This document shows positions 1 to 35,053 of a DNA stretch of 35,053 bases, piece by piece. The notes below the pieces were generated by a model. It ran no database searches. It was not told the origin of the DNA and worked only from the letters and a program-made list of their open reading frames with translations. Numbering within the stretch: the stretch's first letter is position 1; every line of letters starts with the position of its first letter. Made by a program: the position numbers and the translations under genes. The stretch lies in IMG/VR virus record IMGVR_UViG_3300043395_000563, positions 1 to 35,053 of that record; one strand, given 5' to 3'. The stretch is from a virus.

Positions 1-109
1 GTATTTCCGATCAATACTTCGGTGGTATGCCTTGGAACGCACTTAAAAACGATAGAACATTAAAGGCTCAGTTCTATCGTGTAGTTCAACAAGAATATCC
101 GCAGTATGT
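1..109. repeat. 109-bp terminal direct repeat, left copy
   Basis: The first 109 bases are identical to positions 34945-35053. A single gene reads continuously across the junction when the ends are joined, so the repeat is best read as contig overlap of a circular map. That is what a circularly permuted or concatemeric phage genome gives on assembly. A true short terminal repeat is not excluded. Confidence 0.95.
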
Positions 110-197
110 CTGTTATCCAGGTGGCCGACTACCTATCCCTATCGATGTACCATATCCATCGAAGGCAGGCGAAAAGAAGTTCTTCAAAGGAATCTAA
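1..197 (+). CDS. 3' part of the gene that starts at 34560 (unknown phage protein)
   Basis: This is the C-terminal end of a 193-aa protein whose start lies at 34560 at the other end of the window. Reading enters at codon position 2 of base 1, is open from there, and stops with TAA at 195-197. It is partial only because the circular genome was cut inside it. The visible end is Pro/Lys-rich and basic (PYPSKAGEKKFFKGI). I recognise no family. It lies between the capsid gene and the putative adaptor at 201, three bases after this stop, so a virion or assembly role is an inference from position only. Confidence 0.85.
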   Translation, partial: ISDQYFGGMPWNALKNDRTLKAQFYRVVQQEYPQYVCYPGGRLPIPIDVPYPSKAGEKKFFKGI

Positions 198-200
198 AAA

Positions 201-1178
201 ATGTTTATACTCCCAACAGCCGACGCTTTAGTAGAGTTTCTAAAAAACTTTACCGGTAGCACCGACGATAACGAAATCAAGCAAAGCATCTTTATGGCAG
301 AGATGTCAATGCGTAATATCGAGCTGCCAGCACTACGAAGCGATCCATACGCAGTAGAAAATATCGGTATAGCCGATAGCCAAGGTCATATCCCTATCCC
401 AGGCGATATGAACAAGCCAATCTTGTTCTTCAAACAAGGCAACCCAGGTGGAGGCCAAAGTAGTCAAACTGGTCCGTGGATTGTTTATGATCGTATCGGT
501 GATCGAGACATTATCACGCAAAGTATGATCGCACAGCTATATCTACAGCCAGTCAATGTACCAGCAGTTATTCGTGGTAAGTTTGGCGAAGTAGGTAGCA
601 ACTATGAGTTCTTACCATATATCGCTCAAGGCGACTTGATCAATATGTACTACTACAAGGCTTGGAACTTATTGTTCAGCCCAACAGACGACACACTAAT
701 CGACCTAACAGCAACCGTAGGTAGTATCATTGGCACAGGTCCTTGGCAAGCAACAATCACCGTGAATAGTTCAGCAGGCGTAAATGTAGGCGACACTATT
801 ATCGCAACCAACGGCACTGGTAGTATTGGCACCGGCACTACCATAGTGACTGCTACAACATCAACAACAATCACTTATACAACAACAGGTGGCACAGCAC
901 CAACAGCCGGCACAATCACAAACTTATACATCACAGACCAAACCGTTCAGACTAACGCAGTCTTACAAACTTGGCCCGAAGGTTATGTATATGCTTCACT
1001 ACGCGAATACTACATCAAACGCCATAACGATGTAGATGCCGCAATCTATGACGCCAAGTTCAAAGAAGCTTGGCAGACCGTAGAAGATCAGAATAACTTA
1101 GGCAAATGGTCAGGAGGCCATACTCGACTAACATCAGTTTGGCAACCACGACAATATCGTCAGTACAACATCAAGTAA
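201..1178 (+). CDS. Putative head-tail adaptor/structural protein with an inserted beta-module
   Basis: A 325-aa protein, start ATG with an AAAGGAA ribosome site upstream. The N-terminal 160 residues and the C-terminal 80 (YASLREYYIKRHNDVDAAIYDAKFKEAW) look like one alpha-rich phage structural protein split by a Gly/Thr/Ser-rich stretch at about residues 168-245 (VGDTIIATNGTGS, TTTGGTAPTAGTITNL). That stretch resembles small beta-domains that are commonly inserted in phage virion proteins, and related modules occur in three other genes here. The place after the capsid gene and before fibres fits a gp4/gp11-type adaptor at the portal, but I see no diagnostic motif. Virion role likely, exact role uncertain. 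Confidence 0.55.
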   Translation: MFILPTADALVEFLKNFTGSTDDNEIKQSIFMAEMSMRNIELPALRSDPYAVENIGIADSQGHIPIPGDMNKPILFFKQGNPGGGQSSQTGPWIVYDRIGDRDIITQSMIAQLYLQPVNVPAVIRGKFGEVGSNYEFLPYIAQGDLINMYYYKAWNLLFSPTDDTLIDLTATVGSIIGTGPWQATITVNSSAGVNVGDTIIATNGTGSIGTGTTIVTATTSTTITYTTTGGTAPTAGTITNLYITDQTVQTNAVLQTWPEGYVYASLREYYIKRHNDVDAAIYDAKFKEAWQTVEDQNNLGKWSGGHTRLTSVWQPRQYRQYNIK

Positions 1179-1187
1179 GGGGATAAT

Positions 1188-2468
1188 ATGAGTTCTTCAA
1201 GTTTATATTCTTCAACACCAGGAGCCCCTACAAGTTCGGCTAATACTACTGGCTTATACGGCAGCGATGGAGTCCCGGTTCCGGACTCAAATGGCAATGT
1301 AGTAATCAAAGGCACACTAACGGTAAATGGCTGTTCTATCCTTACCAACTGCTCTACATTCAACTTACTACCAGAAAACGCAACAACAATCAACTTTGGC
1401 GGCGAAGCAACTTCAGTAGTAATCGGCGCACCTACTGGCGCAGTTAGAATCGGCAACGATTTAAATGTAAGAGGTACCACAATCAACATCAACAGCGATG
1501 CTACTGGCACACCTACAGAAAATCAATACATCAACTTTATTCGTGGTGATTCAACAGATGCTTATATTTCTTGGAACGAATCTACAAATCAGTTCGAGTT
1601 AAATCTTGGCATAGAGGTACCAAGAATCACAGCCGGTAATATTATCATAGCACCCGACACCAATGACAACGAAATCACTACTTCAACTGGAGATTTAAAC
1701 TTATACCCAGCTTCTAAAAAGATTGGTTTAAGTCGAGGTTTAACATTTACATACAGCGAAGCTAACGATCGACTAAATCGACCAACCGTTCAGTCAAACT
1801 CGGGTAATACATCAGGCTGGCGTGTTGCGGCACCAAACACTACTACATCAGCAGTAGCAAATGTGGGTGCGTTCAACAGCTCAGACACATTAAACGGCAA
1901 GTTTCTTACTTTACAAGCTCGAGGTAGTACTACAGATACACTACGCTTTATCACTGGCGAATATGTAGCCGGAGTTCAACAAGCGTCAGGCGACAAAATA
2001 GCATTCACAGATTTACCAAATCCAGCACACGCTTATGTCAATCCAGCTGGCCCAACAGATCCTTTAGATTTAACAACCGTAGAGTGGGTAGAAGATTATG
2101 TGACTTCGGGCGCATTCATCTTTCAAAAGATCAACTTAGATAATATCGCATTTATCGACACAGCATCAGCTACGCTAAACGCAGGTAGTAGCGTAGTATT
2201 AGATACTTGGAGTATGAATGACTACGGCTCGGTAAAATATCAAATACAAGGCAACTCAAGCGGGCACGGCACACAAGCATCAGAAGTATTGGTTATCAAT
2301 AACTCAACAGACGCTTTCGCAACAGAATACGCAGTTATCAAATCAGGTGGCAACGAAATATATTCAAACCTTACCGTAGATACGGTAGGTACAACGGTAA
2401 GGTTGTTGGCAGATATCAACTATGCTACAACATACTTTAAAGCAGTCAGAACTGCTGTCAAGCGATAA
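1188..2468 (+). CDS. Fibre-like structural protein, short paralogue
   Basis: A 426-aa protein, ATG preceded by AAGGGGATAAT. It is rich in Asn, Thr, Ser and Gly, with beta-strand repeats such as INFGGEATSVVIGAPTGAVRIG, written here only in part: INFGG, VVIGA, VRIGN. Such repeats are typical of trimeric phage tail fibres and tail-associated proteins. Residues about 180-310 match a segment of the next gene (NDRxNRPTVQS, TTSA, TLxAxGST, NPAGPTxxxDLTT), so the two genes are paralogous over that part. The last 100 residues look like a compact C-terminal domain (SGGNEIYSNLTVDTVGTTVR). It probably takes part in host recognition at the tail. No enzyme motif seen. Confidence 0.65.
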   Translation: MSSSSLYSSTPGAPTSSANTTGLYGSDGVPVPDSNGNVVIKGTLTVNGCSILTNCSTFNLLPENATTINFGGEATSVVIGAPTGAVRIGNDLNVRGTTININSDATGTPTENQYINFIRGDSTDAYISWNESTNQFELNLGIEVPRITAGNIIIAPDTNDNEITTSTGDLNLYPASKKIGLSRGLTFTYSEANDRLNRPTVQSNSGNTSGWRVAAPNTTTSAVANVGAFNSSDTLNGKFLTLQARGSTTDTLRFITGEYVAGVQQASGDKIAFTDLPNPAHAYVNPAGPTDPLDLTTVEWVEDYVTSGAFIFQKINLDNIAFIDTASATLNAGSSVVLDTWSMNDYGSVKYQIQGNSSGHGTQASEVLVINNSTDAFATEYAVIKSGGNEIYSNLTVDTVGTTVRLLADINYATTYFKAVRTAVKR

Positions 2469-2483
2469 TAGGGACAATGAACT

Positions 2484-5400
2484 ATGAGCAACAAAAACTT
2501 TCAAGTTAAAAACGGTTTAACCGTAGGCACTACATCAGTAGATGCCGCAACCGGCAACACTATTGTCGGTGGTGATTTACAAGTCAATGGCAACGACATC
2601 AAAAGTGCCACTGGTGCAACAGCTATCACTCTCAACGACAATACTACAATATTAGCCGGTGATTTACAAGTCGATGGTACAATAGTAGGATTAGCACAAG
2701 ACACTACTATTGCGTATGACGAAAATAATGATCGTACCAACAGACCAACCGTTCAATCAATATCAGGCAACTCAAGTGGTTTGCGAGTTAGACCACCAGT
2801 CGCTACTACAAGTGCCTTGGCAGTACTAAGCGTCGGCAACACAAACGATCAAGACAATACTACTTTCATATCACTACAAGCAAGTGGTAGCACTACAGAG
2901 CCAATGCGTATCGCCAGTGGCAAATATACAGCCGGCGTATTTGGTCCAAGTGGTAAAAGTATTTCAGTTAGAGACGGTACTACAACATACGCTACATTAA
3001 ACCCAGCAGGTCCTACTAATAGTAGCGACCTTACAACCAAGAGTTATGTAGATGGTCTTATTCCTACCGTACCATCATATGATACAAATGTAGTATCAGT
3101 AGCCGGAGGAGCCGAACTGGACCTAAGAGAAATCATTGGCGCTGGTATCAATATTGTTGGCTCAACAAAGTTCATTGGCGGCACAAATATCACCGTAAGC
3201 GAAACAGCATCAAACGAAATCACAATCAACGGTACTGACTTAAACACAACTTACGACTTTAACGCAACATCAACTACCGGCGGCGTAAATCTAAACTTAG
3301 TAGGCAGCGACGCTACAACCGACACCGTTAAAATAACAAGTGGCACGGGCGTGACTGCCAGCTATGTCAGCGGCACAGAAGTAAGCGTAGCTATCGGGCA
3401 AGCAGTTGGCACATCAGACGATGTTCAGTTCGGTAGTGTAAGAACACCAACTATCAACGCCAACGGCGGAGTAAGTTTTGTCAATACAAGTGTTGGTGGT
3501 AGCACATACGCAACCGTAAATCAGTTTGGACCATTCAATAGCACCGATTTAACAACCGTAGATTGGGTCAATAGTCAGATCAGTTCTACAAGTCCAGTAC
3601 TAAGTGTCAATACTCAAACAGGCGCAGTAGTATTAGATACAGACGATATCAGCGAAGGCGCTACAAACAAATATTTCTCAGATACTTTAGCAAGACAAAG
3701 TATTTCAGCTACCGGCAATATTTCATATAACTCTACAACTGGCGTTATCAGTACTTCATTGACACAATACACAGATGCCGATGCTCGCAATGCGTTATCA
3801 GGAGGCACTGGAGTAAGCTATAACTCAGGCACTGGCGTAATAGCCATTGGACAGCCAGTAGGCACAACTGATGATGTTTCATTCAACACCGTAAATGCCA
3901 ACATTACTGATGGCAACTATGTCCTTGGACAACTTATCGCTACTCGCAATACTTCTTATGTTCCGCCAACAAGTCCATTGACAAACCTGGCAGGCACAAA
4001 CGGTATTGTAGTCTCTTCAAGCTCAGGCGGCGCTGGTTATAATGCTGGTATAGCAATGCGTTATCATGTCGGAGATACATCAGCAGGTGCCTTTAGTTCG
4101 GCTGCTATTACTCAAAGCGTAGCAGGTGGCACAAATATGGCACCAAGTGGTATCAGCACTAACGCTATCTTAGGAACAACCAACTATGATGGTTATACAG
4201 CAGGCACAAGCAACAACTACACTACCCAAATCGCTTCAGCCAACCAAGGTGGTGGCGTAAATGCCATTACAGCACTTCAAGCACAAGCCTATGCTCGACA
4301 AGCCTTTACTAACTCAACTACACTAACAACAGCAGTGACTGGAGCAAGTGGCACTGGGTCAGTGGCAACACTAACTTTCACAACACAAAACACAGCACCA
4401 TACGCAGTAGGTCAAACGGTGACCGTAGCCGGTATGACACCAAGCGGCTACAATGGCACGGTTGTTATTACCGCGGCAACTACAAGCAGTATCAGTTATG
4501 CTAATACTACAACTGGCTTTACAAGTGGTGGAACTATTGCGGCAGCAAACACGGTGACAGCCGCAGGCGCTGGCTTCCGTATTCGTGGTTTCGCTAACAG
4601 CACTCCAATGACAACTGGTAATAGATTCAACTTTATGGATCTAACAGCAAGTGCGGCCACATTCAAAGCAGATGCTTATACTTTCGCTAACTCTGTAATC
4701 ACTGGCTCTACACTAACAGCCACAAACTACATGACCTTAGGTGCTACTACAGGTAGTATCAATCAGGATACATTTACGCTAAAGAACACAGCAGGCACTA
4801 CAACTTATGCTACCTTAAACTCAACAAGTGCTACCTTAAACGGCGATACTATAAACTTACGAAATACAGCTGGCACTACAACTTACGGCAACTTTACCGC
4901 AACTGGTGCAAACATTACAGCGGCTGGTTTAAGCACCGTGACAAGAACCACCGTGGGCACTCCTGGCGTTGCTGAAAACCGTCCTTCGATGAACATTCAG
5001 TTGATTCGTAGTGACCAGGCTGCTCCAAACGACAACGATGGCACAAGTTTTAGAACTCGTGTAGGTGGTTCAAACGGCACATTTTATACTATCGCCGATA
5101 TCAACGCCACTTACAGAACTGGTGGTGATATTCAGTACAACATCAACTTGGCCAATGGCGACCAAACTGGTTCTACATTCTCAAGTCTGCCTGTTTATAC
5201 TGGTAGTATTACAAAAACTACTATCCGTGCAGGAACTGCAAGTGGCACTCCTGGTGCTTCAAGTGTATCAACGGTCGCTACATTTGAACCCACTAAGATC
5301 ACAGCCGCAGTACCAATAGCGTTCCCGGTATATACAGCCGCGCAAGCTAACGCACTAACAGGAGCAGTAGGTTGGCAAATCTGTATCAGCGACTCTGCTG

Positions 5401-5486
5401 GCGGTAGTAATCCCAACGGTATGATGGCGTTCTGGGATACAACAAACGCTCGTTGGAGTTATATCCACGATAACTCGGCGGTATAA
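2484..5486 (+). CDS. Large tail fibre protein
   Basis: A 1000-aa protein; ATG 10 bases after AGGGA. The N-terminal part has the fibre repeats NTTILAGDLQVDG and LQVNGNDIKSATG, then the segment shared with the upstream gene. Two copies of GPxNSxDLTT occur (about residues 175 and 353). Residues about 380-480 carry DDISEGATNKYFSDTLAR and TGVISTSLTQYTDADARNAL, a signature of long fibres in many marine and T4-like phages. Around residues 610-695 there is an inserted beta-module (VGQTVTVAGMTPSGYNGTVVI) that recurs in the tail nozzle gene. The C terminus is a short domain ending DTTNARWSYIHDNSAV, suggestive of a fibre tip. A terminator follows. Likely the receptor-binding fibre. Confidence 0.75.
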   Translation: MSNKNFQVKNGLTVGTTSVDAATGNTIVGGDLQVNGNDIKSATGATAITLNDNTTILAGDLQVDGTIVGLAQDTTIAYDENNDRTNRPTVQSISGNSSGLRVRPPVATTSALAVLSVGNTNDQDNTTFISLQASGSTTEPMRIASGKYTAGVFGPSGKSISVRDGTTTYATLNPAGPTNSSDLTTKSYVDGLIPTVPSYDTNVVSVAGGAELDLREIIGAGINIVGSTKFIGGTNITVSETASNEITINGTDLNTTYDFNATSTTGGVNLNLVGSDATTDTVKITSGTGVTASYVSGTEVSVAIGQAVGTSDDVQFGSVRTPTINANGGVSFVNTSVGGSTYATVNQFGPFNSTDLTTVDWVNSQISSTSPVLSVNTQTGAVVLDTDDISEGATNKYFSDTLARQSISATGNISYNSTTGVISTSLTQYTDADARNALSGGTGVSYNSGTGVIAIGQPVGTTDDVSFNTVNANITDGNYVLGQLIATRNTSYVPPTSPLTNLAGTNGIVVSSSSGGAGYNAGIAMRYHVGDTSAGAFSSAAITQSVAGGTNMAPSGISTNAILGTTNYDGYTAGTSNNYTTQIASANQGGGVNAITALQAQAYARQAFTNSTTLTTAVTGASGTGSVATLTFTTQNTAPYAVGQTVTVAGMTPSGYNGTVVITAATTSSISYANTTTGFTSGGTIAAANTVTAAGAGFRIRGFANSTPMTTGNRFNFMDLTASAATFKADAYTFANSVITGSTLTATNYMTLGATTGSINQDTFTLKNTAGTTTYATLNSTSATLNGDTINLRNTAGTTTYGNFTATGANITAAGLSTVTRTTVGTPGVAENRPSMNIQLIRSDQAAPNDNDGTSFRTRVGGSNGTFYTIADINATYRTGGDIQYNINLANGDQTGSTFSSLPVYTGSITKTTIRAGTASGTPGASSVSTVATFEPTKITAAVPIAFPVYTAAQANALTGAVGWQICISDSAGGSNPNGMMAFWDTTNARWSYIHDNSAV

Positions 5487-5544
5487 AGATAGAACAATGA
5501 ACCAGAGCACTACTAATGTTCTGGTCGTTGATCGACGAGAACTA

Positions 5545-5583
5545 AAAAGCATAAGAGCATCGAACAGACTTCGAGCTCTTTTG
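5545..5583 (+). terminator. Rho-independent terminator after the fibre gene
   Basis: Left arm AAGAGC-A-TCGAA (5553-5564) and right arm TTCGAGCTCTT (5570-5580) pair over 11 bp with one bulged A around a five-base loop, with an A-tract before and TTTT at the end (5579-5582). It closes the capsid-fibre transcription unit. The T-tract is short, so read-through is possible. Confidence 0.7.
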
Positions 5584-5624
5584 CGAGATACACAAATAAA
5601 AAGACTACAAAGGGAAACAGAGAA

Positions 5625-5906
5625 GTGTCAAAAGAATCTGAAGATTTAGCAACGCATGTCGAAATCTGTACTTTACGCTATCAAGGCATACAAGATCAAG
5701 TGGATACACTAAAAGAAAAGATAGACCGAGTCGAAAAAGATATCAAGGACTTACGAGCCGATACGGCCAAAGGTTTCTCAGAGATCAAATCTATGCTTCA
5801 GTCAGCCAAAGACGAAAAGTTCAAAGTCATCGTAGGAGCGTCTTCAACGATCATAGTAGCACTCTTAGGTATGATGGGTTATCTCATCACTCATATCTCA
5901 AAGTAA
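5625..5906 (+). CDS. Small coiled-coil protein with a C-terminal membrane helix (XhlA/holin-like)
   Basis: A 93-aa protein with a GTG start, chosen because AAAGGGAAA lies about 10 bases upstream and no ATG fits. Residues 15-60 form a heptad-rich, charged coiled coil (QVDTLKEKIDRVEKDIKDL). Residues 66-88 are a single hydrophobic helix (VIVGASSTIIVALLGMMGYLI), shown here as VIVGASS and IIVALLGMMGYLI, followed by a short tail. This topology matches XhlA-type haemolysin/holin accessory proteins, which sit in the inner membrane during lysis. No soluble endolysin was recognised nearby, so the lysis role is an inference from topology and from its place right after the fibre terminator. Confidence 0.6.
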   Translation: MSKESEDLATHVEICTLRYQGIQDQVDTLKEKIDRVEKDIKDLRADTAKGFSEIKSMLQSAKDEKFKVIVGASSTIIVALLGMMGYLITHISK

Positions 5907-5932
5907 AGCGGCAAAAACCAAAACCAATATCA

Positions 5933-5950
5933 GCATACATAACGGTATGC
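5933..5950. promoter_or_regulatory. Inverted repeat over the start codon of the HTH gene
   Basis: GCATAC and GTATGC form a perfect 6-bp inverted repeat with a 6-base spacer, and the second arm contains the ATG at 5947. It could be an operator for the encoded HTH protein (autoregulation) or an RNA hairpin that hides the start. No Shine-Dalgarno sequence is visible here, which makes the arrangement unusual for this genome. Confidence 0.4.
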
Positions 5951-6663
5951 GAATAGATTATTGGACAAACACAAAGACCGGCGTACAAGTCAGCTGGGCA
6001 GTTCTTGGCACACCAAGAGGTTGGGCAATGCGAGCATACGACTCTAAGTTCAACAAACACGATCCGTCGGTATCATCTCAATCATCAATAGACCCACGAG
6101 AGATTTCTTGCGGCGCTATCTTCAAAGACGCATCACGCTTACCGGTTATTGACGCACCAAGAATGTTGTATAGGTTCTTCGACATTCCTCGCAACTACAC
6201 AGGGCTATCAGGTAAAAACAAAGACGATACGATTCCAGTCATTGGCGTGGCCTTTGCCCTCAAGCCCAACGAGTTCCTCGAATGGGATAAAAAACTTCGA
6301 GCATATGGAGCTGAATGGATTTGGTTCGGTATGCCACTACCTTTACCTGGAGAACCAGAAACAAAGAACGCAACTATGGTTCCTATTGATCACGCCGAAG
6401 CATACAAGTTATTCGACCAAGGCTTACGACCAACAGAAGTAGCCAACCGCCTGGGCGCAAAGCAACCAGCAATGAGTTATGTGTATAAAAAGTGGCTCAA
6501 CGGCAAACCAGCATCAATAGTAAAAAAGCCAAGGGCTACACCATTGGACCGCCCAGCTATTATTCGAGACTTACGAGCAGGTATATCAGCACCAGAGTTA
6601 GCACGCAAGTACGACACATCACCAGCAACGATTTACAGCATAAGAAGTTCGGTAAAGCTGTAA
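5947..6663 (+). CDS. DNA-binding protein with two C-terminal helix-turn-helix segments
   Basis: A 238-aa protein. Residues 1-140 form an unknown Trp-rich domain (FLEWDKKLRAYGAEWIWFG). Residues 148-183 (EAYKLFDQGLRPTEVANRLG) and 201-235 (PAIIRDLRAGISAPELARKY) each read as a resolvase/MarR-like helix-turn-helix with the pattern of a sequence-specific binder, separated by a basic linker (KPASIVKKPRATP). The start has no clear ribosome site; the ATG sits in an inverted repeat. It lies directly before the gene-free region with promoters, so regulation of those promoters, or a role in terminus recognition, is plausible. No nuclease or recombinase motif was seen, and the family was not recognised. 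Confidence 0.6.
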   Translation: MRIDYWTNTKTGVQVSWAVLGTPRGWAMRAYDSKFNKHDPSVSSQSSIDPREISCGAIFKDASRLPVIDAPRMLYRFFDIPRNYTGLSGKNKDDTIPVIGVAFALKPNEFLEWDKKLRAYGAEWIWFGMPLPLPGEPETKNATMVPIDHAEAYKLFDQGLRPTEVANRLGAKQPAMSYVYKKWLNGKPASIVKKPRATPLDRPAIIRDLRAGISAPELARKYDTSPATIYSIRSSVKL

Positions 6664-6673
6664 TAGCAAAAAC

Positions 6674-6681
6674 GCTAAATA
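6674..6681 (+). promoter_or_regulatory. Late-type promoter motif GCTAAATA, site 1
   Basis: GCTAAATA lies 11 bases after the HTH gene stop, followed by GCTGTAGAAG. It is one of seven copies in the window. By analogy with T4 late promoters, where TATAAATA sits 6 bases before the first transcribed base, transcription would begin near 6687 and run into a gene-free region. Downstream context differs from the other copies (G instead of A/T after the motif), so this is the least certain of the set. Confidence 0.4.
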
Positions 6682-6686
6682 GCTGT

Positions 6687-6879
6687 AGAAGAAAGCGCAA
6701 TGCCTACTTCGAGATCCGCAAAACTTCGAAACAGCCATTTTGAAATATACTCCAATCTCGCGGATCGGAATACTGAGCCTGGACCGGGTTGATCGCCGGT
6801 TTAATGTAGTGGGTCATGCCGCTACGAAAGGGCTCTATATTTTTGACGATTTTTCCGCTATAACCGGGGGTTATTTCAT
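6687..6879 (+). ncRNA. Candidate structured RNA or cis-acting region (no gene)
   Basis: No convincing protein gene lies in 6664-6956. The stretch carries consecutive inverted repeats: GATCCGC (6713-6719) with GCGGATC (6760-6766); ACCGG with CCGGT (6783-6800); GTAGTGG with CCGCTAC (6806-6825, one G-U pair); ATAACC with GGTTAT (6860-6874). It starts just after a late-type promoter motif and ends where the next promoter begins. A 30-codon ORF (6700-6792) has a poor ribosome site. A packaging or origin region is an equal alternative to an RNA. Confidence 0.35.
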
Positions 6880-6908
6880 TAGACTTATAAGTAAAGATGT
6901 GCTACACT
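6880..6908 (+). promoter_or_regulatory. Sigma70-like early promoter with overlapping 17-bp motif
   Basis: TAGACT (-35), 17-base spacer, then TACACT (-10) in an extended TGC context. The same -35 context TTAGACTTAT with the same spacing recurs at 12012-12040. The spacer begins with the palindrome ACTTATAAGT (6883-6892), and the -10 is inside a motif (6895-6911, minus-strand reading TATAGTGTAGCACATCT) found three more times in the genome, so a regulator may bind here. It faces the 6957 gene. Confidence 0.6.
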
Positions 6909-6916
6909 ATACAGCA

Positions 6917-6939
6917 TAGTAGCAAAGATCACGCTACTA
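6917..6939 (+). promoter_or_regulatory. Inverted repeat in the leader of the 6957 gene
   Basis: TAGTAGC (6917-6923) and GCTACTA (6933-6939) form a perfect 7-bp inverted repeat with a 9-base loop between the promoter and the ribosome site. It may be an operator or a leader hairpin that protects the early message. Confidence 0.4.
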
Positions 6940-6956
6940 CACAAAAGGAGTAATAA

Positions 6957-7529
6957 ATGACAATCTATACTGGACGCTGGGAACAACTACCCCCAAACCC
7001 ACGCTACCCCGATCAGGAGCCTACTGCGTATGTAAAAACAGACGCCGGTACAGCTAACGACATAAGAGAGACACTCAATACTTGGTGCGAGTTCTTGGCA
7101 ACAATCGCATTTAGCCAAGCAGACCAGGTCAAATACGACAACCCCCGACTAACAAAAAGCCAAGCGCAAAAAGCAGGTTGGGCCACGGTAGATGCCGCAA
7201 TAAGACTCAACTGCGACGACCCAGATACACCTGTCGGCAACGACCCGCAAGTCTATACAACAGAGCAAATCGTAAAGTTTTGCTTACGAGAACTAAAGGC
7301 TCGTCAAAAAAACGGCAAACTAAAAGATGTAAAAAAATCAATCATCGATCGACATAACTGGCAAGTAGTACATATCGCATACACGAGATTCAACATAGAG
7401 TCAGCCGCAGATATCACAGACGAGCTACTGGACTGGATCGACGCCAGGACCATCGACATACAACGAGACGCACCACTACCTCTAACAGCGAGCCAACGCA
7501 GACTCGGCTCAATCTTTGAGGGCCTATAA
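6957..7529 (+). CDS. Unknown early protein upstream of the mini-polymerase
   Basis: A 190-aa protein with a strong ribosome site (AAAAGGAG) and its own promoter. It is soluble, with no membrane segment. The sequence has an alpha-helical central part (ETLNTWCEFLATIAFSQADQ, KFCLRELKARQKNGKLKDV) and no motif I recognise. Its stop overlaps the next start by one base (TAATG), and the third gene of the set encodes the polymerase-like protein, so the three are almost certainly one operon. A role in DNA replication or in early takeover is therefore an inference from context alone. Confidence 0.7.
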   Translation: MTIYTGRWEQLPPNPRYPDQEPTAYVKTDAGTANDIRETLNTWCEFLATIAFSQADQVKYDNPRLTKSQAQKAGWATVDAAIRLNCDDPDTPVGNDPQVYTTEQIVKFCLRELKARQKNGKLKDVKKSIIDRHNWQVVHIAYTRFNIESAADITDELLDWIDARTIDIQRDAPLPLTASQRRLGSIFEGL

Positions 7530-7717
7530 TGTTAAACGACATCTCTCGAGACATCAATGATGGCATTCGTCAAGCGAGAAGCCGTCGTCCCTCTACTCTG
7601 ACCATTTATAAGTGGCAACAGGAGTATATCGCCACTGAAGCAGATCGTCGTATGACTTTCTATCAATACAAACAAAGCCGACTACGCGAATACTACGGTA
7701 AGAAAAGGAGTCGTTGA
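7529..7717 (+). CDS. Small basic protein of unknown function
   Basis: A 62-aa protein, highly basic (many Arg/Lys, ending GKKRSR) and with aromatic residues (YKWQQEY, MTFYQYKQ). Translation is coupled to both neighbours: the start overlaps the previous stop by one base, and the stop shares a base with the next ATG. The charge suggests nucleic-acid binding, for example as an accessory of the polymerase-like protein, but no fold is recognised. Confidence 0.6.
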   Translation: MLNDISRDINDGIRQARSRRPSTLTIYKWQQEYIATEADRRMTFYQYKQSRLREYYGKKRSR

Positions 7718-8778
7718 TGAACTACGAGCCCAACTACAATGATCCACGAGTCCAGACTCGTATTTCTCGAGCCATCAACTTCTGCGAGAAGTATCTCAAC
7801 GAGACCACAACTCAATGGCTCTCTACGAGATGGATAGATCATCGAGATAACTTCGGGTGTTCTAAAAATCAACTAAGCCGGTATCTTCGCGAGACATTAT
7901 TGATCGTAGCAGATGACTCATTTAATAGATTTACGGGTAAGACCAAAACATATAGGTTAAACCTCAACGGGTTAAATCAACTACGAGCCCGTCTTCGTGT
8001 AATACAACAAACAACATATAGTGTAGTACATCTCGATAATCGGCTACAAAATGAGCTCAAATCAGGCGATTTCGAGTATAAAGAGTCATCATCACGACTC
8101 TATCACCCACTACAAAACTTCAAGCGAGCGGCAAAGCACGAAGTCCTGGCCCAAGCCGGCTATCTATACAACTACGATATAGAATGTGCCGCACCAACAC
8201 TACTACATCAATACGCACAGCAGTTGGGAATGGACGAGTATCTATTCACACTACGCCGGTACATCAACGACAGAGCCGCAATAAGAGCCCAAATAGCACT
8301 GGAAGCAGAAGTGCCAGAACGCACAATCAAGCGTATCATCAACGGGTTATTTCAAGGAGCACATATATCTACTCATAGCACTACTATCGCATATCAGGAG
8401 CTCAACGGAGATCCTGCTAAGATAGAGTTCTTAAAGCAACACGAGTTCATAACAGCACTACGAGCCGACATAAAGACTTTGTGGGAATACATTCGTCCTC
8501 AACTGAGTCGTAGGACTCGAGTAGATAAAAATGGTCATACACGAACACTACCCATTTCTGGTAAGCAAAAGACTGCTTTATATAGAGATTTAGAGAGAGT
8601 CGTGTTGTCGAGTGTTAGAGAGTATCTCGACGAGACCAATAACCAATATTTCTTGGAGCACGATGGTTGGGCTACTCAACGAGAAGTAGATACAACTGCT
8701 CTCATCGAGCACATTCAAATCTCAACGGGATACGAGATCAAAATAGATTCTTCTTGTAATACAACAAACAACATATAG
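7717..8778 (+). CDS. Minimal family A-like polymerase (T7 RNAP/Pol I palm motifs)
   Basis: A 353-aa protein; the ATG at 7717 is preferred over the TTG three bases earlier because AAAAGGAG ends six bases upstream. Three motifs are seen. Motif A is LYNYDIECAAPTL with Asp154. Motif B is RTIKRIINGLFQG with Lys205; it aligns with the Pol I KAINFGLIYG and T7 RNA polymerase KRSVMTLAYG segments, with Gln in place of the conserved Tyr. Motif C is FLEHDGWAT with Asp316. Spacings (51 and 111 residues) are close to those I recall for E. coli Pol I (53 and 124). There is no exonuclease domain; the first 140 residues are unknown. It could be a DNA polymerase, RNA polymerase or primer-making enzyme. The C terminus runs into a direct repeat that supplies the stop codon. 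Confidence 0.6.
   Translation: MNYEPNYNDPRVQTRISRAINFCEKYLNETTTQWLSTRWIDHRDNFGCSKNQLSRYLRETLLIVADDSFNRFTGKTKTYRLNLNGLNQLRARLRVIQQTTYSVVHLDNRLQNELKSGDFEYKESSSRLYHPLQNFKRAAKHEVLAQAGYLYNYDIECAAPTLLHQYAQQLGMDEYLFTLRRYINDRAAIRAQIALEAEVPERTIKRIINGLFQGAHISTHSTTIAYQELNGDPAKIEFLKQHEFITALRADIKTLWEYIRPQLSRRTRVDKNGHTRTLPISGKQKTALYRDLERVVLSSVREYLDETNNQYFLEHDGWATQREVDTTALIEHIQISTGYEIKIDSSCNTTNNI
7998..8035. repeat. 38-bp direct repeat, copy 1 (inside polymerase gene)
   Basis: Identical over 38 bases to 8755-8792, 757 bp away. This copy codes for residues about 94-106 of the polymerase-like protein. It contains the 17-bp motif TATAGTGTAGTACATCT (8017-8033), which also occurs elsewhere in the genome. Confidence 0.95.
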
Positions 8779-8792
8779 TGTAGTACATCTCG
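8755..8792. repeat. 38-bp direct repeat, copy 2 (end of polymerase gene)
   Basis: Second copy of the repeat at 7998-8035, read in another frame so that it supplies the last codons and the TAG stop of the polymerase-like gene, then continues 14 bases past it. It contains the 17-bp motif at 8774-8790 and is followed by the palindrome TAGTAGATCTACTA (8801-8814). Confidence 0.95.
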
Positions 8793-8800
8793 TAAAACGA

Positions 8801-8814
8801 TAGTAGATCTACTA
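8801..8814. promoter_or_regulatory. 14-bp perfect palindrome after the polymerase gene
   Basis: TAGTAGATCTACTA is a perfect dyad nine bases after the second 38-bp repeat. The half-site TAGTAGATCT also occurs at 31718-31727 inside another copy of the 17-bp motif. A dimeric protein site is likely; the rest of 8815-8925 shows no gene. Confidence 0.45.
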
Positions 8815-8925
8815 CTAAAGTAAAGTTTCGATAATCAACCTCAATAACACGAGCTATAAGTACCAAGACGATAGCAATGATGCGTTCGTCAATATACTTT
8901 AACATAGCATAGGCCCAGAGCCAAG

Positions 8926-8960
8926 AACCCCTCCCGCTGTGAAGCGCCAGGGGTTTTTCT
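8926..8960 (+). terminator. Rho-independent terminator after the polymerase operon
   Basis: AACCCCT (8926-8932) pairs with AGGGGTT (8949-8955), with an inner stem CGCT/AGCG around GTGA, and is followed by TTTTTCTTT. The hairpin is strong and ends the early replication operon. Confidence 0.9.
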
Positions 8961-8989
8961 TTATAAGTATAGTATCGAAAGGAAACGCT

Positions 8990-10489
8990 ATGAACATAGA
9001 ACTCGCACCCATTGGCTCAATCACGCCATATCACAAGAACCCACGCAAGAACTCAAAGGCCGTGGATAAAGTAGCTGAATCAATACAAAACTTCGGCTTT
9101 AATCAACCCATCGTAGTAGATGAGAATCGAGTAGTAGTGGTAGGGCACACACGCCTAAAAGCCGCACAAAAACTCAAACTCACAGAAGTACCTGTTCTGG
9201 TAGTAAGTGATCGCAGTCCCGAACTGCTACAAGCATATCGCATCGCCGACAACAAGCTAAACGAGTTGGCCGAATGGGACACGGACTTACTACACGAAGA
9301 ACTGGCAGACATCGTAGAAAAGTTGGGCTCAGCAGAACTAACTGGCTTTGACTTTGATCAAATGGAGTATGACCGCACACGCCGAGACGACGATTGGAAA
9401 AGCCTAAACGAAAAGTATCTGGTACCACCATTTTCAATCATCGACGGTAGAGCAAGACCTTGGTTAGATCGCAAAAAGATCTGGAAGAACTCGGGCATTC
9501 GTTCAGACGAAGGTAGAAGCGAAGGGCTAACATATCCCAAAGAAGGCTACTTGGCAGTCAAAGACGCTTCAACATCAATCTTCGACCCTGTGCTGACAGA
9601 AACACTATATCACTGGTATTCAGCACCAGGACAGCATATCTTAGACCCATTCGCAGGAGGCTCAGTTCGCGGTATCGTAGCACGAGTCCTGGGCCGCAGT
9701 TATACAGGCATTGACCTACGCCCCGAGCAAATCGCGGCAAACATTAAAAACTGGGACGAAATGGTCCAAGACGGTCGAGACACACTAAACCGTTATCGTG
9801 GCACACAAGCAACAGAGCTAAACTGGCTTGAAGGCGACTCAAATGTGGTATTAGACGAACTCAACAACGAATCATACGATTTGGTCTTTACCTGCCCACC
9901 CTACGCAGACTTAGAAGTATATTCCGACAGAGCAGATGATCTAAGCACAATGAGCTATCCAGACTTCGTAGCAGTCTATAGCAGTATTATCAAAAAAGCC
10001 GCTGACAAACTAAAGAACAACAGATTCTTCGTTATTGTAGTAGGAGAAGTTCGCAGTACATCAAACGGCGGAGCATACTACAACTTCGTGGGAGACACTA
10101 TTAAAGCGGGCATCGACGCCGGACTACACTACTACAACGAAGCTGTGTATATCACACCAAACGGTAGTTTAAGTATGCGAGCCGAAAGACCATTCCAAGC
10201 CGCTCGTAAGTTGGGCAAGCATCACCAAAACGCAATAGTGTTCGTAAAGGGCAAAGGCGACGAAGCCAAAGCCGAACTTGACGAAATAGAATCAGCATAC
10301 GAACTACAAGAAGTATCAAATAAGCTGTTAGAAAAACACGAAAAGGTCCTGGTATTCACCAAAGGCAACCCAAAAACAGCTACACAAGAACTGGGCGAAA
10401 TCGAAGTAGATAACCTGGCAATGCTGGACTCTATCAACGGAGTAGATTTAGCTGACTTAGTAAAGGGATTTACAAGCAATGAACAATGA
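8990..10489 (+). CDS. ParB-like domain fused to a DNA methyltransferase
   Basis: A 499-aa protein. The ATG at 8990 (MNIELAPIGS) follows AAAGGAAA; the longer ORF from 8939 would run through the terminator and is rejected. Residues 1-120 form a ParB/sulfiredoxin-like domain (VVVVGHTRLKAAQKL at 48-62). Residues 215-245 hold the SAM-binding motif I (ILDPFAGGS, D219) and residues 302-305 the catalytic CPPY motif. Motif I before motif IV is the order of the alpha/gamma N6-adenine or N4-cytosine methylases. ParB-methylase fusions are common in phages and mobile elements, usually without a cognate restriction enzyme, and none is seen here. Likely roles are protection from host restriction or marking of phage DNA. 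Confidence 0.85.
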   Translation: MNIELAPIGSITPYHKNPRKNSKAVDKVAESIQNFGFNQPIVVDENRVVVVGHTRLKAAQKLKLTEVPVLVVSDRSPELLQAYRIADNKLNELAEWDTDLLHEELADIVEKLGSAELTGFDFDQMEYDRTRRDDDWKSLNEKYLVPPFSIIDGRARPWLDRKKIWKNSGIRSDEGRSEGLTYPKEGYLAVKDASTSIFDPVLTETLYHWYSAPGQHILDPFAGGSVRGIVARVLGRSYTGIDLRPEQIAANIKNWDEMVQDGRDTLNRYRGTQATELNWLEGDSNVVLDELNNESYDLVFTCPPYADLEVYSDRADDLSTMSYPDFVAVYSSIIKKAADKLKNNRFFVIVVGEVRSTSNGGAYYNFVGDTIKAGIDAGLHYYNEAVYITPNGSLSMRAERPFQAARKLGKHHQNAIVFVKGKGDEAKAELDEIESAYELQEVSNKLLEKHEKVLVFTKGNPKTATQELGEIEVDNLAMLDSINGVDLADLVKGFTSNEQ

Positions 10490-11051
10490 TGAACTATTAT
10501 ATCAAATAGAAGCAGCCGCAACCAGTCTGCTGACCGATAGCGAAATCATCACAAGTTTGGGCATCACGCAAGAAGTATTAGCTGAACACTACGCTATAGT
10601 AGAACGAGCACGCCTAAAGCTAAAACAAAGGCTCAACGCAAAACGGATTCAGGATGCGGCAACTTCTGGAGACGCTGGGGAAATCGTAGAAGCCATTCCA
10701 CGGAATAACAAACAAAAAATAAGCTCTCGGGGCGGGGCTCGTGTAGGCGGAGGACGCCCTAAAGGTAGTACCAATAAGATCTCTATCAAATCATTGTTAG
10801 AAGCAATCGAACGAGAAACAGGAGACTCATTGGAGAACCTATTGGCCCAAGGCTACGCAGAAGCGATTCAAAGCCAAAACAACACGCTACGCCAACACTA
10901 CGAAAAACTCTTTATGAACAAGGTAGTAGCCGACCAAGTAGATATCAACATAGGCCAAACCGAAGATGTAATCAGAGCCAAAGAGTTAGCGTTTAAAGAA
11001 GCCCTGGATTCAATGATCGGTCGAGCACCACCCGAACCTCCACTACATTAA
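10479..11051 (+). CDS. TerS-like DNA-binding protein
   Basis: A 190-aa protein overlapping the methyltransferase end by 11 bases; AAAGGGAT lies upstream. Residues 18-50 look like a helix-turn-helix (LTDSEIITSLGITQEVLAEHY) followed by a long basic helix, as at the N terminus of many small terminase subunits. Residues 85-100 hold GGARVGGGRPKGSTNK, an AT-hook-like basic linker often seen in phage packaging and DNA-binding proteins. The last 80 residues are helical. TerL lies 17 kb away, which is unusual for a terminase pair. A plain DNA-binding or regulatory protein is the alternative. Confidence 0.45.
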   Translation: MNNDELLYQIEAAATSLLTDSEIITSLGITQEVLAEHYAIVERARLKLKQRLNAKRIQDAATSGDAGEIVEAIPRNNKQKISSRGGARVGGGRPKGSTNKISIKSLLEAIERETGDSLENLLAQGYAEAIQSQNNTLRQHYEKLFMNKVVADQVDINIGQTEDVIRAKELAFKEALDSMIGRAPPEPPLH

Positions 11052-11208
11052 AATAAGCGGAGAGAAACCAAAATAACGCAAAAACACGAAAAAATCTTCA
11101 ATGAAATCAACGCTGAATCCAGGCCTCGATCATCGAAAAACTACCACCTAAGGGGGTAGTAGCAGGACACACAAAAACACCGCAAAAACAGGCGAAATAA
11201 ACAAAACG

Positions 11209-11244
11209 ACTTGTAAGTTTAGTGTAAGCTAACGATCGTATAAT
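11209..11244 (+). promoter_or_regulatory. Promoter upstream of the 11306 operon
   Basis: A perfect TATAAT (11239-11244) lies 62 bases before the next start. No good -35 is present at 17 bases (AGTTTA, 11216-11221). The upstream ACTTGTAAGT (11209-11218) resembles the palindrome ACTTATAAGT in the 6880 promoter, so activation by a bound protein is possible. The rest of the 254-base gap holds a small hairpin (CTACC/GGTAG, about 11141-11159) and no gene. Confidence 0.5.
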
Positions 11245-11305
11245 ACATACATAGACAGCAGTAAAGTAGATCGCTTAACTGGTTTATAACACTTAGGAGT
11301 AAGAA

Positions 11306-11566
11306 ATGAAGTCCATTATCGACAGCCGAGATCTCAACACTCGATTACACAATCTTTACCGTAATCGGGAACTATTAGAGTTTGCTCACAGCAAAGAAAT
11401 GTTTAATCAGCAAGCATTAGCTATTTGGACCGAATGGTTAAAGTATCAGATGAAGCCGACAGCTACACCAGGTAGCATACAAGAACAACTTGATGTATTA
11501 GACACTCCCGAGTTCAATAAAGGCTGTTGGGAACTGGACAACGGATACGAAGAGGAGTTCGCATAA
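11306..11566 (+). CDS. Small early-type protein, unknown
   Basis: An 86-aa acidic protein with a clear ribosome site (AGGAGT). It is helical by composition (RLHNLYRNRELLEFAHSKEM), with Trp residues and an acidic end (DNGYEEEFA). No family recognised. First gene after a TATAAT promoter, and its stop shares one base with the next start, so the next two genes are probably in the same operon. Confidence 0.65.
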   Translation: MKSIIDSRDLNTRLHNLYRNRELLEFAHSKEMFNQQALAIWTEWLKYQMKPTATPGSIQEQLDVLDTPEFNKGCWELDNGYEEEFA

Positions 11567-11790
11567 TGGATTTAAACGATTTAACACCCGAACAACGGCT
11601 CGAGCATTGGCGAACAATCGACTGGTATATGGTGACTATTCAAGGTATCAACGCTCAGGGCAAAGAAGACACAGCAGTAGTCAAAATGTCCGGCGACATA
11701 GACTTTACGGTAGAATGTTGGGCCATAGACAAAGGTTGGTTTCAAGCAGCCGCAGTCAGCCAAGAACCAGTACCATACTACACACAATAA
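11566..11790 (+). CDS. Small acidic protein, unknown
   Basis: A 74-aa protein beginning MDLNDLTPEQRLEHW. The ATG at 11566 is chosen because GAGGAG lies upstream and it overlaps the previous stop in the TAATG style common here; a longer ORF exists from 11527 but is less likely. It has a compact pattern of short strands (WYMVTIQGINAQGKEDTAVV, TVECWAIDKGWFQAAAV). Function unknown. Confidence 0.65.
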   Translation: MDLNDLTPEQRLEHWRTIDWYMVTIQGINAQGKEDTAVVKMSGDIDFTVECWAIDKGWFQAAAVSQEPVPYYTQ

Positions 11791-11798
11791 GGATTACA

Positions 11799-12014
11799 AT
11801 GAGCACTTTAGAACAACGCACCATAGCTGACATTCAGAACCTTGTAGCACAAGGCTATCTAAGCCCTTATGACGGTCAATGGTGTATAGGCGCAATACGC
11901 AACCGACACGGACTAACAAGAGAGACTCGCCATCAGCTACGAGATCTGGTCCAATCCAAACTGCGTTCAGCCAAAGATCGGGCTTTAGGCGACATCGAGG
12001 CCAGCTTAGATTAG
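11799..12014 (+). CDS. Small basic helical protein, unknown
   Basis: A 71-aa protein starting MSTLEQRTIADIQNL, with AAGGATT before it. Arg-rich and helical (RNRHGLTRETRHQLRDLVQS), so nucleic-acid binding is possible. Its stop codon is part of the -35 of the next promoter (12012-12017). No family recognised. Confidence 0.65.
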   Translation: MSTLEQRTIADIQNLVAQGYLSPYDGQWCIGAIRNRHGLTRETRHQLRDLVQSKLRSAKDRALGDIEASLD

Positions 12015-12040
12015 ACTTATCCGATAAATCAATATACAAT
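12012..12040 (+). promoter_or_regulatory. Sigma70-like promoter for the 12128 operon
   Basis: TAGACT at 12012-12017, 17-base spacer, TACAAT at 12035-12040. The 10 bases TTAGACTTAT around the -35 are identical to those of the promoter at 6880, with the same spacing, so the two probably fire together. A weak relative of the 17-bp motif (ATAGTTGTAGGACTT) follows at about 12040. Confidence 0.65.
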
Positions 12041-12127
12041 ATAGTTGTAGGACTTAAACCTACCGAGTCGATTCGAAGCAGTTGAACTCGTTAAATCAAT
12101 AGTCATTCTTACAAGGAGAAAAAGAAT

Positions 12128-13057
12128 ATGACAATCGCAAAGAACCGCAAGGTCTCACCACCTAAAAGTATTCAGAAATACATTGGCAAAGAATGGGGCA
12201 CATGGGCTCCAGGAGATCGTATCCCAGTAGATACACCTTTAAGCAAATGCCAGCGAGACTACAAAGAGCAAAATGTATTCAAATACATCAAAAAGATCGG
12301 TGGATTAGACCGCAACTTGTTCGGCTACGCTACAGCAATACGCCGCAAGTCAGATGGTCAGTTAGCATTGGTAAATGGACAGCATCGTATCAATCTGGTA
12401 AAGATCCTAAGTCCTTTAACAACAGAAGTACCAGCACAAATCATTGATGTAGAGGACGAAGATTTCGACCGTTATGGCAGTCGCTTTTTTCATCAGATCA
12501 ATGGTGGAGTCAATAAAGCACTTACTAACGAAGAACTATTCTACGCACAAGTAATCGCCGAAGATCCAGAAGCCCTGGCTATTCGACAAGCCCTGGTCAA
12601 ATGCCAACTCAGCTGTGGTAAAGTCAATAACGAAGTTGGCACACTACCCATCAAGTACGCTACATTCGTCAAGTGTTTGGCCTTAGGTGGTCCAGCAACA
12701 GAGCGAGCAGTTCAACTACTACGCAAAGGCTTTAAGTCAATGAACGAAGTAGCACTACACGGTTTAGTATATCTACTAAGTCGCCGAGAGTACGAAGTCC
12801 TGGGCAACCGTTCAGTAGCAGTAGGCAAGCACTTCGAAACCTGGCTAACACAAGCAGTCCCAATGTTTCATTCGGTGACAGCACTTACCTTTCCTAAGTA
12901 TCACAATGCCAAGTCCTGGGAAGTAGGAGTAGCATATGGTTTAGTTCAAAGTTTCGTTAAACATCAGCGTAATCAGAATCTATCAGCTATTCAAGTAGGC
13001 ACTATCAAAGAGATTTACGAAGAGTCAGTTGGCAAAGATGATTCGGGAGTGTTATAA
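12128..13057 (+). CDS. ParB/DGQHR-type domain protein
   Basis: A 309-aa protein with AAGGAGA before the ATG. Residues 28-110 are ParB-like, with a conserved loop LVNGQHRINLVKI (NGQHR at 83-87) and a phosphate/nucleotide-binding style typical of the DGQHR/DUF6551 relatives in phages. The C-terminal 180 residues are helical and unrecognised. ParB-like folds of this type bind CTP or DNA or act as nucleases in different families; no clear catalytic set is visible. It is the first gene after an early promoter and overlaps the next gene by one base. A role in DNA metabolism or host takeover is inferred. Confidence 0.7.
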   Translation: MTIAKNRKVSPPKSIQKYIGKEWGTWAPGDRIPVDTPLSKCQRDYKEQNVFKYIKKIGGLDRNLFGYATAIRRKSDGQLALVNGQHRINLVKILSPLTTEVPAQIIDVEDEDFDRYGSRFFHQINGGVNKALTNEELFYAQVIAEDPEALAIRQALVKCQLSCGKVNNEVGTLPIKYATFVKCLALGGPATERAVQLLRKGFKSMNEVALHGLVYLLSRREYEVLGNRSVAVGKHFETWLTQAVPMFHSVTALTFPKYHNAKSWEVGVAYGLVQSFVKHQRNQNLSAIQVGTIKEIYEESVGKDDSGVL

Positions 13058-13446
13058 TGTCTAAGACCAGTCTCGAAGATCTTAAACGCTATGCCGAAGC
13101 TTGGAGAGGCGGTTGGGTAGTAATCGCCAACATCCCAACTTCTAAGGTAGCAATACACCGAATCCAGGCCAAATACGACTTAGACAATCCAGACCATTGG
13201 GCTCCATACGATCGGGAACTACAAGACTATAGAGCCTTAAAGTGTAATATGTCAGCTGATTTCGACACACACGAAGAAGCTGTTGAATACGCGGTAGAAG
13301 TAGTAAAGGCAGGAGCTACTTACTTGACAATCTGTAGTCCCGAAGTATATGCCTGGGCTTTAGACGACGCAATGAAGACCAATCCAGCAGTTAGATTGGC
13401 CGGAGAAAAGATTCAATGGTTATCATCAGGAAAGGTCGCACAATGA
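13057..13446 (+). CDS. Unknown protein, operon with ParB-like gene
   Basis: A 129-aa protein; ATG overlaps the previous stop by one base. Alternating strand/helix pattern (GGWVVIANIPTSKVAIHRIQ, EEAVEYAVEVVKAGATYLTI) suggests a small alpha/beta fold. No family recognised and no metal-binding cluster seen. Its 3' end overlaps the next gene by four bases (ATGA). Confidence 0.65.
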   Translation: MSKTSLEDLKRYAEAWRGGWVVIANIPTSKVAIHRIQAKYDLDNPDHWAPYDRELQDYRALKCNMSADFDTHEEAVEYAVEVVKAGATYLTICSPEVYAWALDDAMKTNPAVRLAGEKIQWLSSGKVAQ

Positions 13447-13619
13447 AGCCAACTACACGAGCAATGGAACTCATCATCGAGCTAAAGTATCTTATCAATA
13501 GGTTAGAAGGTAAAGAGCTAACACAGGACGACCTTGATCGTATCAACGCTATCTCCCGAGAGTTCAATAAGCTAAACCCCAAGTTTAGTGTAATCGACTT
13601 CGTTAGAGAAGATAAGTAA
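13443..13619 (+). CDS. Small helical protein, unknown
   Basis: A 58-aa protein from ATG 13443 (AGGAAAGG upstream, ATGA overlap with previous stop). Two charged amphipathic helices (AMELIIELKYLINRLEGKE, QDDLDRINAISREFNKL) suggest a helical hairpin or dimer. It is the last gene before the strong terminator. Function unknown. Confidence 0.65.
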   Translation: MKPTTRAMELIIELKYLINRLEGKELTQDDLDRINAISREFNKLNPKFSVIDFVREDK

Positions 13620-13623
13620 GAGG

Positions 13624-13650
13624 GTAAGCAGTTGTAGGGCATCTGCTTAC
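13624..13650 (+). other. 8-bp perfect hairpin downstream of the early operon
   Basis: GTAAGCAG (13624-13631) and CTGCTTAC (13643-13650) pair perfectly; the loop and right arm contain a weak version of the 17-bp motif (AGTTGTAGGGCATCT). No T-tract, so it may be a processing or stabilising hairpin, or a protein site, ahead of the terminator. Confidence 0.55.
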
Positions 13651-13664
13651 ATCCTCGCTAAGGA

Positions 13665-13700
13665 AACCCCCCGGGAAAGTATGGCTCGGGGGGTTTTTCT
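13665..13700 (+). terminator. Strong Rho-independent terminator
   Basis: AACCCCCCG (13665-13673) pairs with CGGGGGGTT (13687-13695) over nine bases, followed by a TTTTT run. It separates the early operon from the structural block. Confidence 0.95.
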
Positions 13701-13715
13701 ACGAACAGCCTGGCC

Positions 13716-13723
13716 GCTAAATA
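13716..13723 (+). promoter_or_regulatory. Late-type promoter motif GCTAAATA, site 2
   Basis: GCTAAATATAAG lies 16 bases after the terminator and 27 bases before the tail nozzle ATG. A T4-like start site would fall near 13729, leaving a leader with an AAAAAGGA ribosome site. No -35 element is visible. Confidence 0.6.
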
Positions 13724-13750
13724 TAAGATACAAAAAGGACCCGCAACCTT

Positions 13751-16396
13751 ATGCCACAACAAATCAAACGCTCTTATTCAGAAGCACGAGTAGATCTAAG
13801 TAAGATGACATTCACGCCCGATGTCCCATCAGCAGCCTTGGGCGCAAACGAATACAACTACGGTAAGAATGTAGAAACCGATGTAAGAGGTATTCGATCA
13901 ATATCCGGCGACGACCCAGCCAGCTCGAGCACACCTGGCATCCCAACTTATGTGTCAGGCGGCTTTAGACAACCAGTAGGCGATGAAGTCAATAACTTCT
14001 TCTTTATCACAGCCAATCAAGACGGTAAGTGGTGGTGCTGGAACGGTTATTTCTGGGAAGATATTAGCCCGGTACAGCCTACCGGCAGTTATACACAAGC
14101 ACAAAATATATCAGAAGGATGGTCAGGCACCGTTCCTGTGTTTAACGACGAACAAAACCCACCAATGTTCTGGCCCGAAGACTCAACACGCAAAAGTATA
14201 ACAATCACTGGAGCAAGTGGCAATGGCACATCAGCAACTCTTACATTTGCGGCACAATCAGTAGCACCTTGGAAGGTCGGGGACACCATTGTAGTCAAAG
14301 GTATCTTACCAGCCACATATCAAGGTATCCATACGGTCTCTGCTTGTAATACAACTTCAGTGTCCTGGTTAAGTTCGGCAACAGGCTCACAAATACAAAC
14401 TGGCCTGGTCAGTAGCCCACAGCCTAAGATGAAGATGTATTCAAATATCGTTCCTATCGACATTTACGATATCACACAGCCAACCGTAGATACAAGAGAA
14501 ATCACATTCTATGGCGTAGCTGAATCAACAGGCTCTACCATCGTTGGCACAACACTAACCATCGGCGCACTACCAGTAGGCACACTCGAGCCTGGTATGT
14601 TCTTACAAGGTACTGGCTTTACTCCTGGTACAAAGATCATTGGCAACATAGCAGGAGCCGGAGCTGGTTCTACCTGGACGGTCAATATCCCACAAACCAG
14701 CTCCGGCGACTGGGACTTTACACGCTGGCAAGGCACACCATTCGTAGTAGGCGAAACCGTAGCACTAAGCAATGTTCAACCACGCTACTACAACGGCACT
14801 TGGGAAGTGGTAGCATCAGACTACTACTACGCAACCATCAAGTGTTCAGTATCAGACGCTTACTCTAAAGGTGGTACAATCGCTTCTGAATATACTTGGA
14901 ACTGGAACCCAGACTGGAGTTCAGTATATGCCAAGTGGCTTCGCATTTACAACACGCCCAATGTGGGCTCAATCTTAGTAGCCGGTAATCTTGTAGCAAC
15001 CAACGCAGTATCAGACGATATCGAAAACTATCCAGTGACTGCTCAATGGAGCCAATCGTTCGGTCTCAATCAGATGCCATCAACTTGGACACCAACGGTG
15101 ACCAACATCGCCAACCAACTTGAAGTACCACTACGCGGAGAATCACTTGACGCCTTTCCTTGTAATGGCAACTTGTTCTTGTGCTCATATTGGGACACGG
15201 TGGTATTCAGTCCTCTCAACTACGCTACAACTAATACACCAATCTTGGGCGTAAGACTATTCAACCAGGGACGAGGCTTACTATCAAGCAACTGCTGGGC
15301 CAATACAGACCAAAAGGTATATGGAGTAGATGCTCGAGACATTTGGGTATTCGACGGCAACTCATTTCAAAGTCTCGGCAACCAGCGTGTTAAAAACTGG
15401 TTCTACGAACAAATCGACGAGCAGTATTATAATCGTATCTTTATGGAGGTCAATACAGCCAAGAACCAAATCGAGATTTACTATCCAGACTTGTCAGCCA
15501 CAGATGGCGTACCAAATAAGATGCTGAGTTATCGTTATGACTTAGACTGCTGGAACGCACCACGCGATGTAGATAGCGCAACATTCGCTTGCGAAGCACC
15601 GCGCTGGACAACAGATAAGATCTTCCTGGCTCAAACACCTATAGCAACTTCAGGTTCAGGTGTGGGCGCAGTAGTAGATATCAAACGCACATTTCAAGAC
15701 TACTATCTACCCGATGGCATTTATAGTATCATCAATGGCGGCTCTGGCTACGCACACAACGATACAATAACATTCTCGGGACAAGTCCTGGGTGGCACAA
15801 CACCAGCCAATGATTGTGTAGCAACGGTAGGGGAAGTAGATGTCAATGGTAAAATCTTAACAATCAAAGGCAACTCAACTGGAGCAATCGGTGGCACACC
15901 AGCAAAGATCTGGAGTTATGACAACGCAAGTCGTTGCGTCGTATATGCTCGTGGTTTCAATGGTCGCACACTACTACAAAAAGATATTGGCTTCGACTTC
16001 GCAAGTGGCGCACTAAACGCCGCTATCCCAATCGAGTCATCATTCCGCAAAGACAACATCAAGTTCTCAAGAGACTACTCAGACAAAGTCTTAGTACATC
16101 GTATCTTACCCGAAGTAGTCAATCTAAACAAACAGCTACTACAGATTGATCCAATAACCGAATACTATCGCATTGGCAATATTGACATTACCTTAGGTGG
16201 TGCCAACTCAGTAGGTCAAGCACCAGTAGAAAATACAACAGCAACGGTATCGACCAATACAGATGATCCTTGGGTACAGATCGCACAAAACGCTCACCGA
16301 GTGAATACATTAGAAGTCAGTACAACACAGGACCGCACAACCTGGATGCTGACAGCACTAACAGCACAAATCACACAAACGGAAGATGACAGATAA
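13751..16396 (+). CDS. Tail nozzle/stabilisation protein (P22 gp10 / T7 gp12-like) with inserted modules
   Basis: An 881-aa protein. The start (EYNYGKNVETDVRGIRSISGD) and later stretches (AFPCNGNLFLCSYWDTVVFS; DARDIWVFDGNSFQSLGNQR; NQIEIYYPD; SYRYDLDCWNAP) follow the repeated-blade pattern of podovirus tail tubular B or stabilisation proteins, which form the tip of the DNA channel. Residues about 149-222, 251-320 and 328-380 are three inserted beta-modules: the first and third resemble modules in the fibre and 16396 genes, the second has the widespread TLEPGMFLQGTGFTPGT pattern. It is the first gene of the late unit after a terminator and promoter motif. Confidence 0.7.
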   Translation: MPQQIKRSYSEARVDLSKMTFTPDVPSAALGANEYNYGKNVETDVRGIRSISGDDPASSSTPGIPTYVSGGFRQPVGDEVNNFFFITANQDGKWWCWNGYFWEDISPVQPTGSYTQAQNISEGWSGTVPVFNDEQNPPMFWPEDSTRKSITITGASGNGTSATLTFAAQSVAPWKVGDTIVVKGILPATYQGIHTVSACNTTSVSWLSSATGSQIQTGLVSSPQPKMKMYSNIVPIDIYDITQPTVDTREITFYGVAESTGSTIVGTTLTIGALPVGTLEPGMFLQGTGFTPGTKIIGNIAGAGAGSTWTVNIPQTSSGDWDFTRWQGTPFVVGETVALSNVQPRYYNGTWEVVASDYYYATIKCSVSDAYSKGGTIASEYTWNWNPDWSSVYAKWLRIYNTPNVGSILVAGNLVATNAVSDDIENYPVTAQWSQSFGLNQMPSTWTPTVTNIANQLEVPLRGESLDAFPCNGNLFLCSYWDTVVFSPLNYATTNTPILGVRLFNQGRGLLSSNCWANTDQKVYGVDARDIWVFDGNSFQSLGNQRVKNWFYEQIDEQYYNRIFMEVNTAKNQIEIYYPDLSATDGVPNKMLSYRYDLDCWNAPRDVDSATFACEAPRWTTDKIFLAQTPIATSGSGVGAVVDIKRTFQDYYLPDGIYSIINGGSGYAHNDTITFSGQVLGGTTPANDCVATVGEVDVNGKILTIKGNSTGAIGGTPAKIWSYDNASRCVVYARGFNGRTLLQKDIGFDFASGALNAAIPIESSFRKDNIKFSRDYSDKVLVHRILPEVVNLNKQLLQIDPITEYYRIGNIDITLGGANSVGQAPVENTTATVSTNTDDPWVQIAQNAHRVNTLEVSTTQDRTTWMLTALTAQITQTEDDR

Positions 16397-17292
16397 TGGC
16401 AAAGTTTCCTATCGACTCAGACAAAGACACGCAAGGTGTTGTAGATGCCATCAACTATGTAATGAGTGGCCCAAGTGGCCTGGGACAAAACTTCTCAGGC
16501 TACTCAGCTTACCTACCAGCGTATGTTCGCCCAACTACACGCCAGCCATTCTCACTACCCGTTAGCACTACATTAGATCCCAGCTGGTATCTATCAGTGC
16601 CTATAACAACTATCACAACAATCAATCCAACACCATCACAACTATTGGAGATCACTTTCACTACACCATTCGCCAGCGCACCATTTCAAGCTGGCGATAG
16701 ATTGATGATTGATGGCACCACAGCGGCTGGTGGTGATCCAGGGTTCTATAATGGTCTAAGACTTACGGTCCTAAACTGCTCAACAACTCAAGTTCAGATG
16801 TACTATTCAGAAAACTTGTATTGGCCTGGTCTGGCCGCACCAGGCGGTAGTCTTGTACGAGACTACTATGATTACGATCTATCAACAGATTGTAATGGTC
16901 GAATCAGTATTCAAAGTGGCACGGACCGAGTGTTTATCAACGCACAGATCCTGGTAGATATTGACTACACTTGTACTATCCCTTCAACTTGGTCATTTAG
17001 AGCTCGTGTCAATAGATATCGTGGCACACCAAGCACAACACCAGGCTCAACAGATTATCTATTCGACTTCGACACAACCGTAGCAGAACGAACAATCAAC
17101 TTTAGCACAACAACATCCAGCACAGCCTCTGACATCGAATATGTCTTTACTTCAGTGTTAGACAGCGAAGTACCGTTTGGCTACTATTGGTATATTCTCG
17201 AAATCAACTTTATCACCGACACCGGAGACGCACTACCAGGCAAGGTAGTGTCAAAGCTAAGAAGTTTAACAGCTCAGGTAGTTAAAGAATAA
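16396..17292 (+). CDS. Structural (probable tail) protein
   Basis: A 298-aa protein whose ATG overlaps the nozzle stop by one base (TAATGG), so translation is coupled. It is beta-rich. Residues about 78-153 (FQAGDRLMIDGTTAAGG, FYNGLRLTVLNCS) are related to the module in the nozzle and fibre genes. The C-terminal 140 residues look like a jelly-roll or Ig-like strand pattern (DRVFINAQILVDIDYTC, SEVPFGYYWYILEINF). Likely a virion surface or tail-attached protein; no enzyme motif seen. Confidence 0.6.
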   Translation: MAKFPIDSDKDTQGVVDAINYVMSGPSGLGQNFSGYSAYLPAYVRPTTRQPFSLPVSTTLDPSWYLSVPITTITTINPTPSQLLEITFTTPFASAPFQAGDRLMIDGTTAAGGDPGFYNGLRLTVLNCSTTQVQMYYSENLYWPGLAAPGGSLVRDYYDYDLSTDCNGRISIQSGTDRVFINAQILVDIDYTCTIPSTWSFRARVNRYRGTPSTTPGSTDYLFDFDTTVAERTINFSTTTSSTASDIEYVFTSVLDSEVPFGYYWYILEINFITDTGDALPGKVVSKLRSLTAQVVKE

Positions 17293-17311
17293 CTACTTCA
17301 AAGGAGTCGCA

Positions 17312-18319
17312 ATGAACGGAATAGAAACAATCAAACAGGTGTTCCCACCAGAACTACTAAAACGCATTCAAGAAGAAGTTGGCCGAGTGCCATTTCATTA
17401 TGGATGGCATTCAAATCGAGGCATCGAATATACTCACTGGAACTACTCATTCGCAAAAGCAGGAGCAGACAACAGCTTGGATGTATCAGATCAGATCTCG
17501 GGAGTGATCAAAGAAGCTTGGGACTATCTACAAGCAAATCATATTGGCCCACAAGCACTACTACGCTGTTATGTCAATGCTCACACATATGGTATCGAAG
17601 GCTATCCACATACAGATTCAAGTAGGGCATTAGATAAAACCATATTGGTATATCTTACACCCAACTGGCAAATCAACTGGGGCGGAGAAACCGTAGTGTA
17701 TAAAGATGGAGACATCTTACACGCCGAACTACCACGAGAAAATAAAGGGCTAATCTTCCCAGGAGCACAACTACATTGTGCTCGCGCAGTGACCCGCATC
17801 TGTCCAGCACTACGACTAACACTAATGTTCAAATACGCACCTATAGGCTACGACACAACAAGAGACAATATACAACGACTATTGGTAGCAATGGGCACAC
17901 ACAAAACAAAGCACTCTAAAAATAACTTAAAGGGCCACTTACTACGCACATACGATCGATTGCGAGCAAAGGGCTATTCAACAACTATCTGTGCCGCCGG
18001 AGCACTACACTCTATCTTTGGCACTAACGCATTTAAAACAGCAACTTTAGGTCCAGAAGCAAGAGAACCATTGGTAAAGATGGTAGGAGAAGAAGTAGTA
18101 CGCTTGGTAGAACTATTTCGAGATATCAAAAGACCCAGCACATTAGAAAACGCATTAGCAAAGAAAACGCTTACGGTAGAGACTAACTCAGGCTCCACAA
18201 TCGAGCTTACACCGGATCAACTAAATAGTTTATGCGCTATAGAAGCCGCAAATCTGCTTGACCAGAACGCAAACCTGGCAAAGTATCCGCATTTAAGCCG
18301 CATAATGCCACAAGGATAA
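17312..18319 (+). CDS. 2OG-Fe(II) oxygenase fused to a DUF6817/HD-like domain
   Basis: A 335-aa protein with a strong ribosome site (AAAGGAGT). Residues 20-175 are a prolyl-4-hydroxylase-like 2-oxoglutarate/iron oxygenase: the iron ligands are H100, D102 (PHTDSS) and H155 (QLHCAR), and R168 is the expected 2-oxoglutarate ligand (RLTLMFK). Residues 195-270 (HSKNNLKGHLLRTYDRLRAKG, AALHSIFGTNAF, GEEVVRLVELF) match the DUF6817 pattern, a histidine-rich HD-like fold. The protein could hydroxylate a phage or host protein, or a nucleic acid. It sits among virion genes, so modification of a structural protein is possible. Confidence 0.75.
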   Translation: MNGIETIKQVFPPELLKRIQEEVGRVPFHYGWHSNRGIEYTHWNYSFAKAGADNSLDVSDQISGVIKEAWDYLQANHIGPQALLRCYVNAHTYGIEGYPHTDSSRALDKTILVYLTPNWQINWGGETVVYKDGDILHAELPRENKGLIFPGAQLHCARAVTRICPALRLTLMFKYAPIGYDTTRDNIQRLLVAMGTHKTKHSKNNLKGHLLRTYDRLRAKGYSTTICAAGALHSIFGTNAFKTATLGPEAREPLVKMVGEEVVRLVELFRDIKRPSTLENALAKKTLTVETNSGSTIELTPDQLNSLCAIEAANLLDQNANLAKYPHLSRIMPQG

Positions 18320-18322
18320 TCA

Positions 18323-19639
18323 ATGAAGAAAAACAAAAACAACTCTAAAATGATTGACTTTAGTCAGTTATCAGACAAGGAGTTAAAAGAGTTAGCCCGA
18401 CACTTAGAATCATTGGGCCACGGAGAAGACACCGTATTAGCACACATTCGTCCAGACGAAGCCGAACTACTTAAAAAGCGTGGTGGTTCAGGCGCTATCA
18501 ACCCCGACACCGGTTTAGTATCATTCGACGGTGATGGAGGTGGTGGTGATGGAGGTGGTGGCGACGGCGGAGGCGGAGATGGAGGTGGTGGCGACGGCGG
18601 AGCAGGTGATGGCGGAGCAGGTGATGGCGGAGCAGGTGATGGCGGAGACGCAGGCGGAGACGCAGGCGGAGACGCAGGTGGCGATACTGGCGACACAGGT
18701 GATACAGGTGATACTGGTGATACTGGCGATACTGGTGATGATGCCGCAGACACTGGAGACGATACTGGAGACGATACTGGTGATGACGCAGCCGATGACG
18801 CAGCCGATGACGCAGCCGATGACGCAGCCGATGACGCAGATGACGCAGCCGATGACGCAGATGACGCAGCCGATGACGCAGATGACGCAGATGACGCAGA
18901 TGACGCAGATGACGCAGATGACGCAGATGACGCAGATGACGCAGATGACGCTGATGACGCCGATGATGCTGATGATGCTGATGATGCTGATGATGCTGAT
19001 GATGCTGATGACGACACTGGAGATGGTGGAGGAGACGGCGGAGGTGGTGATGGAGGTGGTGGCGATGGTACAGGACCAACAGGCCCTACGGGACCAACAG
19101 GCCCTACACCAGGCACACCAACGGGACCAATGGCACCAAAGTTTGGCTTAAACCCATTCTACTATCAGCCTAAAGCCGCGTATAATACAACAGACCCAGC
19201 ACAAAGCAAGTTCTACTGGGGACCACACGGACAGCAATCAAGTAATACGCAGTTCAGTTCAGCAGAATGGAATGCCGGAGCACCACAGCAGGCCTGGGGT
19301 ATTCAAGAAAGTGCTAAACCACTAACAGCAACAGAGCTACAAAATGTAATGGCGGGATATAGCTGGGGACAACCACAACAACCACAACAGCCAGTATTCA
19401 ATCCACAACCACAGCCAATCCCACAACCAATGCCAGAACAACCAGGTGGATTCCCACCACCAAGTTTCGGAGGAGGTGGAGGTAAGATAGGTGGCGGCCC
19501 AGCACAACCAATCTTTGGACCAGTACCATTCGCCTCACAAGTAGCTGGACCAGCAGTACCAGGACAACTACCAATGAACACAATGGGGCAACCTCAACTA
19601 AACGACTTAGTTCAACAGCTACTAAGAGGCATCAGATAA
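18323..19639 (+). CDS. Asp/Gly/Ala low-complexity virion protein with GGSG-INP-TGL motif
   Basis: A 438-aa protein. Residues 25-70 carry DTVLAHIRPDEAELLKKRGG and SGAINPDTGLV, a motif often found near the N terminus of phage internal virion or ejection proteins. Residues about 70-255 are a pure low-complexity block: GDGGGG repeats, GDTGDTG, then DDA-type repeats. The C-terminal third is Pro/Gln/Gly-rich. The strongly acidic block might bind cations or keep the protein unfolded for ejection; that is speculation. It follows the oxygenase gene by 3 bases (AAGGAT ribosome site). Confidence 0.7.
   Translation: MKKNKNNSKMIDFSQLSDKELKELARHLESLGHGEDTVLAHIRPDEAELLKKRGGSGAINPDTGLVSFDGDGGGGDGGGGDGGGGDGGGGDGGAGDGGAGDGGAGDGGDAGGDAGGDAGGDTGDTGDTGDTGDTGDTGDDAADTGDDTGDDTGDDAADDAADDAADDAADDADDAADDADDAADDADDADDADDADDADDADDADDADDADDADDADDADDADDADDADDDTGDGGGDGGGGDGGGGDGTGPTGPTGPTGPTPGTPTGPMAPKFGLNPFYYQPKAAYNTTDPAQSKFYWGPHGQQSSNTQFSSAEWNAGAPQQAWGIQESAKPLTATELQNVMAGYSWGQPQQPQQPVFNPQPQPIPQPMPEQPGGFPPPSFGGGGGKIGGGPAQPIFGPVPFASQVAGPAVPGQLPMNTMGQPQLNDLVQQLLRGIR
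18531..19074 (+). repeat. Tandem repeats encoding Gly/Asp/Ala
   Basis: The DNA is built of short units: GGTGGTGATGGA-like 12-mers, GGCGGAGCAGGTGAT, GATACTGGC, then GATGACGCA and GATGCTGAT 6- and 9-mers. The uniform third-base pattern (runs of GACGCAGAT, then GATGCTGAT) indicates recent unit duplication. Length polymorphism is likely and assembly collapse is possible. Confidence 0.9.
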
Positions 19640-19657
19640 TCCATACTAAATATGGAT
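19639..19657 (+). promoter_or_regulatory. Late-type motif ACTAAATA (site 3) inside an inverted repeat
   Basis: ACTAAATA (19645-19652) is embedded in ATCCATA-CTAAA-TATGGAT (19639-19657), a 7-bp perfect inverted repeat, just after the previous stop codon and 24 bases before the next ATG. The predicted start near 19658 gives a leader carrying AAGGAAGGA. Confidence 0.5.
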
Positions 19658-19676
19658 ATAAGGAAGGATAACAACT

Positions 19677-20669
19677 ATGGGTGATTTATTCGGCGGTAAA
19701 GGTGGGGGCGGCGGTTCAAGTACGCAAGTCCAGTATCTACCAGAGCAAATAGAAGACATTAAAAAGACACAAGCATACAAGTGGGGCACAGCGATCCCAG
19801 GTATCGAAAAAGCACGATTAGAAGGCGAAGAAGCTTATCAAGCAACTAAAGACCCTTACACTCGAGCGGCAGGCAACGCATACGGCACACTGGGGCAAAT
19901 AGGCCAAACAACTGGAGAGACTGGCGAGTCAGCACTACGCACGGGCATCAGTGGCTTAGAAAACTTATTCGGCAAAGATTACGAAGCACAACAGATTCAA
20001 GCCGCATTGGCACCAGCACAATCACAATACGCACAAAACATAGCTAACCAGCAAGCCAGCTTCGGTGGAGCAGGTCAGTTGGGATCAGCACGACAAGCAT
20101 TGGCCGGCTCACAAGCGGCTGCGGCAAACGCGGCTAATATGGGTAATATCGCCGCACAAACTTCAGCCAACATCGCTGGACAAAGACTACAAGCGGCAAA
20201 TCAGTTAGCCCAGTTGGGACAATCAGGTTTAGGTATGGCCGGCGAAGCTTCAAAGCAACAAGTAGGTCTAACAAAAGCACCTATGGACTTGGCACAACAA
20301 TATATGAACGGTCAATACGGCTTACCTGGTGGCACATATCAACCACCATACCCAGGCACCAACAGCAGTTCGACACAAAAGGATTTAGGCTTATCCGACG
20401 CAATCGGTATCGGCTCAACTCTATGGCAACTATTCTCAGATGAGCGAGTAAAAGAAAATATCAAGCGTATCAGCACCGTAGAAGGCTTACCAGTATATTC
20501 TTACAACTACAAGTGGGAAGCAACACCACGCAAGGGTGTAATGGCACAAGACCTATTATCGACAAAATACGCATCGTCAGTATCTCGACACAAGTCAGGC
20601 TACTTCGTGGTAGATTACGGTAAGCTACCAACAGCAATCAGAAACCAAGCGTTTCCAACTAAGGACTAA
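19677..20669 (+). CDS. Internal/ejection-like protein with C-terminal S74 chaperone-like domain
   Basis: A 330-aa protein. Residues 1-20 are Gly-rich, and residues 100-210 are Ala/Gln-rich helices typical of podovirus ejection proteins (QASFGGAGQLGSARQALAG). Residues 254-320 (SDERVKENIKRIS, YSYNYKW, GVMAQDLL, FVVDYGKL) match the S74 intramolecular chaperone family; S254 and K259 have the spacing of the Ser-Lys pair I recall for its self-cleavage. On fibres this domain drives trimer folding and may be cleaved off. Here it would act on an internal protein, unless the gene encodes a surface-exposed piece. Confidence 0.7.
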   Translation: MGDLFGGKGGGGGSSTQVQYLPEQIEDIKKTQAYKWGTAIPGIEKARLEGEEAYQATKDPYTRAAGNAYGTLGQIGQTTGETGESALRTGISGLENLFGKDYEAQQIQAALAPAQSQYAQNIANQQASFGGAGQLGSARQALAGSQAAAANAANMGNIAAQTSANIAGQRLQAANQLAQLGQSGLGMAGEASKQQVGLTKAPMDLAQQYMNGQYGLPGGTYQPPYPGTNSSSTQKDLGLSDAIGIGSTLWQLFSDERVKENIKRISTVEGLPVYSYNYKWEATPRKGVMAQDLLSTKYASSVSRHKSGYFVVDYGKLPTAIRNQAFPTKD

Positions 20670-20672
20670 TAA

Positions 20673-23291
20673 ATGTACGAAAACACAACCTACGATCCGT
20701 TTGGTAGCGTTGTTGGGTCTGAATACACATTAGATCCAGCAGAAATCCAACGCCAGCAAGAAGAAGAAGAACGCAAGCGTCGTGAAGAAGAAGCCGCGAG
20801 AGCGGCAGAAGAAGAAGCACGCCAAAAAGCTGCCGACGAAGCAGTACATAAGCAAGAAGTTATCACCTACGGCGATGGCACTCAAGAGCGTAAAACCGTA
20901 GAAACTATCCCAGCTGGGGCCAGAGGTCAAAATCGAGTTCAACCTGTAGCACCAGAACAAGTATTCAATAATATGGTTCAAGCCGAAAGCGGCGGCCAAC
21001 ATTATAACAAACAAGGTGGCATACTAACAAGCCCAGCAGGCGCAGTAGGTATGGCTCAAGTTATGCCAGCCACAGCCGCAAGTCCAGGTTATGGCGTAGC
21101 ACCAATCACACCACAAGAGTTAGCAACACCAGAAGGCAACCGCCAGTTCGGTGAAAGATACTACCAAGGCTTACTACAACACTTCGGTGGTGATCAAGCC
21201 AAAGCAGTAGCGGCTTACAATGCTGGTCCTGGCGCAGTAGAAAAAAATCTACGAGCAAATCAAGGTCAGTTAAATGTAGCACAACTACCAAGAGAAACAC
21301 AAAACTATGTTCAGAAAGTTCTGGGCAAGGTAGTAAATGCTGTCATCCCAAGTGCTCAAGCCAGCACACTACCACAAGGTAGAACACCAGGCTACTTTCC
21401 AGACGCAGGAGCCGGTCAAAGTACATCTACATTCGCACAAAATGATCCACGCCGAACAGATCGCGCCACACCAGTAGCACCTACAGAACTTTATACTCCA
21501 CCACAAGAGCAGTTGGGTGAAGACGGTTCAGTATATGGTAAAGGTGGAGCTCGTTATGTAGAGCCAGTAGTAGTAGGAGAAGGTCAAACAGAAGGCTTTA
21601 CCGGCCAAGGTTTGCGAGCACCAGCTACAACTACACTACCAAAAGCCAGCGCAGAACAAATCGACCAATATCAGCAGAATCAAAACGACCCAATGAAACT
21701 GCTACAAATGGCCAACGACGATTCACAGCCCGACTTCTTAAAAGAGCGAGCAAGAAACCGTGCGGCAGACATTCTATCAACACAACGCGATACACAAAAA
21801 GCCGAAGAGCGTATCAAATCAGCAACACCAGCTGAAGCCGCTCGTATGATGACTGGTAAGCCAAGAGACAAAGTAGATATCATCACCAAAGCACTAATGT
21901 TCAACTACCTGGGCTTAAAAGAACTGGCGTCAGCTGAGTTCAACAAGTTAGATAGTTCAGCAACAGACAAGATGGTTCAAGGACCAGACGGTCAATCATA
22001 TTTGGTCAGTATGCGTGGAGATGGTTCTATTATCTCTGGCCACGATGCCGATGGTAATAAACTAAACGACAAGCAACTTATTCAGTTGGGAGCCGGAGTA
22101 GCCGGTGGTAAGCCAGACATCGTAGGTGGCACTTATGTCAATGACAAAACAGGCGAAGTAGGTCGTGTAATGTCCGACGCAAGAACAGGTCAGAGTTATG
22201 TAATGACAGACGCTGGTCGTAAGCCAATGGCAGGATTCAGACCACAAAGCTCAACCGGCACATTGGACATGCAACGAGTACAGCAAGTTCAACGACAAAA
22301 CATCGAGTTAGCCGGCGATTGGGCAAAGCTACAAATGAAGGTTCAAGGTGCCGCACCAGAAGCAGCCAACAAGTTCGTAGGCGAGTTTAATGCCAAGCAC
22401 GGTACAAACTACAGCGTACAAAGTATCAGCGGTCAAGCTCCACAGATCGATATGACATCTGGTCAGATGATTCAAACAGCACCACAGGCCGCACCAGCGG
22501 CTCAGACAGCACCAGCTCAGACAACTCAAGCCGCACCAGCGGCTCAACAAGCACCAGCGGCTCAACAAGCACCAGCACAAGCCGCAACTAATCGAGTTCA
22601 GGCAATATCACCAGCTGATCTTGAAAAACAAGGTCGTCTAAGTGAAAAACAACAAGAAGGCGTTATCAAGAGTAATCAAGAGTTTGGCGATAAGCTAACT
22701 GCGGCTCGCCAAACAGGTATTTCGCAAAAAGCCACTATTGATCGTATTCAATCAAGTATCGACAAGAACCCAGCGTTCTGGGGCATCGACACTAACAGCA
22801 CAGCCTGGCGTGCTTTCGTTGATCTAAATAGTACTAACGAAAATAGACAACAAGCATTAGACTCATTCGCAAGAAACTTAAACATTCCTAAGGACAAGCG
22901 AGCCGAGTTCGATCAGACTATGAATGACTATCGCTCACTACAAGTAAATGCTATTACCGGCAGTGGATTATCAGCAAGTCAGACTAACTCAGAAAAAGAA
23001 AGTCAGCGTGTTGTAGGCACGGTAGGTAGCTTGGCAGATAGACCAGCAGCCGCTAAAGCCACATTAGAATATGCCAAAGCCAAGATTGACTATGTAGATC
23101 AGAAGGCTCGTGCGTGGGCACAAGCCAAGAAGCAGCCAGGAGCAGACTACGCAGATTTCGAAAGTCAGTTCGATAGTCAAGTAGGTGAAAAGATCTTCGC
23201 AGACGCAAATCGTCGAATGAAAGAAATCGTTGGAGGCGGAGCAAGTTTAGGTACAACTTCAAGTGGTAATAAGTTTAGGAGAGTTCAATAA
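20673..23291 (+). CDS. Ejection protein with lytic transglycosylase domain
   Basis: An 872-aa protein. Residues 22-60 are a charged Glu/Arg coiled coil. Residues 95-195 form an SLT-type lytic transglycosylase: catalytic Glu105 in MVQAESGG, then AGAVGMAQVMPATA and AAYNAGPGAVEKN. The enzyme would cut peptidoglycan locally when the protein is ejected, as in T7 gp16. Residues 560-640 include an Ala/Pro/Gln repeat (AQQAPA). The remaining C-terminal part is helical, as expected for a channel or inner-core protein. It lies between the S74-domain protein and another ejection-type protein. Confidence 0.8.
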   Translation: MYENTTYDPFGSVVGSEYTLDPAEIQRQQEEEERKRREEEAARAAEEEARQKAADEAVHKQEVITYGDGTQERKTVETIPAGARGQNRVQPVAPEQVFNNMVQAESGGQHYNKQGGILTSPAGAVGMAQVMPATAASPGYGVAPITPQELATPEGNRQFGERYYQGLLQHFGGDQAKAVAAYNAGPGAVEKNLRANQGQLNVAQLPRETQNYVQKVLGKVVNAVIPSAQASTLPQGRTPGYFPDAGAGQSTSTFAQNDPRRTDRATPVAPTELYTPPQEQLGEDGSVYGKGGARYVEPVVVGEGQTEGFTGQGLRAPATTTLPKASAEQIDQYQQNQNDPMKLLQMANDDSQPDFLKERARNRAADILSTQRDTQKAEERIKSATPAEAARMMTGKPRDKVDIITKALMFNYLGLKELASAEFNKLDSSATDKMVQGPDGQSYLVSMRGDGSIISGHDADGNKLNDKQLIQLGAGVAGGKPDIVGGTYVNDKTGEVGRVMSDARTGQSYVMTDAGRKPMAGFRPQSSTGTLDMQRVQQVQRQNIELAGDWAKLQMKVQGAAPEAANKFVGEFNAKHGTNYSVQSISGQAPQIDMTSGQMIQTAPQAAPAAQTAPAQTTQAAPAAQQAPAAQQAPAQAATNRVQAISPADLEKQGRLSEKQQEGVIKSNQEFGDKLTAARQTGISQKATIDRIQSSIDKNPAFWGIDTNSTAWRAFVDLNSTNENRQQALDSFARNLNIPKDKRAEFDQTMNDYRSLQVNAITGSGLSASQTNSEKESQRVVGTVGSLADRPAAAKATLEYAKAKIDYVDQKARAWAQAKKQPGADYADFESQFDSQVGEKIFADANRRMKEIVGGGASLGTTSSGNKFRRVQ

Positions 23292-24139
23292 TGGCGTATG
23301 TATATGAAATCAATGGACAGCGAGTAGAGTTCGAAAACGAACCTACTCCACAAGATATTGACGAAGCGGCTCGCCAGCTTGGACCAGCTCCTGAACAAAG
23401 ATCAGCAGTAGCCGATGAAGCTCGTGGTGTAGCACAAATCGCCGCAGTACCAGCGGCTGGTGCTATCAACTACGCTTTAGAAAACCCAGTCTCAACAGCC
23501 ATTGGAGCCGCAGGGGCCGCTTCTTATGTTCCTGGACTAAACAAGCTACCAGTAGTAAGAGATATTAAAGCAGTAAGAGAAGGTTTGGTAGAAAGATTTA
23601 GTCCAAAGGCCGGACCAGCAGTACCAGGCTCACCAGGTAATCCAATCGGCGGGTCAGGTAGTGGCAGTTCGGCACCGGTAAGAAACATTCCTATCAACGC
23701 TCAGCCATCGGCACCAGCACAGCCAATACGCTCAGTAATGCCACAAGCAACTTACAATGTGCCTACAAGCAATATGCCACAGATGCGTGCCCCACTACCA
23801 GGAGCAGTTTCTGGACCAGTAGTACCATCAGCACCAGCACCTACAGGCGGGCCACTACCATCGGGTATGACAGCCGGTGAAGCACCATTCAGACCACCAC
23901 AGCAGGCCAGCATATTAGATAAAACAACTAATATGATTCGACAACTCGCAGCCAACAAGGTAGTACAAAATATGGCCAAGGGTGGAGCGGGCGTAGCGGC
24001 AGCACTAACACCAGGCAACATCGGTCAGAACTATAACTTTCCACAAACTGGTCCGCTAAGAGGTTCAGAAATCAATCCACAGACAGGTCGTCCTTGGACA
24101 CAGCAAGAGCTGGCGGCATATAACCAGCAATATAAGTAA
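23291..24139 (+). CDS. Probable internal virion/ejection protein
   Basis: A 282-aa protein; ATG overlaps the previous stop by one base, AGGAGA upstream. Residues 5-30 (YEINGQRVEFENEPTPQDID) resemble the short N-terminal motif of several phage internal proteins. Residues 44-75 are a weakly hydrophobic Ala/Gly helix (VAQIAAVPAAGAINYAL), and the middle is Pro/Ala/Gly-rich and probably disordered. It ends with a short helix and polar tail. Function inferred from its place after the transglycosylase gene. Confidence 0.55.
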   Translation: MAYVYEINGQRVEFENEPTPQDIDEAARQLGPAPEQRSAVADEARGVAQIAAVPAAGAINYALENPVSTAIGAAGAASYVPGLNKLPVVRDIKAVREGLVERFSPKAGPAVPGSPGNPIGGSGSGSSAPVRNIPINAQPSAPAQPIRSVMPQATYNVPTSNMPQMRAPLPGAVSGPVVPSAPAPTGGPLPSGMTAGEAPFRPPQQASILDKTTNMIRQLAANKVVQNMAKGGAGVAAALTPGNIGQNYNFPQTGPLRGSEINPQTGRPWTQQELAAYNQQYK

Positions 24140-24154
24140 TCCAGGAGACAATAA

Positions 24155-24664
24155 ATGATGAACTTCGAAGATTTAATGAGTATGGCATCAGAAGAAAAAG
24201 ATGAAGCCAAAGAAACACGCACAAAAGTAAGTGAAACAGCCGACACGCTACTACAGATATTCAACAATAACTTCGTAGCGTACTATAGAAGCCATGTAGC
24301 ACATGTCAATATCGTCGGTAGAAACTTCTACAGCGATCACAAACTACTGGGAGGTGTATATGAAGACCTACAAGGTCAGATTGACACTATCGCAGAACTA
24401 CTACGCACACTACAATCAGAAATGCCAGCAGATTTAACTGGCGTATTAGAACGCAGTGAAATCGACTCAACAGAACTGGCCGGCGACGCTGACTTTCTGT
24501 TGTCAATGGTAGAAGAAGATTTAGAATACTTGGTTGGCAACTATCGTGATTTAATCAATGTAGCAACAGCCGAAGGTCAAGATCATATCGCCAACTACGC
24601 TCAAGACCGTATTACTACATTAGAAAAGTCGATCTGGATGATCAACTCGACGCTTGGGGTTTAA
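24155..24664 (+). CDS. Dps/ferritin-like protein
   Basis: A 169-aa helical protein (CAGGAGA upstream). The stretch HVAHVNIVGRNFYSDHKLL (residues 47-65) with QIDTIAE (75-81) aligns with the ferroxidase region of Dps: H50, H62, D77 and E81 match the E. coli residues H51, H63, D78 and E82 with the same spacings, while the D67 position is Gly66. Dps proteins form 12-mers that oxidise iron with peroxide and can bind DNA. Here it may guard DNA during infection or be a virion part. The usual Trp after the first His is Val, and some helical structural proteins share such patterns, so the fold is likely and activity unproven. Confidence 0.65.
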   Translation: MMNFEDLMSMASEEKDEAKETRTKVSETADTLLQIFNNNFVAYYRSHVAHVNIVGRNFYSDHKLLGGVYEDLQGQIDTIAELLRTLQSEMPADLTGVLERSEIDSTELAGDADFLLSMVEEDLEYLVGNYRDLINVATAEGQDHIANYAQDRITTLEKSIWMINSTLGV

Positions 24665-25142
24665 CTCTCTTGTAAGCAACACTACCACGAACGCTATAAC
24701 CCTGGCGTTCGTGTAGTCTAAGAAACGCAGATTGATCACTACGAATCGTGCTACTACTAATAACACTACACTGACTATAACGAGCATAGTCCTCCCACAT
24801 ATTCAACATATCCTTTAAAATAGCAATACGAGTTCGGGGACTAATAGTCATATCACAATGAGCCATCATAATATTCAATACTCGATCACGACTCCATACA
24901 GCTTGATCACCAGGTTTAGCCCAGGTATAAGCAATGAGTCGGCCAGACTCATCACGGAGGCAGTTTAATAGTGTGGAGGTGGGATTATAAAACTGATGTA
25001 CAACCGACAATGTAAGGCTGTACTTTAGGTGAGGGATGTCAATCTCAAAAACATTCTCAACTTCGCTTCGGAAGTTATCTTCAGCAAGACGGGCAATATC
25101 ATCAACATCAATGCCGGTAGCTGGGGTCCAAATCATACTCAT
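24642..25142 (-). CDS. Acetyltransferase-like (GNAT) protein, only minus-strand gene
   Basis: A 166-aa protein beginning MSMIWTPATGIDVDD at 25142; the longer ORF to 25244 has no ribosome site, whereas AAAGGAA lies before this ATG. The pattern (STLLNCLRDESGRLIAYTW, then a helix DMLNMWEDYARYSQC, then FLRLHERQGYSVRGSVAYKR) follows the GNAT fold, with the last strand and helix like the C-terminal core of N-acetyltransferases. No clear acetyl-CoA R/Q-x-x-G-x-G/A signature is visible, so activity is uncertain. Its 3' end overlaps the end of the Dps-like gene by 23 bases, convergently. Substrate unknown. Confidence 0.5.
   Translation of the reverse strand: MSMIWTPATGIDVDDIARLAEDNFRSEVENVFEIDIPHLKYSLTLSVVHQFYNPTSTLLNCLRDESGRLIAYTWAKPGDQAVWSRDRVLNIMMAHCDMTISPRTRIAILKDMLNMWEDYARYSQCSVISSSTIRSDQSAFLRLHERQGYSVRGSVAYKRVKPQASS
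24682..24717. other. Perfect 9-bp hairpin inside the minus-strand gene
   Basis: CACGAACGC (24686-24694) and GCGTTCGTG (24705-24713) pair perfectly around a 10-base loop and extend further with one bulged base. It lies 22 bases past the Dps-like stop and inside the minus-strand coding end. No T-tract on either strand, so it looks like a processing or transcription-pause element rather than an ordinary terminator. Confidence 0.5.
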
Positions 25143-25162
25143 AGCAGTTCCTTTCGATAGCG

Positions 25163-25170
25163 TATTTAAG
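25163..25170 (-). promoter_or_regulatory. Minus-strand late-type promoter candidate
   Basis: On the minus strand CTTAAATA lies 20 bases before the ATG of the acetyltransferase-like gene. It is one base off the GCTAAATA family in the core and back-to-back with the + strand site at 25188. An inverted repeat CGGG-CAAGT-CCCG separates them. A predicted start falls near 25157. Confidence 0.35.
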
Positions 25171-25187
25171 TGTCGGGCAAGTCCCGT

Positions 25188-25195
25188 GCTAAATA
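25188..25195 (+). promoter_or_regulatory. Late-type promoter motif GCTAAATA, site 4
   Basis: GCTAAATAAAG lies 50 bases before the 25246 ATG. A predicted start near 25201 gives a 45-base leader with AAGGAAAT. It opens the right-hand structural and packaging region. Confidence 0.6.
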
Positions 25196-25245
25196 AAGTA
25201 GAACAAAACGGCAACGATATGCCAATAAACCCCAAGGAAATCATA

Positions 25246-25548
25246 ATGAAATCAAATAACTTAGACTTCGACGGTATGGCGGGCGATGGTGTAAATCGTG
25301 CTAAAGACCGTTTCGCTAAAAATCAATGGAGCGGTCATAGCAATGACGGACGCACCGTAGATTTCGGTCGCGGCCCTACAAAAGGCAACGACGGCACACA
25401 CGATAGCACATGCCAAGCACCTACAACAGGTGGAGCACAATCAAACACCAAGCAGTATCGTGGAGTAGGTGGTACAGCAATGCCCAAGACAGGCAAGGAC
25501 TCATTCAACTTCGGCCGTGGTCCTACAAAAGGCAACACCAACTGCTAA
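25246..25548 (+). CDS. Small RGPTKGN-motif protein 1
   Basis: A 100-aa, Gly/Asn-rich, probably disordered protein; the ATG at 25246 follows AAGGAAATC. A longer ORF from 25036 is antisense to the acetyltransferase-like gene and is rejected. The motif FGRGPTKGN occurs at residues 40-48 and 89-97. The next gene carries the same motif twice. Similar short RGPxxGN proteins occur in other phages, where I recall no settled function. It is first in its transcription unit after a late-type promoter. Confidence 0.65.
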   Translation: MKSNNLDFDGMAGDGVNRAKDRFAKNQWSGHSNDGRTVDFGRGPTKGNDGTHDSTCQAPTTGGAQSNTKQYRGVGGTAMPKTGKDSFNFGRGPTKGNTNC

Positions 25549-25563
25549 TAAGGAAACAATATA

Positions 25564-25827
25564 ATGAGCAACCCACAAAGCAAACCAATCAATCAGAAGC
25601 GTGGTCCTACTACAGGCAACGCTGGCAACGCAAGTAAGCGTACAGCATTCAATGAAGCCAAAAGCGCATCAAGTTCGCAAAAATCAGAGTTGGCTAACAT
25701 GGTGACTTCAGCATTAGAAATGCGTGGTCGCGGTCAAGCCGCAAAGAACAACCCAGCATTAGAAAGCTTACACGATAAGACTAATGTAGGTCGAGGCCCT
25801 ACAAAAGGCAACGCTGGTAAGAAGTAA
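25564..25827 (+). CDS. Small RGPTKGN-motif protein 2
   Basis: An 87-aa basic, Gly/Lys/Asn-rich protein with AAGGAAAC before the ATG. KRGPTTGNAGN (about 12-22) and GRGPTKGNAGKK (end) are copies of the motif in the previous gene, with a helical middle (KSELANMVTSALEMRGR). The pair look like relatives. Its stop overlaps the next ATG by one base. It may be a small virion or assembly protein. Confidence 0.6.
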   Translation: MSNPQSKPINQKRGPTTGNAGNASKRTAFNEAKSASSSQKSELANMVTSALEMRGRGQAAKNNPALESLHDKTNVGRGPTKGNAGKK

Positions 25828-26453
25828 TGGGACAGCTATTTGGCCCTGGTGGCACCCCCGATGTTCTGATACGACCTGTATTAAATCCACAGATAGGCTT
25901 TGGGATGCCACCATCTGGGGAGTATGACCCTCCAGCTACCGACGGTAGTTTAGGTCCAGGACTCGATGACGAAGACGCTTTTGGCTATAGCGGCGGCAGT
26001 CCAGGCGAAGAGTCTGACCAACCAGCTCAACCAGTAGCACCACCAAGCGGACAAAAGCAATACACCTTTAATAATCCTGACGGTACCACTTACCAAAAGG
26101 CCTTATATAAAGAACCAGCTCAACCTGTAGCACCACAACAACCAACGCCCGACACAGACGCTGAAGATCACGGAGCACCAGGTATAGTTGATGACGGCGG
26201 CATAGAAAATATGCCAGGCGGTATTCCAATCGATATGAGCAAGTTCTTCTCTAAGTTCGGTGCCGGGTCTGGTGGTCCAGGTTATGCGGCAGATTTTGGA
26301 GGAGGCCCACAGCTTGGAGGAGGTCCAGCCAAAACAGGTCCAGTAGCAACGCCAATGGTAATGCCACCAACGCAAACACAACAACCCAGTTGGTTCGCAC
26401 AAACAAACGATACACAAAGCCCACTACTGAACACCGTCGGTATTTGGCGATAA
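25827..26453 (+). CDS. Pro/Gly/Gln-rich unknown protein
   Basis: A 208-aa, acidic, Pro/Gly-rich protein, largely disordered by composition. PAQPVAPPSGQKQ and PAQPVAPQQPTP are an internal repeat. Residues about 136-175 are Gly-rich (GSGGPGYAADFGGGPQLGGGP). It resembles the C-terminal third of the 18323 protein in style. Start overlaps the previous stop. Likely a virion or scaffold-associated protein, but no family recognised. Confidence 0.55.
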   Translation: MGQLFGPGGTPDVLIRPVLNPQIGFGMPPSGEYDPPATDGSLGPGLDDEDAFGYSGGSPGEESDQPAQPVAPPSGQKQYTFNNPDGTTYQKALYKEPAQPVAPQQPTPDTDAEDHGAPGIVDDGGIENMPGGIPIDMSKFFSKFGAGSGGPGYAADFGGGPQLGGGPAKTGPVATPMVMPPTQTQQPSWFAQTNDTQSPLLNTVGIWR

Positions 26454-26495
26454 GTAAAAAGAGGGCAATAGCTCTCGCAATGAAAGGTAAAAGCA

Positions 26496-27287
26496 ATGAA
26501 GAAAACAACCACCAAAGAAGAAAACCCTTGGGCTGACACTCCAGCCCCAGCGGCACAAGAAACAGCAGTAGAAGTAGAAGCCGAAGTAGAAGTAGAAACT
26601 GCTGTCATCCCTAAATCACTCGACGCACCAGAGTATGACATTGACGGTTTAATGACCGACTTTCCTACAGCACGAGACTTAGAGCGATTCGTATTCGACG
26701 AAACAGGTATCGTTCTAAACTTAAAAGGTCGAGCAAACAAACTCAAGTATCAAGTGGCTATGGATGTCTTAAACGGCGTCGAAGTCGATCCCAAGTTCGT
26801 TGGACACGACAATCCATACATCGACAAAACAGAGTTGGTACCAGTAGATAAGATCAAAGACGCACCAGCAAGATCACCTACACTACCTGATCGCTCTGAT
26901 GTTCAAAACTCATTCTACTCTCCAACCGTTCCACACCCAGATCCAGATGAACGAGCCAAAGACGGCAAGTGCCATATGATGTTCCGCAAGTATAAGAACG
27001 GTATGATCTCATACGAAATCTTAGGCCCTATCAATCCACGCCCACACGGTAGCAAGATTGACAAGTATGGTCGCAATCGTCCTGAAGTAATCAAAATGAT
27101 TGACCCACGCACCGGCGAACAACTGGTACAGCGTGAAGACGGCACACTAACTCCACAAGGCAAACGCTTACGAGCTATGATGCAGACTTACAGAGTCAAT
27201 AAGTCAAACTTCTGGGACACTTGGATTGATCGCGAGTTCGTAAGTCTAAATGATTCAGTAGCACACAATCCTTGGGATTTAAAGTAA
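26496..27287 (+). CDS. Unknown protein of the packaging region
   Basis: A 263-aa protein with AAAGGTAA before the ATG. Residues 1-40 are acidic and disordered (EVEAEVEVET). The rest is a mixed alpha/beta fold with conserved-looking blocks (HMMFRKYKNGMISYEILGPI, RGRANKLKYQVAMDVLNG). No enzyme motif identified. It is followed directly by two small genes and TerL, so a packaging or head-assembly role is a positional inference. Confidence 0.6.
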   Translation: MKKTTTKEENPWADTPAPAAQETAVEVEAEVEVETAVIPKSLDAPEYDIDGLMTDFPTARDLERFVFDETGIVLNLKGRANKLKYQVAMDVLNGVEVDPKFVGHDNPYIDKTELVPVDKIKDAPARSPTLPDRSDVQNSFYSPTVPHPDPDERAKDGKCHMMFRKYKNGMISYEILGPINPRPHGSKIDKYGRNRPEVIKMIDPRTGEQLVQREDGTLTPQGKRLRAMMQTYRVNKSNFWDTWIDREFVSLNDSVAHNPWDLK

Positions 27288-27583
27288 TGAATCACGACTC
27301 TCGAGACCGTGAAATCAGCCAGGCTCGACAGGTACGAGACACTCTCATTCTCCAAAAAGTAAATGGAGCACAACGAGAAGCGTTTCGTACCAAGTTTCCT
27401 GGTCAAGTAGAGCATATGATGAGATTGACTGCCGAACGCTTACAACACATCCTGGTCAATAAACCTGGTGATCTAAGCGACACAAGCACTTGGAGTAGTA
27501 GCCCAGCCGACATTCAGCAGTTGGCACAAGCACTACACTATCTCTCATATCTCAACAAAGACTACCCTATTAGAGAGGAGTGA
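27287..27583 (+). CDS. Small helical protein before TerL
   Basis: A 98-aa protein from ATG 27287, which shares one base with the previous stop; a longer start at 27272 exists but lies inside the previous gene. It is basic and helical (RQVRDTLILQKVNGAQREAF, IQQLAQALHYLSYLNKD). In many phages a protein of this size and place is the small terminase subunit, so this is a rival to the protein at 10479 for that role. No diagnostic motif seen. Confidence 0.55.
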   Translation: MNHDSRDREISQARQVRDTLILQKVNGAQREAFRTKFPGQVEHMMRLTAERLQHILVNKPGDLSDTSTWSSSPADIQQLAQALHYLSYLNKDYPIREE

Positions 27584-27585
27584 AG

Positions 27586-27756
27586 ATGAATCTTACTACT
27601 GGTAATACTCAAGTAGATATCAATGGCGAATGGCACAACGAACATCTTTATATCACGCTAACAAATGACAGCAAAGAGTTCCGCATAGAGTTAGACGATA
27701 TCGACTTAGAACACTTTATCTCCACACTAATCAACTATCAACACGAGAGACCGTAA
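27586..27756 (+). CDS. 56-aa acidic protein directly before TerL
   Basis: ATG 27586 with GAGGAG upstream; ends one base before the TerL start. The sequence MNLTTGNTQVDINGEWHNEH continues with LYITLTNDSKEFRIELDDI, a small strand-rich acidic fold, then a helix. No family recognised. It is a short but well-supported gene because it fits exactly between its neighbours with a good ribosome site. Confidence 0.7.
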   Translation: MNLTTGNTQVDINGEWHNEHLYITLTNDSKEFRIELDDIDLEHFISTLINYQHERP

Positions 27757-29373
27757 ATGATTGGCCCAACAACTCTAATGGCCAGGAGTTTGCGTTATGT
27801 GTTAGACAGCAATGGAGTAGCTCCAGAGACTTATCGAAACTGGCCTACAAACTTACAACTAAGACTACAAGACTTAGTAATAGATGTAGCCGACGATATG
27901 AAGTACAATCAACTCAAGTACTTTAGACCGTTCGATCATCAACTGGAGTTCTTTAAAACAGGCTCGTCTGAACGCAGAGGTATTCTCGCTGCCAACCGTA
28001 TTGGTAAAACCGTAAGCACCTGTTATGAAACAGCGTGCCATCTCACAGGCATCTATCCCGATTGGTGGGAAGGTCATCGCTTCGATAAACCTATCACCTG
28101 TATGGTAGCTGGTGAAGGCTGGAGTCAGGTAGCATTGGTTCTACAACAAGAACTATTGGGCACACCCGACATCAAACTGGTAGAGCAAATAGGCACTGGC
28201 ACTATCCCACGAGCCAACATCGTAGTAGATACAATGCGTAATGATGGAGCCAACTGCGTGGGCGTAGAAATACGACACGCAAAAGGAGGCAACTCATATC
28301 TCCTATTCGCCAACTACACGCAAGAAGTTCGACAGCTACAAGGCTTTAAGTTAAACCTGGCAGTATTTGATGAGCAACCACCAGATGATTTCTTCTCAGA
28401 AATCGTGACGCGAACAGCAACAACACAAGGTAAAGTGTTATGCTCATTTACACCACTTAAAGGTCTAAACGGTCTTGTAAGCAAGTTTTGGAACCGAGAA
28501 GAAGGCTACGAATACATTCGAGTAAGCTGGGATGATGTACCCGAGTATGATCCTTGGGGTCAGCCATTCCTATTAGCAGAAACACGCCGACAACTCGAAC
28601 GAGACTATCTACCACACGAACGAGAAGCTCGTATCGCTGGTAAGCCAGTAATGGGCAAGGGCGCAGTATTCCAACTACGAAGCTGGCCAACATACACTAC
28701 GGGTCAGATCGACTTTACTCGTATCCCAAATATTCATCGAGTAATCGCACTGGATTTGGGCTTGGTCAATGACCAGACCGTAATCTCACTAATGTATTGG
28801 GAACCATATGAAAGAACAGCATATCTACACAAACAAATCTGCGTTAAAGGTATCGAAGAAGCTGTACCATCTCAGTATATCAATCACTTGCTTCGTCCTG
28901 AAGTGTATGGCACTCCTATCGTTCTACCTGCTGACGCATCTACTCCTGGCCGATACACTATGAGTGCTAACTCTATACGAGAGCTATTTGAAAACTACGA
29001 ACTCAATGTATATCACAAGCCTATTATGAACCCACCAGACAGCGAAGGGCGTATCACTAACCATAAAAGCTATGGTATCAACCAAATGCGACAAATGTTA
29101 GAAATGGGTTCGCTAATGGTCAATGACAACTGCACCCAGTTTCTGTCCGACGCACAAAACTACTATGTAGATGAAAAGGGTAGATTTAGCGACCCCGACG
29201 ACACAATCGATTCGTGTCGCTACGCACTAATGGCGTGCTTACAAGGTATCGCAGAGCCTTGGGATAACCGCACTCCACAACAGCGTATGGCAGCTCAACG
29301 ACAGCGTCTATATAAGCCACAAGATGATTCAGCCAAGCCGGCGTGGAAAAAGTCCTACAATCCCGAGGGCTAA
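27757..29373 (+). CDS. terL: Terminase large subunit
   Basis: A 538-aa protein, usual TerL size. The ATPase domain has a Walker A-like GILAANRIGKT (residues 75-85) and a Walker B with catalytic glutamate (LAVFDEQPP, D205 E206), then the coupling motif SFTPLKGLN (230-238). The nuclease domain starts with ALDLG (D333) and has acidic residues near the end (SDPDDTIDSCRYAL). It cuts and pumps the phage DNA into the prohead through the portal. The gene is in the middle of the right-hand late region and precedes the portal. Confidence 0.95.
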   Translation: MIGPTTLMARSLRYVLDSNGVAPETYRNWPTNLQLRLQDLVIDVADDMKYNQLKYFRPFDHQLEFFKTGSSERRGILAANRIGKTVSTCYETACHLTGIYPDWWEGHRFDKPITCMVAGEGWSQVALVLQQELLGTPDIKLVEQIGTGTIPRANIVVDTMRNDGANCVGVEIRHAKGGNSYLLFANYTQEVRQLQGFKLNLAVFDEQPPDDFFSEIVTRTATTQGKVLCSFTPLKGLNGLVSKFWNREEGYEYIRVSWDDVPEYDPWGQPFLLAETRRQLERDYLPHEREARIAGKPVMGKGAVFQLRSWPTYTTGQIDFTRIPNIHRVIALDLGLVNDQTVISLMYWEPYERTAYLHKQICVKGIEEAVPSQYINHLLRPEVYGTPIVLPADASTPGRYTMSANSIRELFENYELNVYHKPIMNPPDSEGRITNHKSYGINQMRQMLEMGSLMVNDNCTQFLSDAQNYYVDEKGRFSDPDDTIDSCRYALMACLQGIAEPWDNRTPQQRMAAQRQRLYKPQDDSAKPAWKKSYNPEG

Positions 29374-29392
29374 TCGCTCGAATATCAATACG

Positions 29393-29400
29393 GCTAAATA
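29393..29400 (+). promoter_or_regulatory. Late-type promoter motif GCTAAATA, site 5
   Basis: GCTAAATAAAG lies 27 bases before the portal ATG in a short gap after TerL. A predicted start near 29406 gives a leader with AAAGGAAC. Confidence 0.6.
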
Positions 29401-29427
29401 AAGCATCAGCAAAGGAACTCTGACCAT

Positions 29428-31686
29428 ATGTTAGACATTAAACATCAAGTAGTCCAAGATATCAATCAAAATGTAAAGCAAAACGCCACCTTCGTCCGTA
29501 TGAAAAATCAGATGGATATAAAGATGGCTTCTTATCTAAGATATCTGGGCACTAAAAACGCAGTCAATCGAGCAACTGACTATCACTATCTATGCTTGGC
29601 GGTGACTGACTCTACAGCCCCGGTAAATGGCATTGACTATATTCACCCATCTGTAAAGCCAGTAGTAGATTATGCTACAGCAGTTATCACCAAGGGACTA
29701 ATGCCCAATGGCGAAATCAACTTCGAGTTCGTACCCGACAATGAAGCTGACGAAGTAGCCGCACGCCAAGCTACTAATATGGTCAGTCGAGTAGTAAATC
29801 AGATGAATGATCCGCACTTTATCTTAGAGCGTTGGGTTATGGACTCCGCGATGCATAAAAACGGTATGATGATGATCAAACCTATTCGCGAGCCAATCAC
29901 ACGCTATATCGAAACACAAGGTACTAACGAACAACTACAAGCATTCGAAGTTCAAGCCGCTGAAGCTGGACTAACAGCAGTAAGACAAAGCAAAACAAGA
30001 CTAACGGTCGATATGGCTCGCGTAAAAGCCGAGCTACAACAAGTATTAGGCGAACAAGCCGGAGCCATTGACGAAGAACGCTTTAATCAAACAATCGACG
30101 CAATACGAGCAGGCGAAGAAGGCGTACCAGAAACCGCTATTGATCCAGTCGCAGATCAAGAATCAGCACTAAATGACGCAGTTCGTCGCAACACAATCTT
30201 CAAAGCCAAATACAAACTAACTGGCTACAACATCAACATTCGTTTCCACCCTATCGCTCAACACTATTGGATCTGCGATCCTACCGTACCAGAAATGCGA
30301 GACCAACCTTTCTGCGGCTACTACGACCCAATGAGTATCCAAGAAGTAATGGAACTATATCCCGACATCGACTTAGAAAAGTTTCGTGAGTATGCCGAAT
30401 ACAATATGAATGGAGCGTATCAAGCAGGTTCAGTATTAAACAACTTGGCTATTCACGCTCGAGACTCTGTGCCGGTAATGGGTATCCCAGTAAGTTCAGC
30501 CGCATCAGCAGATCCAGATAGCCGACAAGTATCAGTAGTGACCGTTTGGAACAAATACGACATTGACGGAGACGGCGAGTTAGAGTTGGTAGAACTAATC
30601 TATTCGGGCTCATATATTATCAGTGCTCGCGAAGTAGAGTTCATCCCAGTAGCCAATATGTGTCCAAAGCCACTACCCGGCAACTTCTATGGTATGAGTA
30701 TCGGCGAATCAGTAATCCCAATGCAGGAGTACAACACATCAGCCGCTCGAGCAGAGATTCAACTGGGCCTACTAACAGCAACACCTCGTATTGGTGTCAA
30801 GCCAGATCGCGTAGATTTCGAAATGATGCAGGACGGCGAGTCAGCAATCTTTATTCTCGACTCAAAGTTCGACCCACAAAAAGACATTTACCAAATGCCA
30901 GCACCGTCAGGCAACCTTCAGTTCTTAGAAGTAGCTATGAATCGTATCCAACAAGATACAATGGCAATGGTAGGTATGACTACTCCACAAGATGTATTCA
31001 ACCCAGAAGTTATGGCAGCTGGCAACTCCGGCATCAAACTACAAATGGCATTATCGCCAAACCAAATCATTCAAGACAATACGGTTCGCAACGCATCAGA
31101 AGGTCTTAAAGAAGCACTTTATCTCATCTGGCGCACACTAATCCAGTACGGTGATGACTACGGCGTTAAAAAGTTAGCACAAGCCGATCACCCAGAAGAA
31201 AAAGGCGAGTTCTTAGACTTTACTCAATGGGACGAAATGAACTTTATTGATCGTAAGCAGATTCAGTTAGAGTTAGCAGTAGGTATGATGAGCGACGAAA
31301 ACTCACTAAATCGCTTACAAGTTATTCGCAAGTGCCAAACAGACTTGTATGCCACAACCCAAGCTATGTCGGCTGCCGGCACACTAACACCAGACATCTA
31401 CAAAAAGATCAAAAAGCCATTCGCAGATACTCTTTATGTCTTAGGCGTAAAAGACTGCGATACATATCTGCCATCAGACAAAGAAGTACTGGCAATGATC
31501 GAATCAGCTAAGAAAGCAAGTGAAAACAAGCAACCAAGCCCAGATGATCAGAAGAAGATGGCCGACGCAGGGTTGGCAAAAGCCAAAACAGCACAAGTAA
31601 TGAGCGAAGTCGAAGGCACAGATCCAGATACACAACTCAACTATATGAGTATCGCAACTGGTAAGGCACAAGACTACGGTCATTGA
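29428..31686 (+). CDS. Portal protein (P22-like)
   Basis: A 752-aa protein, close to the length of the P22 portal (725). Blocks such as VKPVVDYATAVITKGLMP, VMDSAMHKNGMMMIKPIREP, IGESVIPMQEYNTSAARAE and GNSGIKLQMALSPNQIIQDN are characteristic of the large podovirus portals, with a long helical stem and a C-terminal helical tail (KPSPDDQKKMADAGLAK-like). Twelve copies would form the DNA channel at one capsid vertex and dock TerL and the adaptor. It follows TerL directly, as usual. Confidence 0.88.
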   Translation: MLDIKHQVVQDINQNVKQNATFVRMKNQMDIKMASYLRYLGTKNAVNRATDYHYLCLAVTDSTAPVNGIDYIHPSVKPVVDYATAVITKGLMPNGEINFEFVPDNEADEVAARQATNMVSRVVNQMNDPHFILERWVMDSAMHKNGMMMIKPIREPITRYIETQGTNEQLQAFEVQAAEAGLTAVRQSKTRLTVDMARVKAELQQVLGEQAGAIDEERFNQTIDAIRAGEEGVPETAIDPVADQESALNDAVRRNTIFKAKYKLTGYNINIRFHPIAQHYWICDPTVPEMRDQPFCGYYDPMSIQEVMELYPDIDLEKFREYAEYNMNGAYQAGSVLNNLAIHARDSVPVMGIPVSSAASADPDSRQVSVVTVWNKYDIDGDGELELVELIYSGSYIISAREVEFIPVANMCPKPLPGNFYGMSIGESVIPMQEYNTSAARAEIQLGLLTATPRIGVKPDRVDFEMMQDGESAIFILDSKFDPQKDIYQMPAPSGNLQFLEVAMNRIQQDTMAMVGMTTPQDVFNPEVMAAGNSGIKLQMALSPNQIIQDNTVRNASEGLKEALYLIWRTLIQYGDDYGVKKLAQADHPEEKGEFLDFTQWDEMNFIDRKQIQLELAVGMMSDENSLNRLQVIRKCQTDLYATTQAMSAAGTLTPDIYKKIKKPFADTLYVLGVKDCDTYLPSDKEVLAMIESAKKASENKQPSPDDQKKMADAGLAKAKTAQVMSEVEGTDPDTQLNYMSIATGKAQDYGH

Positions 31687-31703
31687 TCAATAGCTATAGC
31701 TAT
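31682..31703. promoter_or_regulatory. Two overlapping palindromes after the portal gene
   Basis: ATTGATCAAT (31682-31691) and ATAGCTATAGCTAT (31690-31703, 14 bp, perfect) overlap by two bases at the portal stop codon. Eight bases later a copy of the 17-bp motif follows (31711-31727). A dimeric regulator site is likely; a promoter is not clear by sequence. Confidence 0.45.
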
Positions 31704-31710
31704 CTATTAC

Positions 31711-31727
31711 CATAGTGTAGTAGATCT
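31711..31727 (+). promoter_or_regulatory. 17-bp motif copy upstream of the 31745 gene
   Basis: CATAGTGTAGTAGATCT matches TATAGTGTAGTACATCT (8017-8033 and 8774-8790) at 15 of 17 bases and, reversed, the early promoter at 6895-6911. It lies 17 bases before the 31745 start. Confidence 0.55.
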
Positions 31728-31744
31728 TTTGGAAAGGAAACGAA

Positions 31745-32086
31745 ATGATATCTGAAGACGCAATCGACGCTTATAATCGTCGTCTTACAATGGACCTAAG
31801 CAATACTAAAAAGCTAACTCCATCGCAACGAGACGCAATAAAAAACTATGGTAGCTTGGCCGAGACTCTGCTAACAAACAGAGACTTGGCTATGTTTATA
31901 CATCACTTCAAGTTCGAAGTAAATGACGCACTTGTAAGCATAACAACGCACACACCAGAAGCAAACGCCGAACGGGTAGCGTTGGCAAATCAACTAAGTG
32001 GCATTGACGGATTTGTCAATACACTAAAAGCCGCAGTATATCGTAAGAACAAACTTATATCTGCCGAAACCGAAGATGCTAAATAA
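31745..32086 (+). CDS. Unknown helical protein between portal and scaffold
   Basis: A 113-aa protein with GGAAAGGAAAC upstream. Helical with mixed charge (SGIDGFVNTLKAAVYRKNKL). No membrane segment or known motif. Place between the portal and scaffold suggests head assembly. Its own last codons and stop overlap a late-type promoter motif (GCT AAA TAA at 32078). Confidence 0.6.
   Translation: MISEDAIDAYNRRLTMDLSNTKKLTPSQRDAIKNYGSLAETLLTNRDLAMFIHHFKFEVNDALVSITTHTPEANAERVALANQLSGIDGFVNTLKAAVYRKNKLISAETEDAK
32078..32085 (+). promoter_or_regulatory. Late-type promoter motif GCTAAATA, site 6
   Basis: GCTAAATAAAAG overlaps the stop codon of the 31745 gene and lies 48 bases before the scaffold ATG. 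A predicted start near 32091 would give a leader with AGAGGATA. Confidence 0.55.
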
Positions 32087-32133
32087 AAGTACAAGGTAAT
32101 CTACATAGACCCTTGACACATTAGAGGATAAAA

Positions 32134-33294
32134 ATGGAAACAACAACGATCGCGCCCAACTCTCCAGGAGTGGCCAACGATACACAAGCAGTTCCAAGTT
32201 TAGATTCAATCGCTACTAAGATGACCGCTATGCGTGAGCAAACCGAGCGTAATCTACTTAGACAGCAAACTGAACAAACTGCGTCAGGAGCAGATGAGGA
32301 ATCATCAAGCCCTGTGGCAACTGAAGAAGGTGCCGAAGTTGTCGATATCGACGACACTGAATATAGTAGCGACACTGAAGACTCTGCCGCCCAGCCAGAA
32401 GAGGCTGTAAGCACAGACAACTCAGATTCTACAGCAGACGAACTTATTGACTTTATCGAGTTCGCAGAAACTAACCCGAACGCCAAGTTCAAGTTTATGC
32501 GTAATGGTAAAGAAGTGGTTATTGATGCTAAGAAGGCCGCGGCTATTTTGGGTCAAGGATCGGCAATACACGAGGAAGCACGCCAGCTCAAGATAGAGAA
32601 GGCCGAGTTCGAAGAGTATGCTAAAGAAGCTCGCGTAAAGCAAGATGGACTTACTTTAGCGTTAGAAATGACCGTTCAGCCAAAACTAAAAAAGGCCTAT
32701 AACGAAATCATCAAGACGCAAGGTTATCAATCTACTTTCCAACAGCAACTTCGCCAAACTAACGATCCAGCGCAAATCGCAAGGATTCAAGCAAGTATGG
32801 CACAGAACGAGCAGTATATTAGACAGCAACAGCAGTACATCAACAAAGTAATGCCAGCTATCGAAACATTCAAGCAAGTTCGTGCTCAACAGGTCAATCA
32901 AGCCCTGGAGGCAAGTCGCAAGAACTTCGCTGACAAAGAACTTAAAAACGAGTTCGTGTTTAACGAAGTAAGAGACAAGCTGTCAAAAGTATGGCCATCA
33001 GCCAATGCCGAGACACTACCGGGAGTTAGAAACTTAGACCTTATCGCTTCTGACGAAGCACTATTAAGTTTAGTCAGAGACGGTTTGCGATATCGCGATA
33101 AGCCAGGAGTTAAATCCGCAGGATCAAGTATGGCAGCACTTACTTCAAGAAAAGGCAGTTCAACACCAAAAGCAGGGCCAGATAGTAATATCGAAAAACT
33201 TCGCGAACAAGCCAAGGCAGGCGATAAAAAAGCCGCCGACAATCTACTGATGCAACGACTACAGAGTATTCGTAGCGGTAGAGGTTCAAGATAA
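32134..33294 (+). CDS. Scaffold protein
   Basis: A 386-aa protein. The first 110 residues are acidic and Ser/Thr-rich (EEGAEVVDIDDTEYSSDTED), then come a helical middle (AIHEEARQLKIEKAEFEEYA; QQQLRQTNDPAQIARIQASM; NKVMPAIETFKQVRAQQV) and a basic Gly/Ser tail. This low-complexity acidic-helical design directly before the capsid gene is typical of podovirus scaffolds, which guide prohead assembly and are removed later. Starts after AGAGGATA. Confidence 0.8.
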   Translation: METTTIAPNSPGVANDTQAVPSLDSIATKMTAMREQTERNLLRQQTEQTASGADEESSSPVATEEGAEVVDIDDTEYSSDTEDSAAQPEEAVSTDNSDSTADELIDFIEFAETNPNAKFKFMRNGKEVVIDAKKAAAILGQGSAIHEEARQLKIEKAEFEEYAKEARVKQDGLTLALEMTVQPKLKKAYNEIIKTQGYQSTFQQQLRQTNDPAQIARIQASMAQNEQYIRQQQQYINKVMPAIETFKQVRAQQVNQALEASRKNFADKELKNEFVFNEVRDKLSKVWPSANAETLPGVRNLDLIASDEALLSLVRDGLRYRDKPGVKSAGSSMAALTSRKGSSTPKAGPDSNIEKLREQAKAGDKKAADNLLMQRLQSIRSGRGSR

Positions 33295-33317
33295 CCATTC
33301 TTAAAGGAAATAATAAA

Positions 33318-34490
33318 ATGGCAGAAATCACAACCAGTCAAATCGGCAACGGTACAACAGCTTATGGCGCTGACATCGTTGTTAAAGACTTAGACTTAGA
33401 TGTATCCAACCGTGTCAAGGATGACACTCCTGTTCTAAACATGGCGATGAGCAAGAAGCGTAAAGTCAATAGCACTTTACCACTATGGACAGACGATATC
33501 TATCGTACTCCTGGTGTTCAAGCTCAAGTTGAGGGCGCTCCAGTTGATGTAAATCAAGCCGAAAGCAACAGCCGCTATAACTTAGGCAACTACACACAAA
33601 TCTTCTCTACCGTTATCGCATCCAGCGGTACAGCTCGCGCAGTAATGCAAGCTGGTGGAGATCCACAGGCTTATCAAGAAGTTAAGCAGTTGATCGAACT
33701 AATGTTCGATGTCGAAGCTCAGTTGGTTCGTAATGACCAAATCGGTACAAAGTACGCTGGTCAAAGCGGTACAGCGGCTGGTGTTGGCGACAATGTAAGC
33801 GGTCGTCGTATGGGTTCGTTGGCAGCTTTCGCTGGCACACAATCCTTCAATACAACTTCCGGTACATTGACAGGTATCAGTTCTTGGGTCAATAACGAAG
33901 ATACAGACAACGCAACAGAAACAGCTGGCGCTTTAGATATCTACGGTAATGGTTCAAGCTTCTATACAGGTACATTCACTAACGAACTATTCAGCCCAGC
34001 ACTATACAAGCAGTTGGTGACCGTAGCTGAACAGCGTTATAACGCTAAGATTCGTACCGTTGTAGCTCCAACAAGCCTACGCACAAGTATCTCTGACAAC
34101 ATCGCTCAGTCTCGTGGCATCAACCGTGTCAATAGCGAGCGTGGCGACACAATCCAGACATACGAAGGCGACTTCAACTACACATACGAAATCCACGACA
34201 GCTGGATTATGGACAGCGTTGGTACATCCAACTCTATCTACTTCTTGAACGAAGATGTAGTTCAGTGGGGTTCTTTACGCGACTTAGGTCCAAACAACGA
34301 AGTATTCAGCAATGCTGACGCTTCATTGGATCAGTTCTTGCTCGAAGGCACGCTGATTGTTCGCAACCCAGCAGGCGTTGGTGTTCTAAACAACATCGTA
34401 GCTGGTACAGACCAACAAGCCAACTTACCAGGCGCACGCCCATCTGCTTTAGTCAGCCGCGTGAATGCTGGTGCTGGCAGCACCGTATAA
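33318..34490 (+). CDS. Major capsid protein (SU10/DUF5309-type, HK97-like)
   Basis: A 390-aa protein with AAAGGAAAT upstream. Characteristic blocks are NYTQIFSTVIASSGTARAVM, a following long helix QAYQEVKQLIELMFDVEAQL, RYNAKIRTVVAPTSLRTSIS and DSWIMDS, which match the SU10 major capsid family in my memory, with the HK97 fold. Codon choice here is slightly different from neighbours (more GTT/GGT/CGT), as expected for a highly expressed gene. It follows the scaffold directly and is closed by a terminator. Confidence 0.85.
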   Translation: MAEITTSQIGNGTTAYGADIVVKDLDLDVSNRVKDDTPVLNMAMSKKRKVNSTLPLWTDDIYRTPGVQAQVEGAPVDVNQAESNSRYNLGNYTQIFSTVIASSGTARAVMQAGGDPQAYQEVKQLIELMFDVEAQLVRNDQIGTKYAGQSGTAAGVGDNVSGRRMGSLAAFAGTQSFNTTSGTLTGISSWVNNEDTDNATETAGALDIYGNGSSFYTGTFTNELFSPALYKQLVTVAEQRYNAKIRTVVAPTSLRTSISDNIAQSRGINRVNSERGDTIQTYEGDFNYTYEIHDSWIMDSVGTSNSIYFLNEDVVQWGSLRDLGPNNEVFSNADASLDQFLLEGTLIVRNPAGVGVLNNIVAGTDQQANLPGARPSALVSRVNAGAGSTV

Positions 34491-34512
34491 TCTACGAAAG
34501 TAGCTATACAAT

Positions 34513-34540
34513 AGAAAGCCCCGCCCGTCGGGGCTTTCTT
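34513..34540 (+). terminator. Rho-independent terminator after the capsid gene
   Basis: AGAAAGCCCC (34513-34522) pairs with GGGGCTTTCT (34530-34539) around a seven-base loop; a short T-rich end follows. It sits just before a late-type promoter motif, the same terminator-promoter order seen at 13665-13723. Confidence 0.9.
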
Positions 34541-34546
34541 ACGAGT

Positions 34547-34554
34547 GCTAAATA
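34547..34554 (+). promoter_or_regulatory. Late-type promoter motif GCTAAATA, site 7 (possible leaderless start)
   Basis: GCTAAATATAG lies right after the capsid terminator and only five bases before the ATG at 34560. By T4 late-promoter spacing the first transcribed base would be the A of that ATG. No ribosome site is present. Confidence 0.55.
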
Positions 34555-34559
34555 TAGAT

Positions 34560-35053
34560 ATGGACTACAATAAACCCGAATATCTGGACGACAAAGATCC
34601 AGAGAAAAACTATGACTACTACCGCCAAGACCACGGTGGTATGGTATCAGAACACAACGGCATCGCTGATCGCTTACTAAAAAACAATGATCTATATAGA
34701 TCAATGAAGGGCGATTGGAGTAGAACTGCCGAAAACAAATCAGGCAACATTATAACAACTACCGGACGAGAGGACGGTAAGTTCTATATCAAACGAGAAC
34801 AGAAAAACGCTGAAGCAGTAGCTCGTCGATGTGCTGAATATCGCAAAGCAGCCGAAGCAGGTATCCCAGACCCAATGGCACCACTAATGCCCGACGGTAA
34901 GTTGGGATGGAAGTGGATGGACTTACCCAATGTAGTAAGCATTCGTATTTCCGATCAATACTTCGGTGGTATGCCTTGGAACGCACTTAAAAACGATAGA
35001 ACATTAAAGGCTCAGTTCTATCGTGTAGTTCAACAAGAATATCCGCAGTATGT
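34560..35053 (+). CDS. Unknown phage protein, 5' part (continues at 1-197)
   Basis: The first 165 codons of a 193-aa protein that runs off the right end of the window and finishes at 1-197. It starts MDYNKPEYLDDKDPEKNYDY, acidic at first and more basic later; blocks such as SGNIITTTGREDGKFYIKRE and LGWKWMDLPNVVSIRISDQY look like a compact folded domain. No family recognised. The ATG at 34560 has no Shine-Dalgarno site and may be translated from a leaderless message; an internal ATG at 34641 is a weaker alternative. It lies between capsid and adaptor. Confidence 0.7.
   Translation, partial: MDYNKPEYLDDKDPEKNYDYYRQDHGGMVSEHNGIADRLLKNNDLYRSMKGDWSRTAENKSGNIITTTGREDGKFYIKREQKNAEAVARRCAEYRKAAEAGIPDPMAPLMPDGKLGWKWMDLPNVVSIRISDQYFGGMPWNALKNDRTLKAQFYRVVQQEYPQY
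34945..35053. repeat. 109-bp terminal direct repeat, right copy
   Basis: Identical to 1-109. See the left copy: the sequence is best treated as a circular map of about 34,944 bp. Confidence 0.95.

Follow-up and report, generated by a model that had tools for sequence, protein, structure and literature searches.

A predicted minimal superfamily A polymerase of small aquatic phages, and the paired DNA sites within and at the end of its gene

A 353-codon gene in a small phage encodes what its predicted fold and its profile alignments identify as a minimal, exonuclease-free polymerase of superfamily A, close to the published TV-Pol and divPolA2 groups. We favor the view that this protein, here called POL, is a phage replication primase-polymerase, and that the repeated DNA sites found in and behind its gene are most likely cognate recognition sites (for origin function or priming); we put the probability of this reading at about 0.55. 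The sites were absent from an earlier reading of the same DNA made from the sequence alone, and may be the most novel part of the locus. The DNA analyzed, which we call the window, is a 35,053-base IMG/VR virus record, and the phages that carry POL are an uncultured group from freshwater and the sea.

POL begins with an ATG codon that has GGAG upstream of it, and its start overlaps the stop codon of the preceding 62-aa ORF in the sequence TGATG. Its GC and GC3 contents resemble those of neighboring genes, and comparison of close relatives gives a dN/dS of ~0.16. The three palm motifs that the sequence-only reading had described are located where it placed them–D154 in YDIECAAPTL, K205 in RTIKRIINGLFQG, and D316 in LEHDGWAT–and the spacings it gave, 51 and 111 residues, are correct; the values for E. 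coli Pol I are 53 (residues 705 to 758) and 124 (758 to 882). The gene and its motifs are as follows.

7717–8778, plus strand: POL, 353 aa, gene for a predicted minimal polymerase of superfamily A (from the ORF, homologs, AlphaFold2 and PDB matches)
8095–8097, plus strand: R127, a beta-hairpin residue (SRLYHPLQN) paired with Klenow R668 (TGRLSS...NLQN); invariant in 46/46 homologs, hhalign register
8176–8178, plus strand: D154, predicted metal ligand of motif A, paired with Klenow D705; invariant, hhalign register
8329–8331, plus strand: K205, fingers motif B, aligned with Klenow K758; invariant, hhalign register
8659–8667, plus strand: H315-D316-G317, motif C with the predicted second metal ligand; H and D invariant, G in 45/46

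Searches of Pfam, NCBIfam, PHROGs and PDB sequences with the single POL sequence gave no meaningful match. A four-member POL profile matched 56 IMG/VR loci with sequence identities of 28–61% (three sister phages had been identified earlier, via terminase). Residues R127, Q133, Y153, D154, R190, K205, G214, W256, Y289, E293, H315 and D316 never vary among the 46–48 homologs that were aligned (29–61% identity), and because D154, K205, H315 and D316 are invariant across such divergent proteins, in a gene with low dN/dS, the motifs are not a product of chance. More distant relatives occur in Desulfovibrio phage 7757 (22% identity) and on Polaromonas plasmids. The POL family profile matches the plasmid homologs with an E-value of 4e-19, and these match gp030 of Microcystis phage Ma-LMM01, which is linked to POL through the plasmid protein. 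Genome contigs scanned with two alignments yielded no bacterial relative, and viral sequences scanned with the plasmid pair yielded none either, the short peptide patterns limiting the reach of these scans. A "Clp N-terminal" annotation of the plasmid protein was set aside as a weak, sub-threshold match.

The AlphaFold2 model of POL, built from 46 sequences, has a mean pLDDT of 90.5 and a single disordered loop at residues 98–102 (pLDDT <50). Its best PDB matches by Foldseek are T7 DNA polymerase (E = 1.9e-5), Pol I, and polymerases theta and nu, with mitochondrial RNA polymerases ranking lower. VIA-align superimposes POL on T7 gp5 over 226 residues (Z 12.7, rmsd 3.9) and all its top-ranking entries are Pol A enzymes, so that the palm and fingers of Pol A are present in the predicted fold. 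The top matches among viral models (BFVD) are uncharacterized phage proteins and virophage replication proteins. The hairpin around R127 consists of strands 122–124 and 127–129 in the model, and it is preceded by helices at 83–96 and 108–116, which we compare with the two-helix antiparallel thumb of TV-Pol.

Profile–profile alignment with hhalign leads to the same class, pairing R127, LQN, D154 and K205 with R668, LQN, D705 and K758 of Klenow, in register with Klenow/Taq-type enzymes. The E-value against E. coli Pol I is 0.013 for the POL family alone and 0.0011 when the plasmid and Desulfovibrio members are included (five column-shuffled controls gave 0.36–0.92), and the family matches the divPolA2 profile with an E-value of 5.5e-5 over 279 columns. 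The Pfam DNA_pol_A profile does not match POL. Because the profile alignment stops short of motif C, the assignment of D316 relies on its invariant HD(G) context and on where it lies in the model, and the catalytic residues are superimposed by way of the fold match together with the profile alignment. Fold and register, the two checks that the sequence-only reading had named, both support its proposal that POL is a divergent, minimal polymerase of the family A type, and a family B-like reading of its motifs was dropped after these results.

Both palm Asp residues, the motif B Lys, and the hairpin Arg with LQN are all present in POL. Other residues of the Pol I active site have been replaced. 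The position of Klenow Glu710, the steric gate, is Ala in 41/46 homologs. At the position of the nucleotide-selecting Tyr766 the window has Gln, as the sequence-only reading had said, and the 46 homologs never have Tyr (16 Ala, 12 Cys, 7 Gln, 5 Ser, 5 Asn and 1 Thr). No conserved Arg corresponds to Arg754 of the O-helix in these 46 proteins. The RxxxK of the TV-Pol fingers is also missing, the residue four before K205 being P, E, V, T or others, and the conserved fingers Asp of TV-Pol has no constant counterpart (D185 is present in only 20/46), R190 being invariant instead. The loss of several nucleotide-selection residues could mean that POL is a catalytically dead palm protein retained for DNA binding. 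We regard this as very improbable, given that both metal-binding Asp residues, the motif B Lys and the hairpin Arg are invariant down to ~30% identity. With the steric gate missing, a chain-starting or ribonucleotide-tolerant enzyme would fit.

The small size of POL and its lack of an exonuclease, which the sequence-only reading had emphasized, stand, but they do not make it unique, because TV-Pol, SCCmec CCPol and divPolA2 have been published as similar proteins. For TV-Pol, whose family counts Sputnik V13 and a Ma-LMM01 (Microcystis phage) protein among its members, the displacement of prim-pol led to the prediction of a primase-polymerase role (Iyer et al. 2008, PMC2579912). Like TV-Pol, POL is a nuclease-free minimal Pol A core with a hairpin Arg, two palm Asp residues and a fingers Lys, and both occur in small mobile elements or viruses where they displace prim-pol. 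POL lacks RxxxK, and the window has no D5 helicase to go with it; POL also differs in its size (~350 aa versus 400–600 aa) and in the weakness of its direct profile match to the LMM01 protein (E = 2.5e-4). The divPolA2 proteins of barbaviruses and Vibrio phages, for which the choice between a repair DNA polymerase and an RNA polymerase was left open (Yutin et al. 2024, PMC11348598), likewise have a Pol A palm and fingers, no exonuclease, and an unusual N-terminal domain. They are found in phages of 80–137 kb, in barbaviruses beside a regular PolB (PMC11348598), whereas POL is the only polymerase found in phages of ~35 kb and is accompanied by paired DNA sites. Priming by CCPol of SCCmec takes place when the OB-fold protein MP is bound to it (PMC7581432, PMC10061031). 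POL resembles the CCPol-MP/PolA-SSB primases in its small, exonuclease-free Pol A core, in its proposed part in replicating a mobile element, and in having a small predicted OB-fold protein nearby in 8 loci; for those primases, too, a recognition site on the element is known. In the window, however, neither an OB-fold partner nor a helicase gene was found. With T7 gp5 and Pol I, its best match among solved structures (Z 12.7), POL has motifs 1, A, B (Lys) and C in common, but it lacks the 3'-5' exonuclease, has little thumb, and has lost the equivalents of Glu710 and Tyr766.

The genomic position of POL bears on its role. Phages with closely related terminases share a slot between a tail-fibre/holin/HTH block and the tail gene at 13751. 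This slot contains POL in the window and two relatives (G017, G021); in sister phages (terminase 81–85% identical) it contains instead an archaeo-eukaryotic-type (AEP) primase with an SF3 helicase (five: G007, G009, G015, G018, G020) or an AAA ATPase (two: G012, G013). In three genomes (G034, G036, G040) POL is located elsewhere. Mutual exclusion is seen only between POL and the primase-helicase, since G034 combines POL with an AAA protein. SF3 helicase families (DUF5906, VapE) were found in 6/20 POL-less sister records versus 0/39 records with POL, a difference with a hypergeometric P of ~0.0009 that is uncorrected for relatedness or incomplete records. No helicase, primase or SSB was recognized in the window; this, the absence of RxxxK and the different location of POL in G034, G036 and G040 count against the replication reading that we favor.

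Canonical PolA or PolB was not found in any of the small (~35-kb) POL phages searched, and larger phages that have POL relatives do have one: PolB in Desulfovibrio phage 7757 and PolA in Ma-LMM01. The extra polymerase in these large phages, like divPolA2 as an extra enzyme in barbaviruses (PMC11348598), would be consistent with POL being an accessory or repair DNA polymerase that is dispensable for replication, as proposed for divPolA2. We consider this unlikely for the ~35-kb phages, where POL is the only polymerase-like gene found and where it replaces a primase-helicase module in the slot.

The genes on either side of POL in the window are listed here.

6957–7529, plus strand: 190-aa protein with the C-terminus LGSIFEGL; a homolog lies directly upstream of POL in locus L090
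7529–7717, plus strand: 62-aa basic ORF overlapping the POL start; a homolog lies upstream of POL in locus L121
8939–10489, plus strand: ParB-like protein fused to a DNA methyltransferase, downstream of POL (Pfam PF02195, PF01555)

The 62-aa ORF is a possible coupled partner of POL. The 190-aa protein has weaker BLAST similarity to ORFs upstream of POL in L138/L144, and is not specific to POL because it is found in the POL-less sister G013 too. We rejected the idea of a universal small partner, since the upstream ORFs split into several groups with no single family among them. Eight POL loci contain a 118–147 aa protein with a predicted OB fold (pLDDT 85.1), and this family was not found in the window; its top structural matches are mostly SSB and RPA domains, at a Z-score of only 6.3 that is not conclusive alone. 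Members of this SSB-like family (~129 aa) near POL include L099:11103-11492 and L109:1657-2046, along with six other loci. In addition, a 126-aa ORF that looks OB/SSB-like by eye lies 45 bp upstream of a Polaromonas plasmid polymerase (L086:5669-6049).

Several other features of these genomes were seen. Unrelated small proteins with the C-terminal tail [FY]xxLF make up 18/944 ORFs in POL loci versus 0/281 in POL-less sisters (P = 0.02, for a pattern picked post hoc). Such proteins, and one methyltransferase, lie within 2 kb of POL in L091, L095, L099, L109, L111, L130 and others; the tail resembles a clamp-binding or SSB-tip motif, and the 190-aa protein of the window ends in LGSIFEGL. The phrog_16521 family (82–157 aa) occurs within 5.4 kb of POL in 18 loci (L093, L095, L099, L101 and others). 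Elsewhere in the window there is a ferritin/Dps-like gene (24155–24664; PF00210, E = 7.8e-15) that is conserved in sister phages, a DUF6817 domain fused to a 2OG-Fe(II) oxygenase (17312–18319), and, within a conserved protein of the virion region (18323–19639), a long low-complexity stretch rich in Asp, Ala and Gly.

The POL gene also contains one copy of a 51-nt direct repeat whose second copy, 92% identical, spans its stop codon. The copies of this site in the window are as follows.

7992–8042, plus strand: site copy 1, in the stretch of POL encoding the disordered linker (codons ~92–107); HMM match 8007–8038
8749–8799, plus strand: site copy 2, spanning the POL stop codon; HMM match 8764–8796
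31706–31734, plus strand: third site copy, in the gap that separates the portal gene from the following one; of the type of the POL 3' copy in sister phage G024

A direct repeat with a matched score of at least 20 is present in 22/48 POL loci, mostly at the same two positions; no such repeat turned up in shuffled sequence or in six control genes, and we rejected chance as the origin of the pairs. The site covers roughly 22–40 bp and most copies have the dyad TGTANTACA in their core. An HMM built from 43 copies finds the site at both positions in 18/48 POL loci and at least once in 26/48 (E below 0.05), counts that are partly circular because the HMM seeds were picked at these two places; 22/48 loci have no recognizable site, a point against the reading of the sites as cognate to POL. 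Significant matches are always on the POL strand, and there were none in eight POL-less sister genomes. As an independent test, an exact scan of IMG/VR for the core CCCTAGTGTANTACAAGTC returned nine contigs, seven of which encode POL. One further contig (L210) is cut at its end and starts at a POL-type 3' copy with the same sequence as the one in L212; another (L204) has neither POL nor a second copy, and its match looks like chance. The window's own variant of the site, used as an exact query, matched no further contig. In L207 the linker seems to carry two tandem versions of the site (5675–5600, minus strand; SYPSVLQV ... SISVLQV), which suggests iterons.

Site copies are 80% identical within a genome versus 55% between genomes (permutation P < 1e-4); judged by these identities, they coevolve within genomes. 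POL itself is exchanged between phages, because the window and G024 have terminases that are ~96% identical and POL proteins that are only ~40% identical. The third copy in the window reads as a leftover of an exchanged G024-type POL; at this position after the portal gene, POL-less sisters L006–L012 have no site. These observations raise the question of whether the pairs are simply recombination boundaries that contribute nothing to the work of the polymerase, being either linkers for gene swapping or recombinase sites. The sites do flank the catalytic half of POL and are homogenized within each genome, and POL is exchanged. The internal copy is in the linker rather than at the 5' end, however, so that a swap would exchange only part of the protein; moreover, no site is kept in the eight POL-less sister genomes and no recombinase was recognized near POL in the window. 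We therefore judge this explanation to be somewhat unlikely.

The other role to be weighed is that of promoters. The 3' copy of the site often directly precedes a ribosome-binding site, so a promoter or RNA signal is also compatible with its position, and the third copy in the window likewise precedes a ribosome-binding site, ahead of the scaffold/capsid genes. POL could then be a single-subunit phage RNA polymerase of the T7/N4 type, with the repeated sites as its promoters; the fold class is common to T7 and mitochondrial RNA polymerases, albeit with weaker structure matches, and the Ala of POL at the Glu710 position corresponds to Gly in T7 RNA polymerase. Several results make this quite unlikely. 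The POL profile matches T7-type RNA polymerases at noise level (E = 0.2–0.3) versus 0.001 for PolA, and the motif B Tyr equivalent to Tyr639 of T7-like RNA polymerases is absent from POL and its homologs. There are just 2–3 sites per genome, one of them inside POL, and the slot that POL occupies is one it shares with a primase-helicase. No intergenic 17-mer is shared among POL phages above the level of shuffled sequences (in-gene copies of the site not included), in a test that recovered the T7 promoter in 7/8 cases as a positive control; the POL-linked sites are the only ones that recur. The swap with a primase-helicase and the absence of intergenic promoter repeats make a replication enzyme that primes the better reading, and a transcriptase like that of T7 the poorer one. 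The suggestion of "a missing replicase or transcriptase" thus survives in its first half, with gene context pointing to replication or priming and speaking against its second half.

In the replication mechanism that we propose, D154 and D316 would carry out two-metal nucleotidyl transfer, and K205 and R127 would keep the incoming nucleotide and the template in place. POL would prime and copy the phage genome, standing in for the AEP primase and SF3 helicase of sister phages, and its products would presumably be passed to the host replisome. By analogy with the lambda origin inside gene O, the 22–40 bp sites would travel with the POL gene. Origins inside replication genes are known from lambda O, P1 repL and N15 repA. 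The likeness to the lambda O type is that a replication gene has a repeated site in its linker, which moves with the gene; the differences are that the POL product is a polymerase, that a second copy of the site is at the 3' end, and that the origin is putative. A more far-reaching version, which we hold only tentatively, is that POL and its sites form a self-contained cassette: an A-family primase-polymerase that recognizes iteron-like sites in its own linker and 3' end, is exchanged between phages as enzyme plus origin, and replaces the AEP primase-helicase module.

The POL family, about 50 phage loci, joins the smallest Pol A-type enzymes known, and it is seen to take the place of a primase-helicase module among phages that are otherwise close relatives. 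The priming predicted for TV-Pol in 2008 becomes directly testable in a protein of 353 residues, for which the embedded, coevolving pair of sites–apparently new–is a ready candidate template or origin in an assay. If this is confirmed, gene and origin would here form a single unit with a polymerase at its core, an unusual arrangement.
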